The notes under the pieces: generated by a model | Seen by the model: only the letters and a program-made list of their open reading frames with translations | Told to the model about the DNA's origin: nothing | The model's database searches: none | Shown: positions 1 through 64,000 of the stretch, one piece after another | Layout: every line of letters begins with the position of its first letter | Position numbering within the stretch: the first letter of the stretch is position 1 | Made by a program: the position numbers and the translations under genes | Source: Methylomagnum ishizawai | GTDB taxonomy: Bacteria > Pseudomonadota > Gammaproteobacteria > Methylococcales > Methylococcaceae | Direction: 5' to 3' | DNA: 64,000 bases | Assembly: GCF_900155475.1 (NCBI RefSeq) | Contig: NZ_FXAM01000001.1 | Coordinates: 186,001 to 250,000, forward strand

Positions 1-68
1 AGGGCGGCGATATGCCCGGTGAGTTGCTTGGCGGTGGCGGGGTTGCGGTATTCGGCGAGGTGTTTCAT
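1..68 (-). CDS. hypD: Hydrogenase maturation protein HypD, N-terminal fragment
   Basis: Only the first 22 or so codons are inside the window; the gene runs off the left edge. The readable start is MKHLAEYRNPATAKQL, which matches the usual HypD opening. HypD is an iron-sulfur protein that works with HypC as the scaffold on which the Fe(CN)2CO group of NiFe hydrogenase is assembled. The ATG overlaps the hypC stop by four bases (ATGA), the usual hypC-hypD coupling. The call rests on the short N-terminus plus the neighbour. Confidence 0.75.
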   Translation of the reverse strand, partial: MKHLAEYRNPATAKQLTGHIAA

Positions 69-313
69 GGGGTGTCGGCCTCGTCCGCATGCAGGGCCGC
101 GAGGGCGGCGAATTCGGCCAGGGCTTCCGCCGCCTCGGCCTCGTCCAGCCGGGAAATGGCGAAACCGGCATGGACGATCACGTAATCGCCGACCTGGGCC
201 TCGGGCACGAAGGCGAGGCTGGTTTCCTTGACGATGCCGCCGAAATTGACGCGGCCCGGCTGTTCGGGGCTGGCGGGGAGGCTGAGGATTTGTCCGGGGA
301 TGGCTAGGCACAT
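65..313 (-). CDS. hypC: Hydrogenase maturation chaperone HypC
   Basis: An 82-residue protein beginning MCLAIPGQI, the HypC/HupF signature, with the essential Cys at position 2 after the initiator Met. HypC shuttles the Fe(CN)2CO moiety between HypD and the large subunit of NiFe hydrogenase in the cytoplasm. Length is typical for the family. It overlaps hypD by ATGA, so the two are translationally coupled. Its partners hypA and hypB lie about 14 kb away near 14.4-15.7 kb, so the hyp set is split. No hydrogenase structural gene is visible in the window. Confidence 0.93.
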   Translation of the reverse strand: MCLAIPGQILSLPASPEQPGRVNFGGIVKETSLAFVPEAQVGDYVIVHAGFAISRLDEAEAAEALAEFAALAALHADEADTP

Positions 314-412
314 AGGGATGGCTGCGTGGGTTGGGCGCGTGGCGCGGATTCAACAAAGGGTCGGGAAACACGATGGCGGCGCTAGCGGGCGCTGTCAAGC
401 GCGGCAAAACCG

Positions 413-440
413 TTCACGGCCCGCCCCGAACGGCTAAAAT
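413..440 (+). promoter_or_regulatory. Possible sigma70 promoter for the SNF2 helicase gene
   Basis: A TTCACG box (413-418) lies 16 bp before TAAAAT (435-440), roughly 30 bp ahead of the helicase ATG at 472. It is in the divergent gap between hypC and the helicase gene. The call is by eye only. Confidence 0.35.
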
Positions 441-471
441 AGCCCGTTTTGCGCTCCGTTAAACACGCGAC

Positions 472-3400
472 ATGAAGGTATTGCATTGCGCATGGATTCC
501 CGAATCCGGCGAAAGCTTCGTCCAGGCGGGCGATTTCTGGCTCTGGGCGGAACAGGGCGGGACGGGCGCGGAGCGGGGTGGACGCCGCCATCCCCGCCAT
601 CTGCCCAAGACCGAACTCATCGCCTTCCTGGAAAATCCCCTGGGGCTGACGATTTCCTCTTATGAACGGCGCTTCCATTTCCTGGCCCGCGGCCTGTCCC
701 TGCCCACGGCGGAGGGACTGCCGGTGCCCGCGCCCGAATTCGAGCATGGCGGCGACGAGGAGCCGCCCCCCGCCGCGCTCGAACTGTGGGAACTCGATGC
801 CTACCGCCTGACCCGCCCCATCCGCCAATTGGGCGAACTGCGCTTCCTGGCCTATTACCATGGTCCCGAGGCCAAGCCCGGCGGCGACCTGCTGTTCTGG
901 CATTATTTCACCCAATCGCTGAAGGCGGTGATCCTGCGCGACCGCTATATCCCGGCCCTGGTCTACCGGGTGTCGCCCGAGGGCGGGCGCGAGCTGTACG
1001 CCGGTTGGGAGATCGTCTCCGACGACTACGAACGCCTGATCCACGACGCCGCCCAGCGGATGCCGGACGCCTGCGCCATCGTCGGCGGGTCGATGTATGA
1101 AAAAACCGGCCTGCTACGGCATTGCGCCGAGGTCTTGGTGAAACGCCTGGTGGCCCAGGCGGCGGAAGGTTCGGCCTTGGAACGCGGCCTGCGCGGCACC
1201 TTGCTCGAAGCCTGCGTGGCCGAGGGCGAACCCGTGCCGTGGAAGGCCGGCGAGCCGGTGACGCTGTACCGCCAATGGCAGGCGTGGCGCGGCAAGCTGG
1301 CGGCGCGGCGCGAGGAATCCGATTTCACCCTGGTGCTGCAATTGCACGAAGCCTTCGGCGAGCGCGAGGCGTGGCGGTTGGAACTCTTGGTCGCTCCGCG
1401 CCAGGAGCCTTCCCGCCAAGTACCGTTAGCCGAATATTGGCGCATGGACACAAAAGCCAAGCGGACGCTGGGCCTGTTGTGCGGCGGCGATTTGGACAAA
1501 AAACTCTTGCTGGCCCTGGGTCAGGCGGCGCGGATTTACCCGCCGCTGTGGGAAGGCTTGGACGAGGCCCGGCCTTGGGGCATCGCCCTGGGGCTGGAAG
1601 ATGCCTTCGCCTTCCTGCACGAAGGGGCGTGGGTGTTGGAGGACGCCGGGTTCATGGTGCTGGTGCCCGCGTGGTGGACGCCGCAAGGCCGCCGCCGGGC
1701 CAAGGTCCGGCTCCGGGCCGGCGGTAAGCATCCCACCGGCAGCGGGCGACGCGATGCGCTCGACGTGAGCAGCCTCATCGCCTACCGCTACGACTTGGCC
1801 TTGGGCGACGAAGTCCTGGACGAACAGGAATGGCAAAGTCTGGTCGAGAGTAAATCGCCCTTGGTGCGGTTCCGGGGCCGTTGGCTGGCCTTGGACCGCG
1901 ACAAGATGCGCGAAATGCTGGACTTCTGGCGTCGCCACCAACAGGGCGACAGCGGCATGAGCCTCCCCGAGTTGATGCGGAAGGCGGCGGAGGACGAGGA
2001 CTTCTTCGAGATCGAGGCCCGCGACAACCTGGCCGAAATGCTGGACAAGCTCAGGGACCACAGCCGCTTGCAGCCCGCCGCCGACCCGCCCGGTTTCGGC
2101 GCGGCCTTGCGCGATTACCAGCGCCGCGGTTTGGCTTGGATCGCCTTCCTGGAAAGCCTGGGGCTGAATGGCTGCCTGGCCGACGACATGGGCCTCGGGA
2201 AAACCATCCAGGTGCTGGCCCGCTTGGCCGAGGAGCGAGTCGGCGGGGCCAAGGTCGCGCCGACTTTGTTGGTCGCGCCGACCTCGGTCATCGGCAACTG
2301 GAAACGCGAGATCGAGCGCTTCACGCCGGAACTCCGGGCCTTCATCCACCACGGCACGGTCCGGCTGCGCGACGCGGCCAAGTTCCAAGCCATCTGCCTG
2401 GACCATGACGTGGTCATCACCTCCTACGCCCTGGCCCGCAAGGACGAAAAAGTGCTGGCCCCCATCGCCTGGAAACGGGTGGTGCTGGACGAGGCCCAGA
2501 ACATCAAGAACCCGCTTTCGGCCCAGACCAAGGCCGTGCTGAAGCTCAACGCCGAGCATCGCTTGGCCCTGACCGGCACCCCGGTGGAAAACCGCCTGCT
2601 CGACCTGTGGTCGATCTTCAACTTCCTCAATCCGGGTTATCTCGGTCGGCAATCGCATTTCCGCCAGCGCTACGAACTGCCGATCCAGCGCGACAACGAC
2701 CCGCGTTCCGCCGAAACCCTCAAGCGGCTGATCGAGCCGTTCGTGTTGCGCCGGGTCAAAACCGATCCCGATATCATGCGCGACCTGCCCGACAAGTTGG
2801 AAAACCGCCAGTTCTGCAACCTGTGCCGGGAACAGGCTTCGCTGTACGAAGCCGTGGTGCGCGATGTGGAACGGCATTTGAACGAGGCCGAAGGCTTCAA
2901 CCGCCAAGGCTTGATCCTCTCGACCCTGACCCGGCTCAAGCAAATCTGCAACCACCCGACCCAGTTCCTGCGCGATGGCAGCCCGTTCAGCCCGCTGCGC
3001 TCGCCCAAGCTGGAACGGCTGCGGGATATGCTGGGCGATGTGGTCGGCGAAGGCGAAAGCGCCCTGGTGTTCACCCAATTCGCCGAAATCGGCGAGCGCC
3101 TGGAAAAATATCTGGCCGAGGCGCTGGATTGCCCGATCTATTACCTGCACGGTGCGGTGCCCGCCGCCAAGCGCGAGCGGATGATCGCCGAGTTCCAAAA
3201 TCCCGACACCGGCCCCGCCGTGTTCGTGCTGTCGCTCAGGGCGGGCGGGGTGGGCATCACCCTGACCAAGGCCAACCATGTGTTCCATTTCGACCGCTGG
3301 TGGAATCCGGCGGTGGAGGACCAGGCCACCGACCGCGCCTTCCGCATCGGCCAGCAAAAGAACGTGTTCGTCCACAAGTTCATCACGCTCGGCACCTTGG

Positions 3401-3543
3401 AGGAGCGCATCGACCGCTTGATCGAGGAAAAGAAGGAAGTGGCCTCGCTCATCGTCGGCAACGACGAATCCTGGCTCAGCCGCTTGGATAACGAGACCTT
3501 CCGCGAGTTGATCGCCTTGAACCGGATGGCGGTGTTGGAATAG
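472..3543 (+). CDS. SNF2-family DEAD/DEAH helicase (YwqA/HepA-like)
   Basis: A 1023-residue SWI2/SNF2-type ATPase. The first ~500 residues resemble the bacterial SNF2-associated N-terminal region. The motor follows: Walker A DDMGLGKT near residue 573, the DEAQ box (VLDEAQNIKN) near 672, motif III LTGTPVENRL, then the C-terminal helicase domain with SLRAGGVGITL and the ATDRAFRIGQ motif. Such proteins remodel protein-DNA complexes or RNA polymerase; the exact role is unknown. In many bacteria a SWIM zinc-finger gene sits right beside this helicase. Here the SWIM gene is at 5249, with dhaLK in between. Confidence 0.93.
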   Translation: MKVLHCAWIPESGESFVQAGDFWLWAEQGGTGAERGGRRHPRHLPKTELIAFLENPLGLTISSYERRFHFLARGLSLPTAEGLPVPAPEFEHGGDEEPPPAALELWELDAYRLTRPIRQLGELRFLAYYHGPEAKPGGDLLFWHYFTQSLKAVILRDRYIPALVYRVSPEGGRELYAGWEIVSDDYERLIHDAAQRMPDACAIVGGSMYEKTGLLRHCAEVLVKRLVAQAAEGSALERGLRGTLLEACVAEGEPVPWKAGEPVTLYRQWQAWRGKLAARREESDFTLVLQLHEAFGEREAWRLELLVAPRQEPSRQVPLAEYWRMDTKAKRTLGLLCGGDLDKKLLLALGQAARIYPPLWEGLDEARPWGIALGLEDAFAFLHEGAWVLEDAGFMVLVPAWWTPQGRRRAKVRLRAGGKHPTGSGRRDALDVSSLIAYRYDLALGDEVLDEQEWQSLVESKSPLVRFRGRWLALDRDKMREMLDFWRRHQQGDSGMSLPELMRKAAEDEDFFEIEARDNLAEMLDKLRDHSRLQPAADPPGFGAALRDYQRRGLAWIAFLESLGLNGCLADDMGLGKTIQVLARLAEERVGGAKVAPTLLVAPTSVIGNWKREIERFTPELRAFIHHGTVRLRDAAKFQAICLDHDVVITSYALARKDEKVLAPIAWKRVVLDEAQNIKNPLSAQTKAVLKLNAEHRLALTGTPVENRLLDLWSIFNFLNPGYLGRQSHFRQRYELPIQRDNDPRSAETLKRLIEPFVLRRVKTDPDIMRDLPDKLENRQFCNLCREQASLYEAVVRDVERHLNEAEGFNRQGLILSTLTRLKQICNHPTQFLRDGSPFSPLRSPKLERLRDMLGDVVGEGESALVFTQFAEIGERLEKYLAEALDCPIYYLHGAVPAAKRERMIAEFQNPDTGPAVFVLSLRAGGVGITLTKANHVFHFDRWWNPAVEDQATDRAFRIGQQKNVFVHKFITLGTLEERIDRLIEEKKEVASLIVGNDESWLSRLDNETFRELIALNRMAVLE

Positions 3544-3596
3544 CGGGCGGGTAGAATACCGTCGATCCGACATCGTCCATCAGCACGGGTAAGCCC

Positions 3597-4223
3597 ATGA
3601 ACACCGAATCCATCCTCCGCGCCGCCGAAGCCATCCAAGCCGCCCTCCTGGCTCACGAAGCCGATATCGAAGCGCTGGACCGCGCCATCGGCGATGGCGA
3701 CCATTTCATCAATATGAAGCGCGGGGCGGCGGCCGTGGTCGCGCTGCGCGACGAATTGGCCACGCTCGCGCCGGACGCCGCTTTGCACAAGATCGGCATG
3801 AAGCTCTTATCCAGCATCGGCGGCGCGTCCGGGCCGTTGATCGCCAGCTTTTTCCTGGCGATGGCGAAAACAATGCAAGAGCGGGGCGCGGACGGCTGGC
3901 CGCAGATCGCCGCCGCTTTCGCCGCCGGGGTCGCGGCCATCCAGAGCCGGGGCAAGGCCGATGTCGGCGAGAAGACCCTACTGGACGTGCTGATTCCGGT
4001 GTCGCGCTGCTTCACCCGGCTGGCAGAGGCGGGCACCGAACCCGCCACGCTGTGCGCCGAACTCAAGCGCGAAGCCGAGCAAGGCATGGAATCCACCCGC
4101 GACATGATCGCCAGCAAGGGCCGCGCCGCCTTCCTGGGCGAACGCGCCATCGGCCATATCGATCCGGGGGCCAAGACCAGCCAAGTCATGATCTGCACCG
4201 TGTGCGATTTGGCCTCGACTTGA
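3597..4223 (+). CDS. dhaL: Dihydroxyacetone kinase ADP/ATP-binding subunit DhaL
   Basis: 208 residues, the normal length of free-standing DhaL. Visible motifs are the Mg-nucleotide aspartates in AIGDGDHFINMKRG, then LLSSIGGASGPL, SRGKADVGEKTLLDV and GERAIGHIDPGA, all close to E. coli DhaL. DhaL carries the nucleotide and phosphorylates dihydroxyacetone held by DhaK. In PTS-linked systems DhaM recharges the bound ADP; no dhaM is seen here, so the phosphoryl donor is open. The gene order L then K is the reverse of E. coli dhaKLM. The spacing to dhaK (32 bp) suggests one operon. Confidence 0.93.
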   Translation: MNTESILRAAEAIQAALLAHEADIEALDRAIGDGDHFINMKRGAAAVVALRDELATLAPDAALHKIGMKLLSSIGGASGPLIASFFLAMAKTMQERGADGWPQIAAAFAAGVAAIQSRGKADVGEKTLLDVLIPVSRCFTRLAEAGTEPATLCAELKREAEQGMESTRDMIASKGRAAFLGERAIGHIDPGAKTSQVMICTVCDLAST

Positions 4224-4255
4224 AATCCCATCCCCTCCATCAGGAACCCCAGCCC

Positions 4256-5245
4256 ATGAAGAAATTTATCAACGCGGTGGACGACGTTTTGGTCGAGAGC
4301 CTGTCCGGTTTCGCGGCGGCCCATGCCGATCTGGTCCGGCTCCAACTCGATCCGCATTACCTGTGCCGGGCGCAAAAAGCCCAAAACAAGGTCGCGATCC
4401 TCTCGGGCGGCGGCTCCGGCCACGAGCCTTTGCACGGCGGTTTCGTGGGTTATGGGATGCTGGACGCGGCCTGTCCCGGCCATGTGTTCACCTCGCCGAC
4501 CCCGGACCAGATGCTCGCCGCCGCCGAAGCGGTCGAAGCGGGCCGGGGCGTGTTGTTCATCGTCAAGAACTACGCCGGGGACGTGATGAATTTCGAGATG
4601 GCGGCGGAACTGCTGCCCTTCGACCACGCCACCGTGTTGACCAGCGACGACGTGGCGGTCGAGGATTCCACCTACACCACCGGACGCCGCGGCGTGGCCG
4701 GCACCTTGATCGTGGAGAAAGTGGTCGGGAGCCTCGCCGAAACCGGGGCCGATTTGGCGGCCTGCCAAGCCCTGGGCGAGAAGGTCAACCGCCGTACCGC
4801 CTCCATGGGCGTGGCCCTGAGCAGTTGCACCGTACCGGCGGCGGGCCGCCCCACCTTCGACATCGGCCCGGACGAACTGGAAATGGGCGTCGGCATCCAC
4901 GGCGAACCGGGACGCCGCCGCGAAGCGCTGCGCCCGGCGGATGCCCTCGTCGGCGATTTGCTCGCCGCCCTCCTCGAAGACCTGAAACCGCAGCCGGATA
5001 GCCGGGCCTTGCTGTTGGTGAATGGCTTCGGCGGCACGCCCTTGATGGAACTGTATTTGCTCTACCACGCGGCGGCGCGGTGGCTGGCGGAACGGGGAGT
5101 GGCGGTGGAACGCTCCCTGGTCGGCAATTACGTGACCTCGCTGGACATGGCCGGGGCTTCGCTCACGCTGTGCTTGCTGGACGACGAAATCCGCGCCCAT
5201 TGGGACGCGCCGGTACACACCCCAGCCTTGCGCTGGGGCCGCTAA
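4256..5245 (+). CDS. dhaK: Dihydroxyacetone kinase substrate-binding subunit DhaK
   Basis: 329 residues from the ATG at 4256, which gives the family start MKKFINAVDDV; the open frame further upstream overlaps dhaL and is discarded. GGGSGHEPLHGGFVG near the N-terminus and VGIHGEPG around residue 215 are DhaK hallmarks; His215 is the residue expected to bind dihydroxyacetone covalently (His218 in E. coli). It works with DhaL to make dihydroxyacetone phosphate. In a C1-using organism it could feed formaldehyde- or sugar-derived dihydroxyacetone into triose phosphates, which is inference. The next gene starts 3 bp after the stop. Confidence 0.95.
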   Translation: MKKFINAVDDVLVESLSGFAAAHADLVRLQLDPHYLCRAQKAQNKVAILSGGGSGHEPLHGGFVGYGMLDAACPGHVFTSPTPDQMLAAAEAVEAGRGVLFIVKNYAGDVMNFEMAAELLPFDHATVLTSDDVAVEDSTYTTGRRGVAGTLIVEKVVGSLAETGADLAACQALGEKVNRRTASMGVALSSCTVPAAGRPTFDIGPDELEMGVGIHGEPGRRREALRPADALVGDLLAALLEDLKPQPDSRALLLVNGFGGTPLMELYLLYHAAARWLAERGVAVERSLVGNYVTSLDMAGASLTLCLLDDEIRAHWDAPVHTPALRWGR

Positions 5246-5248
5246 GCC

Positions 5249-6091
5249 ATGGCGATCAAGCAAGGCAAGACCTGGTGGGGCCGCCGTTTCCTCGAAGGCT
5301 TGGAAACCTTCACCGAAAGCGGGCGCTTGGCGCGGGGCCGGCAGTATGCCGCCGCCCAGCGCATCGTCGAATGGGGCATCCGTGGCAGCCGGGTCGAGGC
5401 GCAAGTGAAAGGGCAGGCCAGCCCGTACTATGGCGTCTATGAAGAGCCGGTGTATCGGACCCTGGTCGAATTCACGCCCATCCCCGACACGGCCTGGGAC
5501 GAGGCCATCGGCCAGATCGGCGGCAAAGCCGGGTTCGTCTGCCGGTTGTTGTTCAACGAGATGCCGGACGAGATCGAGCGGCCCCTGGCCCAACTCGGGC
5601 TGTCGCTCCTGCCCCAGGGCCGCAAGGATGTCGCCACCGCGTGTTCCTGCCCCGACCCCGGAAAGCCCTGCAAGCATGTCGCCGCGCTGTATTACGCCCT
5701 GGCGGCCAAGCTGGACCACGATCCTTTCCTGCTGTTCGAACTACGCGGCTTGTCCCGCGCCGATTTGGCGCTGCGGCTCAAGGCCACGCCCTTGGGTTCG
5801 GCCCTGGCGGCGGCGCTGACCGAGAACCTGGGCGAACCCGAACCCGCCCGCACATTCTTCCACCGCCCGGAGCCTATCGCCTTGCCCGCCACGGTGTCGC
5901 CCAGGGATTTCTGGCGCGGGGCCAAGCGCTTGCCGCAGGGGGTGGAATCGCCGCCGCCCGCCGCTTTATCCGGCATCCTGATCCGCAAGGGCGGGGATTA
6001 CCCGCCGTTCTGGGATAAGGAATTGTCCTTCGTCGAGGCGATGGACGGCTTCTACGAGCAGGTGCGCAAGAAGGCCAAGGATTGGATGTAA
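5249..6091 (+). CDS. SWIM zinc-finger protein (YwqB-like)
   Basis: 280 residues with a SWIM-type zinc motif, C132-x-C134-x6-C141-x-H143, in a region reading ACSCPDPGKPCKHVAA. The N-terminal part (WWGRRFLEGLE, then YAAAQRIVEWGIRGSRVEAQVKG) matches bacterial SWIM proteins usually encoded next to SNF2 helicases. The motif is thought to bind DNA or protein; the function of the pair is not settled. It begins 3 bp after dhaK. The expected partner is the SNF2 gene ending at 3543, so dhaLK appears to have been inserted between the pair. Confidence 0.88.
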   Translation: MAIKQGKTWWGRRFLEGLETFTESGRLARGRQYAAAQRIVEWGIRGSRVEAQVKGQASPYYGVYEEPVYRTLVEFTPIPDTAWDEAIGQIGGKAGFVCRLLFNEMPDEIERPLAQLGLSLLPQGRKDVATACSCPDPGKPCKHVAALYYALAAKLDHDPFLLFELRGLSRADLALRLKATPLGSALAAALTENLGEPEPARTFFHRPEPIALPATVSPRDFWRGAKRLPQGVESPPPAALSGILIRKGGDYPPFWDKELSFVEAMDGFYEQVRKKAKDWM

Positions 6092-6092
6092 G

Positions 6093-6111
6093 ACGGCAAT
6101 AGGCCGTTTTT
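6093..6111 (+). terminator. Short hairpin with T-run after the SWIM gene
   Basis: ACGGC (6093-6097), a 5-base loop, GCCGT (6103-6107) and then TTTTT, directly after the SWIM stop. The stem is short, so it may be a weak intrinsic terminator. A TATAGT box at 6114-6119 could serve the next gene. Confidence 0.5.
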
Positions 6112-6157
6112 GCTATAGTCGGGCCTTTGCAACCATTACAAAAAGCGAGGGATTTTT

Positions 6158-6553
6158 ATGGAATCGCAAGCCGTGAAGGCGGGTTTGGCGTTCGCCGTGC
6201 TGATGATCGTGGGCTTCATCCTGGTCGGCACCACCCGCGAGACGCCGCAGGAGAAAATGCAGGGCGCGTTCCTGCAAACCTCGAATATGCTGGCCACCCT
6301 GGCCCTGAAGAAATGCGGCGAGGCGGTGAAAGCCGAAACCGGCAGCGAGCCTTACACGCCCTCCCAAACCGATGGCGACCACATGTCCCATGTCACCTTG
6401 ATCTGGGAGAACATCGGTTCCGCCAAACGGGCCGAATGCCGCTATGTCATGGACCAGGGCATCAGCTTGTTGCAGATCGACGACCGCAAGGTGATCGAGA
6501 ATACCGCCGCCACCGGCACCGCCGCCCCGGCGCAGAAACCCGCGCATCATTGA
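6158..6553 (+). CDS. Membrane-anchored hypothetical protein
   Basis: 131 residues. A hydrophobic stretch at about residues 8-24 (GLAFAVLMIVGFILVGT) looks like an uncleaved signal anchor, so the rest should be periplasmic. Two cysteines (KKCGEA and AECRYV) could form a disulfide. The C-terminal tail is rich in Ala, Pro and His. The gene has its own T-rich leader with GCGAGG ahead of the ATG. I do not recognise the family. Downstream it faces hemG convergently across 165 bp with no clear feature. Confidence 0.7.
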   Translation: MESQAVKAGLAFAVLMIVGFILVGTTRETPQEKMQGAFLQTSNMLATLALKKCGEAVKAETGSEPYTPSQTDGDHMSHVTLIWENIGSAKRAECRYVMDQGISLLQIDDRKVIENTAATGTAAPAQKPAHH

Positions 6554-6718
6554 GGCCGTTCCGGTCCCGCCGTGGTGGTCGGACGCAACGTCCCCGCATC
6601 GGTCCGGGACTACGAGCAATGACTAAGCTACCGGCGGGCCGGGCCGCGCCCTCAAGCTGGACGGAGTGCGCGAATTCACCGTCATCGTGCGCCTATGGGC
6701 GGAACGGCTGGACGCCCA

Positions 6719-7264
6719 CTATCGGGCCGTAGCCCCGGATTCCGGGGCGGCGACCCGTGCCAGGAAATCCTCGGCGAATCCGTCCACCGCTTCCCAATCG
6801 GTATAGTCGTAATCGCGCGAGGCATCGGTATCTCCCCCCGCCATCCTGACGAACAAGCGCACCAAGCCCCGCGTGAACGGCGTATAGCGGCTATAAGGCA
6901 AAGCCCCGCCGAAAATGGCGGTCAGCGGCGGACGCCAGCGGGTGCGGGAAAGATAGGCCTCCAGATATTTCCGGGCCACCAAGGGCCGGGCACCAGGTCC
7001 GCCCCCCGTGAGGCTAACCGAGAAGAAGGCGGCGGGCCGGGCCGCCAGCGCCTGGCGGTGGCGGAAACCCCACAGGTGCGCGGCCAAAGAGTGATGCCCG
7101 TAGTGGATGGACGCCCCGACGATCACGGCCTCGTAGGCGGCGGGGTCGCCGTCGTCTGGACGGCACTCCACGTGGTGGCCCGCCCCGGCCAAGCGGGCCG
7201 CGATCCGTTCGGCGATGCGTCCGGTCTGGCCTTCGCGGGTGAAATAAACGATCAGTATACGCAT
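6719..7264 (-). CDS. hemG: Menaquinone-dependent protoporphyrinogen oxidase, flavodoxin-like
   Basis: 181 residues, the same length as E. coli HemG. The N-terminal flavodoxin phosphate-binding loop reads YFTREGQTGRIAERIA, followed by VIVGASIHYGHH and the FMN-side loop FFSVSLTG. The C-terminal part, with RDYDYTDWEAVDGFAEDF, is also family-typical. HemG oxidises protoporphyrinogen IX to protoporphyrin IX in haem synthesis, passing electrons to quinone at the inner membrane. The gene stands alone and faces the preceding gene convergently. A flavodoxin-domain protein of another role cannot be fully excluded. Confidence 0.85.
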   Translation of the reverse strand: MRILIVYFTREGQTGRIAERIAARLAGAGHHVECRPDDGDPAAYEAVIVGASIHYGHHSLAAHLWGFRHRQALAARPAAFFSVSLTGGGPGARPLVARKYLEAYLSRTRWRPPLTAIFGGALPYSRYTPFTRGLVRLFVRMAGGDTDASRDYDYTDWEAVDGFAEDFLARVAAPESGATAR

Positions 7265-7286
7265 GGTCGATTCTGGATTGGGTGAA

Positions 7287-7323
7287 GGAACCGGGCGGGT
7301 TTCCCGGCGGCCCGTCCGGTTCC
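7287..7323 (-). terminator. Inverted repeat between the BON-LysM gene and hemG
   Basis: GGAACCGG (7287-7294) pairs with CCGGTTCC (7316-7323), just past the stop of the BON-LysM gene. No T-run follows on the minus strand, so termination is not certain. Confidence 0.4.
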
Positions 7324-7330
7324 CATGGGA

Positions 7331-7804
7331 TCAGGGCTGGGGAATCCTGATTTTCTGCCCGACGAAAATGCTGTCCGGGTGTTTGATGACTTCCCGGTTG
7401 GCGTCGAACAATTTCATATATTGGCCGCCGTCCCCGTAAAAGCGCCGGGCCAGGGCCGAGAGGGTATCGCCCTGCTGGATCACATAATAGTCCACCGGGG
7501 TCGCCGCCCCACCGCCCGCCGATTGGAGTTCGGCGGGCGGTGGGGTCGGGGCATCGACCACCTGGATTTCGCTGATGGCCTTCCCCACGCCCTTGACATT
7601 CCCGGCCATGAGGATGGCTTTTTCCACCGCGTCCCAACTGCGGCTGGTGCCGCGCAAGGTCACGAAACCTTTCTGGTAAAGGACTTCCAGATTGTCGATG
7701 CCGGGATTGTCGGCCTCGATATAGGCTTTGATTTTCCCGGCGGCTTCCTCGTCGGAATGGAACAAGGCATTCCCGATATCGCGGACAAAATCGAACAAGC
7801 TCAT
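7331..7804 (-). CDS. BON and LysM domain protein (Kbp/YgaU-like)
   Basis: 157 residues from the ATG at 7804, chosen because an AAGGAGG ribosome site lies 8 bases upstream; a frame extension of 18 codons is discarded. The N-terminal half is a BON domain (YIEADNPGIDNLEVLYQKGFVTL, then VGKAISEIQVV). The C-terminal half is a LysM domain (VIQQGDTLSALARRFYGDG, then IFVGQKIRIP). This matches E. coli Kbp/YgaU (149 residues), a cytoplasmic K+-binding protein. There is no signal peptide, which supports the cytoplasmic version over a cell-wall protein. Confidence 0.85.
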   Translation of the reverse strand: MSLFDFVRDIGNALFHSDEEAAGKIKAYIEADNPGIDNLEVLYQKGFVTLRGTSRSWDAVEKAILMAGNVKGVGKAISEIQVVDAPTPPPAELQSAGGGAATPVDYYVIQQGDTLSALARRFYGDGGQYMKLFDANREVIKHPDSIFVGQKIRIPQP

Positions 7805-7891
7805 CACCGTTACCTCCTTTGTAAGCGGTCGCACCGGACGGGCCGCGCCGGACTCCATGAAGCCGGCGCGTGGGCCTAAAGTAGCACCCGG

Positions 7892-8749
7892 CTAGGCCGA
7901 CTCCAACCCCAAGTTCTTCCAAATCCCCAGCACCGCCTCGGCTTGGTTCAGGGTATAAAAGTGCAGTCCCGGCGCGCCCTGCTCCAACAAACGGCGGCAC
8001 AAATCGCTCACCACCTCCAGGCCGAAGGCGCGGATGGCGGCGCGGTCGTCGCCCAGGGCTTCCAGGCGCTTCCTGACCCAGCGCGGAATATCGGCCCCGC
8101 ACATCTCGGAGAAGCGCGCGATCTGGGTGTAATTGGTGATCGGCATGATGCCGGGGGTGATGGGGAGATCGAGGCCCAGCTTTTCGCAATCGTCGATGAA
8201 GCGGAAATAGGCTTCGGGATTGAAGAAATATTGGGTGATGGCGCTATTGGCCCCGGCGTCCACCTTGCGCTTGAAGTTTTTAAGATCGGCTTCGATGCCC
8301 TGGGCTTGCGGGTGCATTTCCGGGTAGGCCGCGACCTCGATATGGAAATGGTCGCCGGTTTCCTCGCGGATGAACGTCACCAGTTCGTTGGCATAGCGGA
8401 ATTCCCCCGCCGACATCATCCCCGAAGGCATATCGCCGCGCAGGGCCACGATATGGCGGATACCCTGGCTCTGATAAGCGTGCAGCACCTCGCGCATATT
8501 GTCGCGGGTCGAGGCCACGCAGGAGAGATGCGGGGCGGCTTCCAGACCATAGGCGGTTTGCAGGTTCACCACGGTCTCGAAGGTCTTCTCGCGGGTCGAG
8601 CCCGCCGCGCCGAAAGTGACCGAGCAGAACTTGGGCCGGAGCGGGGCGAGTTTGGCCAGGGTGTTATTCAAGCTGGTTTCCGCCTCCGGGGTTTTGGGCG
8701 GGAAGAATTCCAGGCTGTAGACTTGGGAATATTGTTGTTGGGAGCGCAT
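7892..8749 (-). CDS. metF: 5,10-methylenetetrahydrofolate reductase MetF
   Basis: 285 residues, close to E. coli MetF (296). YSLEFFPPKTPEAE at the N-terminus holds the catalytic Glu; VTFGAAGSTREKT, HIVALRGDMP and ITQYFFNPEAYFRF are diagnostic, the last in the FAD/folate-binding region. It makes 5-methyltetrahydrofolate for methionine synthase, with FAD and NADH. It closes the minus-strand methyl-cycle block metK-uma2-ahcY-GT61-metF, with a 62-bp gap to the glycosyltransferase gene upstream. An alternative Met lies nowhere close, so the start is firm. Confidence 0.96.
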   Translation of the reverse strand: MRSQQQYSQVYSLEFFPPKTPEAETSLNNTLAKLAPLRPKFCSVTFGAAGSTREKTFETVVNLQTAYGLEAAPHLSCVASTRDNMREVLHAYQSQGIRHIVALRGDMPSGMMSAGEFRYANELVTFIREETGDHFHIEVAAYPEMHPQAQGIEADLKNFKRKVDAGANSAITQYFFNPEAYFRFIDDCEKLGLDLPITPGIMPITNYTQIARFSEMCGADIPRWVRKRLEALGDDRAAIRAFGLEVVSDLCRRLLEQGAPGLHFYTLNQAEAVLGIWKNLGLESA

Positions 8750-8811
8750 GGTATGGGGTGGCCTCGCTGATTAAGGGGGCGTTGTCTCGATAATGCCGGA
8801 ATGGGACCGGA

Positions 8812-9855
8812 TCAAAGCCGGGTTGCGATCTGGTTCAAATATAAGGCTTCCCTGGCCAGGAATTCCTCGGGATCGAAACCGGATAAACCGGCGAAACCAT
8901 GGTCCCGGAGGGCGTCCAATAAACCCTCGATATTCTCGATCCTGGAGAGGGCGTTGGCGGGTTCCTGCCGGGTATCCTGGACGATGCCGACCACGGCAAT
9001 CCCATCGAAGACCTGGAGTTTAGCGCATCTCGGCCCTAACACCCGTTCCGCCAGGATGCTTTGGGGCCGCCGGTTGATCACGAAAACCTCGGCTTGTAAA
9101 CGGGGTAATAGTTCGAGGCCGTGGATGGCGCTGCCTTCGGTGAAGATCAATTTTTTGGCGTTGGCGTAATACTGCCATTGCCGGACCAGCGGATAATTTT
9201 CCGGTCGCAGGATGAAATAACCCTCTGCGCCCAGAAGCTGCTCCAGATAATCCTCCCCGCACAGGCAGCCATTTTTGATAAGGTGCGCCCGGCCCACGTA
9301 GATTTTTTCCGGGATATCATCGGCTTCCAGCGCTTGCGGATCGAGTCGGGCCAGGAAGTCCAAATATTCCTTGGCGGGACTCCGCCACAGCGCGGCGGCT
9401 TGCTGCGGAACGATCAAGTTTTGGAACCGGGTGGGTTGATTGACCAGTTTCACCTGTTCCGGGGCTATCCCGAAATGGGCCAAAGCCTCGGCTATGAAGC
9501 CTGGATAATCCCGCAATGGGTCGGATTGGCCGGGCCTGACGCCGTAGACGATGCCATCGACCTCGGGCCGGAGCCGGTGGAACGCCCACAGCCTATGGCA
9601 GCATTCCGCCATGAAATGGCCGAAATGCCTAATCAACGGCCCGGCGTAGACATAAGACCCCGCGATCACCGGCAGGGAATCCGGGGCGTCGATAAGGGTA
9701 TCGACCTCGTCCATGATTTTCTTATTGCGATAATGCCGCACATAGGCCGGGGCATCGTCCGGGAAAACCGGACCACCTTTGAAGGGCGTGGGTTTCCCGC
9801 CCAACAGCCGGGAAAAGGGCTGGACAATAATATCCTTGAATTGGCAGTATTCCAT
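8812..9855 (-). CDS. Glycosyltransferase family 61-like protein (DUF563)
   Basis: 347 residues. A central region (YVYAGPLIRHFGHFMAECC, then HRLWAFHRL) and a C-terminal region with IYVGRAHLIKNG and FTEGSAIHGLELLP resemble the DUF563/GT61 group, soluble transferases that add sugars to glycans or proteins. No transmembrane segment or signal peptide is seen. It sits between ahcY and metF, an unusual place for a glycosyltransferase, and its base composition is a little lower in GC than its neighbours. The donor and acceptor cannot be deduced. Confidence 0.72.
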   Translation of the reverse strand: MEYCQFKDIIVQPFSRLLGGKPTPFKGGPVFPDDAPAYVRHYRNKKIMDEVDTLIDAPDSLPVIAGSYVYAGPLIRHFGHFMAECCHRLWAFHRLRPEVDGIVYGVRPGQSDPLRDYPGFIAEALAHFGIAPEQVKLVNQPTRFQNLIVPQQAAALWRSPAKEYLDFLARLDPQALEADDIPEKIYVGRAHLIKNGCLCGEDYLEQLLGAEGYFILRPENYPLVRQWQYYANAKKLIFTEGSAIHGLELLPRLQAEVFVINRRPQSILAERVLGPRCAKLQVFDGIAVVGIVQDTRQEPANALSRIENIEGLLDALRDHGFAGLSGFDPEEFLAREALYLNQIATRL

Positions 9856-9903
9856 GGTTTTCCTAGGCGGCGGGTCGCGGAGCTTTGGATTCCATCCTTG
9901 GAT

Positions 9904-9926
9904 GGCGCGGGGAAAATCCCCGCGCC
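9904..9926 (-). terminator. Strong GC hairpin after ahcY
   Basis: GGCGCGGGG (9904-9912), loop AAAAT, CCCCGCGCC (9918-9926): a perfect 9-bp stem 16 bp past the ahcY stop. No T-run follows on the minus strand, so it may stabilise the 3' end or slow transcription rather than end it. Confidence 0.45.
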
Positions 9927-9942
9927 GCCGGTCAGGGCAGGA

Positions 9943-11367
9943 TCAATAACGGTAATGCTCGGCCTTGTACGGGCCTTCCACCGGCACGCCGATATAAGCC
10001 GCCTGCTCCGCGGTCAGTTCGGTCAGTTGCGCGTTGAGCTTCTTGAGCTGCAAGCGGGCGACCTTCTCGTCGAGGTGCTTCGGGAGGGTATAGACGCCGA
10101 TGGGATATTTGCCGGAATCGCGCTCGGTCCACAGTTCGATCTGGGCGATGGTCTGGTTGGCGAAGCTGGAGGACATCACGTAGGACGGATGGCCGGTCGC
10201 GCAGCCCAGGTTCACCAAGCGGCCCTTGGCCAGCAGGATGATGCGCTTGCCATCGGGGAAGATGACATGGTCCACCTGCGGCTTGATTTCTTCCCACTGG
10301 TATTTTTCGATGGCGGCGACTTCGATCTCGTTGTCGAAATGGCCGATGTTGCAGACGATGGCCTGGTCCTTCATCTTCACCATGTGGTCATGGGTGATGA
10401 CGTGGTAATTGCCGGTGCAGGTGACGAAGATATCGGCCTTGTCGGCGGCGTAGTCCATGGTCACCACGCGGTAGCCTTCCATCGCCGCTTGCAGGGCGCA
10501 GATCGGGTCGATTTCCGTCACCCATACCTGGGCGGACAGGGCGCGCAGCGCCTGGGCGGAACCCTTGCCCACATCGCCATAACCGCAGACCAAGGCGACC
10601 TTGCCGGCCACCATCACGTCGGTGGCGCGTTTGATCCCGTCCACCAGGGATTCGCGACAGCCGTAGAGGTTGTCGAATTTGGATTTGGTGACGGAATCGT
10701 TGACGTTGATGCCGGGGAATTTCAGATCGCCCTTGGCATGCATCTGATAGAGGCGGTGGACGCCGGTGGTGGTTTCCTCGGTCACGCCCTTCACGGCGGC
10801 CAAACGCACGGAATACCAAGCCGGATCGGTCGCCAGCTTGGCCTTGATGGCGGCGAACAACACCCGCTCTTCCTCGGAACCCGGATTCGCCAGCACGGCA
10901 GCGTCGGCCTCGGCCTTCGCGCCCAGGTGCAGCAGCAAGGTGGCGTCGCCGCCATCGTCCAAGATCATGTTGGAATAGCCGCCATCGGCCCATTCGAAGA
11001 TGCGGTGGGTGTAATCCCAGTATTCTTCCAGCGATTCGCCCTTGACCGCGAACACCGGGACGCCCTGCGCGGCGATGGCGGCGGCGGCGTGGTCCTGGGT
11101 CGAGAAGATGTTGCAGGAAGCCCAGCGCACTGCCGCGCCCAGGGCGGTGAGGGTTTCGATCAGCACCGCCGTCTGGATGGTCATGTGCAGGGAGCCGGTG
11201 ATGCGCGCGCCCTTGAGGGGTTGGGCGGCGGCGAATTCCTCGCGGATCGCCATGAGTCCCGGCATTTCGGTCTCGGCGATTTTGATTTCCTTGCGGCCCC
11301 AATCGGCCAGGGCGAGGTCGGCGACGACGTAGTCGGTGAAGGTTTCGGATTGGACAGCAGCGTTCAT
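9943..11367 (-). CDS. ahcY: S-adenosyl-L-homocysteine hydrolase AhcY
   Basis: 474 residues from the ATG at 11367 ([20 protein letters not shown]); a longer in-frame start upstream is unlikely. Diagnostic parts are [33 protein letters not shown], the NAD+-binding [14 protein letters not shown] and the C-terminal PYKAEHYRY. The enzyme cleaves SAH to adenosine and homocysteine and so relieves product inhibition of methyltransferases. An SAH riboswitch lies in its leader (11461-11528), so expression should rise with SAH. Neighbours metK and metF complete the methyl cycle. Confidence 0.97.
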
Positions 11368-11460
11368 GGTGTCTTGCTTCTCCAGAGAGGTTGCAATCCA
11401 CCTTGCGTCCGCGGGCACGTAGCGTAGCTCGATACACCGCGGGGCGAGGTGGGTGTAATC

Positions 11461-11528
11461 GAGCGCCGTTGGGTTGAGGCCATCGCCCCGAGCCTGGCGG
11501 CTTCTGGCCGTCGCAGCGCTCCTCGGGG
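11461..11528 (-). ncRNA. SAH riboswitch in the ahcY leader
   Basis: Read on the minus strand, CCCCGAG (11528-11522) pairs with CTCGGGG (11492-11486), enclosing the conserved GAGCGCTGCGAC segment and a small GGC/GCC hairpin. The downstream AACGGCGCTC segment then pairs its GCGCTC (11466-11461) with GAGCGC (11521-11516) as the expected pseudoknot. This is the known SAH-riboswitch architecture in its known place, about 95 bp ahead of ahcY. SAH binding turns ahcY on in characterised examples. The 220-bp gap between uma2 and ahcY is otherwise featureless. Confidence 0.93.
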
Positions 11529-11588
11529 AAAGGTAATCTTAGTTCAATGCTTCAGTTCGGGACGCGGATTCACGGGATAGTGGGAGCG

Positions 11589-12209
11589 TTATTGCCATGG
11601 CGATTCACCCGGATTATCACCGCTAACAGGGGGCTGCCCGGTTACGATGTCGGTACCTTCGTACCAAGCGGCGATGGGCATATCCAGCCCGACCGATTTG
11701 AGTTCCACGGTTTCGCCAGCCTCATAACTCAGATAAACCCAGCCGATATCGCCTTCGCGCCGGTAGATTTCCACCTGCTGGCTATCCTGATTGACCAGGA
11801 CGTATTCCTGCACCGTCGGCAAGCGCCGGTAGGCGGCGAGTTTTTCCCGGCGGTCGGTGGTTTCGGTGCTGGGCGATAGCACTTCCACCACCAGGACGGG
11901 ATCGTCCAGGCTGTTTTCGTCGCCGGCGATACGTTCCGCCGCGCCGCAGGCGACCATCACATCCGGGTAGTAATAGGCATTGTCGCGGGCGATCTTCAGC
12001 TTCACATCGCTCATGAATACCCGGTAGGGTTTGCCGCGCAAGGCCGACAACAGGCTGGACGCCACATTGAGGGCGATACGGTTATGCCGTTGGCTACCGC
12101 CCGCCATGGCGTAGACTTGGCCATCGACATATTCATGGCGCACCCGGCTTTGTGCTTCCAAAGCCAGATATTCCGCTTCGCTCAGTAGAACCTGCCGCAC
12201 CGCGCCCAT
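11589..12209 (-). CDS. Uma2-family restriction-endonuclease-fold protein (DUF820)
   Basis: 206 residues. The family pattern is clear: LLSEAEYLALEAQSRVRHEYVDG, then AMAGGSQRHNRIALN, and a PD-(D/E)XK-like core with YYPDVMVACG and PVLVVEVLSPSTETTDRREKL. Uma2 proteins are abundant in cyanobacteria and some other bacteria; their role is unknown. The ATG is 3 bp after the metK stop, so it is likely co-transcribed with metK, and it separates metK from the ahcY riboswitch. It may be a mobile accessory gene caught in the operon. Confidence 0.88.
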   Translation of the reverse strand: MGAVRQVLLSEAEYLALEAQSRVRHEYVDGQVYAMAGGSQRHNRIALNVASSLLSALRGKPYRVFMSDVKLKIARDNAYYYPDVMVACGAAERIAGDENSLDDPVLVVEVLSPSTETTDRREKLAAYRRLPTVQEYVLVNQDSQQVEIYRREGDIGWVYLSYEAGETVELKSVGLDMPIAAWYEGTDIVTGQPPVSGDNPGESPWQ

Positions 12210-12212
12210 GGC

Positions 12213-13394
12213 TTAGAGTCCGGCGGCTTCCCGCAAAAGAGCCGCTTTGTCGGTCCGTTCCCAGGTGAATTCCGGCTCTTCGCGGCCAAAATGGCCGTAG
12301 GAGGCGGTTTTGCGGTAGATGGGACGCAGCAGGTCGAGCATGTTGACGATGCCCTTCGGGCGCAGATCGAAATGTTCCAGCACCAGTTCGGTGATGCGTT
12401 CGTCGGAGATTTTGCCGGTGCCGTAGGTTTCCACCATCACGCTGGTCGGCTTGGCGACGCCGATGGCGTAGGACACCTGGATTTGGCAACGGGAAGCCAG
12501 CCCGGCGGCGACGATATTCTTGGCCACGTAACGGCCCGCATAGGCGGCGGAACGGTCCACCTTGGACGGGTCTTTGCCGGAGAACGCGCCGCCGCCGTGC
12601 GGGGCCGAACCGCCATAGGTGTCCACGATGATCTTGCGCCCGGTCAGGCCGCAATCGCCCTGCGGACCGCCGACCACGAAGCGGCCGGTGGGGTTGACCA
12701 GATAGTTGATATTGCCCTTGAGCATGTCTTCGGGCAGCACCGGCTTGATGATGTCCTCGATCACGGCCTCGATGGCTTCCTTCTTCATGCGGTCGCCGTC
12801 GGACATTTCCGGGGCGTGCTGGGTGGACAGGACGATGGTGTCGATGGCGTCGGGCTTGCCGTCCACATAGCGCACGGTGACTTGGCTCTTGGCGTCGGGA
12901 CGCAGCCAGGGCAGCACGCCGCTATGGCGCAGATAGGCTTGGCGTTCCACCAAACGGTGGGCGAGGTAGATCGGCAGCGGCATCAGGGTCGGGGTTTCGT
13001 CGCAGGCGTAGCCGAACATCAAGCCCTGGTCGCCCGCGCCCTGGCCTAGATCGTCGTCGTAAGCCTTGTTGACGCCCTGGGCAATATCGGGGGATTGCTT
13101 ATCATAGGCCACCAACACGGCGCAGCCCTTGTAGTCGATACCGTAGTCGGTGTTGTCGTAGCCGATGTCCTTGAGCACGTCGCGGGCGACCTTGATGTAA
13201 TCGACATTGGCGCCGGTGGTGATTTCGCCCGCCAGGACCACGAGGCCGGTATTGCACAGGGTTTCGGCGGCGACGCGGGAATGTTTGTCCTGGTCCAGGA
13301 TGGCGTCGAGGATGGCGTCGGAGATTTGGTCGGAGACCTTGTCCGGGTGGCCTTCGGAAACGGATTCAGAGGTGAAGAAGTAGTTATTGCTCAC
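12213..13394 (-). CDS. metK: S-adenosylmethionine synthetase MetK
   Basis: 393 residues. The signatures are present in order: [20 protein letters not shown] at the N-terminus with the catalytic His, the ATP loop [12 protein letters not shown], and the phosphate-binding [19 protein letters not shown]. It makes SAM from methionine and ATP in the cytoplasm. It leads the minus-strand methyl-cycle block. Its upstream region holds an unexplained hairpin with a T-run at 13494-13549, so its expression may be controlled by attenuation. Confidence 0.97.
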
Positions 13395-13493
13395 GGTGCG
13401 TCCTGTCGTAAAAAGCGGTGATGGTCGTGGATTGCGGGAGGAACGGATGATTATAAATTACGTGTGTCCCTCAACCAACTCGTGGAAAATACT

Positions 13494-13549
13494 AAAAAAC
13501 CCTGTCCACCGTGACAGCCTCCCGGACCGCCCGGGCCGAGGTGACAGGG
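13494..13549 (-). terminator. Long hairpin plus T-run upstream of metK
   Basis: On the minus strand CCCTGTCACC (13549-13540) pairs with GGTGGACAGGG (13510-13500, one bulged base), with an inner CCCGG/CCGGG stem, and is followed at once by TTTTTT (13499-13494). This has the form of an intrinsic terminator reading toward metK, about 100 bp before its ATG. The gene on the other side diverges, so no known minus-strand gene ends here. It may be an attenuator or the end of a small RNA. Confidence 0.55.
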
Positions 13550-13671
13550 ATAAGCCGGACGGCCTTTTTGTCTACATCGGCGTCGCGGGTATCCGTCCGG
13601 CCCGGTCGCGGGGGAATTCCCCCACGGCGGCGCATCGCAATAATCCCATCGTTAAAACCCCAAGAATCCCC

Positions 13672-14409
13672 ATGGAAATCACCGGAATCCTGATGTTAGC
13701 GATCCAGATCGGTTTCGCCGTCCACGCCATGAAGCGCGGCTATCCTTTGTTCTGGGTTTTTTTGATTGTATTCGTGCCCTTGATCGGCTGTTTACTCTAT
13801 ATCGTGATGGTGCTGATCCCAGAAGCCAGCCAGAGCCGCGCCGCCCAGCAAGGCGGCAAGGTGCTACGCAAAGCCCTGGACCCCGGCAAGGAATTGCGCC
13901 AACTCCAGGAAGCCCTGGAACGCTCCGACACCGTGGGCAACCGCGTGGCCCTGGCCCAGGAATACCTGAAGCGCGGCCAGTTCGACGCGGCCATCCCCTT
14001 GTACGAAGCCGCGTTGACCGGCCTGTACCGCGACGACCCCGAATTGTTGCTGGGGCTGGGCCGGGCCTTGTGCGGGGCCGGGCGCTTCGGGCGGGCGCGG
14101 GAAATCCTGGAGCAATTACGGGAAGCCAACCCCGGCTACGACAACGCCGAGGCGCGGCTGCTGTATGCCAGGGTGTTGGAGGAAGTCGGTGCCACGGAAC
14201 CCGCCCTGGAGGAGTACGCCGCCCTATTGGCGAAAGCCCCGTCGGCGGAAGTCAAATGCCGCTATGGCAAGCTACTGAAGCAAACGGGCCGGACCGACGA
14301 AGCCCGCGCCTTGTTCGAGGCGGTGGTCAAGGACGCCAAGGGCGGCAGCCAACACAGCTACCGGCTGAACCGGGAATGGGTGGAACTGGCGCGGCGGGAA
14401 CTGGGCTGA
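13672..14409 (+). CDS. Membrane-anchored TPR protein with PLDc_N-like N-terminus
   Basis: 245 residues from the ATG at 13672; the frame is open further upstream but that part looks non-coding. Two membrane segments at about residues 4-17 and 24-47 (the second with YPLFWVFLIVFVPLIGCLLY) resemble the N-terminal domain of cardiolipin synthases. A soluble part with tetratricopeptide-like helices follows (VALAQEYLKRGQFDAAIPLY, RALCGAGRFGRAREILEQL, KLLKQTGRTDEARALFEAV). It is probably a membrane-tethered interaction protein of unknown partner. It converges with hypB 40 bp away. Confidence 0.78.
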   Translation: MEITGILMLAIQIGFAVHAMKRGYPLFWVFLIVFVPLIGCLLYIVMVLIPEASQSRAAQQGGKVLRKALDPGKELRQLQEALERSDTVGNRVALAQEYLKRGQFDAAIPLYEAALTGLYRDDPELLLGLGRALCGAGRFGRAREILEQLREANPGYDNAEARLLYARVLEEVGATEPALEEYAALLAKAPSAEVKCRYGKLLKQTGRTDEARALFEAVVKDAKGGSQHSYRLNREWVELARRELG

Positions 14410-14449
14410 TTGGGACGGGGCGGCGCGGGAACCGCCGCCCCGGTTTCCA

Positions 14450-15343
14450 TCACAACTGGGCGCGCAAAGCCGACAAGGCGCTTTCCAACTGGGCGGCGCG
14501 GGCTTCGAGCAAGGCCCGCCGCTGGTCCTTGATCCAGCCGTACCAGTGTTCCATACCCTCGCCCGTGGTCGCCGACACCCTGAGGATCGGCGCTTCCCGG
14601 TTCACCTGCCGCACATAGTCCAGACAGCGCTCTACGTCGAACTTCACATAGGGCAACAGGTCGATCTTGTTCAGGACGATCAGCGCCGCCCGGTGAAACA
14701 TATCCGGGTATTTGATCGGCTTATCCTCGCCTTCGGTTACCGATAGCATCACCACCTTGCCCGCCTCGCCCAGGTCGAACAGCGCCGGGCACACCAGATT
14801 GCCCACGTTCTCGATGAACAGCAGGCTGTGGTCGGCGGGGGCCAGTTCGTCCAGGGCGTGCCCGACCTGATGGGCGTCGAGATGGCAACCCTTGCCGGTG
14901 TTGATCTGCAAGGCTTTCACCCCGGTGGCGCGGATGCGTTCGGCGTCGTTGGTGGTCTGTTGGTCGCCTTCGATCACCGCCAGGGCCATCTCATCGCGCA
15001 AATCCCCGAGCGTGCGTTCCAACAACGTGGTTTTGCCGGAACCGGGGCCGGACACCAGGTTCAAGGCCAGGATGCCGTGTTGCTCGAACCAAGCCCGGTT
15101 CTTGCGGGCATAGCCATCGTTCTTGCCCAGCACATCGCGCTCGATGCGGACGATGCGGTCCTGGCTGAAACCGGCCAGGGTCACGCCCGCCGGGCCTTGG
15201 CCGTAATGATGGTGGCCTGCCCCGGCGTGGTGATGGGAGTGATCGTCGCCGTGGTCGTGGGGATGGGCGTGGTCATGGCTATGGGAATGTCCATGGTCGT
15301 GGGCGGATTGATCCGGCTCGCCGCAGCCGCAGACGGTACACAT
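14450..15343 (-). CDS. hypB: Hydrogenase nickel-incorporation GTPase HypB
   Basis: 297 residues. It starts with the high-affinity metal motif MCTVCGCG and then a tail with about 16 histidines between residues 15 and 46, which stores nickel or zinc. The GTPase domain has Walker A GPGSGKTT (residues 99-106), VIEGDQQT and VLNKIDLL. HypB delivers Ni2+ to NiFe hydrogenase with HypA. It starts 3 bp after the hypA stop, so the two are co-transcribed. hypC-hypD are at the other end of this region, around position 1-313. Confidence 0.97.
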   Translation of the reverse strand: MCTVCGCGEPDQSAHDHGHSHSHDHAHPHDHGDDHSHHHAGAGHHHYGQGPAGVTLAGFSQDRIVRIERDVLGKNDGYARKNRAWFEQHGILALNLVSGPGSGKTTLLERTLGDLRDEMALAVIEGDQQTTNDAERIRATGVKALQINTGKGCHLDAHQVGHALDELAPADHSLLFIENVGNLVCPALFDLGEAGKVVMLSVTEGEDKPIKYPDMFHRAALIVLNKIDLLPYVKFDVERCLDYVRQVNREAPILRVSATTGEGMEHWYGWIKDQRRALLEARAAQLESALSALRAQL

Positions 15344-15346
15344 GGT

Positions 15347-15688
15347 CTAAATAACCTCCAGTTCTTTCAGCTTGAATTGGGTGCCCCCGGTCACTTGCAG
15401 GCGGTGGCCCGCGCAATGCGGGCAGCCGTCCGGCAAAGCCTGGAGGACGACGGTACGCCCGCAATCGAAGCACCAAGCCTCGCCCGGCGGGGTCAGGATT
15501 TCCAGTTCCGCCCCCTCGGCGCAGGTCGCAAGCGCTGCCGCCTCGAAACCGAAGCGCAGGGCGGTTTCCTCCACCCCGGCCAACGCGCCGATTTCCAGCC
15601 AGGCTTTGCGGACACGGGTGAAACCGCCGCGCCGGGCTTCGTCTTCCATCAGTTCGATCAGGCTCTGGGCCAGGGAGAGTTCGTGCAT
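15347..15688 (-). CDS. hypA: Hydrogenase/urease nickel-incorporation protein HypA
   Basis: 113 residues from the ATG at 15688, giving the conserved MHELSLAQSLIELME in which His2 is the nickel ligand; longer starts would disturb it. The zinc site is CFDCGRT followed by CPHCAGH, two CxxC motifs in the C-terminal half. HypA hands nickel to the hydrogenase large subunit together with HypB, encoded 3 bp downstream. Length and motifs are normal for the family. Confidence 0.96.
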   Translation of the reverse strand: MHELSLAQSLIELMEDEARRGGFTRVRKAWLEIGALAGVEETALRFGFEAAALATCAEGAELEILTPPGEAWCFDCGRTVVLQALPDGCPHCAGHRLQVTGGTQFKLKELEVI

Positions 15689-15747
15689 GGCTGGACTCGC
15701 GGGGGAATAAGCCCACAGTTTACACGGGGATGGCCGGGACGGGGCGC

Positions 15748-16725
15748 TCAGGGTTTGCCCTGGGCCACCCCCCGTTTGAGCCAACCGAACAACTCGCTGT
15801 CGGTGGACAGCACCAGGGTCGAACCGCCGCCGATCACCTTGCGGTAGGTCTCCATGCTCTTGAGGAATTGGTAGAACTCCGCCGCTTCCGGTCTTTGGGT
15901 ATAGGCGCGGGCGTAGATTTCGGTGGCCTTGCCGTCAGCCTCGCCGCGGATTTCCTGCACCCGCTTGTAGGCGGTGGATTCGATCTCGTTGATATCGCGT
16001 TCCTTGCGGCCCGAGATGCGGGCGGCCTCGCCCTCGCCTTCCGAGCGGAAGCGCTGGGCGATTTGCAGCCGCTCGCTGATCATGCGCTGGTAAATCCGGT
16101 CCAACACCTGCGGGTTGTAATTGATGCGCTTGAGCCGGATATCCAGTAGTTCGATGCCGAATTCCGCTAGTTTGGGCGCGGCGGCGTCGAAGATGCCCTT
16201 TTCGATTTGCAAGCGCCCGACATGGATGGGCCGCAACGCCCCGATGCCCCCGACCTCGGCCAGCGCCGCAGCCACGCTTTCATCCCGGAGCGGTTGGCGG
16301 TCCTTGTCGGTGCGGACCACCTCGATCAATTCATGCTTGGCGATGGCGGTGCGGGTTTCGCTGCCCAAAATATCCTCCAAGCGCGATTGGGCGCTGCGCT
16401 CGTCGCGGAGCCGCAGGAAATAGCGCATCGGGTCGGTGATACGCCAACGGGCGAAGGTATCGACCTGCACATAGGTCTTGTCCTTGGTGGACATTTCCAC
16501 CATCGGCCCATCCCAGGCCAGATAGCGCTTGTCGATGCGGGTCACTTGCTGCACCAGCGGCAGTTTGAAATGCAGGCCGGGTTCGGTGATGGGGTCGCGC
16601 ACCGGCCTTCCGAACTGGGTGAGGATCGCCTGCTCGGTTTGTTCCACCGTGAAGATCGAGAGATAGCCCAGCAACAGGACCAGCGCCACAGCGGTATAAA
16701 CCAAGGCTTGTTTCAAAGGCATCAT
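15748..16725 (-). CDS. hflC: FtsH protease modulator HflC
   Basis: 325 residues. One N-terminal membrane segment (about residues 7-24) is followed by a band-7/SPFH domain starting FTVEQTEQAILTQFGRPV, then GLHFKLPLVQQV and a long charged coiled coil (SEGEGEAARISGRKERDINE). HflC and HflK form a periplasm-facing complex that limits FtsH proteolysis. The ATG overlaps the hflK stop (ATGA). Two adjacent Met codons open the gene; I take the first. The usual upstream hfq-hflX is absent here. Confidence 0.95.
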   Translation of the reverse strand: MMPLKQALVYTAVALVLLLGYLSIFTVEQTEQAILTQFGRPVRDPITEPGLHFKLPLVQQVTRIDKRYLAWDGPMVEMSTKDKTYVQVDTFARWRITDPMRYFLRLRDERSAQSRLEDILGSETRTAIAKHELIEVVRTDKDRQPLRDESVAAALAEVGGIGALRPIHVGRLQIEKGIFDAAAPKLAEFGIELLDIRLKRINYNPQVLDRIYQRMISERLQIAQRFRSEGEGEAARISGRKERDINEIESTAYKRVQEIRGEADGKATEIYARAYTQRPEAAEFYQFLKSMETYRKVIGGGSTLVLSTDSELFGWLKRGVAQGKP

Positions 16726-17717
16726 GGCCGTGGCTCCGGGACGATGGATGAGTTCGCGGGCAACAAGGGCAGGATTTCGCGCACGCTGTCGTCCACGATG
16801 ATTTGCTGGTGGGCCAGGGGCAAGACTTCGCCCAGGGTTTCCAGATAGATGCGGGCGCGGGTTACGGCGGGGGCTTTGACGTATTGTTCCAACACCGCCC
16901 CGAAGGCGGCGGCGTCGCCCTCGGCCTCGTTGATGCGCTTGAAGCGGTAGCCCTCGGCGGCGCGGATTTTCTGGTCGGCCTCGCCCCTGGCGCGGGGCAC
17001 GGCCTTGTTGTAATCGCCGTTGGCGAGGTTGATGGCGTTCTCGCGGTCTTGCTGCGCCCGGTTGACCTCGTTGAACGAAGGCTGCACCGGCTTGGGCGGA
17101 TCGACGTTCTTGAGCTGGACTTGGTTGACCGACAGCCCCAGGTGATAACGCTTCGCCAGTTCGCCCATGCGGAGCAGGGCGGTTTCCTCGATCTCCTGGC
17201 GGCCGATGGTGATGATTTCATCGACGGTACGGTCGCCGATGATTTCGCGCATCACCGATTCCGACAAATCGCGCAGGGTCTGCCCAGGGTTCCGTACCTC
17301 GAACAGATAGGTTTCGGGTTCGGTGATGCGGTATTGCACCACCCATTCGACCAGGGCCGAATTAAGATCGCCCGTCACCATGGATTTTTCCTGTTCGGGA
17401 AATTCGCCGGTTTGGTCGGGATTGGTGCGCCCCAGGCTGGCGAAGCCGAATTCCATCTTGAGCTGGCGCTGGGTCGGTACTCTGAACACCTCGTCGATAC
17501 CGAACGGTAGCTTGAAATGCAGGCCCGGCGGCACTTTGTCGATGTATTTACCGAAGCGCAGTAAAACGCCCTCGGATTCGGCGGGCACGGTGTAATAAGC
17601 GCTCCACAGGCCGGTCAGGATCGCGAGGGCGGCGAGGATGGGTCCGAGCGGAAGGGTGGGGAGTTGCGGGAACGAAGGCGGGGGCGGGGGGCTTTGGCCC
17701 CAGGGGTTGGTACTCAT
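16722..17717 (-). CDS. hflK: FtsH protease modulator HflK
   Basis: 331 residues. A short Pro-rich N-terminus (NPWGQSPPPPPSF) precedes one membrane segment around residues 28-44, then the band-7 domain (YYTVPAESEGVLLRFGKYID, PGLHFKLPFGID) and a coiled-coil tail. It is the partner of HflC, encoded with a 4-bp overlap. The N-terminal tail is shorter than in E. coli HflK (419 residues). The leader carries an ACGCAG/CTGCGT inverted repeat (17763-17768 with 17799-17804), of unknown use. Confidence 0.95.
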   Translation of the reverse strand: MSTNPWGQSPPPPPSFPQLPTLPLGPILAALAILTGLWSAYYTVPAESEGVLLRFGKYIDKVPPGLHFKLPFGIDEVFRVPTQRQLKMEFGFASLGRTNPDQTGEFPEQEKSMVTGDLNSALVEWVVQYRITEPETYLFEVRNPGQTLRDLSESVMREIIGDRTVDEIITIGRQEIEETALLRMGELAKRYHLGLSVNQVQLKNVDPPKPVQPSFNEVNRAQQDRENAINLANGDYNKAVPRARGEADQKIRAAEGYRFKRINEAEGDAAAFGAVLEQYVKAPAVTRARIYLETLGEVLPLAHQQIIVDDSVREILPLLPANSSIVPEPRP

Positions 17718-17896
17718 AGCGGTCCTCCGTAGGTGACAGTGGAAGCAGCGGTTTAGAACCTAACGCAGGGGAATCCTTGCCCACTTCCTGGCTCTCCTCT
17801 GCGTAAGCCTACTGATAGCCTCCAGGTTAAGCCTCGATTAAGTTAGCGGTTGCTACGGTACACAGACTTGGACAATTCAACAAAGCGAGGTGCGGG

Positions 17897-18031
17897 ATGG
17901 CCGATTTGAGATTTTTGCTGCGGCGCATGAACCAGCGGCAGTCCATGCCACGGTCGGGAGACCTGGAAAGCGCGGCGACCACGACCCTGGCCTTGATGGT
18001 GGGCTTGGTGGTGCTGGCGTCGATTTTATGA
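17897..18031 (+). CDS. Possible small membrane protein, 44 residues
   Basis: A short frame with GAGGTG placed 7 bases before its ATG. It encodes a basic, Arg-rich N-terminus (MADLRFLLRRMNQRQSMP) and one hydrophobic C-terminal segment (TLALMVGLVVLASIL), the build of a small tail-anchored protein. It lies in the gap between the divergent hflK leader and the DUF4350 gene, which is otherwise empty. I know no matching family, and chance cannot be excluded at this length. Confidence 0.4.
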   Translation: MADLRFLLRRMNQRQSMPRSGDLESAATTTLALMVGLVVLASIL

Positions 18032-18056
18032 ACCCACCGGGCTGGAAACCCCGTCC

Positions 18057-19262
18057 TCACAGTCTGTGTACCAAGCGTTGCGCCGTTTGGGCCAAACGGG
18101 TGTAGTTCCCAGGAACATCCACCGCTTCGGGTTCCAAAAGCTCGGCGACCCGGTCCGGCGGCAGCCCGCCGATGCGGGCCAAAGCTTCGATCCGTCCGGC
18201 CTTGGGCAAGGCCGCGAGCTGCGGGTGCCGCCGGAGGAGGGCTTCCTTGACTTCCTGCCGTAGCACGTCCACCCAATGCCCCAAGCCTCCTTCCCGCCAC
18301 ACCGCCCGGCCCACGGCGGCGAGATGTCCCCCCAAATCCCGCCGCTCCGGGTCCACCACCGGCACCACGCCCCCGAATCTCGGCACGATGGCCCACAGCC
18401 AAGCCGCGATCCATAACCCCCCGCTCACCAACACCATCCAAGCCGAATCCACCAGCCATTCCCACAGCGTCGGCACTTGCAGCCGCGCCGCCAGCCGCAC
18501 CGGACCCGCCGGGGCGTATTGCCGTAGCAAGGCCCACAGCAATTCGGCGTGGTCGTCATCGCCGATCCGCCAGTTGTTGAAGAAGGTGAAATCCGTCAGC
18601 ACCGTGATCTGGCCTTGCCCATGGGCATAGTGCAGCAGGATGGCACCCGATTGCCCTGGCACGGGTTCCGCTTGCCAGACCGGCGCGGGCGTGCCGGGCC
18701 AAAGGCCGGGTTCCCCGGCCCAATCCTCGATATCAAGGGCCAAGGGCCGTTCGCCGCCGGGCCAGCGGACCGCCAGGGTATCCGGTGTGGCGGCTTCGGG
18801 TCCGGGCGAGGCGGGACATTGCCCGGCTTCGGCGGGGGGTTCGGCGGTGGGGGGTTCGTTGGGTTCGGGCGGACGCCGCCAAACCACGCCCAGACGTTTG
18901 AGGATGGGATCGTCCACCGAGGGCGTTTCCGCCGCCACGACCAAATAGCCGCCCCGCGCCACCCAATCCAGCACTTGATCGGCCCGCCGGGGATTGAGAT
19001 GGATACGCCGCGCCCGGTCCAGCAATAGCGCCCCGCCCGGCGGCAAGGCGTCCAGGCTCAAGGCATCGCCCACTCTTTGCAAGGGACGGCCCATGCGTTC
19101 CAGATAGCGTTCCAAGGCCAGATAGGGATCGCGTACCGCCTCTTTGCCTGGACCTTCCCAGCGGATGGTCGGCACCCGCTCGTACTGTTCGACGAACCAC
19201 GCCGCGCCCAGGACGGTCAAGGCCAACAACCCGAACACCGCCCAGAACCAGCCCCGGCTCAT
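18057..19262 (-). CDS. DUF4350-type membrane protein
   Basis: 401 residues from the ATG at 19262, which overlaps the previous stop as ATGA; a longer frame upstream is discarded. A membrane segment sits at residues 5-23. A soluble domain follows with DPYLALERYLERMGRPLQ, LLLDRARRIHLNPRRADQVLDWVARGG and HGQGQITVLTDFTFFNN, the DUF4350 pattern related to GATase-like folds. A second membrane segment lies near residues 275-300. Proteins of this type are encoded with DUF4129, SpoIIM, MoxR and DUF58 genes; the role of the set is unknown. Confidence 0.82.
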   Translation of the reverse strand: MSRGWFWAVFGLLALTVLGAAWFVEQYERVPTIRWEGPGKEAVRDPYLALERYLERMGRPLQRVGDALSLDALPPGGALLLDRARRIHLNPRRADQVLDWVARGGYLVVAAETPSVDDPILKRLGVVWRRPPEPNEPPTAEPPAEAGQCPASPGPEAATPDTLAVRWPGGERPLALDIEDWAGEPGLWPGTPAPVWQAEPVPGQSGAILLHYAHGQGQITVLTDFTFFNNWRIGDDDHAELLWALLRQYAPAGPVRLAARLQVPTLWEWLVDSAWMVLVSGGLWIAAWLWAIVPRFGGVVPVVDPERRDLGGHLAAVGRAVWREGGLGHWVDVLRQEVKEALLRRHPQLAALPKAGRIEALARIGGLPPDRVAELLEPEAVDVPGNYTRLAQTAQRLVHRL

Positions 19263-20776
19263 GTCGCGATCCTCCCGAAATGGTGCGGCCAGTCGGCACA
19301 CAAGGCCCGTAGCCGTTCCGGCGGCGGCGTGGCGTGGGCGTAGGCGACGAGGGTCCAGGTTTCCAGCAATCCGGCGAAATAGGCTTCGGCCTCGTGGTCG
19401 ATCCGGCCCCGCACCCGCGTCCGGCACTCACCCTCGGTGTCGCCGGGCAGGAAATCCACCCCATGCCCATGGATCAGCGCCACCAAAGCGCCCCGGTAGA
19501 GCAAGGACAAGGCCGGTAGGACCGACCCGGCATCGAGCAAGCGCCCGGCGGCCAGGGCGATATCCTCGGGCAAGGCATCCGGGCGCACATCCAGCCCGAA
19601 CAGCGTGGACGGCACGATCCGCGTCTTGGGCGCACGGCCCGGCCACATCCCCCGATAACGGTACAGCAGCACGCCGAACCCACCCGCCAACACCGCCGCC
19701 GCCACATAGCCGGACAAGCGGATGCCCTCGGCGATCCATCCCAAGATAGTGTGGAGCCAGGAAAAATCCGCGGTCTTCCGCCGGGCGGGTGCCACGCCGT
19801 CCGGGTCGCGCTTGCGCCATTCCCAATCCTCGACCTTGTGGCCGAACACCGGGTCCGCCAGCACGGCCTGGATGGCTTGTTTGGCGGGGCTGGGCGGAAC
19901 TTCCGGTCCGCTGGCGGCGGTGGGTTCCGCCGCGTGGCCGTCCGGTGGATATTGCGCCAACAGCAGCCCCGCCAAGCCCCATCCCGCCAGCCCCGCCGCC
20001 CGGCCCAGTCCTGGGCCGCGCCGTTCCGCCGCCACGCGCCGGCTCAGTTGGCGGAAACCCAATTCAATATCCCAGCCTTCCAGGTCGTTGCGGCGGTTGA
20101 GATAAAGCACGAACCCGGCGGCGACATAGAACGGCTCGACCAGGCTTTCCCCGAATACCCAGGCCAGATGCGACAGCAGCGATTCCCACAGGCCGCTGTC
20201 GCCATGGAACAGGGCTTGCCAATCGAACACCGCCGGGGCTTCGCTGGGCCAGAGCAGCTCCAGCAGCAGGATGATGGAGATTTGCAAGCAGGCCGAGAAA
20301 TTCGAGCAGAGGAAGGTCAGCCAGAACGCGCAGCCACGGGCTTTGTAACCCAAGACCTTGCGCCGCGCCTGGGCGGCCTTGCCGCGCTGGCGTTCCAGTT
20401 GGTGGACCGGCAGATGGAAGGAACGCGCCATATCGCCGCGGCCCCAGGTCAACGCCGCCACGAGGCCGGTCCTCCGGCACAAGTCCGGCAAGGCCCGCCA
20501 AACCGTGCCCAAACCGGGCGGCTGGCCGAACACCGCCTCGGCATAAACCTTGAGCAAAACCCGGTCGAACAGCGGTTTGCACCACCACGCGATCATGGCG
20601 GCGACCAGCGGCCAGCGCCACAGCGCCAGGAACAGCAGCAGATTGAACGGGATAAAGGTGGCGAACCACGCCCGGTAGACCGGACCGCACCAGCGCCGCA
20701 ACCAAGGCAGGCCCAAGTCCATCGCTTCCCAGGGCGTGCGGTGGCGGAGTTCCAATTCGAGGCGCTCAAGGTCCAT
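19259..20776 (-). CDS. DUF4129-type multi-pass membrane protein
   Basis: 505 residues. Several hydrophobic segments occupy the first half (FNLLLFLALWRWPLVAAMIAW, FWLTFLCSNFSACLQISIILLLELLW). Another sits near residue 355 (YVAAAVLAGGFGVLLYRY). The C-terminal ~130 residues, with AAGRLLDAGSVLPALSLLYRGALVALI, fit the DUF4129 domain. It overlaps the SpoIIM gene by 11 bp and the DUF4350 gene by 4 bp, so the three form one operon. Its function is unknown; family context suggests envelope or chaperone-linked work. Confidence 0.8.
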   Translation of the reverse strand: MDLERLELELRHRTPWEAMDLGLPWLRRWCGPVYRAWFATFIPFNLLLFLALWRWPLVAAMIAWWCKPLFDRVLLKVYAEAVFGQPPGLGTVWRALPDLCRRTGLVAALTWGRGDMARSFHLPVHQLERQRGKAAQARRKVLGYKARGCAFWLTFLCSNFSACLQISIILLLELLWPSEAPAVFDWQALFHGDSGLWESLLSHLAWVFGESLVEPFYVAAGFVLYLNRRNDLEGWDIELGFRQLSRRVAAERRGPGLGRAAGLAGWGLAGLLLAQYPPDGHAAEPTAASGPEVPPSPAKQAIQAVLADPVFGHKVEDWEWRKRDPDGVAPARRKTADFSWLHTILGWIAEGIRLSGYVAAAVLAGGFGVLLYRYRGMWPGRAPKTRIVPSTLFGLDVRPDALPEDIALAAGRLLDAGSVLPALSLLYRGALVALIHGHGVDFLPGDTEGECRTRVRGRIDHEAEAYFAGLLETWTLVAYAHATPPPERLRALCADWPHHFGRIAT

Positions 20777-21743
20777 GGCGTTCCCGACCCAACAGGGTGA
20801 AATAAGCCAGCAACACCAGCCAGAACCCGACGCCGACGCCGTATTTCACCGCGACCGGGACCGCTTTCAGCGGCGACCAGAAGGCTTCGATGAACGCGGC
20901 CCCGAAAGTGAGCCCCGCCGCGCCATACAACAAATGCACGGCGGGCCGGGCGGCGCGTTTGAGCGCCTCGGCCCGGCTCCAACGGCCCGGCGCGATCAAA
21001 GCGGCACCGAGCTTCAAACCCGCCATCCCCGACAACACCACGCCGGTCAATTCCGGGGCGCTATGTCCGGCCACGAAACCCCAAAAAGTCTGGATGAAGC
21101 CCAATTGGGTGAGATGCCCGGCCACGGCCCCGATCACCAGCCCGTTATAGACCAGGAAGAACACGCTCCCCAGCCCGAACACGATCCCCGCCGCGAAGCA
21201 TTGGATATCGATCTGCACGTTGTTGGCGAGGTAATGGCCCAGCATCATCACATCGTCGGTGGCGTCGCGGGGCCGGCCGGGAACCAGGGCGGTGGGCGAA
21301 TACATTTCCTCGATCCGGCCCACGGTTTCCGGCGACAGCAGGAAATACACGCCGTCCGGGTAGGTTTGCAGGGCGATGAGGGTGGCGAGCAGCGGCAGGA
21401 AGAACAACAGGGCGGAGAGCGCGGCCAGCCTGGCCTCGCGCCGCACCAACCGCGGCAGTTCGCGGAGGACGAAGCGGGTGGCGTGGCGTTCCTGGGGACG
21501 GTGGGCACCGTAGATGCGTTGGTGCGCCGCCAGCACCCGGCTTTGCAGTTCGTCGAGCAAGGGTTCGGAATAGCGGCGGTCGCGGGCCAGCGACAAATCC
21601 TGGCACAGCGCCCGGAATTTCCGGGGCAGGGCCGCGACCGGCAAGGCCGCCTGGGCCTGGACACCGCCGCGCCGGGCTTCGAGCCAACGGTCCCAGGCTT
21701 CCCAGTCGGCGCGTCTATCGGCGATAAATTGGCATTCCTTCAC
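20766..21743 (-). CDS. SpoIIM-like integral membrane protein (DUF95)
   Basis: 325 residues. An N-terminal soluble part (LPRKFRALCQDLSLARDRRYS) leads into several membrane segments, including ALSALLFFLPLLATLIALQT and QCFAAGIVFGLGSVFFLVYNG. The motif NGLVIGAVAGHLTQLG, then FVAGHSAPELTGVVLSGMAGLKLG, is the stage-II-sporulation-M core. In non-sporulating bacteria the gene accompanies MoxR-DUF58-DUF4129-DUF4350 clusters. It leads a three-gene minus-strand operon here. The MoxR and DUF58 partners are at 44.6-46.6 kb. Confidence 0.88.
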   Translation of the reverse strand: MKECQFIADRRADWEAWDRWLEARRGGVQAQAALPVAALPRKFRALCQDLSLARDRRYSEPLLDELQSRVLAAHQRIYGAHRPQERHATRFVLRELPRLVRREARLAALSALLFFLPLLATLIALQTYPDGVYFLLSPETVGRIEEMYSPTALVPGRPRDATDDVMMLGHYLANNVQIDIQCFAAGIVFGLGSVFFLVYNGLVIGAVAGHLTQLGFIQTFWGFVAGHSAPELTGVVLSGMAGLKLGAALIAPGRWSRAEALKRAARPAVHLLYGAAGLTFGAAFIEAFWSPLKAVPVAVKYGVGVGFWLVLLAYFTLLGRERHGP

Positions 21744-21854
21744 GCGGGCGGCCCGTTGTGGACGAGAGGTCGCCAGTTTATCAGCCCAGGCGGCGCGTGG
21801 GCCGGATTCCGCCGGGTGTTTTGGGATGGGCGCACCCCGGCGAATGAAAACGCG

Positions 21855-23213
21855 CTAGGCCAGCCAGGTCTGGGCGAAAGTAAGCAACAAACCCGCCCCG
21901 CCACAGGCCAGGATCACCGGGATGACCGCGACCTTGCAGCGCAGCAAAGCCAGCAAAGCACATCCGCCGATCACCGCCGACATCGCATCGAAGCCCCCGC
22001 CGAAGCCTTGCGGCCAAAAGACGTGGTAGGCGAAAAACCAGGCCAGATTCAAAATCACACCCACCACCGAGGCGGTGATAGCGGTGAGCGGTGCGGTGTA
22101 TTTCAAATTACCGTGGGTGGATTCGACCAGGGGACCGCCGGCCAGGATGAACAGAAAACTGGGCAAAAAAGTAAAATAGGTCACGACCAACGCCGCCATC
22201 ACTCCCGCCAACCCCGGATGCTCCGGCCCAAGCCAGGCCTGTCCCCAACCCGCCACGAAGCCGACGAAAGTCACCACCATGATGAGCGGCCCCGGCGTGG
22301 TTTCCCCCAGGGCCAGCCCGTCGATCATCTGGGCCGGGGTCAGCCAGTGGTAATGCTCCACCGCGCCCTGGAACACATAGGGCAGCACCGCGTAAGCCCC
22401 GCCGAAGGTCAGGAGCGCCGCCTTGGTGAAGAACCAGCCCAGTTGGGTGGGCGTGCCCTGCCAGCCGAATTGCCCGCATAACAGCCCGATCCCCCCCGCC
22501 CAGAGCAGCAGCGCCACGCCCACCGTCCACGCCAGCCGCCTCCAGCCAAACCGGGCGTGTTCCGGTGGCGGCATATCGTCGTCGATCAAGGCCGGGCCGT
22601 AACCCTGCTTGGCCGCGCCATGCCCGCCCCCCAAGGCGAACCGCCCCGGCGCGAGTTTGCCACCCACCGCCCCCGCCAGCGCCGCCGCCGCCACGATCAG
22701 GGGAAATGGCGCATCCAGGGCGAAAACCGCGAGGAAGGCCAAGGCCGCGATGGCCCACAACGCGGCGTTCTTGAGCGCCCGCGTGCCGATACGGTAGGCC
22801 GCGCACAACACGATGGCGGTGACGGCGGGCTTGATGCCGTATAAAACCCCGGCCACGGCGGGCACCTGCCCGAATTCCAGGTAAATCCAGCCCAGGATCA
22901 TCAGGATGAAGGTGGCCGGCAGCACGAACAAGCCGCCCGCCGCGATGCCGCCCCAAGTGCCGTGCATCAGCCAACCGATATAGGTCGCCAATTGCTGGGC
23001 TTCCGGCCCCGGCAACAGCATGCAGTAGTTCAGGGCGTGCAGATAGCGCCGCTCGGAAATCCAGCGCCGCCGTTCCACCAAATCCTGATGCAGGATGGCG
23101 ATCTGCCCGGCGGGTCCGCCGAAACTGATGAAGCCCAGCTTCAGCCAATAACGGAAGGCTTGGCCGAAGCCGACGGGGGCGGGGCGCGTCCGCGCCGGGT
23201 GGGGATCGGTCAT
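21855..23213 (-). CDS. chrA: Chromate efflux transporter ChrA
   Basis: 452 residues, the long two-domain ChrA. Each half repeats the CHR motif: FISFGGPAGQIAILHQDLVERRRW with LPGPEAQQLATYIGW in the N-terminal half, and LLTFGGAYAVLPYVFQG with LALGETTPGPLIMV in the C-terminal half. About 10-12 membrane segments are expected. It exports chromate from the cytoplasm. Its ATG overlaps the chrB stop (ATGA), so chrB-chrA are one unit. Confidence 0.95.
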   Translation of the reverse strand: MTDPHPARTRPAPVGFGQAFRYWLKLGFISFGGPAGQIAILHQDLVERRRWISERRYLHALNYCMLLPGPEAQQLATYIGWLMHGTWGGIAAGGLFVLPATFILMILGWIYLEFGQVPAVAGVLYGIKPAVTAIVLCAAYRIGTRALKNAALWAIAALAFLAVFALDAPFPLIVAAAALAGAVGGKLAPGRFALGGGHGAAKQGYGPALIDDDMPPPEHARFGWRRLAWTVGVALLLWAGGIGLLCGQFGWQGTPTQLGWFFTKAALLTFGGAYAVLPYVFQGAVEHYHWLTPAQMIDGLALGETTPGPLIMVVTFVGFVAGWGQAWLGPEHPGLAGVMAALVVTYFTFLPSFLFILAGGPLVESTHGNLKYTAPLTAITASVVGVILNLAWFFAYHVFWPQGFGGGFDAMSAVIGGCALLALLRCKVAVIPVILACGGAGLLLTFAQTWLA

Positions 23214-24169
23214 GGGTCGGTTCCTGAATAGGCGTGGTAGAGCGCGTCGAACAGCGTTTCCGCCGCAGCCAAAAAGGCATCGTCATCCCCGACCCAGCGT
23301 TGGCCCAAGCCCTGGATCAATAAGGACAGCCCGGCGGCTTCCGGCAGCGGAATCCCGCCGACATCCAGGTAATGCACCAGCCCAGCCAAATGCCGCAACG
23401 CCGGGTCCGCGTCCAGGCCGAAGCTGGTCAGCAGTACCTCGAAGCTGACCTTGGGACCGGTATGGGTGAAAGCCGCGCCGTCGAAATCGAAGCCCAGGGC
23501 GTCGGCGGGACAATCACCGGGTTCGGCCAACCACAGGAAACGCGCTGCGGGATCGATATGGCGGCGGATCAGCCAAGCGCTGGCGAGGCGGTCGATCCAA
23601 AGGCGGCGGCGGGTCGCCCAGGTTCTGCCTTGGTAATCCTCGCGGCGTAGCGCTTGGGTTTGGCCGGGGCCGGGAAGGTTGCGGGGCTCGTCCGGGTGGA
23701 GTCGCCGGTCCAGGGCCAGTTCCAACTCTTCCAAGCGGGCGGCGGCTTGATCCCGCGCCGGTCCCGGAAAAAAATCCACCGCCGCCAGCGCCTCGAATTC
23801 CTTGCGGTGCCGTTGGACCTGCCGCCGGAAGCCCGCGAGGTCGTCCGGTCCGGTCTCCGGCATGGCTTGGCGGATGGCCCCGCTCAATTGGGCGTAATCC
23901 TCGGTGCGGTCGAACAGCGCTTCGAAGCCGTCCTGTCCCGCCGTGTCCGCCGGGTCCAGCGCCAGGAGATAGGCATTGCCGCCGCCCGCCTTGACTGCTT
24001 CGGCCTGGGCCGCCAGCAAGTCGTGGAAACCGGGCCGGTTCGGCAGCAGGTAGACGCCATCGCGCAGGACGCCGCAGCCCAGGGCTTTGAGCGCCCGCCA
24101 GACCCGCATCCGGCCCGCCGCGTGCTGGGTCGGTAGACTGGTGATGAGAAGGAGCCAGGATAGATTCAT
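23210..24169 (-). CDS. chrB: Chromate resistance regulator/protein ChrB
   Basis: 319 residues with the two ChrB regions: an N-terminal domain (LLLITSLPTQHAAGRMRVWRALKALGCG, then LRDGVYLLP) and a C-terminal domain with RRLWIDRLASAWLIRRHIDP and FDFDGAAFTHTGPKVSFEVLL. In characterised systems ChrB senses chromate or is needed for high-level resistance. It leads chrB-chrA. The 5' region is AT-rich (TTGTTGAATTTTTTACAAAA near 24190), suiting a promoter. Confidence 0.93.
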   Translation of the reverse strand: MNLSWLLLITSLPTQHAAGRMRVWRALKALGCGVLRDGVYLLPNRPGFHDLLAAQAEAVKAGGGNAYLLALDPADTAGQDGFEALFDRTEDYAQLSGAIRQAMPETGPDDLAGFRRQVQRHRKEFEALAAVDFFPGPARDQAAARLEELELALDRRLHPDEPRNLPGPGQTQALRREDYQGRTWATRRRLWIDRLASAWLIRRHIDPAARFLWLAEPGDCPADALGFDFDGAAFTHTGPKVSFEVLLTSFGLDADPALRHLAGLVHYLDVGGIPLPEAAGLSLLIQGLGQRWVGDDDAFLAAAETLFDALYHAYSGTDP

Positions 24170-24629
24170 GTGCGTATGCTACTTATTTGTTGAATTTTTT
24201 ACAAAAAAGCGTGGCGATGGCGGGGCGCATCTGCGGCGGGTGCCCAAAACATCAAAACGGCGGTGATATCGCAGCACAGGGCTCGGGAACCCACGGCGGC
24301 GGAATTCGCCACCACCCAAGCCGAAACGGTGCTTCGCCGGATAAGCGATTGATTAATATGTGGATTCCGCATCCAGGCCGCTTAGCAAACCCCCTCGGAA
24401 CCCATAGAAAGCCCTCAATTAAACCCGCCTCTACTTCGATGGGCTGGATTACGCGGCCCCCCGCATATCCGGGCAGAATCGCGGTTTAGGCAGTGATCCC
24501 GTGGGATGGGCAGGGGGTGAATTTTCACGGGCGCAGGCGGTAATCGCTAACTGAGGCGGTTTTGGGATGTAGGCAAACTATCTCCACCAAGCCAAACAAC
24601 AACCTCTTTCAGCCCAGTAGAGAACAACG
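24170..24629. other. 460-bp intergenic region, no gene recognised
   Basis: This divergent gap between chrB and the exported-protein gene holds an AT-rich tract just upstream of chrB and otherwise mixed sequence. A 100-codon plus-strand frame at 24187-24489 has no ribosome site and an unprotein-like composition, so I do not call it. No tRNA, repeat or riboswitch pattern was seen. Confidence 0.6.
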
Positions 24630-25445
24630 ATGAAAACCCAACTGCTTTGCGCCACCGCCTTGATCACCCAGGTCTTCGCCGCTTCCATCGCCCAGGCCGA
24701 CGCCACCACGCCCGCCCATGTGCAAAAGGCCGCGCTCTATGTCGGCCAGGTCGCGCCCAATCACAATGTCTACGGCAGCCCGGCCCAGCTTGCCTACGAC
24801 AACGCCAACGTCCTGCACGCCACCACCCGTTGCGGTTCCTTCACCGCCCTCCTGTTCAAGAACACCTATGCCGCCGTCACCGATGCCGCGCTGATCGCCC
24901 TGACCGGCTCCAATTCGCCCTATGCCGACGAGTGGTACAACGCCATCAAGAACCAGGTTTCCGACCCGATCTCCGGGTTGGCCTTGGTGAAGCGGTCCAC
25001 GGTGGGCGATCTCCAGGCCGGGGATATCCTGTCCTCGATCTACACCACCAGCGGCGATACCGGCCATGCCATGACGGTGGCCGAAGTGGTGAAATGGCAG
25101 GAAAATATCGCCCCGCCCCATCCGATTCCGGGCGTGGCGGCGGTCAACAAATACCGGGTAAAGGTCTACGATTCCACCAAGAGCGTGCATGGCGGCTATG
25201 CCAGCAATCCCTACCCGGATTCGCGCTACCAGACCCAGACCGCCAATAATGGGGCGGTGGTCAACGACGATGGCATCGGCTATGGCAGCATCGTGATCTA
25301 CGAGGACGTGGCCGATGGCCGGGCCGTGGCCTGGGCCTGGAATGTCAGCCCGACCACCGACTCTTTCTATTACGCGGTGGAGAAACCGGAAGGCAGCACC
25401 TACGATTACCGCCCCATCCAGATGGGGGTGATGACCGGGCTGTGA
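24630..25445 (+). CDS. Exported protein with possible NlpC/P60-like fold
   Basis: 271 residues. The first ~23 (MKTQLLCATALITQVFAASIAQADA) form a signal peptide with an Ala-rich cleavage site. The mature part has a Cys in TTRCGSFTALLFKNTY, then GDLQAGDILSSIY and TSGDTGHAMTVAEV. This Cys, GD, GHAM order is like papain-fold NlpC/P60 or CHAP peptidases, which cut peptidoglycan peptides. The assignment is by motif order only. It stands alone ahead of thrC, with the ATG at 24630 and a weak ribosome site. Confidence 0.6.
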   Translation: MKTQLLCATALITQVFAASIAQADATTPAHVQKAALYVGQVAPNHNVYGSPAQLAYDNANVLHATTRCGSFTALLFKNTYAAVTDAALIALTGSNSPYADEWYNAIKNQVSDPISGLALVKRSTVGDLQAGDILSSIYTTSGDTGHAMTVAEVVKWQENIAPPHPIPGVAAVNKYRVKVYDSTKSVHGGYASNPYPDSRYQTQTANNGAVVNDDGIGYGSIVIYEDVADGRAVAWAWNVSPTTDSFYYAVEKPEGSTYDYRPIQMGVMTGL

Positions 25446-25559
25446 AGTGGGAAGACGGGTACCGGGCGCGGGATTTGGCGGGGGCCGCAAACCCCCGCGA
25501 GTACGGTAAGATGGCGGCTTTTTCCAGGGCCGCCGCGCCCCCCATCCCCCCCGAACGCC

Positions 25560-26651
25560 ATGACCACCTCCAAACGCTACACCGGACTCATCGAACATTA
25601 CCGCGACCGCCTGCCCATCGGCCCCGAGACCCGCCCCGTCAGCCTGTGCGAAGGCAATACCCCGCTGATCCAATTGGTGAACCTCCCCCGCTTGATCGGC
25701 AAGGAGGTCGAACTGTATGTGAAATTCGAGGGGCTGAACCCCACCGGCTCGTTCAAGGACCGCGGCATGACCATGGCCGTGACCCAGGCCGTGGCAAGCG
25801 GCAGCCGCGCCATCATCTGCGCCTCGACCGGCAACACTTCCGCCGCCGCCGCCGCCTACGCAGCCAGGGCCGGTATCGCCTGCTTCGTGCTGATCCCCGA
25901 TGGCAAGATCGCCCTCGGCAAACTGGCCCAGGCCATGATCCACGGGGCCAAGGTGCTGCAAATCCAGGGCAATTTCGACGACGGCATGAGATTGGTGAAG
26001 GAAATCGCCGACCACGCCCCCGTCACCATCGTCAATTCCATCAACCCGTTCCGCATCGAGGGCCAGAAGACCGCCGCCTTCGAGATCGTGGACGCGCTGG
26101 GCCGCGCCCCGGATTACCACTGCCTGCCGGTCGGCAACGCCGGCAACATCACCGCCTACTGGAAGGGCTACACCGAATACGCCCTGGGCACCGCCAGCCA
26201 CGCCGCCGTCACCGACCGCCGCCCGGTCATGTGCGGCTACCAGGCCGCCGGGGCCGCGCCCTTCGTGGCCGGCGCTTTCGTCGAACACCCGGAAACCGTC
26301 GCCACCGCCATCCGCATCGGCATCCCGCAATCCTGGGACGGGGCGTGGAACGCGCAGAAGGAATCCGGGGGCTGGTTCGCCCCGTTCACCGACGCGGAAA
26401 TCCTCGCCACCCAAAAGCTGCTGTCGGAAAAGGAAGGCATCTTCTGCGAACCGGCCTCGGCCACCTCGGTGGCGGGCGCGTTGCACGATATCCAGTCGGG
26501 CAAAATTCCCGAAGGCAGCGTGGTGGTCTGCACCCTGACCGGCGTGGGCCTGAAAGACCCGGACACCGCCATCGGCCAATGCGATGTGAAACCCGCCAAA
26601 ATCCAGGCCACCCTGGACGCGGTGAAAGGGGCGATATTGGAGACGATGTGA
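25560..26651 (+). CDS. thrC: Threonine synthase ThrC
   Basis: 363 residues, the short PLP-enzyme type. [11 protein letters not shown] opens the substrate site, and [16 protein letters not shown] holds the PLP lysine (SFKDRG). [20 protein letters not shown] and [16 protein letters not shown] bind the cofactor phosphate. It converts O-phosphohomoserine to threonine. The gene is monocistronic, with a clear terminator after it. The rival open frames on the same strand and opposite strand over this stretch are shadows. Confidence 0.97.
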
Positions 26652-26690
26652 TGTAAGCGAGAAGCAGTCGATCCACTCAGGAACGATCCA

Positions 26691-26730
26691 AGCGGAATGG
26701 CCGGGAAACCGGTTATTCCGCCTTTATTTT
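26691..26730 (+). terminator. Rho-independent terminator after thrC
   Basis: GCGGAAT (26692-26698) pairs with ATTCCGC (26715-26721), with an inner CCGG/CCGG stem and GAAA loop, followed by CTTTATTTT. It shares its outer stem sequence with the queF terminator at 27915-27943. Confidence 0.8.
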
Positions 26731-26838
26731 GGCGGGATACCCAATTCGTAGTTCGTAGGCTGCGGTGAGGGTAGGAACCGCATCTTTCGTGATGGATGCG
26801 GTTCGCAAGCTCCCCATATCCTACAAACTATTTTTCCT

Positions 26839-27888
26839 TTAAAAACTGACCGGCCCAAAATGGAAGTCATATACAACCCTGCTTAATACAAGCTTATTAA
26901 TGCACTTTAATTTTAAATCTCCAGATTCAATGGGACGACCGAATAGCGCTAAGTTTGGGACTGAAAATTCTTCTTCTTGCGTTTGAAGTTCAGCAATGCG
27001 TCTATGGGATATTCCATATGATGTGCGAAGAGGCATTATTCCCAATCTGAGCAAACTGAAATAGGACGGATATATAAGCCCATCAAATCCCGCCTCAAAT
27101 GCTGATAAAGCAATAGCCCGTGTGATATCATAGGAGTGTTTGCCCGCCATAAACAACATATGTACAGCTATATCCAGACTTTCGAACTCAGTAACTCTTG
27201 GCTCCTCGGTAAGCACAACAGAAAGATCAAGAACTTTAAGTGAACGCGCCGGCATTAATGTCGCAACATATAACTCATCGGCTGCGGCAACACGGCACTC
27301 ATGAATGCAAACTTCAAGATCGGGTGATACATACATAACTGGCAAGGTGTCTGAATCAAGACGACCTGTACCCAAGAATTTTTTAGGTGGGCTATCATAT
27401 TCATCAGGCATCTCAGGAAACTCCGGGCCTTTGCGAATTCGATAAAAAGTCTGTGAAGGCTCAATTTGGCGTGATGGATACTCGCTAATAATACGCTTAA
27501 TAATTCTGTTACGTGCGGATTCAACTCCAAGCGCTTTAAGAGGCTTAATTTCACCAAACATCCAAAGACGAGGACCATAGTGAAAAAAACCAACCCCTAG
27601 AATTCTTTCAAACAATTTCACATCAGGCTCAAGCCATGAAGAAAAGGTTATATCAGTCTTCTGGTGCTGGTTAAATTCAAGAATAGGTGCGCCACCATAT
27701 TTTGTTCTCGAAAATGAACCCCAAACAAAAAACCGATATGCTAGAGCATAAACTAATTCTTTTGATAATTTTTTCCCTTTCGTGCTTCCACAATTTGGGC
27801 AAGTTTGATCTTCTAAGTTACCTAGCATTTCAGCATCGAGACGCAGTCCTTGATCGTTAAAGCATTGTGAACATGCAACTGAGTCCAT
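26839..27888 (-). CDS. RES-domain protein with N-terminal zinc-type Cys cluster
   Basis: 349 residues from the ATG at 27888 (MDSVACSQC), preceded by GGGGGAA. Cysteines 6, 9, 30 and 33 (CSQC, CPNC) form a likely zinc ribbon. The C-terminal half is a RES domain: TFYRIRKG, then GTGRLDSDTLPVMYVSPDLEVCIHE, with the Arg and Glu expected for NAD+ handling. RES toxins deplete NAD+ and usually pair with an Xre antitoxin, which is missing here; the N-terminal region resembles HEPN/RES-associated N-terminal domains. The GC content is visibly lower than its neighbours, which suggests recent acquisition. Confidence 0.82.
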   Translation of the reverse strand: MDSVACSQCFNDQGLRLDAEMLGNLEDQTCPNCGSTKGKKLSKELVYALAYRFFVWGSFSRTKYGGAPILEFNQHQKTDITFSSWLEPDVKLFERILGVGFFHYGPRLWMFGEIKPLKALGVESARNRIIKRIISEYPSRQIEPSQTFYRIRKGPEFPEMPDEYDSPPKKFLGTGRLDSDTLPVMYVSPDLEVCIHECRVAAADELYVATLMPARSLKVLDLSVVLTEEPRVTEFESLDIAVHMLFMAGKHSYDITRAIALSAFEAGFDGLIYPSYFSLLRLGIMPLRTSYGISHRRIAELQTQEEEFSVPNLALFGRPIESGDLKLKCINKLVLSRVVYDFHFGPVSF

Positions 27889-27907
27889 ATTTTCCCCCGA
27901 AATTAAC

Positions 27908-27943
27908 AAAAAAAGCGGAACAGCCATTCCCCGGCTATTCCGC
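27908..27943 (-). terminator. Terminator after queF
   Basis: On the minus strand GCGGAATAGCC (27943-27933) pairs with GGCTGTTCCGC (27925-27915, one mismatch) and runs into a stretch of T (27914-27908). It ends queF just before the RES gene start. Confidence 0.8.
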
Positions 27944-27967
27944 CTTTCCCTTCCGAATCAAAACCCC

Positions 27968-28357
27968 CTACGGCAACGCAACCACCGCAGGCGCGACCCA
28001 TTCAGGATCGCGATGCTCCGCCACCACCGTCGTATAAATCCCGCCTCGCACATTGAACTTCGCGGTCAAACGCATGAAGCGGGGCCGGGTCGCCGCCACC
28101 AAATCATCCAAAATGCGGTTGGTCACGGCCTCATGGAACGCGCCCTCGTCGCGGAACGACCAGGCGTAGAGCTTCAAGGACTTCAGTTCCACGCACAACC
28201 GGTCCGGCACGTATTCGAGCAGGAGGGTGGCAAAATCCGGCTGGCCGGTCTTAGGGCACAGGCAGGTGAATTCGGGCACATCGATGCGGATGGTGTAATC
28301 GCGGCCCGGCTGGGGATTGTCGAAGGTTTCTAAGGCTTTGCTGGGTAGTGTGGACAT
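27968..28357 (-). CDS. queF: NADPH-dependent 7-cyano-7-deazaguanine reductase QueF (type I)
   Basis: 129 residues, the short unimodular Que[17 protein letters not shown] carries the catalytic Cys34 (the second Cys) and Asp41. [23 protein letters not shown] and [14 protein letters not shown] are also diagnostic. It reduces preQ0 to preQ1 in queuosine synthesis for tRNA. It diverges from smc with a 142-bp gap, and ends at a strong terminator. Confidence 0.96.
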
Positions 28358-28427
28358 GGCTCGGAATAGCTGAAAAAGGGCGGAACAAACCCCGCCAGGA
28401 CGCAGAACGCCTTGCGGAATAGCCGGT

Positions 28428-28433
28428 TATAAT
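28428..28433 (+). promoter_or_regulatory. Perfect TATAAT -10 box ahead of smc
   Basis: TATAAT lies 66 bp before the smc ATG in the queF-smc divergent gap. No good -35 stands at the ideal distance; a TTGCGG (28412-28417) is too close. The box alone is the evidence. Confidence 0.45.
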
Positions 28434-28499
28434 AGCCCCGCCCCTTCCCCCGAACCACCCAGCCACGCCCAAGCCCTTGTTTTCCCCACACACCGCCTG

Positions 28500-31400
28500 A
28501 TGCGCCTCGAAAAGATCAAACTCGCGGGCTTCAAATCCTTCGTCGATCCCACCACCCTCCCGCTGCCCGGCAATTTGGTCGGCATCGTGGGACCGAACGG
28601 CTGCGGCAAATCCAACCTAATCGACGCCGTGCGCTGGGTCATGGGCGAAAGCTCGGCCAAGCACCTGCGCGGCGAAAGCATGGCCGACGTGATCTTCAAC
28701 GGCTCATCGAGCCGCAAGCCGGTCGGCATGGCCTTCGTGGAACTGGTGTTCGACAATGGCGAAGGCAAAGCCCCCGGCGAATTCGCCCAATACCCGCAAA
28801 TCTCCATCAAGCGCCAAGTCACCCGCGACGGCCAGTCGGTCTATTTCCTCAACGGCTCGCGCTGCCGCCGCAAGGACATCACCGACCTGTTTTTGGGCAC
28901 CGGGCTGGGTTCGCGCAGCTACGCCATCATCGAACAAGGCACCATCTCCCGCCTGATCGAAGCCAAGCCCGACGAACTGCGCTCCCTGATCGAAGAAGCC
29001 GCCGGCATCTCCAAATACAAGGAGCGCCGCCACGAAACCGAACTGCGCATGGGCCACACCCAGGAAAACCTCGACCGCCTCATGGACGTGCGCGACGAGG
29101 TGGCGAAACAACTGGAAAGCCTCAAACGCCAGACCAAAAAGGCCGAAAAATACCTCGCCCTGCGCGACGAGGAACGCCGCCACAAGCAACAACTCTTGGC
29201 CCTGCGCTGGCTCAAATACGACCAACTCGGCCAAAGCCTCAAAACCACGCTAGCCGGTCACGAAACCCGTTTCCGCGAGTTATACAGCGCAGGCCAAGCC
29301 CTGGCCGAAACCCTGGAACAACACCGCGCCCAGCACGAAAATCTGCAAACCCAACTCGGCGCACAGCAAGCCCGCTTCTACGAACTCGGCTCCGAAATCA
29401 ACCGACTGGAACTCGCCCTGCAACACGCCCAGCAGACCCGCGACACCCTGCTGCAAGAAGAAGTGCGCCTGGGCCAGGAACAACAACTGGCCCTGCGTGA
29501 TCTGGACCAGGATCAAACCCAACTCGCCGCTTTGCGGGAAGAATTGGCGGCGGTGGCCCTGTCGCTGGAAACCACGCAAGCCGCCGAACACAGCGCCGCC
29601 GCCCGCCGCGCCGAAGCCGAACACGCCCTGCAAGCGGCCCGTTTGGCCTTCGAGCAATCCAGCGGCGAACTTGGGCGCTTGCACAGCCAGGCCGAAATCC
29701 AACGCGCCCGCCTCAAGCAACTCGAACAACAACAGCGCCAATTGGACACCCGCCGCGAACGGCTGGACCATGAGCGCGAAGAACTGGAAGACACGCTCCA
29801 GACCGAAGGTTTGGAAGATTTGCGGCAGGAAACCGCCGAACTCGAAGCCGAACGCGCCGAACTGCAAGCGCGTCTGCCCGCTTTGCACAGTGCGATCCAA
29901 GCCGACCGCGCCCATGGCAAGCAATGCCAGGAAGACCTGAATGCCCGCCGCGCCGAACTCCACGCCCTGGAAGGCCGCATCAGTTCGCTGGAAACCCTGC
30001 AACAGCACGCCATGGGCAAGGACCGGGCCGGGCTGAAACACTGGCTGGCCGAACACGCCCTGGACCCAGCCGGACGCCTCGCCGAACACCTGGACGTGGC
30101 TCCCGGTTGGGAAACCGCCGTCGAAAGCGTCTTGGGCATCCATCTCCAAGCCCTGTGCGTGGAAACCGCCGCGCCTTATCTGCCGCATCTGGCCGCCATC
30201 GGCGACGAGGCTTTGGGCCTGATCGAAACCCGCGCCGCCGCCCAGGTTGCCGCCGCGCCGAAAGCGTCCCGGCTGTTGGACCGGGTGCGGTCGCCGTGGA
30301 ATCTCGGGCCGCTGTTGGGTTCGGTGTATTGCGCCGACGACTTGGACAGCGCCCGCGCCCTGAGCGAAGCCGTGGCCGAACATGAATCGGTGGTGACGCC
30401 CGACGGCGTGAAACTCGGCCCCGGCTGGCTGGCCGCGCCCAAAACCGACGACGGCAAAGCCGGCGTCCTCAAGCGCGAACGCGATCTGCGCGAACTCAAA
30501 GCCCGCCGCGACGAATGCCAAGCCCAGGCACTAACCCTGGAACAAGCACTGGCCCAGGCCGAAACCTCGATCCGCACCGCCGAGCAAGAACGCGAACGCC
30601 TGCAAACCGACGAACGCCGCCTCGCCTCCGAACACGCGAAGCTCAAAGCCGAACTCAGCGCCGCCGAAGCCCGTTGCGAACAAGCCAGCAAGCGCCTGCG
30701 CCAACTGGAATTGGAAGCCGAAGACCTGGACTCCCAACGCGCCGAGAACCACGAGGAAACCGCCGAAGCCTGCGGCCTCCTGCTCGATGCTGAAGACCGC
30801 CTGACCGAACTCGGTCCCAAATCCACCGAGCAAGCCGCCCGCCGCGCCGCCTTGGAAAGCCAATTGCAGGAAGCCGACGCCGCCCTCCGCGCCGAACGCG
30901 ACCGCCGCAACGCCCTCAACAGCCGCCGCGAAAGCCTCGTTTCCAACGAAAGCCTCACCCTCAAGCATTTGGAGCGGGCGCAAACCCTGTACCGGCAAGC
31001 CCTGGAACGGCTGGAAGCGCTAAACCAACGCTTGGCCGAAACCGCCGCTCCGGTCGAAGCCGAAGCCACCGAGCTAGACCACCTTATCGAACGCCGCACC
31101 GCCGCCGACCGCGATCTCAACGCGCTGCGCCGCCGCGATCAAGAAACCAGCGCCGAAATCCGCCGCCTCAACGAAGCCCGCCTCCAAAACGAGCGCGACC
31201 TGGAAGCTCTCAAGGAACAGTTGGAACAGGCCAAACTCGAACTCTCCACCAACGAAGTGCGCTGGCAAACGGTGCGCGAGCAATTCGAGGAACTCGACGC
31301 CAAACCGGACGAAGCGATAGCGAGCCTTCCGCCCGAAGCCGAGGAAAAGGCTTGGCAACAGCGCGTCGCCGAATTGGCCGAGGAAATCTCCCGCCTGGGC

Positions 31401-32009
31401 GCGGTAAACCTGACCGCGATGGAGGAATACCAAGCCCAGGACGAGCGCATGAAATTCCTCGAACAGCAGCACCAGGACTTGAGCCAATCGCTCGCCACCC
31501 TCAAGGAAGCCATAGCCAAGATCGACCAGGAATGCCGCGCCCGCTTCAAGGACACCTTCGACCAGATCAACGCCGGTTTGCAGCGCATGTTCCCCAAGCT
31601 GTTCGGCGGCGGACAGGCGTATTTGGAACTGACCGAGCGCGAATTGCTGGAAGCCGGGGTCAGCGTGATGGCGCGGCCCCCTGGCAAGCGCAATAGCTCC
31701 ATCCACCTGCTCTCGGGCGGCGAAAAGGCGTTGACGGCGGCGGCCTTGGTGTTCGCCATCTTCGAGCTGAATCCCGCGCCGTTCTGCCTGCTCGACGAAG
31801 TGGACGCGCCCTTGGATGACGCCAACGTGGGCCGGTTCAGCCAGTTGGTCAAGGAAATGTCGGAGCGGGTACAATTCCTGTTCATCTCCCACAATAAGGC
31901 CACCATGGAAATCGCCCAGCATTTGGCCGGCGTGACCATGAAAGAACCTGGGGTATCTAGAATCGTCGCGGTGGATATTGATGCGGCGGTGGAAATGGCG
32001 GCGATGTGA
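28500..32009 (+). CDS. smc: Chromosome segregation ATPase SMC
   Basis: 1169 residues, full length. Walker A GPNGCGKSNLID is at residues 31-42, followed by VRWVMGESSAKHLRG. Two long Glu/Gln/Arg-rich coiled coils flank a hinge near residues 510-640. The C-terminal head has LLSGGEKALTAAALVFAIF and the Walker B/D-loop CLLDEVDAPLDDANV. SMC condenses and aligns sister chromosomes with ScpA/B. Carrying SMC rather than MukB is normal for gammaproteobacteria outside the enteric group. zipA and ligA follow, a conserved order. Confidence 0.97.
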   Translation: MRLEKIKLAGFKSFVDPTTLPLPGNLVGIVGPNGCGKSNLIDAVRWVMGESSAKHLRGESMADVIFNGSSSRKPVGMAFVELVFDNGEGKAPGEFAQYPQISIKRQVTRDGQSVYFLNGSRCRRKDITDLFLGTGLGSRSYAIIEQGTISRLIEAKPDELRSLIEEAAGISKYKERRHETELRMGHTQENLDRLMDVRDEVAKQLESLKRQTKKAEKYLALRDEERRHKQQLLALRWLKYDQLGQSLKTTLAGHETRFRELYSAGQALAETLEQHRAQHENLQTQLGAQQARFYELGSEINRLELALQHAQQTRDTLLQEEVRLGQEQQLALRDLDQDQTQLAALREELAAVALSLETTQAAEHSAAARRAEAEHALQAARLAFEQSSGELGRLHSQAEIQRARLKQLEQQQRQLDTRRERLDHEREELEDTLQTEGLEDLRQETAELEAERAELQARLPALHSAIQADRAHGKQCQEDLNARRAELHALEGRISSLETLQQHAMGKDRAGLKHWLAEHALDPAGRLAEHLDVAPGWETAVESVLGIHLQALCVETAAPYLPHLAAIGDEALGLIETRAAAQVAAAPKASRLLDRVRSPWNLGPLLGSVYCADDLDSARALSEAVAEHESVVTPDGVKLGPGWLAAPKTDDGKAGVLKRERDLRELKARRDECQAQALTLEQALAQAETSIRTAEQERERLQTDERRLASEHAKLKAELSAAEARCEQASKRLRQLELEAEDLDSQRAENHEETAEACGLLLDAEDRLTELGPKSTEQAARRAALESQLQEADAALRAERDRRNALNSRRESLVSNESLTLKHLERAQTLYRQALERLEALNQRLAETAAPVEAEATELDHLIERRTAADRDLNALRRRDQETSAEIRRLNEARLQNERDLEALKEQLEQAKLELSTNEVRWQTVREQFEELDAKPDEAIASLPPEAEEKAWQQRVAELAEEISRLGAVNLTAMEEYQAQDERMKFLEQQHQDLSQSLATLKEAIAKIDQECRARFKDTFDQINAGLQRMFPKLFGGGQAYLELTERELLEAGVSVMARPPGKRNSSIHLLSGGEKALTAAALVFAIFELNPAPFCLLDEVDAPLDDANVGRFSQLVKEMSERVQFLFISHNKATMEIAQHLAGVTMKEPGVSRIVAVDIDAAVEMAAM

Positions 32010-32391
32010 GTATACCGCCCTCCACAAATACTAGAAATTTGGACCACAGGACGACTCAAATGGAAGATGGCGAAGCGGAATCTCACAGGTAGCTTATCAA
32101 ATAAATTTCCCTCTTTCGACCCGCCCGGATATTCAAAACGCCATGCGCTATCTTTATTCGATAAGCCGCCCATCGATAACACCAAGTCCATCGGATATAT
32201 CCAGAGATTGGAAAAATTGAGCCGGGAATCGACAACCGGAATATTTGGGAAATCATCGTCCGCAGCCATCGGATCATTTATCGCATCCATCATGAACAGA
32301 ACGAACCCCGCACCATCCGGTTCTGACATGAAAAACGCGGCGCTCCAATACTTGCTTCATAAATAACCAACCTCCCATCCGAGGAAACCCA
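32010..32391. other. AT-richer 380-bp insert between smc and zipA
   Basis: smc and zipA are usually close, but here 382 bp separate them. The stretch has lower GC than both flanks. A 99-codon plus-strand frame (32067-32366, starting MAKRNLTGSLSNK) has no clear ribosome site, and a minus-strand frame over the same bases runs on into smc antisense. I recognise neither as a protein. It may be a decayed gene or inserted remnant. Confidence 0.35.
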
Positions 32392-36154
<3,763 letters not shown>

Positions 36155-36163
36155 TCCTCCCAA

Positions 36164-36186
36164 AGGCCGCCCTCAGCGGCCTTTTT
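36164..36186 (+). terminator. Rho-independent terminator after the Rpn-type gene
   Basis: AGGCCGC (36164-36170), loop CCTCA, GCGGCCT (36176-36182), then a T-run. It is a perfect 7-bp stem. Confidence 0.9.
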
Positions 36187-36252
36187 CATGCCCTGACCCC
36201 GCACCCCGGCGACGCGTTAGAATGCCCCTCCCGCCCACCACGCGCCACTGCC

Positions 36253-37719
36253 ATGAAATACCACGACCTCCGCGACTTCATCCAAGCCTTGGAAGCCCAG
36301 GGCGAACTCAAGCGCATCAAACTAGAAGCCGACCCCTACCTCGAAATCACCGAAATCTGTGACCGCACCCTGAAAGCCGCCGGCCCCGCCCTCTTGTTCG
36401 AGAAACCCAAGGGCAGCCAACACCGCCTGCTCGGCAACCTGTTCGGGACGCCCCGCCGCGTGGCCCTCGGCATGGGCCAGGAATCGGTGGACGCCCTGCG
36501 CGAAGTCGGCAAACTCCTCGCCTTCCTCAAGGAACCCGACCCACCCAAGGGTTTCCGCGACATGTTCGACAAGTTGCCGCTGTTCAAGCAGGTGTTGAAC
36601 ATGCCGGCCAAACTGGTGAAACATCCGCCCTGCCAGGAAATCGCGCTGGGCGGTTCCGACATCGACCTCGGACGCTATCCCATCCAAACCTGCTGGCCGG
36701 GCGACGCCGGGCCGCTCATCACCTGGGCCTTGGTCATCACCAAGGGGCCGCACAAGGAACGCCAGAACCTCGGCATCTACCGCCAGCAGGTGATCTCGCC
36801 CAATAAAACCATCATGCGTTGGCTGGCACATCGTGGCGGCGCATTGGACTTCCGCGACTGGCAAGCGGCCCGTCCGGGCGAACCCTTCCCGGTCGCGGTA
36901 GCCTTGGGAGCCGATCCCGCCACCATCCTGGGCGCGGTGACGCCAGTACCGGATAGCCTATCGGAATACGCCTTCGCGGGGCTCCTGCGCGGCTCCAAGA
37001 CCGAGGTCGCCCAATGCCTGACCTCCGACCTGCAAGTACCCGCCAGCGCCGAAATCGTGCTGGAAGGCTTCCTGTATCCGGGCGAAACCGCCCCGGAAGG
37101 CCCGTTCGGCGACCACACCGGCTATTACAACGAGGTGGACGAATTCCCGGTGTTCACCATCGAGCGCATCACCCAGCGCAGCGACGCCATCTACCACAGC
37201 ACCTACACCGGCCGCCCGCCGGACGAACCCGCCGTCCTGGGCGTGGCGCTGAACGAGGTGTTCGTGCCGATCCTGCAAAAACAATACCCGGAAATCGTCG
37301 ATTTCTACCTACCACCCGAGGGCTGTTCCTATCGTCTGGCGGTGGTCAGCATGAAAAAGCAATATCCGGGACACGCCAAGCGGGTGATGTTCGGGGTGTG
37401 GGGGTTCCTGCGGCAGTTCATGTACACCAAGTTCGTGATCGTGGTGGACGACGACGTGGACGCCCGCAACTGGCAGGATGTGATCTGGGCCATCACCACC
37501 CGCATGGACCCGGCGCGGGATATAACCCTCATCGAAAACACGCCCATCGATTATCTGGATTTCGCCTCGCCGGTGTCCGGGCTGGGTTCCAAGGCCGGTT
37601 TCGACGCCACTAATAAATGGCCGGGGGAAACCCAGCGGGAATGGGGCACGACGATCCAGATGACCGAGGCGGTGAAAAGGCGGGTGGACGAGATATGGGA
37701 AAGCTTGAATATTAAATAG
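36253..37719 (+). CDS. ubiD: 4-hydroxy-3-polyprenylbenzoate decarboxylase UbiD
   Basis: 488 residues, normal length. [62 protein letters not shown] and [15 protein letters not shown] are UbiD hallmarks; the Glu/Arg residues in the middle region act with prenylated FMN made by UbiX. It decarboxylates the quinone ring precursor in ubiquinone synthesis. It follows a terminator and begins its own unit. The gene to its right belongs to a lower-GC island that starts 16 bp after the stop. Confidence 0.96.
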
Positions 37720-37735
37720 AAGGGGGTAAGAAAAG

Positions 37736-38131
37736 ATGGCACAGGATTATCGTTATGACGAAAACGCGGGGAGTGCGGCTAATCGGCATTTCCATGATGC
37801 CAAAAAGCTGGAAGAAGACCACCGCTATGACAATGCTGGATACCATTATGGATTTGCAGCGGAATGCGCCGTAAAGCACGCTCTTATTCAAACCGGAATA
37901 TTGAAAGGTGACCCCATAATTAGGAAACTGCATTTCCCGGAGTTACGGGGAAATGCTGTTTTGGCTTTGCAAGGGAGGACATCCAGAGGCTTGCTTAATC
38001 TGTTACAACCCAGCTTTATGCAGCATTGGGATGTGGCGATGCGATATTCCAGCTCAGGCATGATTGACCGCGAAAAAGCCGAAAAATGGCGCATAGACGC
38101 GAACAAAGCCATTGGGCTTATGTTGTTTTAA
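37736..38131 (+). CDS. HEPN-like domain protein, first gene of a three-gene island
   Basis: 131 residues, nearly all helical. The pattern AANRHFHDAKKLEEDHRY, then AGYHYGFAAECAVKHALIQTG, and a C-terminal W-x4-RYSSSGM stretch resembles HEPN-type nucleotide/RNase domains. An R-x6-H (R30, H37) is present, but in an early helix, so catalytic function is unsure. The gene has about 47% GC against ~63% in ubiD. The next gene starts 18 bp downstream behind a strong AGGAGG, so the two are probably co-transcribed. It could be a toxin-like effector or a substrate-binding partner. Confidence 0.6.
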   Translation: MAQDYRYDENAGSAANRHFHDAKKLEEDHRYDNAGYHYGFAAECAVKHALIQTGILKGDPIIRKLHFPELRGNAVLALQGRTSRGLLNLLQPSFMQHWDVAMRYSSSGMIDREKAEKWRIDANKAIGLMLF

Positions 38132-38149
38132 CCGATACCAGGAGGAATC

Positions 38150-39505
38150 ATGCGCTTTGATGAAAGCCTAGCTGCCTTTGTGGCAGCGCTATTACCTATT
38201 TTAAACAAAGAAACTCTTGAAACTGGCTGGATCATCCGTGACGCTTCAGGTCGGCTTGCTTTCATCGCGGACAAAGCGCTTTCCGCGGACGAGCGTTCCC
38301 AAGCCGCGATAGCGGTAAAAACAAGCCTTGGGGAATATTGCCGCGAGTCTGGATGCGTCTTCGACAATGAACAACCAGGTATCCAAAGCGTGATTGAATC
38401 GGCAAGGGTATTTACCGAAACCATCAATAACGTGGCCGTTCGCCTTATCGACCGGCGCATCGTCGGCCAGGATTGGCTGATCGAACCCGCCCCCGGTTGG
38501 CAACCCCCCGCCCCCGCACGTTGGGTATTCGCCAGCTTGAAAGGGGGGGTTGGGCGTTCCACGGCTTTGGCCGTGGCCGCCACCGAACTGGCACGGCAGG
38601 GACGGAAAGTATTGGCGGTGGATTTGGATTTAGAGGCACCGGGTCTTGGAACTTTGTTGATCGAAGAATCGGATAAACCCAAATACGGGGTTTTGGATTG
38701 GTATGTCGAGCAGGGTATAGGAAGCATACCCGAAGAAGAAAATAACGAGTTTTTAGGAGATATGGTGGCACCCAGCCCGTTTGGCCGGGGCAAGGGATTA
38801 ATCGACGTGGTGCCAGCGATAGGCCGTATTTCCGACGACTATCCAGGAAATGTGCTTGCAAAACTAGCCCGTGCCTATCTCGATCTACCTCAAGAAGTAG
38901 GACAATCCCTAGGCTTCCTAGACCGGACCCAAAAACTGATAGATGAACTTGCCAGCCGCAGACAATATGACGCGGTTTTAGTGGATGCGCGGGCGGGTTT
39001 GAATGAAAGCACGGCTGCCGCAATACTAGGGCTGGGCGCGGATGTGTTGCTATTTGGTGTCGATACTCCCCAAACCTTCGCAGGTTATCGGTATCTGCTC
39101 GCCCATTTAAAAAAATTTATAAAACCCGATGACGATGACTGGTGGCTTAGGCTGCGTATGGTTCATGCCAAAGCCTCCCCGGACGAGCGGCGTAAACAGG
39201 GATTCCGTGATAAGGCATATAGGATTTTTTCCGAGTCGCTCTACCAGGATCGGCCCATACTGGATAACGACGATAATCCTTTGCTTAGCGGGATTAGTGA
39301 ACCCATTTATACCCAGATGTTTGACGTGGATAGCCGGGAAGCTCCCCATTATGCATGGCCTATTTTAGATGACTCCAATTATGCCGAGTTCGACCCCTTA
39401 GCCGAGCGCGTGCAAATGGACGAAGGCTTTTATGGTAGAACTTTCGCTGGCCTTGTTGAAGGCATTGGTGAATTGATCGAATTTCGGGAGAACACGAGTG
39501 AATGA
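38150..39505 (+). CDS. KGGVGR-type MinD/ParA-like ATPase
   Basis: 451 residues. After a ~120-residue N-terminal domain comes the deviant Walker A FASLKGGVGRSTAL (KGGVGRST at 131-138), where R replaces the usual K of KGGVGK-T. VLAVDLDLEAPGLGTLL (about 154-170) and VLVDARAGLNEST provide switch regions. The C-terminal part is family-specific. ParA/MinD-type ATPases dimerise on ATP and control partitioning or partner proteins; this variant has no assigned role. The lower GC and AT-rich codons suggest acquisition. The next gene overlaps by 8 bp. Confidence 0.82.
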   Translation: MRFDESLAAFVAALLPILNKETLETGWIIRDASGRLAFIADKALSADERSQAAIAVKTSLGEYCRESGCVFDNEQPGIQSVIESARVFTETINNVAVRLIDRRIVGQDWLIEPAPGWQPPAPARWVFASLKGGVGRSTALAVAATELARQGRKVLAVDLDLEAPGLGTLLIEESDKPKYGVLDWYVEQGIGSIPEEENNEFLGDMVAPSPFGRGKGLIDVVPAIGRISDDYPGNVLAKLARAYLDLPQEVGQSLGFLDRTQKLIDELASRRQYDAVLVDARAGLNESTAAAILGLGADVLLFGVDTPQTFAGYRYLLAHLKKFIKPDDDDWWLRLRMVHAKASPDERRKQGFRDKAYRIFSESLYQDRPILDNDDNPLLSGISEPIYTQMFDVDSREAPHYAWPILDDSNYAEFDPLAERVQMDEGFYGRTFAGLVEGIGELIEFRENTSE

Positions 39506-40967
39506 ATCCATAGATTTCGGAGCGATACGCCAAGCCCTGGCCGAATTAAGACCGGCATCGTCCCATCACGCCAATATTCCACCCAGCGTCGAAGAAATTT
39601 ATGCCCCCGAAGGCCATGAAGCCGCGCTGGACCCGGATCGGCCCTTGGTGGTGGGTGGCCGCGGTGTCGGCAAGAGCTTTTGGTCGGGTGCTTTGTATAG
39701 CAAAGGAACCCGTGAGCTGATTGCTCGTTATTACCCGCGTTCTGGACTTGATAAATGCAACGTGGCGCTTGGCTTTTCTGGAACGGATACCACACAAGGC
39801 GGACCGCCATCCAAGGAAATTATCGATGAATTAATAACCAAAGATGGCTTTAAACCAGAAATAATATGGCGGGCTGTAATATTACACGGCCTTCGCGAAT
39901 TTATCGATCTGCGATTGCCTAAAAATTGGCGCGGTCCTACTGGTTTAGTGGCTTGGGCGGCGGAAGACTCGGAAAGGCTGCAAATCACTTTCCGCACTGC
40001 TGATCGGTACCTTTCAGAGCAAGGTTTGCGGTTGATTGTGGTATTCGACGCCTTGGATAAGCTAGGCGATGATTGGATACAAATAAGGGAGCGCAGCAAA
40101 GCCTTGATGCGTGTCGCGCTTGCCTTGCGGAGCTATAAGGCAATCAAACCGAAAATATTCATGCGCGTTGACCAATATGACGATGTAGCGCTTTTTAATT
40201 TCCCGGATGCCTCGAAGCTTACAGGAGAAAAAGTTAGTTTAATTTGGGAAAGAAAAGACCTTTATGGAATTTTGTTTTATCAACTAGCTAACAATCAAGC
40301 CTCGTCCGCTGTTTTTAAAAGGCTGATGAAAAGTCGATTTGGAACCAATTTGGATGGAAAAAAAAGAAATGATCTGCCTATAGAATTGATACATGACGAA
40401 CGCAAGCAAGAGGTGCTTTTCACCTTGATTGCTGGCCAATACATGGGTAGCGACCCAAGACGAGGAAAAACATATACTTGGGTACATAATCATTTGGCGG
40501 ATGGCTTTGGCTTAGTCAGCCCGAGGACGTTTTTAGAATCTTTCAGGGCGGCAGCCCAACGCGGAAATCATTTGATAGGAAAAGCGTTAGACCCAAAAAG
40601 CCTGCAATATGGATTGCAAATCGCATCCGACGTTAGGGTGGATCAATTGAAAGAAGATTATGGATGGATCCGAATCGCGCTCGCACCCTTGGCTGACTTA
40701 GGTGTACCGTGCCAGGAAGCAGCATTGTTTGATCGCTGGGAATCAACCGATGCCATTAGGGACATACAAAAATCTGCGGAGCGAAAAGAATTCTTGGAGC
40801 CCGTGGAATTCAATTCTGGCGTCGGTGGCATGGAAAAATCATTATTGGAAGCGATGCGTCGTATCGGGGTAGCGGAACGTCGCCCGGATGGGCGGATCAA
40901 CGTTCCCGATATTTACCGCGTAGCAGCGAAATTACTTCGCCGGGGAGGGGTTTCCCCCAGGCGTTGA
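39498..40967 (+). CDS. Large P-loop NTPase, third gene of the island
   Basis: 489 residues from a GTG at 39498 with GGGAG 8 bases ahead; it overlaps the KGGVGR gene, so translation is coupled. Walker A GGRGVGKS is at 53-60 and a Walker B-like VVFDALDKLG at 181-190. The rest is alpha-helical and resembles the P-loop ATPases of the Sll1717 type by general layout (fairly sure of the fold, not of the subfamily). It shows the same lower GC as the two genes before it. No nuclease or membrane motif is visible. Confidence 0.75.
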   Translation: MNESIDFGAIRQALAELRPASSHHANIPPSVEEIYAPEGHEAALDPDRPLVVGGRGVGKSFWSGALYSKGTRELIARYYPRSGLDKCNVALGFSGTDTTQGGPPSKEIIDELITKDGFKPEIIWRAVILHGLREFIDLRLPKNWRGPTGLVAWAAEDSERLQITFRTADRYLSEQGLRLIVVFDALDKLGDDWIQIRERSKALMRVALALRSYKAIKPKIFMRVDQYDDVALFNFPDASKLTGEKVSLIWERKDLYGILFYQLANNQASSAVFKRLMKSRFGTNLDGKKRNDLPIELIHDERKQEVLFTLIAGQYMGSDPRRGKTYTWVHNHLADGFGLVSPRTFLESFRAAAQRGNHLIGKALDPKSLQYGLQIASDVRVDQLKEDYGWIRIALAPLADLGVPCQEAALFDRWESTDAIRDIQKSAERKEFLEPVEFNSGVGGMEKSLLEAMRRIGVAERRPDGRINVPDIYRVAAKLLRRGGVSPRR

Positions 40968-40995
40968 TAAATAGTAGAAAACCATAAGGAACAGT

Positions 40996-41721
40996 ATGAA
41001 CTCACCGAAATCCCACCACATCGCCATCTCCGCTTCCCTGATTTGCTGCGACCTGCTCAACGTCGAGCGCGAATTGCGCCAGATGGAGGAAGCGGGCATC
41101 GACTCCCTCCACATCGACCTGATCGACGGCCATTTCAGCCCGAGCATGCCCTTGGGGCTGGATTTGGTACGGCAGGCCCGCCGGAAAACCCGGTTGCCCT
41201 TCGACGCGCACCTGATGGTGGAGAACAACGAATTCTTCGTCCAGGAAATGCTGGATATCGGCGCGGAACGGATCGCCTTCCATTACGAATCGGCCTTCCA
41301 TGTGGACCGGCTGCTGTGCCTCATCCGTGAGCGCGGCGTCAAGGCCGGGCTGGCGCTGATGCCGACCACGCCGCTGTCGGTGCTGGATTACTGCGTGGAC
41401 CGGCTGGATTTCGTCCTGCTGATGCTCATCAATCCCGGCTTCGCGGGGCGCAAGGACGAAACCCAGGTACCCTACGCCCTGCGCCGGGTGGCCGATTGCC
41501 GCCGTCATCTGCAGGGTTTCGGACTCGATATCCCCATCGAGGTCGATGGCCGGGTGGATTTCGACACTATTCCGGGACTTATCGCCGCCGGAGCCACCGA
41601 TTTGGTGGTCGGCACCCGCAGCGCCTTCCATCCCGGCGGCACACTGGCCGAAAACATCCACAGGATGCGGCAAGCCGCCGCCGCGGGCTTTTCCAAGCGT
41701 CCCGGACCAGCCTGTGGATAA
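40996..41721 (+). CDS. Ribulose-phosphate 3-epimerase family protein (AlsE-like)
   Basis: 241 residues, a TIM barrel. ISASLICCDLLNVERELRQM, HIDLIDGHFSPSMPLG, DAHLMVENNEFF, LMLINPGFAGRKDE, IEVDGRVD and VVGTRSAFHPGG follow the Rpe order, with His and Asp metal ligands kept. The opening and the DGRV (in place of DGGI) are nearer to allulose-6-phosphate epimerase than to typical Rpe. It interconverts ketose phosphates at C3. In a RuMP-pathway organism it could help regenerate ribulose 5-phosphate. The stop abuts the first DnaA box. Confidence 0.85.
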   Translation: MNSPKSHHIAISASLICCDLLNVERELRQMEEAGIDSLHIDLIDGHFSPSMPLGLDLVRQARRKTRLPFDAHLMVENNEFFVQEMLDIGAERIAFHYESAFHVDRLLCLIRERGVKAGLALMPTTPLSVLDYCVDRLDFVLLMLINPGFAGRKDETQVPYALRRVADCRRHLQGFGLDIPIEVDGRVDFDTIPGLIAAGATDLVVGTRSAFHPGGTLAENIHRMRQAAAAGFSKRPGPACG

Positions 41722-41960
41722 CTTTGAGTACGGCCCCGGCCTGTGGATAAGTCTTTGGATAACTACTGTATAACTCCCCCTGAACCCTGTGGATAAGCTG
41801 TGGAAAAAATTTCCGGTTGCGGAGACGCCGCTGGAATAGCAGGGTTATCCACAATCCATCCACAGCTTATACACAAGTTTTCCACAGGAAAAAAAGCTAC
41901 AACATATTGATTTTTAAGTGAAAAAATCACTTATCCACAAAAACAGGGAAAGACAATAAT
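41713..41960. other. DnaA-box cluster with AT-rich tract, candidate oriC
   Basis: Perfect TTATCCACA boxes, either strand, start at 41713, 41742, 41788, 41845 and 41931, with TTATACACA at 41867. One-mismatch copies lie at 41754, 41799 and 41878. The boxes to 41796 point one way (TGTGGATAA) and the later ones the other. From 41887 to 41970 the sequence is A/T-rich, with inverted repeat AAGTGA/TCACTT (41916-41932). This 360-bp gap is by far the AT-richest in the window. It is an oriC-like or DnaA-titrating locus; neither dnaA nor mnmG is adjacent. Confidence 0.7.
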
Positions 41961-42078
41961 AACAAGGTTTTCTTTTTGGTTTCTATTACGCGCCGGCGTC
42001 CGAGAGTTCCGGGAAGCTTCCTGGTGGGTGGGCGGACGAACCCCCATCCCGCGCCGCGCCCAACCCTGCGAATCCTCA

Positions 42079-44439
42079 ATGCCGAAGCATCCTATCCCCC
42101 GCATCCACCCTATTCCTGGTTTACCGATCCTGCTGTTCCTAACCATCTCCGCCGCCGGGCTGGCCCAAACCGCCGACGCCCCGAACCCGGGCCTACGGGC
42201 GCAGGAATGGCAAAAAAGCCTCGACGAGGCCGAAAAAGCGACTGCGGAACCCAACATCCCGGACAGCAAGCTGGCCGATTGGCGCGACCGCCTGCTCGAC
42301 CTGATCGCGCAGGCCAGGGAAGCGGTTCATAACGTCGAACCCGATATCCAAACCTTGCGGAGCGACCTGGAAGCGCTGGGACCGGCCCCGGCGGTGGACG
42401 CGGCTCCCGAGGCCGCCAACGTCGTGGCCCGGCGCAAGGAACTCAATGCCGGGATCGCCAGCCTGGAAGGCGTGGTGAAGGAGGCCGACCTGGCGTCCGT
42501 CCGGGCCGGACGCCTGCTCGCCGAGGTCAAGGCCACCCAGCGCACCCGTTTCACCGGGCGTATCCTGACCCGAAGCCCGTCGCCCTTGAGTCCCGCCATC
42601 TGGGGCAAAGCCCTACCCGAACTGGGTTCCGCCCTGGCCGCGCTCTACCACAGCCTGATGGACAAAGCCACGCCAACGGCAATCCTGACCATTGGGCGGC
42701 CCCTGGCCTTGGGGATGACCTTGGCCACCTTGCTGGCGTTCCCGCTACGGGCCGGACTGATCCGCAAATTCGGCTACATCGTGGTCGAGGATGCGCCGAC
42801 CTACATGCAGCGCCTATGGACCGCCCTATTCACCGGCCTGGTGCGGACCTTATTGCCCACAGCGGCGGCGCTGGCCGTCTACCTGGGACTGCTCTACACC
42901 GATTGGCCGGGGGAAGCCGTGGCCGATGTGCTACGGGTGGGCCTGCTTTCCCTGGCGGCGCTGTTCTTCGTGACCGGCTTCACCCGTTCAGCCCTGGCAC
43001 CGGACCAGCCGGATTGGCGGCTGGTACCCATCCACGACCCAGGTGCCCGGACTTTGAACCGGACCGTCACCGGACTGGCGATCCTGTTCGCGCTGGACCA
43101 CACCTTGGGCGAACTGGCCAACCAGTACGATGCTTCGGTCGAGTTGGTCTCCACACAGAAATTCGTGTTCGGCGCCTTGATTTCGCTGGCGTTGCTCAGA
43201 CTGGTCGGGCGGGGAGTCTGGCCCGAGGACCCGGCCCGGCCCGGATGGAACCGGGTCCGCTACGGCTTGACACTGCTGATCGCAGCGATACCGGCCTCGG
43301 CCATGCTGGGCTATGTGGCGTTGTCACGTCTACTGGCGACGCAATGGGTGCTGACCCTGGGACTCTACGCCACGGTCGCGCTATTGAACCGGATCGTCCA
43401 GGAAGCGGTGGAACACGCCTTGAACCCGGCCTCGCCCCAGGGCCAACGCCTGCGCACCGCCCTGGCCCTGGGCGAGGAGGGCGCGGAGATGCTGGCGTTC
43501 TGGGCGGTGGGATTCATACGCTGTTCGATCCTGCTGCTGGCGGCCTTGGCCTTGCCCTTACTCTGGGGCGTGCCAGGCAAGGATATCGCCGCTTGGCTCG
43601 GGAACGCCTTCGTGGGTTTCAAACTGGGGAATCTCAACCTGTCGCTGGGCGAAATCCTGGTGGCGCTGTTGTCGTTCACCGGGTTGCTACTCGCGACGCG
43701 GATGCTGCAAAAGACGCTGGACCAAAGGATTTTCCCCAAGACCCGGCTCGACCAGGGCATCCGCAACTCGATCCGCTCCGGCCTGGGCTATGCCGGTTTC
43801 TCCTTGGCCTTGGTGATCGCGGTATCGATCCTGGGGCTGGATTTATCCAACCTCGCCATGATCGCCGGGGCCTTGTCGGTGGGCATCGGTTTCGGATTGC
43901 AGAACATCGTCAACAACTTCGTCTCCGGCTTGATCCTGCTGGTGGAACGCCCCATCAAGGCCGGCGATTGGGTGGTGGTCGGCGAATACCAGGGCTATGT
44001 CAAGAAAATCAGCGTCCGGGCCACCGAGATTTCCACCTTCGACCGGGCTTCGGTGTTCATTCCCAATTCCAGCCTGATTTCCGGTACGGTGATGAACCGC
44101 ACCTATGCCGACAAGACCGGGCGAGTACTGTTGCCCATCGGCCTGGCCTACCACTCTGATCCGCACCAAGCCCGCCAGGTATTGCTGGACATCGCCCAGG
44201 AACATCCCGATATTCGCGATACCCCGCCACCCTCGGTGTTCTTCCAAAGCTTCGGCGACAGCGCCCTCAACCTGGAATTGGTCGCCGTGCTGCACGATGT
44301 AGACAAGGTCAAACAAGTGACCAGCGACCTGTGTTTCGCCATCCACGCGGCCTTCCAACGGGAAGGGATCGAAATTCCGTTCCCGCAACGCGATATCAAA
44401 CTCAGCCTGGACGAGGAACAACTACGGCGCTACCTCTGA
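42079..44439 (+). CDS. Large MscS-type mechanosensitive channel (DUF3772/MscS)
   Basis: 786 residues from the ATG at 42079; a longer frame upstream is not convincing. A signal peptide ends near AAGLAQTADA. A periplasmic helical domain of about 150 residues comes next (DUF3772-like: WRDRLLDLIAQAREAVHNVEPD). Several membrane segments then lead to the pore and MscS domain: GALSVGIGFGLQNIVNNFVSG, then ERPIKAGDWVVVGEYQGYVK and IPNSSLISGTVMNRTY. It should protect against osmotic downshock at the inner membrane. It lies between the DnaA-box cluster and the moxR operon. Confidence 0.9.
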   Translation: MPKHPIPRIHPIPGLPILLFLTISAAGLAQTADAPNPGLRAQEWQKSLDEAEKATAEPNIPDSKLADWRDRLLDLIAQAREAVHNVEPDIQTLRSDLEALGPAPAVDAAPEAANVVARRKELNAGIASLEGVVKEADLASVRAGRLLAEVKATQRTRFTGRILTRSPSPLSPAIWGKALPELGSALAALYHSLMDKATPTAILTIGRPLALGMTLATLLAFPLRAGLIRKFGYIVVEDAPTYMQRLWTALFTGLVRTLLPTAAALAVYLGLLYTDWPGEAVADVLRVGLLSLAALFFVTGFTRSALAPDQPDWRLVPIHDPGARTLNRTVTGLAILFALDHTLGELANQYDASVELVSTQKFVFGALISLALLRLVGRGVWPEDPARPGWNRVRYGLTLLIAAIPASAMLGYVALSRLLATQWVLTLGLYATVALLNRIVQEAVEHALNPASPQGQRLRTALALGEEGAEMLAFWAVGFIRCSILLLAALALPLLWGVPGKDIAAWLGNAFVGFKLGNLNLSLGEILVALLSFTGLLLATRMLQKTLDQRIFPKTRLDQGIRNSIRSGLGYAGFSLALVIAVSILGLDLSNLAMIAGALSVGIGFGLQNIVNNFVSGLILLVERPIKAGDWVVVGEYQGYVKKISVRATEISTFDRASVFIPNSSLISGTVMNRTYADKTGRVLLPIGLAYHSDPHQARQVLLDIAQEHPDIRDTPPPSVFFQSFGDSALNLELVAVLHDVDKVKQVTSDLCFAIHAAFQREGIEIPFPQRDIKLSLDEEQLRRYL

Positions 44440-44648
44440 CTCCGAATTCAGATAGGCCAGGAAGCCACCTAGACCGTCCATGGCGCGGCGAAACGCCAAA
44501 TACCGCCCCGCCACATCGGATCACGTTCCTGGCCCCTCAGCGCCCTCACCGCATCCTGGACCGGCGGGGGCATTTCCGCCCCGGCTATTCCAACCCGATA
44601 AAACCCTATACTTCTCATCCAACCTCCCAGCCCAACCCGAACAACCCC

Positions 44649-45563
44649 ATGCGCAACTCCCTCGACGCCCTCCTCGCCACTGCCAACACCGTCATCCTGG
44701 GAAAACCCCGCCAAATCCGGCTGGCGGTGTGCTGTCTCCTGGCTCGCGGCCACCTCCTCATCGAAGACGTGCCGGGCGTTGGCAAAACCACCCTGGCCCA
44801 TACCCTGGCCAACCTGTTGGGGTTGGATTACCAACGCATCCAATTCACCAGCGATCTGCTACCCGCCGATGTGCTGGGCGCTTCGATTTACGATGCCAAA
44901 AACCATAGCTTCCGGTTCCAACCCGGCCCGATCTTCCATCAGATGATCCTGGCCGACGAAATCAACCGCTCCACCCCCAAGGCCCAGAGCGCCCTGCTCG
45001 AAGCCATGGAAGAACACCAGGTCACGGTCGAAGGCGAAACCCGGCCCCTACCCGAACCCTTCTTCGTCATCGCCACCCAGAATCCCATCCATCAAATCGG
45101 CACTTTCCCACTACCCGAATCTCAACTCGACCGCTTCCTGATGCGCCTCACCCTGGGTTATCCCGACAGCCGCTCGGAATTGGCGCTGTACAAGGGCGCG
45201 GAACGCCACAGCTTGTTGGAAAAACTGCCGGTCCGCCTACCCGCCGATGAATTGCGTGGCTTGCAGGAGGCAATCCGGGCCATCCACGCTTCCGATGCCT
45301 TACTGGGCTATGTACAGGCTTTAGTGCGGTTCAGCCGCGAATCCGGGCATTACGAAATCGGCTTGTCGCCACGGGCAGGCTTGGCTTTGCTAAGCGCGGC
45401 GCGGGCCTGGGCCTATACCGAAAGCCGCGAAGTGGTGTTACCGGAAGATGTGCAGGCGGTGCTGGCCCCGGTCTGCGGTCACCGGCTGAAACCCGTGGGC
45501 AGTGGGGCCGTGACCGCCGAGGCCGTGGTCGGCCCGATGCTGGATCAAATCACGGTCATCTAA
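44649..45563 (+). CDS. MoxR-family AAA+ ATPase
   Basis: 304 residues from the ATG at 44649. Walker A is EDVPGVGKTTLAHTLA (about 38-53), Walker B MILADEINRSTPKAQSALLEAM, sensor 1 FFVIATQNPIHQIGTFPLPE, and a C-terminal lid with GLSPRAGLALLSAARAWA. MoxR ATPases act as chaperones, often activating VWA-domain or membrane proteins. DUF58 and TgpA genes follow closely, a classic arrangement. The DUF4129, SpoIIM and DUF4350 members of such clusters lie at 18-21.7 kb instead. Confidence 0.94.
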   Translation: MRNSLDALLATANTVILGKPRQIRLAVCCLLARGHLLIEDVPGVGKTTLAHTLANLLGLDYQRIQFTSDLLPADVLGASIYDAKNHSFRFQPGPIFHQMILADEINRSTPKAQSALLEAMEEHQVTVEGETRPLPEPFFVIATQNPIHQIGTFPLPESQLDRFLMRLTLGYPDSRSELALYKGAERHSLLEKLPVRLPADELRGLQEAIRAIHASDALLGYVQALVRFSRESGHYEIGLSPRAGLALLSAARAWAYTESREVVLPEDVQAVLAPVCGHRLKPVGSGAVTAEAVVGPMLDQITVI

Positions 45564-45635
45564 AGCTTGAGACCTGAGGCTTGGGGGTCGCAGCCTCGGG
45601 CCTCCAGCCCCGTACTTCACGCCGAGTCCCAACCC

Positions 45636-46589
45636 ATGGCTTCCCCCACCCTCAAGCAACGCTTCGACCTGCAACGCTTTTTCCGGGGCGATCAAGCGGT
45701 GCCCGGTCCTATCGTGCTGACCCATCGTTTGGTTTTCATCGTACCGAACCAGCGCGGGCTGGGGCTGGCCTTGCTCTTGTTCATCCTGTGGCTGACCTCG
45801 ATCAACTACAGCAGCAACCTGGGTTTCATCCTGACTTTCCTATTGGTCGCCATCGCCCTGCTGGGGATGCTTCATGGCTATCGCAATCTCGCCGGACTAT
45901 CGATCCGGCCCAAACCCAGCCCGCCGGTCTTTGCGGGCGAGCAGGCCCGTTGGGAACTCATGGTCGCCAATCCCGGCCTGTTGCCGCGCTACGCGGTGTG
46001 GTGCCGCTGCAAGGGGGCGGAGCCGGTACGGATCGATATCGCCGCCGAAGCCACCGCCAACCCCGCGCTGGGCCTGCCGACCGCCCAGCGCGGCTGGCTC
46101 GAACCGGGCACGGTGCGGATTTACAGCGAATTCCCGCTGGGCCTGTTCCATGCGTGGTCGCTGCTGAATTTCCAGGAACGCATCCTGGTTTATCCGCGGC
46201 CCGCGCCCACGCCCATGGATTTCCCGATCTCGGGCGGCTATGGCCGCTTCAACCGACAAGCGCATAGCGCCGAGGATTTCCACGGCTTCCAGACCTATCA
46301 AGCGGGCGATCCCTTGCGACATATCCATTGGAAGGGCGTCGCCAAGGGCCACGATCCGCAAGTCAAACGCTACGTGGGTGGCGAGACCGAGGATTTGGCC
46401 TTCGCGTTCGAAGAAACCCCCGGCGGCGACACCGAAAGTCGCTTGAGCCGCCTCTGCCGCTGGATCATCGACGCCGAAGCCGCCGGGCTGCGTTATTCCC
46501 TCAGCCTGCCCGGTACCCGCATCGCCGCCAATTCCGGGGCCGCCCATAGCCGCCTTTGCCTCAAAACCCTCGCCCTGTTCCAGCTATGA
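45636..46589 (+). CDS. DUF58 domain protein
   Basis: 317 residues from the ATG at 45636 (MASPTLKQRFDLQRFF). Two membrane segments near residues 48-83 (LALLLFILWLTSIN, LTFLLVAIALLGML) precede a cytoplasmic DUF58 domain. It has the core FNRQAHSAEDFHGFQTYQAGDPLRHIHWKGVAKG, quoted here only in part as family evidence. DUF58 proteins accompany MoxR. The stop overlaps the transglutaminase start (ATGA). The gap to moxR is 72 bp. Confidence 0.93.
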   Translation: MASPTLKQRFDLQRFFRGDQAVPGPIVLTHRLVFIVPNQRGLGLALLLFILWLTSINYSSNLGFILTFLLVAIALLGMLHGYRNLAGLSIRPKPSPPVFAGEQARWELMVANPGLLPRYAVWCRCKGAEPVRIDIAAEATANPALGLPTAQRGWLEPGTVRIYSEFPLGLFHAWSLLNFQERILVYPRPAPTPMDFPISGGYGRFNRQAHSAEDFHGFQTYQAGDPLRHIHWKGVAKGHDPQVKRYVGGETEDLAFAFEETPGGDTESRLSRLCRWIIDAEAAGLRYSLSLPGTRIAANSGAAHSRLCLKTLALFQL

Positions 46590-48568
46590 CCGCCATCCCG
46601 CTCCGCGATACCCTGACCGCCGCCTTCGAGAAACTGCTGCTGTTCAGTCTGGTGTTCGTCGCCCTGCCTCATGCCGCCAACCTGCATCCCACGGTATTCG
46701 GCTTCTTCGCCCTGTTGGCGGCTTGGCGCTATGCCACGGTGGAACGGCCCGGCCTGCGTCCCGGTAAATGGATGCTGGGCTTGTTGATGCTATGCGCCAT
46801 GGCCTTGGTGTACGCCCATTACCATCGCTTCTACGGGCGGGAAGGTGGCTCGGCCTTGTTCCTGGTCGGCCTGGGGCTGAAGCTCATGGAGATGAAAACC
46901 CGGCGCGAGGTGTACCTGGTCATCTTCCTCGGCTTTTTCGTGGCGATGACCCAGTACCTGTTCTCGCAGACCATCCCCATGGCGCTCTATACCCTGGTGG
47001 CGGTGGGTTTGTCGGTGGGGGTTTTGATCGGGGCGGGCGGTGGTCCGGCCTTGGCTCCCGCCGCGGCGTTCAAGCGTTCCGCCGCCCTGGTGGCACAGGC
47101 CGTGCCGATCATGCTGGTGCTGTTCCTGTTCTTCCCGCGGCTTCCCGGTCCCTTGTGGAAACTGCCCGACGACGAGCGCCACGCCAAGACCGGCCTCAGC
47201 GACAAGCTCGAACCCGGCAGCATCAGCCACCTGGGCCGTTCCGCCGAACCGGCGTTCCGGGTCGATTTCCAGGGTGCACCGCCGCCCAACGCCTTGCGCT
47301 ATTGGCGCGGCCCGGTGTTCTGGCATACCAATGGCACCCGCTGGGATGTGGCGGTGGATAAGCCTTTGCCGCACGACCAGGAACCCAAATTTTCCGGGCC
47401 GGCCTACCGCTACGCCATCACCCTGGAACCGCATCGGCGTCGTTGGCTGTTCGCCCTGGATTTACCCAGCGGCTTCCCGTCCGATGTGACGCAGACGGCG
47501 GAATATCTGCTGCTGACCAAAGACCCGGTCCACGAGCGCCGCCGGTTCGAGTTGGTTTCGCAACCCGCTTTCCGCACCGGCCCGCTGAGTCCCGTCGAGC
47601 GGACGCAAGGTTTACAACTTCCCGACCCACCGGACGGGCGCGTCCGCGCCCTGGTCGAGGCTTGGCGCGGCGAATCGGCCCGGCCCGGCGATTGGGTACA
47701 ACGGGCTTTGCGCTATTTCCGCGAGGAAGCGTTCTTCTACACCCTCAACCCGCCCGCGCTGGAAGACCATCCCATCGAGCGCTTTCTGTTCGAGACCCGC
47801 CGCGGTTTCTGCGAGCACTACGCCACCAGCTTCGTCTACCTGATGCGGGTGGCGGGCATTCCGGCGCGGGTGGTGACGGGCTATCAGGGCGGGGTTTGGA
47901 ACCCGGTGGGCCGATTCCTCGAAGTACGGCAGGCCGACGCCCACGCCTGGGCCGAGGTCTGGTTGCCGGAGCGGGGCTGGACCCGGATCGATCCCACCGC
48001 CGCCGTCGCGCCCGAGCGCATCGAGCAAGGCATCGACCTGGACGCCGCCAGCCCGGAAGGCGATGTGATGTTCAACCCGGTGGGCGAAGCCTTGGCCGGA
48101 CGCGCCCAAGGCTTCCGCGACTGGCTCCGCCAAGGCCGGATGCTCTGGGCCAGCGTCGATCATGCCTGGAACCAATGGGTGCTGGCCTATGATCCCGAGC
48201 AACAACAGCGGTTTTGGGGGAGTCTCGGCATCATGGAATGGGGCAAACTGGCGCTATGGATGGGCGGCTTACTGGGTCTGTGCGGAGCTGCGGCGGCTTT
48301 GTTATTCTGGCCCCGCCGGAAAACCCCGCCCGACCCCGCCGTATTGGCCTATCAGCGCTTTTTGGGGAAATTGGCCCGGCGCGGCGTGGTCAAGCGCACC
48401 GGCGAAGGGCCGCTGGATTTCTCGCGGCGGGCCATGACCGAGCGGCCCGAGGCTGCCGCGACCATCGTTCGGATCACCGGGATATTCTTGGGATTGCGCT
48501 ACGGGAAAACGGCGCGGGCGGAGGATTTGGCGCGGTTGCGGCGGCTGGTGCGGGAATTCCGGGTTTAG
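46586..48568 (+). CDS. tgpA: TgpA-type transglutaminase, DUF3488/DUF4129
   Basis: 660 residues. About five to six membrane segments fill the first ~200 residues, then a transglutaminase-like core with catalytic Cys in TRRGFCEHYATSF, His in QADAHAWAEVW and Asp in WTRIDPTAAV. A further membrane segment near residue 560 and a C-terminal DUF4129-like tail follow. In Pseudomonas TgpA is an essential periplasmic-facing transglutaminase. The gene is coupled to DUF58. A hairpin at 48574-48598 follows. Confidence 0.93.
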   Translation: MTAIPLRDTLTAAFEKLLLFSLVFVALPHAANLHPTVFGFFALLAAWRYATVERPGLRPGKWMLGLLMLCAMALVYAHYHRFYGREGGSALFLVGLGLKLMEMKTRREVYLVIFLGFFVAMTQYLFSQTIPMALYTLVAVGLSVGVLIGAGGGPALAPAAAFKRSAALVAQAVPIMLVLFLFFPRLPGPLWKLPDDERHAKTGLSDKLEPGSISHLGRSAEPAFRVDFQGAPPPNALRYWRGPVFWHTNGTRWDVAVDKPLPHDQEPKFSGPAYRYAITLEPHRRRWLFALDLPSGFPSDVTQTAEYLLLTKDPVHERRRFELVSQPAFRTGPLSPVERTQGLQLPDPPDGRVRALVEAWRGESARPGDWVQRALRYFREEAFFYTLNPPALEDHPIERFLFETRRGFCEHYATSFVYLMRVAGIPARVVTGYQGGVWNPVGRFLEVRQADAHAWAEVWLPERGWTRIDPTAAVAPERIEQGIDLDAASPEGDVMFNPVGEALAGRAQGFRDWLRQGRMLWASVDHAWNQWVLAYDPEQQQRFWGSLGIMEWGKLALWMGGLLGLCGAAAALLFWPRRKTPPDPAVLAYQRFLGKLARRGVVKRTGEGPLDFSRRAMTERPEAAATIVRITGIFLGLRYGKTARAEDLARLRRLVREFRV

Positions 48569-48573
48569 GGCGC

Positions 48574-48598
48574 GGAACGATCCCTTCAGGGACGTTCC
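48574..48598 (+). terminator. Inverted repeat after tgpA
   Basis: GGAACG-A-TCCC (48574-48584), loop TTCA, GGGACGTTCC (48589-48598). It lacks a T-run, so it may be a Rho-assisted or processing hairpin. Confidence 0.45.
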
Positions 48599-48688
48599 CG
48601 GCGGCGGGGTCGCGCTATACTTGCCCGACCCTTGTGGGCGCAATGGACAAATCCCGGTCCAGCCGCCCATCCCTCAGGAGACCCAGCA

Positions 48689-49342
48689 GTGTATTACTCC
48701 TCCTCTTCCAGAAGCCGGGGCTACCGGAGTTCCGGTTCCCGCCGCTACGATCCCAACGACAATTTCCACCTCAAGTCCCGGAAAGACTCGGGTAAAACCA
48801 AGCTGCTGTTCGCGCTCGCGGTATTCCTGGTCCTGCAAAGCCTCTATTTGCTGGTGTCGTATATCCGCATGAGCATCGCCGAGGCCGATACTCTGGAACT
48901 CACCCTATCCGAAAGGAAACAGCAGCAGGAATTGGACATCCTGAGGCCGCAGGCGCAAAAGCTCAGGGCCGATATCGAAACCCTGGGCCAAGGCGGCCTG
49001 CCCGAACTGACCCGCCTGGAATTCGACAAGGTGTTGACCATGGACCAGGACTATGTGAAGAACATCGTGTTTACGGTCTCCGGCAGGGGCGACGACCGGG
49101 TATACGAATACAAGATGGTGATGCACAACGGCAGTTTGAACCTGATCCATCCGCAGGTGGATATCCTGTTCTTCGATCCGCAGGGCATCCAGGTCGGCAT
49201 GTCGCGGCTGGGAGTGCAGGGCGATGGTGTCACGCCCACCCTGGAAGTCATGGAACGCGGCGAAATCCGCTCGTTCTCCTCGCAAATCCAATTGAGCGAC
49301 AGCGCCAAGCCGGGTTATTTCCGCTTGAGAATCTGGAAATAA
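48689..49342 (+). CDS. Membrane-anchored hypothetical protein with coiled coil
   Basis: 217 residues from a GTG at 48689, chosen because CAGGAG stands 7-8 bases before it; an earlier in-frame ATG at 48632 has no ribosome site. A Ser/Arg-rich cytoplasmic tail (YYSSSSRSRGYRSSGSRRYD) precedes one membrane segment near residues 40-60 (LLFALAVFLVLQSLYLLVSYI). A coiled coil (ERKQQQELDILRPQAQKLRADIE) and a beta-rich periplasmic domain follow. No family recognised. It converges with cysE 7 bp away. Confidence 0.75.
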   Translation: MYYSSSSRSRGYRSSGSRRYDPNDNFHLKSRKDSGKTKLLFALAVFLVLQSLYLLVSYIRMSIAEADTLELTLSERKQQQELDILRPQAQKLRADIETLGQGGLPELTRLEFDKVLTMDQDYVKNIVFTVSGRGDDRVYEYKMVMHNGSLNLIHPQVDILFFDPQGIQVGMSRLGVQGDGVTPTLEVMERGEIRSFSSQIQLSDSAKPGYFRLRIWK

Positions 49343-49349
49343 GCCCGGC

Positions 49350-50114
49350 CTATTCCGCTTTTTCACCGCCTTGCCGCAAGCCGCAAGGTTCGAGTTCGGG
49401 CAGCGGCGGCTCGGAGACTTCCAAGCCTTGTTGTTGCAACATCCGCTTGAGGGCTTCGATCTGGCCGTCCAGGGCTTGGATATGGTCGAGCATGTGGTTG
49501 ACGGCGTGGGCCACCGGGTCGGGCATGTCGGGAGTCATACCGTAGGCGTCGAAGCCCAGCTTGCTGGCGATGTTCTGGCGGCGTTCTTCCTGGGCCTTGC
49601 GGTCGGGACTGACCATGTGGCCCGGAATCCCCACCACGGTCGCCCCCGCCGGGACGCTTTTCAACACCACCGAATTGGAGCCGATCCGGGCACCGTCGCC
49701 CACCGTGATCGGTCCCAAGATTTTCGCCCCCGCCCCCACCACCACGCCATTGCCCAGGGTCGGATGGCGCTTGCCCTTGCGCCAGGACGTCCCGCCCAGG
49801 GTCACGCCGTGATAGAGCGTGCAATCGTCGCCGATGGTGGCGGTTTCGCCGATCACCACGCCCATGCCATGATCGATGAAGAAGCGCCGCCCGATTTGGG
49901 CACCGGGATGGATTTCGACCCCGCTCCACCAGCGGGCCAGGGTCGAGAGGAACCGGGCCGGCCATCTCAGGCCATGGTTCCACAGCCGGTGGCTGAGCCG
50001 ATGGACCAGGACCGCGTGGATACCGGGATAGATGGTGAAGATTTCGAAATAGGACTGGGCCGCCGGGTCGCGCTCGAAGATGCAGCCGTACTCGGCCTTC
50101 AGTTTTTCCCACAT
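49350..50114 (-). CDS. cysE: Serine O-acetyltransferase CysE
   Basis: 254 residues from the ATG at 50114. The N-terminal helical part ([30 protein letters not shown]) is followed by left-handed beta-helix hexapeptides: [29 protein letters not shown], then [32 protein letters not shown], shown in part. It makes O-acetylserine for cysteine. Its start overlaps the trmJ 3' end by 16 bp, so the two are coupled. The C-terminal tail is longer than in E. coli and ends in a Glu/Pro-rich stretch. Confidence 0.95.
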
Positions 50115-50848
50115 GTGGATGATCCTTGCCGTTTCAGTTGCAATTGCACGGCGGTGAGGATGCCGCGCAGGATATGGATTTCTTTTTGTTCCAAGCGCAC
50201 CCGGTTGAAGATGCGCCGCAGCCGCCGCATCAGCGAGGGCGAGGACTTCTTCTCGTGCAGGAAACGCACTTCGTGCAAAGCCGTGTCGAGATGTTGGTAG
50301 AAGGATTCCATTTGCTCCGCGGTTGCCAGCGGGGACATGGGTTCTTGCAGGGCTTGGGGTTCGGTTTGGGCGGCGAGGAACAACTCGTAGGCCACCACTT
50401 GCAGGGCTGCGGCCACGTTCAGGGAGCTGAATCCGGGGTTGCAGGGGATGTGCAAGAGGTAATGGCAGCGTTCCAGTTCGGCGTTGTCCAACCCGGAATG
50501 CTCGCGCCCGAACAGGAGGGCGGTCTTGACCGGCGATTGCGCCACCATTCCGGCGCATTCCCTGGGATCGAGCTGCGGCCAGGGAATGGCGCGGAGCCGG
50601 GCGCTGGCCCCGATCACCAACTCGCGGTCGGCGATGGCTTCCTCCAGGCTGGCACAGACCTTGGCCCCGGCCAGGATATCGTCGGCCCCGGAAGCGCGGG
50701 CGGTGGCTTCGCCGCTGGGGAAGACCTTGGGGGCCACCAGGGCCAGGTCGGAAAGCCCCATGTTCTTCATGGCGCGGGCCGCGGCACCAATATTGCCGGG
50801 ATGGGTGGTGCCGACCAGCACGATCCTGACATGCGCTAGGCGTTTCAT
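50099..50848 (-). CDS. trmJ: tRNA (cytidine/uridine-32-2'-O)-methyltransferase TrmJ
   Basis: 249 residues from the ATG at 50848 ([29 protein letters not shown], a SPOUT opening). [19 protein letters not shown] and [23 protein letters not shown] form the trefoil-knot SAM site. It methylates the 2'-OH of position 32 in several tRNAs. The C-terminal extension ([24 protein letters not shown]) is TrmJ-specific. It overlaps cysE and diverges from suhB. Confidence 0.94.
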
Positions 50849-51003
50849 CCTAAGTTGCGGAAGTCCAAAGCGAAAAAGGGCCAGCATCTTATCAGAACTC
50901 TGATAACCTTGTGCCCTCGCGGACTATCGGGCTTGGCCAGCGGGCCGGTCCAAAGCCGCGGGTTTTCCCCATCAATCGACAGCTTAGTGGTAACGATCCG
51001 ACC

Positions 51004-51822
51004 ATGGACCCCATGCTCACCATCGCGATCCGCGCCGCCAGGGCGGCGGGCGATATCATCGTCCGCGCCATGGACCGGGTGGACCTTCTCAACATCACCC
51101 CCAAGGGGCGCAACGACTTCGTCAGCGACGTGGACCGCCAAGCGGAACGCGAGATCATCAACACCTTGCAGCGGGCCTATCCCGGCCATGGCTTCATGGG
51201 CGAGGAAGGCGGCGTGCAAGGACCGGCCCACGCCGACCACGTCTGGGTCATCGATCCCCTGGACGGCACCACCAATTTCTTGCATGGCTTCCCCCAGTTC
51301 GCGGTGTCCATCGGGCTGTTCCACAAGGGCCGGATCGACAAGGGCGTGGTCTACGACCCGGTCAAGCAGGAGTTGTTCACCGCCGCCCGGGGCGCGGGCG
51401 CGACCCTGAACAGCCGCCGTATCCGGGTCACCAAGCAGGTCGGCATGGTCGGCGCTTTGCTCGGCACCGGCATCCCGTTCAAGGACCAGAGCTATCTCGA
51501 CGCCTATCTGGGGATGCTCAAGGATTTGCTGAAGGATGCCGCCGGCATCCGCCGCGCCGGCTCGGCGGCCTTGGACCTGGCCTATGTGGCGGCGGGCCGC
51601 CTGGATGGCTTTTGGGAAATCGGCCTGAAGCCCTGGGACATGGCGGCGGGCATCCTATTGATCCAGGAGGCCGGCGGCATCGTCACCGACCTCGAAGGCG
51701 GCGACAAGCATTTCGAGACCGGCGGTGTCCTCGCCGCCACTCCCAAACTGCACCCGATCATGCGCGGTTTGATCGCCCCGCACCTCACCGACAGCCTGCG
51801 CCACCGCCCCGCCCAGGACTGA
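51004..51822 (+). CDS. suhB: Inositol-1-monophosphatase family protein SuhB
   Basis: 272 residues from the ATG at 51004. NDFVSDVDRQAEREI, GEEGG, WVIDPLDGTTNFLHGFPQF and GLKPWDMAAGILLIQEAGG give the two metal-binding motifs of the family. E. coli SuhB hydrolyses inositol monophosphate and also acts in rRNA antitermination complexes. The gene diverges from trmJ, as in several gammaproteobacteria. The 177 bp after it hold no clear feature. Confidence 0.95.
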   Translation: MDPMLTIAIRAARAAGDIIVRAMDRVDLLNITPKGRNDFVSDVDRQAEREIINTLQRAYPGHGFMGEEGGVQGPAHADHVWVIDPLDGTTNFLHGFPQFAVSIGLFHKGRIDKGVVYDPVKQELFTAARGAGATLNSRRIRVTKQVGMVGALLGTGIPFKDQSYLDAYLGMLKDLLKDAAGIRRAGSAALDLAYVAAGRLDGFWEIGLKPWDMAAGILLIQEAGGIVTDLEGGDKHFETGGVLAATPKLHPIMRGLIAPHLTDSLRHRPAQD

Positions 51823-51999
51823 CCCCATCCCCGCGACGGTCGCGGCTCGCTCCCGACCGTCTTCCCGCCGCACGACCCACCCGCGCTTTGCCGCCCGTAG
51901 AATCTGGGATACGCTCATTTTCCAATGCCGCGCCAAGCGGAACCGGGGAGTCGGCACTCCGACCGACGATGTGTGATAAAGCATTAGCGCGAGGCCACC

Positions 52000-53802
52000 A
52001 TGCACGACGCCGTTTTCCTCCAACATTTGCTGATCTACCTGGGCGGGGCGGTGGTCTGTGTGCCCATCGCCAAGCGGCTGGGTTTGGGTTCGGTGCTGGG
52101 CTATCTGCTGGCGGGGCTTATCATCGGGCCTTCCGGGCTGGGCTTGATCGGCCGCGGCGAGGAAGTGCTGCATTTCGCCGAATTCGGCGTGGTCATCATG
52201 CTGTTCCTGGTGGGGTTGGAACTCGCGCCCAAACGGCTGTGGGAACTGCGCGGCCCGGTCCTGGGCCTGGGCGGCTTGCAGGTGTTGACGACCACGGGGC
52301 TGCTGGCGGGGTTCGCCCTGGTGTTCGATCTGGGCGGGCCGGCGGCCTTGATCGCCGCCATGGGCATGGCGCTGTCCTCCACCGCCATCGCCCTGCAAAT
52401 CCTGGCCGAGCGCAACGCCCTCGCCACCCCGGCGGGACGGCTGGGCTTCGCGACCCTGTTATTCCAGGATTTGGCGGTGATCCCGATGCTGGCCCTGATT
52501 CCGCTCCTGGGCGATGGCGCCGCGGGTGGCGGTTTCGACTGGCCGGGCGCGGCCAAGGCGCTGGGGGTCATCCTGGGGATCGTGGTCGGCGGGCGTTTCC
52601 TGCTGTTGCCCTGGCTGCGTTTCGTGGCGGTGACCCAGCAGCGCGAGATTTTCACCGCCCTGGCCTTGCTCTTGGTGATCGCCATCGCCTTGTTGATGCG
52701 GGGGGTGGGAATGTCGATGGCCTTGGGCACTTTCCTGGCCGGGGTATTGTTGGCGGAATCGGAATACCGCCACGCCCTGGAAGCCGATTTGGAGCCGTTC
52801 AAGGGACTGCTGCTGGGCCTGTTCTTCATCGCCATCGGCATGTCGGTGGATTGGGCGACGATCCAGGCGCATTGGCAAACCCTGGTGCTGCTGACCTTGT
52901 GCTTCGTGTTGGTGAAGCTGGGCGTGTTGGCGGGACTGGCGCGGCTGTTCGGGATTCCCAAGGCGCAGCGCTTGTTCTTCGCCATCACCTTGTCGCAGGG
53001 CGGCGAATTCGCCTTCGTGCTGAACAACACGGCCTTGGCCGAGGGCATCATCCCGGCGGATATCGCCGGTTTGCTGGCAGCGGTGGTGGCGTTGTCGATG
53101 ATGACGACGCCGATTTTGCTCAGCCTGCACGACCGTTGGCTCGAACCCTATCTCGCCGGGCGCGGCAAGCCGGACTACGACGCGCCGGAGGACGAGGGCA
53201 ATCCCGTCATCATCGCCGGGTTTGGCCGGTTCGGGCAGATCGTGGGACGCTTGCTAACCGCCAACCGGATCGGCGTGACGGTGTTGGACCACGATCCGGT
53301 GCATATCGACACCATCCGCAAATTCGGCAACAAAGTGTTCTATGGCGACGCCACCCGGATCGATTTATTGCGGGCGGCGGGGGCGGAGAAGGCCAAGCTG
53401 ATGGTGGTCGCCATCGACGATGTGGAGCATTCGCTACGCTTGATCGACGCCGTGCGCGAGGAATTCCCGCACCTCACCCTCCTGGCGCGGGTGCGGAATG
53501 TGCAGCACGCTTTCGAGTTGATGGAGCGCGGGGTGCATTTCCAGCGCGAGATTTTCGAGTCGGCCTTGCTGCTGGGGGAACACGCCTTGGTGCGGTTGGG
53601 CTATGGCCCGTATGCGGCCAAGCAGGCCGCGCTGAAATTCCGCGCCCACGACCTGCATTCGCTGGTCAAGCGCTACGAGGCCCGCGGCGACGAGGAGGAG
53701 TTGATTTCGGTGGTGCGCGAAGCCCGCCAGCAATTGGAGGAGGCCATGAACGCCGACCGCGAGGCTTATCAGTTGCAGGTGGCGCGGGATTATTGGAAGT
53801 GA
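52000..53802 (+). CDS. Kef-type K+/H+ antiporter (CPA2 with TrkA-N domain)
   Basis: 600 residues, starting MHDAVFLQHLLIYLGGAVV. About 12 membrane segments cover residues 5-385 (LGSVLGYLLAGLIIGPSGLG, VGLELAPKRLWEL, LFFAITLSQGGEFAFVLNN). The cytoplasmic C-terminal part is a Rossmann RCK/TrkA-N domain: NPVIIAGFGRFGQIVGRLL, with the GxGxxG loop, then VLDHDPVHIDTIRK and FYGDATRIDLL. KefB and KefC are gated by glutathione adducts and protect against electrophiles; which one this is cannot be told. No KefG/KefF partner is adjacent. Confidence 0.92.
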   Translation: MHDAVFLQHLLIYLGGAVVCVPIAKRLGLGSVLGYLLAGLIIGPSGLGLIGRGEEVLHFAEFGVVIMLFLVGLELAPKRLWELRGPVLGLGGLQVLTTTGLLAGFALVFDLGGPAALIAAMGMALSSTAIALQILAERNALATPAGRLGFATLLFQDLAVIPMLALIPLLGDGAAGGGFDWPGAAKALGVILGIVVGGRFLLLPWLRFVAVTQQREIFTALALLLVIAIALLMRGVGMSMALGTFLAGVLLAESEYRHALEADLEPFKGLLLGLFFIAIGMSVDWATIQAHWQTLVLLTLCFVLVKLGVLAGLARLFGIPKAQRLFFAITLSQGGEFAFVLNNTALAEGIIPADIAGLLAAVVALSMMTTPILLSLHDRWLEPYLAGRGKPDYDAPEDEGNPVIIAGFGRFGQIVGRLLTANRIGVTVLDHDPVHIDTIRKFGNKVFYGDATRIDLLRAAGAEKAKLMVVAIDDVEHSLRLIDAVREEFPHLTLLARVRNVQHAFELMERGVHFQREIFESALLLGEHALVRLGYGPYAAKQAALKFRAHDLHSLVKRYEARGDEEELISVVREARQQLEEAMNADREAYQLQVARDYWK

Positions 53803-53866
53803 GGGGCATGGGAATGACCAACCCGGTTTATCGAAGGCGTCCGTCCACAACTCAAACACCCACTCC

Positions 53867-54784
53867 TCAAGGCGTCCAAGCAAACCCGAAATAAGCCGTC
53901 ACCGGCGGCGTCGATGAAGTCAAACCCACGCCGATATTGCCGAACACCGCGACATGGTCGTCCACGGTCCAGAGGGTGCCGCCGCCGATCATATGCTGTA
54001 CATAATTCGCGGCGTCGTCGGCATATTGCTGGACCAGTTCCTCGGTACGGCACGGCCCGGAATGCGGACAAACCCGCACGTATTTGTCGGCCAGCCGTCC
54101 GATCCTCGGCAAGTTCGAGGCATTATGGTAGCCATTCACGAACACCGCGACATCCTCGACCACATCCCGTTGCAAGGCCCAGGACAGCGTGAAATCCCAG
54201 ACCTGATCGGTCGGGTCGTCCGGGTCTTGGAACCGGGCCGCGCCCAGGTTGTATTCGAGGTCCACATCCCAGGGCAGCCCTTGGTCGAAGTTGAAGCTGA
54301 ACGAGGGTTCGGTCCCGGCATCGAAGGCCGACGAGCCCAGCCAGGTGGTTTGCACCATGACTTCGAGTCCCGCCGCCGGCAGGAAATAAGCCTCGATCTC
54401 GTCCCAGAGATGGATTTTGGTATCCAGGGTCAGGGGGCTGAACCCCGTGGCGGAATTGGGACTGCCCTGCACTGAAAATCCCTGCGAATACAGCCGCAGT
54501 TCCACGGCGTCGAACAGCCCGTAGCGCAGCATATATTCCCAGTTGTATTGGGCCGAGAGGCGGCTGCTCTCCGTGCTGAAGAAGGCTGGGGCCATTTCCA
54601 GATAGAAACCGCCCCGCGGCAGGGTGAACGCGCTATTGGGGAAATTGGCGAGGTCCGCGCCGGGGTCGCGGATATCCAGGGGTTTTTTTTCCTCGGCGAT
54701 GACATAGCCCGGCGGCGCGGCCAGGAGGATGGCGGCGAGCCAAGCCGGGATGCGGGTGGAGGAGGAACGGTTGCGTCCGATCAT
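53867..54784 (-). CDS. Outer-membrane protein of the MetA/phenol-degradation type
   Basis: 305 residues. The first ~30 residues are a signal peptide (WLAAILLAAPPGYVIAEE). The mature part begins PGADLANFPNSAFTLPRGGFYLEMAPAFFS and has alternating hydrophobic beta-strands ending in VTAYFGFAWTP, whose terminal aromatic fits an outer-membrane barrel. The pattern resembles the Phenol_MetA_deg group, barrels of uncertain transport role. It converges with the antiporter gene across a 64-bp gap. Confidence 0.72.
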   Translation of the reverse strand: MIGRNRSSSTRIPAWLAAILLAAPPGYVIAEEKKPLDIRDPGADLANFPNSAFTLPRGGFYLEMAPAFFSTESSRLSAQYNWEYMLRYGLFDAVELRLYSQGFSVQGSPNSATGFSPLTLDTKIHLWDEIEAYFLPAAGLEVMVQTTWLGSSAFDAGTEPSFSFNFDQGLPWDVDLEYNLGAARFQDPDDPTDQVWDFTLSWALQRDVVEDVAVFVNGYHNASNLPRIGRLADKYVRVCPHSGPCRTEELVQQYADDAANYVQHMIGGGTLWTVDDHVAVFGNIGVGLTSSTPPVTAYFGFAWTP

Positions 54785-54862
54785 CGGGGGAGGGGTTTGG
54801 GTGGCGGTGGGTTCTCGATGCGCTTGGAGGCATCGAGGGCGTTCTGGCCCGCTTCAAGCCAA

Positions 54863-54894
54863 GCCGGGTGGACATGAGTATAGGCCCACCCGGC
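54863..54894 (-). terminator. Inverted repeat after the RTX gene
   Basis: GCCGGGTGG (54863-54871) pairs perfectly with CCACCCGGC (54886-54894), past the RTX gene stop on the minus strand. No T-run follows. Confidence 0.45.
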
Positions 54895-54912
54895 CCAGTC
54901 CGCCCCAATCCC

Positions 54913-57900
54913 TCACACCGCCGTCAAGGCCGCGTTGAGCAGGAGGTGCGCCGTCCCATTGTCGAACACATGATAGGTCACGCCGACCAGGGTCACGTCG
55001 GCCTTCTGCGCCCAGCCGGTATCCGAGAAGTGGTAATGGTCCCCGGCATTGCCGTTCACTTGCAGGGTGTTGCTAGTATCCGAAAGATTGACGAGGTCGC
55101 GTTTGAGCAGGGTCAGGGTATTGTCGCCGCCGCCGGTCAGGTCGATCTTCTCGATCCCGGCGATCCGGTCGCGGAAATTCGCCAGATTGAGGTTCAGGCC
55201 CGCGCCGCCCAGGGCCAGGGTATCGCTGCCGCCGCCGCCATCGACCCGGCGGAAGTTGAGGTCGGACAGCTTGATGAGGTCGTCGCCCTGCCCGCCATAG
55301 CACACATCCGCCCCGCCACCCCCTACCAGGGTGTCGTTGCCTTGCCCGCCGACGTAGCGCTCGGCGGCACCGGTGCCGGTCAGGCTGTCGTTGCCGGTGC
55401 CGCCCAGTTTGGCGACCGCGTTGGTGAAGTTGCCGCCGAACAGCACATAGCTGGAACCCGCCTGGCTGTTGCCATGGGGACTGGCTGTGGGATCGCCGAT
55501 GATGAGATCGGAGAAGCCATCGCCGTTGACATCCCCGGCGGGGCCGACCCGGTCCGCGCCATCCAGGCGGAAGCCGTTGGTCCCGGTGAGGGTGGCGGCA
55601 TCCAGGCGGGCCGGGAAGCCCGTGGCCTTGCCATAGATGACATAACTTGCGGCTTGATAGCTTTGGCTGGCCGGGTCGTATTGCTTGGTTCCGATCAACA
55701 CATCGTCGTAGCCATCGCCGTTGACATCGCCCGCTGTGGCCACGGTAGCGAGGGCACCATAGCCCGTCCCCAGGCCGGTGATCTGGAATCCATTGCTCCC
55801 GTCGAGCGTGGACAAATCCAGGCTGGAACCAAACCCTGCGGCCTTGCCGAATACCACGGTGGCGCTATCGTCCGAGCCCACGATCACATCGCCGAACCCA
55901 TCGCCGTTGACATCGCCCGCCGCAGCCACCGCGCCGGTATAGCCGTCGCCAGCGTCCAACCGGAAGCCATTGCCGCCATTGAGCGTGGATAAATCCAGGC
56001 CGGACCCGAAGCCGGTGGCCTTGCCGAACACCACATAACTCTGTTTGGCCTGGGCCGAGCCATAGGGCCGCACGCTATCGACCAGCAAATCGGCGTAGCC
56101 ATCGCCATTGATATCGCCCGCCGAACCCACTACCACGCCGGAATGCTGCCCCGCCACGCCATCGATGCGGAAACCGTTGCTGCCGTTGAGGGTGGAGAGG
56201 TCCAGCCCGGCGCTGAAACCCGCAGCCTTGCCGAACACCACGAAGCTGGACCCGGCATAATCGCGGCCCAGGGGCGAGGCGTTCTTTTCGCCGACGATGA
56301 TATCGGCGTAGCCATCGCCGTTGACATCGCCCGCCGCTCCGACCACCACGGCGGAAGGGTCCACGGCGGCGCTGTCGCTGAAGCGGAAGCCGTTGGTTCC
56401 GGTCAGCGTGGACAAATCCAGCAGGGACGAGAAGCCGCTGCCGCTGCCGAACACCACATAGCCGGTGGGCGTGCCGCCGGAGTCATCGCCCACCACCACA
56501 TCGGCATAGCCATCGCCGTTGATATCGCCGGCCCCGGCGATGGAGAACTCCCCGCCGTACAGCGCGAAGCCATTGCCGCCGTTGAGCGTGGACACATCGG
56601 CGCTGGCCGCGAAGCCGCCCGCCTTGCCGAACACCAGATAGCTCATTCCGCTATAGGCCGTGGTCACGGCCAGATCGCCGTAGCCATCGCCGTTGATGTC
56701 GCCCGCCGCGCCCACCGCGGTTCCCGAGTAATCGAAGGTCGCGCCATCCAGCCGGAAACCGTTGTTGCCGTTGAGGTCGCCGAGGTCCAGGTGTGGCGGG
56801 GTGCCGATGTTGAGGTTGTTGGTGCCGATGGCGGTGCTGACCCACACGGTGGCCCCGGCCTGGGTATAGGTGCGATAGCTATGGCCGTTGGCTGTGGCGT
56901 TCGCGCCCTGGACCCAGCCGCCGCCTCCGCTGACGAGGCTCTGGGCCGAGCCGTCGATCACCAAGGTCTCGCTGGTGGTGGACAGGCTTTTCACCGTGGC
57001 GGGCGTGAGGACCAGGGTGTTCGCGCCGCCGCCGAGGTCGATGCCTTCCAATCCCGCCAGCTTGCCAGCCTGGGCCGCGAGGTCCAGGTAAAGCCCGGTT
57101 CCGGTCAGGGCCAGGGTATCCGTGCCCGCGCCGCCATCGGCCAGGGCGAAACCGAGATCGGGCACCACCAGGCGGTCGTTACCATCGCCGCCGCCTAGGC
57201 GGTCCGCGCCGCCGCCGCCGGTCAACACATTGGCCGCGCCGTTGCCGGTCAGGGTGTCGGCATAGGCGCTGCCGTCCAGGTTCTCGAAATGGAGCAGGGT
57301 ATCGCTGCCGGACCCGCCGGTAGCCTGGGCCGTCGCGACCGCGAGGTTGACCGCGACCCCGGCCCCGGCGTTGGCATAGGACACGGTATCGCTGCCCGCG
57401 CCGCCGTCCAGGCGGTTGTTGCCCGCATTGGCGTAGACCACATTGTCGAGGGCGTTGCCGGTGCCGTTGAGGTTGCCGCCGCCCAGCAATTGCAGGTTCT
57501 CGACATTGGCGGGCAGGGTGTAGGCCGCCAAGCTGGAACGCACGCTGTCGATCTGGGTGGCGCTGGCGTTGGTCTCGATCACCCCATCGCCGCTGTTGTC
57601 CACGGTATAGGTGTCGTTGCCGTCGCCGCCGGTCAGGGTATCCGCGCCCGAACCCCCATCCAACAGATTGTCGCCCGCGTTACCGCTCAGCTTGTCGTTG
57701 AAGGCGCTGCCGGTGAGGTTCTCGAAATGGCGGAGGGTGTCGGTGCCCGAGCCGCCGGTGGCCTGGGCCGTGGTCTGGGCCAGGCTGACCGTGACGGCGG
57801 CGGATGAAAAGGCATAGGACAGGGTATCGATACCGCCCGCGCCGTTGAGGACGTTGTTGCCCGCGTTGGCGTAGAGCGTGTTGTCCCCGCCATTGCCGGT

Positions 57901-58872
57901 GCCGTTGAGATTGCCGCCGCCCATCAGCCGCAGGATTTCGATGCCATAGTCCCCGCCGCCGAAATAAGGCAGGGTGTAGTCGGACAGATAGGACTGCACA
58001 GTGTCGATGCCGCCCGCGCCCAGGCCGGGGATATAGTCCTGCACCATATCGCCGGTATGGTCCACCACATAGGTATCGTTGCCCGGCCCGCCATAGAGGC
58101 GGTCCGCTCCCGCCCCTCCGTCCAGCACATTGCCGCCCGAGTTGCCGTAGAGCGTGTCGTTGAAGGTGCCGCCAGTGAGATTTTCGATATTGGCGAGGGT
58201 GTCGGTGCCGGAACCGCCGGTGGCTTGGCCGCCGCTCTTGCCCAGGTCCACTTTGACGGCGGCGCTGGCGTAGAGATAGGACGCGGTGTCGGTGCCCGCC
58301 CCGCCGTTCAGGACGTTGTTGCCGGAACTGGCATAGAGCAGGTTGTTGAGGCCGTTGCCGGTGCCATTGACGCCGCCCGCGCCCACGAGGCGCAAGTTCT
58401 CGACATTGGCGGGCAGGGTATAGGCCGCGAGATAGGACAGCACGGTGTCGATCTGGCCGGTGCTGGCGTTGGTCTCGACCACCGCGTCGCCGGTGTTGTC
58501 CACGACATAGGTGTCGTTGCCGTCGCCGCCGGTCATGGCATCGGCCCCGCCCCGTCCGTCCAGGTAATCGCCGAAAGCCGTGCCGACCAAGGTGTTCGCC
58601 AGGCTGTCGCCCGCCGTGCCGGAACTATTGTCGCCGATCAGCAACTTGCTGCCGTTGGCGAAGCTGAAACGGGCGCTGGACACCTGGTCCAGCGTGGTAT
58701 TGGCCAGGACGAGGGTCTTGCCCGCATAGGTGACGAGCAGGTTGGTGCCGGATGGGGCGAGCGTGCCGGTGGCCGCGTCCAGCCCGGCGATATCGAATGC
58801 CAGCGTATCCACCGCCGGTTTGAACGCCAAGGTTTGGTTATTGCTCAAGCTGCTGAAGTAATAGGTCGCCAT
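54913..58872 (-). CDS. Large RTX/FG-GAP repeat protein, probable type I secretion substrate
   Basis: 1319 residues from the ATG at 58872 (MATYYFSSLSNNQTLAF). No signal peptide is present. Residues ~90-600 carry calcium-binding nonapeptide blocks (GGDGNDTYVVD, GGPGNDTYVVD, GGDGNDTYTVD) in modules of about 135 residues. The middle holds seven FG-GAP/integrin-alpha-like repeats, each with D-[IV]-NGDG-x2-D (for example AGDINGDGYADVVVGD). More RTX units (GGQGNDTLVGGGGAD) precede a C-terminal segment ending NAALTAV, as type I signals do. Likely a calcium-stabilised surface or adhesin protein. No export genes are in the window. Confidence 0.9.
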   Translation of the reverse strand: MATYYFSSLSNNQTLAFKPAVDTLAFDIAGLDAATGTLAPSGTNLLVTYAGKTLVLANTTLDQVSSARFSFANGSKLLIGDNSSGTAGDSLANTLVGTAFGDYLDGRGGADAMTGGDGNDTYVVDNTGDAVVETNASTGQIDTVLSYLAAYTLPANVENLRLVGAGGVNGTGNGLNNLLYASSGNNVLNGGAGTDTASYLYASAAVKVDLGKSGGQATGGSGTDTLANIENLTGGTFNDTLYGNSGGNVLDGGAGADRLYGGPGNDTYVVDHTGDMVQDYIPGLGAGGIDTVQSYLSDYTLPYFGGGDYGIEILRLMGGGNLNGTGNGGDNTLYANAGNNVLNGAGGIDTLSYAFSSAAVTVSLAQTTAQATGGSGTDTLRHFENLTGSAFNDKLSGNAGDNLLDGGSGADTLTGGDGNDTYTVDNSGDGVIETNASATQIDSVRSSLAAYTLPANVENLQLLGGGNLNGTGNALDNVVYANAGNNRLDGGAGSDTVSYANAGAGVAVNLAVATAQATGGSGSDTLLHFENLDGSAYADTLTGNGAANVLTGGGGADRLGGGDGNDRLVVPDLGFALADGGAGTDTLALTGTGLYLDLAAQAGKLAGLEGIDLGGGANTLVLTPATVKSLSTTSETLVIDGSAQSLVSGGGGWVQGANATANGHSYRTYTQAGATVWVSTAIGTNNLNIGTPPHLDLGDLNGNNGFRLDGATFDYSGTAVGAAGDINGDGYGDLAVTTAYSGMSYLVFGKAGGFAASADVSTLNGGNGFALYGGEFSIAGAGDINGDGYADVVVGDDSGGTPTGYVVFGSGSGFSSLLDLSTLTGTNGFRFSDSAAVDPSAVVVGAAGDVNGDGYADIIVGEKNASPLGRDYAGSSFVVFGKAAGFSAGLDLSTLNGSNGFRIDGVAGQHSGVVVGSAGDINGDGYADLLVDSVRPYGSAQAKQSYVVFGKATGFGSGLDLSTLNGGNGFRLDAGDGYTGAVAAAGDVNGDGFGDVIVGSDDSATVVFGKAAGFGSSLDLSTLDGSNGFQITGLGTGYGALATVATAGDVNGDGYDDVLIGTKQYDPASQSYQAASYVIYGKATGFPARLDAATLTGTNGFRLDGADRVGPAGDVNGDGFSDLIIGDPTASPHGNSQAGSSYVLFGGNFTNAVAKLGGTGNDSLTGTGAAERYVGGQGNDTLVGGGGADVCYGGQGDDLIKLSDLNFRRVDGGGGSDTLALGGAGLNLNLANFRDRIAGIEKIDLTGGGDNTLTLLKRDLVNLSDTSNTLQVNGNAGDHYHFSDTGWAQKADVTLVGVTYHVFDNGTAHLLLNAALTAV

Positions 58873-59032
58873 GGGGTGCCTCTGGATATTTGATATTCGC
58901 CATGTCCATCGCCACGCGCCGCAATCCGGTTTTCCCGGACCCGCCGCTGAAAAAAAGCTGGCGGTCAGGGGCACCGCCAGCAAGGCCATCAGGAGTAGGG
59001 AGCGTGGGGACCGCGATTCGGGAATGGCTCTT

Positions 59033-61048
59033 TCAGCGCCGGACCGCGAACGCGCCCGAGGAGGTGCCGCAGACCGCCGCCGCCTTTTTGGTCTTGGGGG
59101 CGCACACCCGGATCAGGCCGGTTTCGGTGGCCTGCCCCTTGAGCGGCTTCCACACCACGAAACCACGGCCCAGCTTCACTCCGGCCTTCAACGACTTCCA
59201 TTTGGTGCCACCGTTCTTGGAAAACTGCACATGGACCTGCCGGGTGGCGCTGGTCAGGCCGAATTGCCAGGCGATGGTTTGCTTTTTGCCCACGGTCAAG
59301 ACATCGCCGCCGTTGGGGAACGACAGTTGGATATAGGGTCCGGTGGGCGCGGTGGGCGCGGTGCAAGCGGCATAGGGATAGCTGCCGCTCAACGTTCCGT
59401 TGGCGCAGGCGCGGGTTTCGGCGGTCGCCGCGCAATCGGCGCTGGTCGCGGATGAATAGGCCGTCACCGTCTGCCCATCGGCCAGGGTGCCGCCCCAGGG
59501 CAGGTTGCAATCGGCGTGGGTGGCCGGTGCGCTACACGTGGGATAGGTGGCGCTGCCGCTCAATACCCCGTTGGTGCAGGCGCGGGTTTCGGCGGTCGCC
59601 GCGCAATCGGCGCTGGTCGCGGATGAATAGGCCGTCACGCTCTGCCCATCGGCCAGGGTGCCGCCCCAGGGCAGGCTGCAATCGGCGTGGGCGGTCGGTG
59701 CGCTGCACGCCTGATAGGTGGCGCTGCCGCTGAGTTTGCCGTTGTTACAGGTACGGACTTCGGCGTTCTCCGCGCAATCGCTATCGACCTTGACCCGGTA
59801 GGCCGTGACCGATTGGCCGTGGGCGAGGGTGCCACCCCAGGGCAGGGCGCAAGCCGCCGGCGCTTGGCAGGTCTGGAAGGTATAGCTGCCGCTCAACTGG
59901 CCTGTGTGGCAAACGCGGGTTTCGGAGGCTGCCGCGCAATCGGCGCTGAGGTTGGTTGGGTAGGCGGTGACGCTGGCACCGTCGGCGATTTTCTGCGTCG
60001 TGTCCCAAGGCAGGGTGCAATAGGTGTTGGCGCAGCTCGCATATGGGTAGACATCGCTGCCCGGTAGGCTGCCGTTGTCGCAGGTCAGCAGTTGGGCGGC
60101 GGCGGCGCAATCGGCGCTCTGCTCGGTGGAATAGGCGGTGACGGTCCCGCCGTCGGCGATGACCCCGGCCCAGCTCAGTTGTTCGCAGCCCTGGCCGGTG
60201 CCGCCGCCGCCCGAACCGCCCGCGCCGAAGGACAGGGTGGCGTTGGCGATATCCAGGGTCGCGACCAGGGAACCCTGGCCGAGGTCGGTGGCCTGGGTCT
60301 TGTTGATGCCCGGACCCTGTAGGCCGAAGAAATACAGCCGGAGGTTCTGGTCGGTGCCCCCGCGCACGCTGGCCGCGTCGGAAAAACCGAACTGGCCCGA
60401 CAGATCGATACCCCACCACGTGTCGAAATAGGCGCTGTAGGGATCGCCCGCACCGGAGTCGCTGATATCGGTGACTTCGCTCAGGTTGGACTGGAAATCG
60501 GTCATGGCCGAGATATCGCCCGGATTCAGTCCGTTCTGCGCCGCCGCGCTGAGGTTGAGGGTGTTCGCCCTGGCTTGGATGACCGAGGACAACTGGGCGA
60601 TGTTGACGCCCGCCGTGCCGGTCAGGCTTTCCGCCTTGGCGATGGCGGTGGGGTCGTTCAGCACCGAGGCGAGGACGCCGTAGCCGGAAGGCACCGCGCC
60701 GACCGCCGCTGCCGAAATGGTGCCATAGGTGTTGTTGGCGGCGATGTTGTAGACGAGGGGGTTGCCGGCGGCGGCGAAATTCTTGAAACGCTGGTCCAGC
60801 GGCCAGGACTTGATGGCCGACGGGTTGCCGAGGAAGGCTTCCACCGTGGTGCCGAGGTCCAGGCTATAGGACTTGGCGGCGGTGGCATCCCACACGTTGA
60901 GGAACAATTCGCCGCTGCTATTGGAGCTGGCGTCGCCGGGGGTGGTGTGCAAGGCGCCGTTGGCGATGGCGGCCAGGGCCTGGCCCGCGCCCAAGGCCAG
61001 GACCAAGCCGGCCAGGGCGCGTAAAAAAGGGTTCGATTTCAAATCCAT
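59033..61048 (-). CDS. Exported cysteine-rich repeat protein with paralogous N-domain
   Basis: 671 residues. A signal peptide ends near AGQALA. Residues ~25-270 form a domain shared with the next gene upstream (GELFLNVWDATAAKSYSLDLG, NIAANNTYGTI, YFDTWWGIDLSGQFGFS, LFFGLQGPGINK-like end). Five ~55-residue repeats follow, each with four Cys (C-x-LPWGGTLADGQSVTAY, then SADC, ETRAC and C-x-AP). The C-terminus is an Ig-like domain (PNGGDVLTVGKKQTIAWQF). Function unknown; the build suggests a surface protein. Confidence 0.8.
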   Translation of the reverse strand: MDLKSNPFLRALAGLVLALGAGQALAAIANGALHTTPGDASSNSSGELFLNVWDATAAKSYSLDLGTTVEAFLGNPSAIKSWPLDQRFKNFAAAGNPLVYNIAANNTYGTISAAAVGAVPSGYGVLASVLNDPTAIAKAESLTGTAGVNIAQLSSVIQARANTLNLSAAAQNGLNPGDISAMTDFQSNLSEVTDISDSGAGDPYSAYFDTWWGIDLSGQFGFSDAASVRGGTDQNLRLYFFGLQGPGINKTQATDLGQGSLVATLDIANATLSFGAGGSGGGGTGQGCEQLSWAGVIADGGTVTAYSTEQSADCAAAAQLLTCDNGSLPGSDVYPYASCANTYCTLPWDTTQKIADGASVTAYPTNLSADCAAASETRVCHTGQLSGSYTFQTCQAPAACALPWGGTLAHGQSVTAYRVKVDSDCAENAEVRTCNNGKLSGSATYQACSAPTAHADCSLPWGGTLADGQSVTAYSSATSADCAATAETRACTNGVLSGSATYPTCSAPATHADCNLPWGGTLADGQTVTAYSSATSADCAATAETRACANGTLSGSYPYAACTAPTAPTGPYIQLSFPNGGDVLTVGKKQTIAWQFGLTSATRQVHVQFSKNGGTKWKSLKAGVKLGRGFVVWKPLKGQATETGLIRVCAPKTKKAAAVCGTSSGAFAVRR
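59360..60190 (-). repeat. Five tandem ~165-bp repeats in the exported protein gene
   Basis: Each unit encodes a four-cysteine module. The two nearest the C-terminus, covering roughly 59360-59695, are almost identical at the DNA level over stretches such as the GTCGCCGCGCAATCGGCGCT segment, suggesting recent duplication; the N-terminal units are diverged. Confidence 0.85.
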
Positions 61049-61067
61049 GGTCGTGCCTGAAGGGATT

Positions 61068-61111
61068 CGGGAAAAACAACGCCGGGAACCATCCCGCGGA
61101 CGGTTCCCGGC
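61068..61111 (-). terminator. Strong terminator between the two exported paralogues
   Basis: GCCGGGAACC (61081-61090) pairs perfectly with GGTTCCCGGC (61102-61111). On the minus strand the stem runs into GTTGTTTTTCCC. It ends the upstream gene, so the 59033-61048 gene needs its own promoter. Confidence 0.8.
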
Positions 61112-61120
61112 GGACCCGCA

Positions 61121-62521
61121 TTACTGCGCCTTGATACGGATTTTCTTTTGCACGCTGGCAAGCCCGTGGTTATCGGTCACCACCAGCGAGAACTGGTAGA
61201 CCGATCCCTTGGCCCCCGCCGTGAAGCCCAGGGTGGGCAGGGCGCTACCGCTCAGGCCGGTGGCCGGTCCTGCGATCTGCACCCACTGGTAGGCCACGAT
61301 GCCATCGCCCGCGTCCGGGTCGTAGCTGGTCCCCCCGTCCAAGTTGACCGTGCCGCCGGGAGCCACCGTGGCCGGCCCGTGGATCACGGCCACCGGCCTG
61401 TGGTTGGGCACGACGACCCGCTTGTAGGCCTTGCCGATCCTGCCGCCGGCGTCGGTCACGGCCAGTTGGAACAGGTAGGTATCGCCCGCCTGTCCGGCCA
61501 CGAACACCGCCTTGGCCGGGCCCGCGCCCGAACCCAGCGTCACCGCCGGGCCGGACACCTGGGTCCAGGCATAACCCAGGTCGCCGCTGTAATCGGGGTC
61601 GTAGCTGGCGCTGCCGTCGAGGACCACCGTCGCGCCCGGTTCCACCTTCATCGCCGGTCCCGGCACCGCCACCGGGGTCAGGTTGTCGCCCCGGCCCCCG
61701 TGGGACCACAGCAGGGTGGCGTTGGCGGGATTCAGGCTGAAGAAGGCCGTGCCGCCGCCCAGGTCGGTGGTTTTCAGCTTGTTGACGCCGGGCGCTTTGA
61801 GGCCCAGGAAGAAGAACCGCAGCTTCTGGTCCTTGGCCCCGTCGGCGTCGCGCACCGTGGCGGCGGTCGAGAACCCGAAATTCCCCGCGATATCGATGCC
61901 CCATAGGTAATCGAAATACGCGCCATAGGCATCGTCGGTGGCGTCGGTGGTTTCGCTCAGGTTGGCCGCGAAATCGGTCATGGTGGTGAAATCGCCCGGC
62001 GTTAAGCCGTTGGCGGCGGCGGCGTTGAGGTTGAGGTGGTCCACGCGGGTCTGGATCGCCGCCGAGATTTGGCTGACGGCGAGGCTGGCGCTCTTATCGT
62101 TCAGCTCCATCAGCAGGCCCAGCGACACCGGATCGTTCAGCGCCGTGATCGCGAAACCCCAGCCCGAAGGTGCCGCGCCGACGCCGGGCGCGGCGATGCC
62201 GCCATAGGTGTTGTTGGCCGCGATGTTGAAGCGCAGGGGATTGCCGGCGGCGGCCAGGGCCTTGAAGCGCGGGTCCAAATGCCAGACCCGCCCGGAAGCG
62301 TCGAGCAGGAACTCCTCGGCGGTGACGCCGAGATCGAGGCTATAGGACTTCGCGGCAACCGGGTCCCAGACGTTCAGGAACAGTTCGCCGCTGGCACCGG
62401 AATGGGTATCGGTGGGAATGGCATGGGCCGCGCCGTCGGCGATGGCGGCTTCCGCGCCGGGAGTGGACAGCAGCAGGCACAGGCCCGCCCCGCCCAGCAG
62501 GTTGAATCGTGTTGTTTTCAT
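61121..62521 (-). CDS. Exported protein with paralogous N-domain and two PKD-like domains
   Basis: 466 residues. The signal peptide ends near STPGAEA. The N-terminal domain matches the neighbour at 59033: GELFLNVWDPVAAKSYSLDLG, NIAANNTYGGI, YFDYLWGIDIAGNFGFS and FFLGLKAPGVNK. It is followed by two PKD-like beta-sandwich domains with LDGSASYDPD and LDGGTSYDPD and the closing AVTD/VVTD strands. The role is unknown. A 22-bp gap links it to the PBP-like gene upstream, so those two are likely one operon. Confidence 0.82.
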   Translation of the reverse strand: MKTTRFNLLGGAGLCLLLSTPGAEAAIADGAAHAIPTDTHSGASGELFLNVWDPVAAKSYSLDLGVTAEEFLLDASGRVWHLDPRFKALAAAGNPLRFNIAANNTYGGIAAPGVGAAPSGWGFAITALNDPVSLGLLMELNDKSASLAVSQISAAIQTRVDHLNLNAAAANGLTPGDFTTMTDFAANLSETTDATDDAYGAYFDYLWGIDIAGNFGFSTAATVRDADGAKDQKLRFFFLGLKAPGVNKLKTTDLGGGTAFFSLNPANATLLWSHGGRGDNLTPVAVPGPAMKVEPGATVVLDGSASYDPDYSGDLGYAWTQVSGPAVTLGSGAGPAKAVFVAGQAGDTYLFQLAVTDAGGRIGKAYKRVVVPNHRPVAVIHGPATVAPGGTVNLDGGTSYDPDAGDGIVAYQWVQIAGPATGLSGSALPTLGFTAGAKGSVYQFSLVVTDNHGLASVQKKIRIKAQ

Positions 62522-62543
62522 CGTTTCGCATCCCCTTCAAGGA

Positions 62544-64000
62544 TCAACGCAGCTCGGCCGTGCCGTAGTCGGGATTGACCACGGGCACCGTGCAGGCGTC
62601 GATGCCGCCACCGGCGCGTTTATGGGTATACGGGGTCACCGGGTTGGCGGCGTTGAACACCGGGTCGGGCACGTAGCCGTTGGCGCTGAGGGCCACATAG
62701 CCCGCCGTGCCGAAGCTGTGGATATCGGCTTGGTTGCGGGCGTTCACGTTGTCCGGCCTCTGGCCGTACTTGACCAACGCCCTCAGCACATTGCCCTGGT
62801 CGGCGGTGACGTTGTTCATCCATTGGATGCCGTATTCCGACCACAGCGGATATTTACCCAGTGCCACCTGTTCCACGGTGGGGGCCGCCCCGTCGATCTT
62901 GATGAAGCGGTAATTGGCGGAGCGCGAGACATTGCGCTCGGTGGTCTGGATGCCGATGGCCCAGCGGTTGCCCTTGGCGGTCGGGAGGAAATTGGTGGTG
63001 CCGTTGTTGAAGTCGCTCAGGCAGTTGTCCTCGGCTCCGAGGCTGGTGGCGAGCTGGGCGTCGGTGAAACCGCCCGGCTGCACCAAGCGCGGCGCGGAAT
63101 TGCCGAGGCAGGGGTTTTGCAAAATGGTGGCGAGCAGGGCGACCTGCTGCCCGGCCCCGTTCTCGCGGCGGCAGATATGCACCGTGGTGTCGTCCGGTGC
63201 CTTGAGATAGCTGGCGCTGCCACCGTTGGAGGCCCAGCGCGCCGCCACTTGGCTCAGGGTCAGGGCCGTGCCCGAGGCGTTCACAGAAAAACTATCCCAA
63301 TCCGACACCGCGCCGCTGAATAGGCTGGCGAGTTGCTGCTTGCTCAGGCTGGGCATACAGGCGGCGGTTTCGTCCATATTGGCGCTGGTGGTGCTGCCCG
63401 GCACGGCGCAGTTGCTCGGCAAGGCACCGCTCAGCACCTGGGCATATTGCAGGGCGTTGCGTAGTAATAGCGTGACCGGGGTGCCGATGATATGGCCGGC
63501 GATGGCGTTGCGGTTGGGGATGCCGCTGGCGACGATCTCGGCCTGGCCGGTGGGGACGTTGTCGCCGCCGCGGAAGGCGTCCGGGGTGACATCGGACACG
63601 CTGCCGGTGGCGGTGATATTGGGCGTCACCGTGGTGCAGGAATAATCGTAATTGAAGGTGGTGCCACCGCTGGTGAAGCTGCCGCTAAAGGCGGTGCAAG
63701 CGGCGGTGGAAGGTTTTTCCAGATAGGTCAGCTTGGTGCCTTTGAGGGCGTCCAGGCCCACATAGGACGCGCCCAAGCGCCGCCGGGAAATCCACAGCTT
63801 CTTGGTGCCGACGAGGCCGCTGACCTTGCTGCCGTCGGTGCTGCAATAAATCGCCCAGTAATCGTTGTTGGTGGCCTTGCTCGGGTCGCTGGTGTAGTTC
63901 TGGAAATAGGTGTGGATGTTGGACGAACAGAGGGCGGGCGCGAAGAACTTGTCGTTGGCCTGGGAACCGGGGACGTAGAGGACGATATCGGGATCGCCGT
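62544..64000 (-). CDS. PBP-like exported protein, cut by the window edge
   Basis: Open to the right edge; at least 485 residues read here, with the start outside. PstS/PBP-like elements are present: GDPDIVLYVPGSQANDKFF, KLWISRRRLGASYVG, SLSKQQLASLFSGAVSDWDS and VHICRRENGAGQQV. A phosphate-type binding protein or a surface protein built on the PBP fold is the likely nature. Many Cys residues and a low-complexity N-terminus suggest it is secreted. It heads the minus-strand pair with the PKD gene. An apparent start at 63776 is an internal TTG, not a real start. Confidence 0.7.
   Translation of the reverse strand, partial: GDPDIVLYVPGSQANDKFFAPALCSSNIHTYFQNYTSDPSKATNNDYWAIYCSTDGSKVSGLVGTKKLWISRRRLGASYVGLDALKGTKLTYLEKPSTAACTAFSGSFTSGGTTFNYDYSCTTVTPNITATGSVSDVTPDAFRGGDNVPTGQAEIVASGIPNRNAIAGHIIGTPVTLLLRNALQYAQVLSGALPSNCAVPGSTTSANMDETAACMPSLSKQQLASLFSGAVSDWDSFSVNASGTALTLSQVAARWASNGGSASYLKAPDDTTVHICRRENGAGQQVALLATILQNPCLGNSAPRLVQPGGFTDAQLATSLGAEDNCLSDFNNGTTNFLPTAKGNRWAIGIQTTERNVSRSANYRFIKIDGAAPTVEQVALGKYPLWSEYGIQWMNNVTADQGNVLRALVKYGQRPDNVNARNQADIHSFGTAGYVALSANGYVPDPVFNAANPVTPYTHKRAGGGIDACTVPVVNPDYGTAELR

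Follow-up and report, generated by a model that had tools for sequence, protein, structure and literature searches.

The oriC of E. coli K-12 comprises 245 bp in its minimal form, is located in the mnmG-mioC intergenic region and contains two opposed arrays of DnaA boxes. GATCAACAACCTG has been named as its IHF site (PMC4285127), and TTGT and TTATT elements are required for the binding of DnaA to the single-stranded E. coli DUE (ssDUE; PMC5742627). Clusters of DnaA boxes and IHF sites are likewise carried by datA and DARS2 (PMC5742627). For M. capsulatus, Ward et al. assigned the origin to the region upstream of gidA on the basis of skew (PMC517821).

The locus described here lies in the window, i.e. 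the whole 64-kb stretch of DNA that was analysed (contig C1:186001-250000). C1 has a length of 4.63 Mb, and an overlap of 12.4 kb between its two ends (99.6% identity) shows it to be a circular chromosome; three genes of the particulate-monooxygenase-A family (pmoA family) in the genome identify the host as a methanotroph, presumably of the family Methylococcaceae. Its lineage is a gammaproteobacterial order, which we take to be distantly related to E. coli. We propose, with a probability of roughly 0.93, that positions 41713-41990 constitute the oriC of this 4.6-Mb chromosome (Table 1).

The locus combines the features of an E. coli-type oriC, i.e. dense DnaA boxes, a DUE on one flank, ssDUE motifs and an IHF site between the R1-like box and the next boxes. 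Boxes, their orientation and spacing, the IHF consensus, instability, conservation and skew position were all computed directly. On the minus strand, the DUE with TTGTTATTATTGT (41965-41953) is followed by the R1-like box, which reads TGTGGATAA (41939-41931), and by the IHF consensus AATCAATATGTTG (41912-41900), 27 bp from the R1-like box and on the same strand. Next comes the proximal array, four boxes in exact 11-bp steps (starts 41886, 41875, 41864 and 41853), and, after a 37-bp gap, the distal array in the opposite orientation (41807-41713). The R1-like box sits inside the AT-rich stretch, with the ssDUE motif beyond it. At the other end the outermost box (TGTGGATAA, 41713-41721) supplies the TAA stop codon of the rpe paralogue, i.e. 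gene end and origin overlap. The 14-mer CTTTGGATAACTAC surrounding the box at 41754-41762 is also present in E. coli oriC. As the region contains no GATC, no SeqA/Dam-dependent sequestration of the E. coli kind would be expected.

Table 1. Features of the proposed origin and its surroundings (window positions)
Feature	Position	Strand	Basis or remark
Ribulose-phosphate 3-epimerase (rpe) paralogue	40996-41721	+	flanking gene
Proposed oriC: DnaA-oligomerisation region and DUE	41713-41990		box cluster, DUE instability, homologues
DnaA box TTATCCACA, distal array	41713-41721	-	exact match
DnaA box TTATCCACA, distal array	41742-41750	-	exact match
DnaA box TTATCCAAA, distal array	41754-41762	-	one mismatch
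DnaA box TTATCCACA, distal array	41788-41796	-	exact match
DnaA box TTTTCCACA, partner in conserved 46-bp divergent pair	41799-41807	-	one mismatch
Core DnaA box TTATCCACA inside conserved 20-mer TTATCCACAATCCATCYACA	41845-41853	+	exact match, conservation
Weak DnaA box CCATCCACA, 11 bp from core box	41856-41864	+	relaxed scan
DnaA box TTATACACA, 11-bp phased	41867-41875	+	exact match
DnaA box TTTTCCACA, 11-bp phased	41878-41886	+	one mismatch
Least stable 100 bp of window, contains DUE	41888-41987		nearest-neighbour energy
IHF consensus AATCAATATGTTG	41900-41912	-	consensus match only
R1-like DnaA box TTATCCACA, DUE-proximal	41931-41939	+	exact match, conservation
TTGTTATTATTGT, E. coli-type ssDUE DnaA motifs (TTGT, TTATT)	41953-41965	-	core identical in G001
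MscK-like mechanosensitive channel	42079-44439	+	flanking gene
moxR - DUF58 - tgpA - further gene (48632-49342)	44643-49342	+	oriC adjoins this block in other genera

All six exact copies of TTATNCACA in the window lie within 41713-41939, three on the minus strand followed by three on the plus strand, and none of 100 dinucleotide shuffles of the window reached six exact boxes (mean 0.58). Together with three one-mismatch boxes (TTATCCAAA at 41754, TTTTCCACA at 41799 and 41878) they span 227 bp. Among the 62 exact boxes of the 5.48-Mb genome this is the only such cluster; the second-densest group, on a 79-kb contig, has three boxes spaced 54 bp apart, and the whole-genome scan found nowhere else on the chromosome more than two exact boxes per 300 bp. 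When the surrounding ~790 kb are scanned with relaxed criteria, the cluster scores 61 and the runner-up 16. The sequence-only reading had already counted six canonical and at least three one-mismatch boxes in 227 bp, which the exact and mismatch scans reproduce, and had called this density far above chance, in line with the shuffles and with the uniqueness of the cluster. The orientation flip that it saw around 41800-41845 falls between the boxes ending at 41807 and starting at 41845, i.e. at 41808-41844, and its adjacent A/T-rich tract corresponds to 41885-41990 (72% A+T in surroundings of ~63% GC), within which lie the least stable 100 bp (41888-41987) that the boxes abut. The small inverted repeat is present as well (TGATTTTT/AAAAATCA, 41908-41929), with the overlapping IHF site being the more informative feature.

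Regarding the mechanism, protein binding, opening and initiation are inferred by homology with E. coli. DnaA would occupy the strong boxes, and IHF would introduce a bend between the R1-like box (41931) and the 11-bp-phased proximal array (41845-41886). Both this array and the opposed distal array (41713-41807) may then be filled by ATP-DnaA, and the resulting strain would open the AT-rich DUE (about 41940-41987). Finally, DnaA might hold the T-rich minus strand at TTGTTATTATTGT and load the helicase.

The cluster is located at chromosome position 227.8 kb, adjacent to neither mnmG nor dnaA-dnaN, just as the sequence-only reading had remarked. The dnaA-dnaN genes lie ~298 kb away at 524-528 kb (dnaA at 526 kb), in the usual order yidD-rnpA-rpmH-dnaA-dnaN as read from the sequence, with one DnaA box upstream of dnaA. 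The group mnmG-gidB-parA is found at 50-54 kb (mnmG 51.8-53.6 kb, ~174 kb from the cluster), and no DnaA boxes were found near mnmG. The skew, for which ~0.78 Mb of contiguous sequence and additional samples were used, is positive in the rest of the chromosome up to ~2.5 Mb and mostly negative after ~2.7 Mb; the cumulative curve drops towards the locus and climbs past ~270 kb, with a broad, noisy trough at 90-270 kb. Fitting the skew of fourfold-degenerate sites with a gene-strand term, i.e. strand-corrected skew, places the best origin at 224 kb (2-unit interval 136-270 kb), less than 4 kb from the cluster. The log-likelihood lies 0.12 units below the optimum at the cluster, 3.2 at the priA region (149 kb), 7.9 at mnmG and 12.7 at dnaA. 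Thus, the cluster is located at the skew minimum at a resolution of ~100 kb. The skew excludes dnaA and mnmG as origin; by itself it cannot separate the cluster from the priA region, because bootstrapping the corrected estimate yields two modes (53% of replicates fall within 40 kb of the cluster and 34% near 149 kb) and because, without correction, the change point lies at 145 kb (raw minimum 145-150 kb), close to the priA/HNH intergenic region.

Further evidence comes from the relatives. The congener G001 carries the same nine boxes, likewise at the junction of rpe and mscK. None of these boxes differs, in contrast to the diverged central spacer and AT-rich linker, and the IHF site is kept as AATCAATAAGTTA despite its changed surroundings. 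In each of the six genomes of the sibling genus g9 the core TTATCCACAATCCATCYACA is found with no more than one mismatch, accompanied by a divergent partner box at a distance of 46 bp, by an R1-like box near +87 that is often degenerate and, in G031, G009 and G027, by the exact IHF consensus at +57. G043, which belongs to another family of the order, combines the core box with an R1-like box at +89 and the IHF consensus at +58. Across genera the homologues thus share the 46-bp divergent pair, an R1-like box at +86-89 and the IHF consensus at +55-58. That the relatives have less dense box arrays than the window genus counts against the assignment. The IHF consensus is present in 6 of 15 segments (six genomes, three genera), always at offset 55-58 and on the same strand, offset and strand being shared by G001, G031, G009, G027 and G043; in shuffled segments, with every position and both strands counted, it turned up in 0.1-2.2% of trials for each genome (0.3-1.7% for the six genomes that have it). 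A match to the core 20-mer in G030 sits inside a coding gene and was discarded.

Two relatives have the conserved element at their skew minimum. For G027, a member of g9, this minimum falls at 500-540 kb, and the homologue was located at 502.9 kb, 1.6 kb from mnmG and between stomatin-like and polyphosphate-kinase-2-like genes; in G012 the skew changes sign between 3.52 Mb and 0, and the homologue is at 3.999 Mb. Five genomes representing four genera (G015, G026, G014, G004 and G012) have the 46-bp pair next to the tgpA end, and in G015, G026 and G014 it lies between tgpA and the orthologue of the window gene at 48632-49342 (the names DUF58 and tgpA were assigned by sequence inspection). Hence, the element occurs in three settings, i.e. 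beside tgpA, between stomatin-like and polyphosphate-kinase-like genes near mnmG (g9), and between the rpe paralogue and the mscK-like gene (window genus). In the window no oriC is present between tgpA (end 48568) and the gene starting at 48632; as these two genes are adjacent and the cluster lies ~7 kb upstream of their junction, past both the mscK-like gene and moxR, a local move of the origin in the window genus, away from its place beside tgpA, is probable. In g9, moxR-DUF58-tgpA lies 300 kb from the origin homologue, suggesting a longer-distance move. The "unusual location" of the sequence-only reading therefore holds relative to dnaA and mnmG, but in several genera of the family the origin is found beside moxR-DUF58-tgpA. 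We lean towards the view that the oriC of this family is a compact, movable module that has been relocated at least twice while its box-IHF-DUE geometry was kept. The g9 neighbourhood cannot be traced in the window genome, which has no intact copy of PAP, the polyphosphate-kinase-2-like neighbour of the g9 origin (its only traces are a partial, weak match at 1.13 Mb and stop-containing fragments at 4.28 Mb). A MoxR neighbour common to the window and G043 was dropped as synteny, the G043 gene being a 41-43% paralogue.

The sequence-only reading had left open whether the cluster is an oriC or a datA-like sink. If it were of the datA or DARS type, it would bind DnaA and alter its nucleotide state, with replication starting elsewhere, and the combination of a box cluster with an IHF site would fit such a role. 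Such a site is very unlikely, because the element possesses a highly unstable DUE with ssDUE motifs directly adjoining the cluster, its g9 homologue coincides with the skew minimum and with the published position of the origin, and no other cluster in the genome could act as oriC. The decision for oriC thus rests on the DUE, on the R1-IHF distance and strand of E. coli and on the skew minimum of the relatives, and it is further backed by the skew optimum nearby and the lack of a rival of comparable box density. Marking out the locus by GC skew had been suggested along with the sequence-only reading, together with an outcome that would speak against an origin, i.e. a skew minimum elsewhere and a second, dnaA-linked cluster. 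The strand-corrected optimum favours the cluster, the raw change point being at 145 kb, and such a dnaA-linked cluster was not found, dnaA having a single box and a likelihood far below the optimum.

That raw change point, together with boxes conserved in relatives, could argue for the priA/HNH intergenic region (chromosome 148.9-149.1 kb) as the true origin and the window cluster as a secondary site. However, only two exact boxes, ~190 bp apart, are found there, and the strand-corrected likelihood clearly prefers the cluster. We rejected this pair as origin because its homologous region in G027 is at 23 kb, ~480-520 kb from the skew minimum at which the cluster homologue lies, and regard it as even less probable than a datA- or DARS-like site. 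As the cluster is directly upstream of the mscK-like gene, it might also be a DnaA-regulated promoter of that gene, or it might have arisen by chance or from repeats; the shuffles, the boxes invariant in G001 between diverged spacers and the spacing conserved in other genera with unrelated flanking genes leave these readings a next to negligible probability. The priA/HNH-endonuclease intergenic region (C1:148905-149102 in the window genome, G000) itself contains a DnaA-box pair, TTATGCACA and TTATCCACA at a distance of ~180-190 bp, frequently followed 5 bp later by an inverted box. This pair recurs with similar spacing in several genera and has a second copy at C1:4126254-4126440. It possibly serves DnaA control of priA or DnaA titration.

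Several other features of the genome were observed. A 3.3-kb island of low GC content (52%; window 37713-41021) beside oriC encodes a HEPN protein, an AAA ATPase with KGGVGR motif and a P-loop ATPase of the Sll1717 family; G001 has an unrelated 1.6 kb in its place, and the island is possibly defence-type cargo. A PD-(D/E)XK transposase-family gene (PF12784; window 35237-36154) directly follows ligA and is not at that place in G001, and an S-adenosylhomocysteine riboswitch (Rfam RF01057, 61.5 bits) is found at window 11454-11530 on the minus strand. Box positions recur after 66,435 bp in contig C4 and after about 12,015 bp in contig C8, so that both probably represent circular replicons (~66.4 and 12.0 kb) whose ends overlap in the assembly; C4 carries three iteron-like TTATCCACA at 54-bp spacing (17145-17261). 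The separate 360-kb contig C2 contains a third, divergent AMO/pMMO subunit-A gene (160886-161587) and, ~4 kb from it, tandem exact DnaA boxes (165600/165612).

A literature search yielded no report of such an origin position in methanotrophs. With the proposed oriC, a precise origin that can be tested becomes available for a methanotroph lineage in which dnaA and mnmG, the landmarks commonly used, are misleading, and the combination of 46-bp divergent DnaA-box pair, IHF site, R1-like box and DUE may serve as family-wide signature for finding oriC in related genomes.

Among the known systems, datA and DARS2 of E. coli resemble the window cluster in their DnaA boxes and IHF site, but they are not replication origins, whereas the window cluster has a DUE attached and is the sole origin candidate. 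The putative origin of M. capsulatus (Bath) upstream of gidA is matched by g9, in which the gene context of mnmG and gidB agrees with the published location (PMC517821). The homologous core of g9 shares TTATCCACAATCCATCTACA, the 46-bp box pair, the R1-like box and the IHF consensus with the window, but lies between stomatin-like and polyphosphate kinase-2-like genes ~1.6 kb from mnmG, whereas the window cluster is flanked by the rpe paralogue and the mscK-like gene, 174 kb from mnmG. Unlike E. coli oriC, the window cluster is not beside mnmG, lacks GATC and recognisable 13-mer repeats and has far more consensus boxes. Both have the DUE at one end, the same orientation of R1 and opposed distal boxes including TTTGGATAACTAC, and the next box in R1 orientation is 53 bp from R1 in the window vs 55 bp in E. 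coli. Moreover, the IHF site GATCAACAACCTG of E. coli begins 27 bp after the R1 start on the same strand, exactly as in the window. The preservation of this distance in a distant order suggests that this portion of the architecture is ancient, with the gene neighbourhood being free to change.
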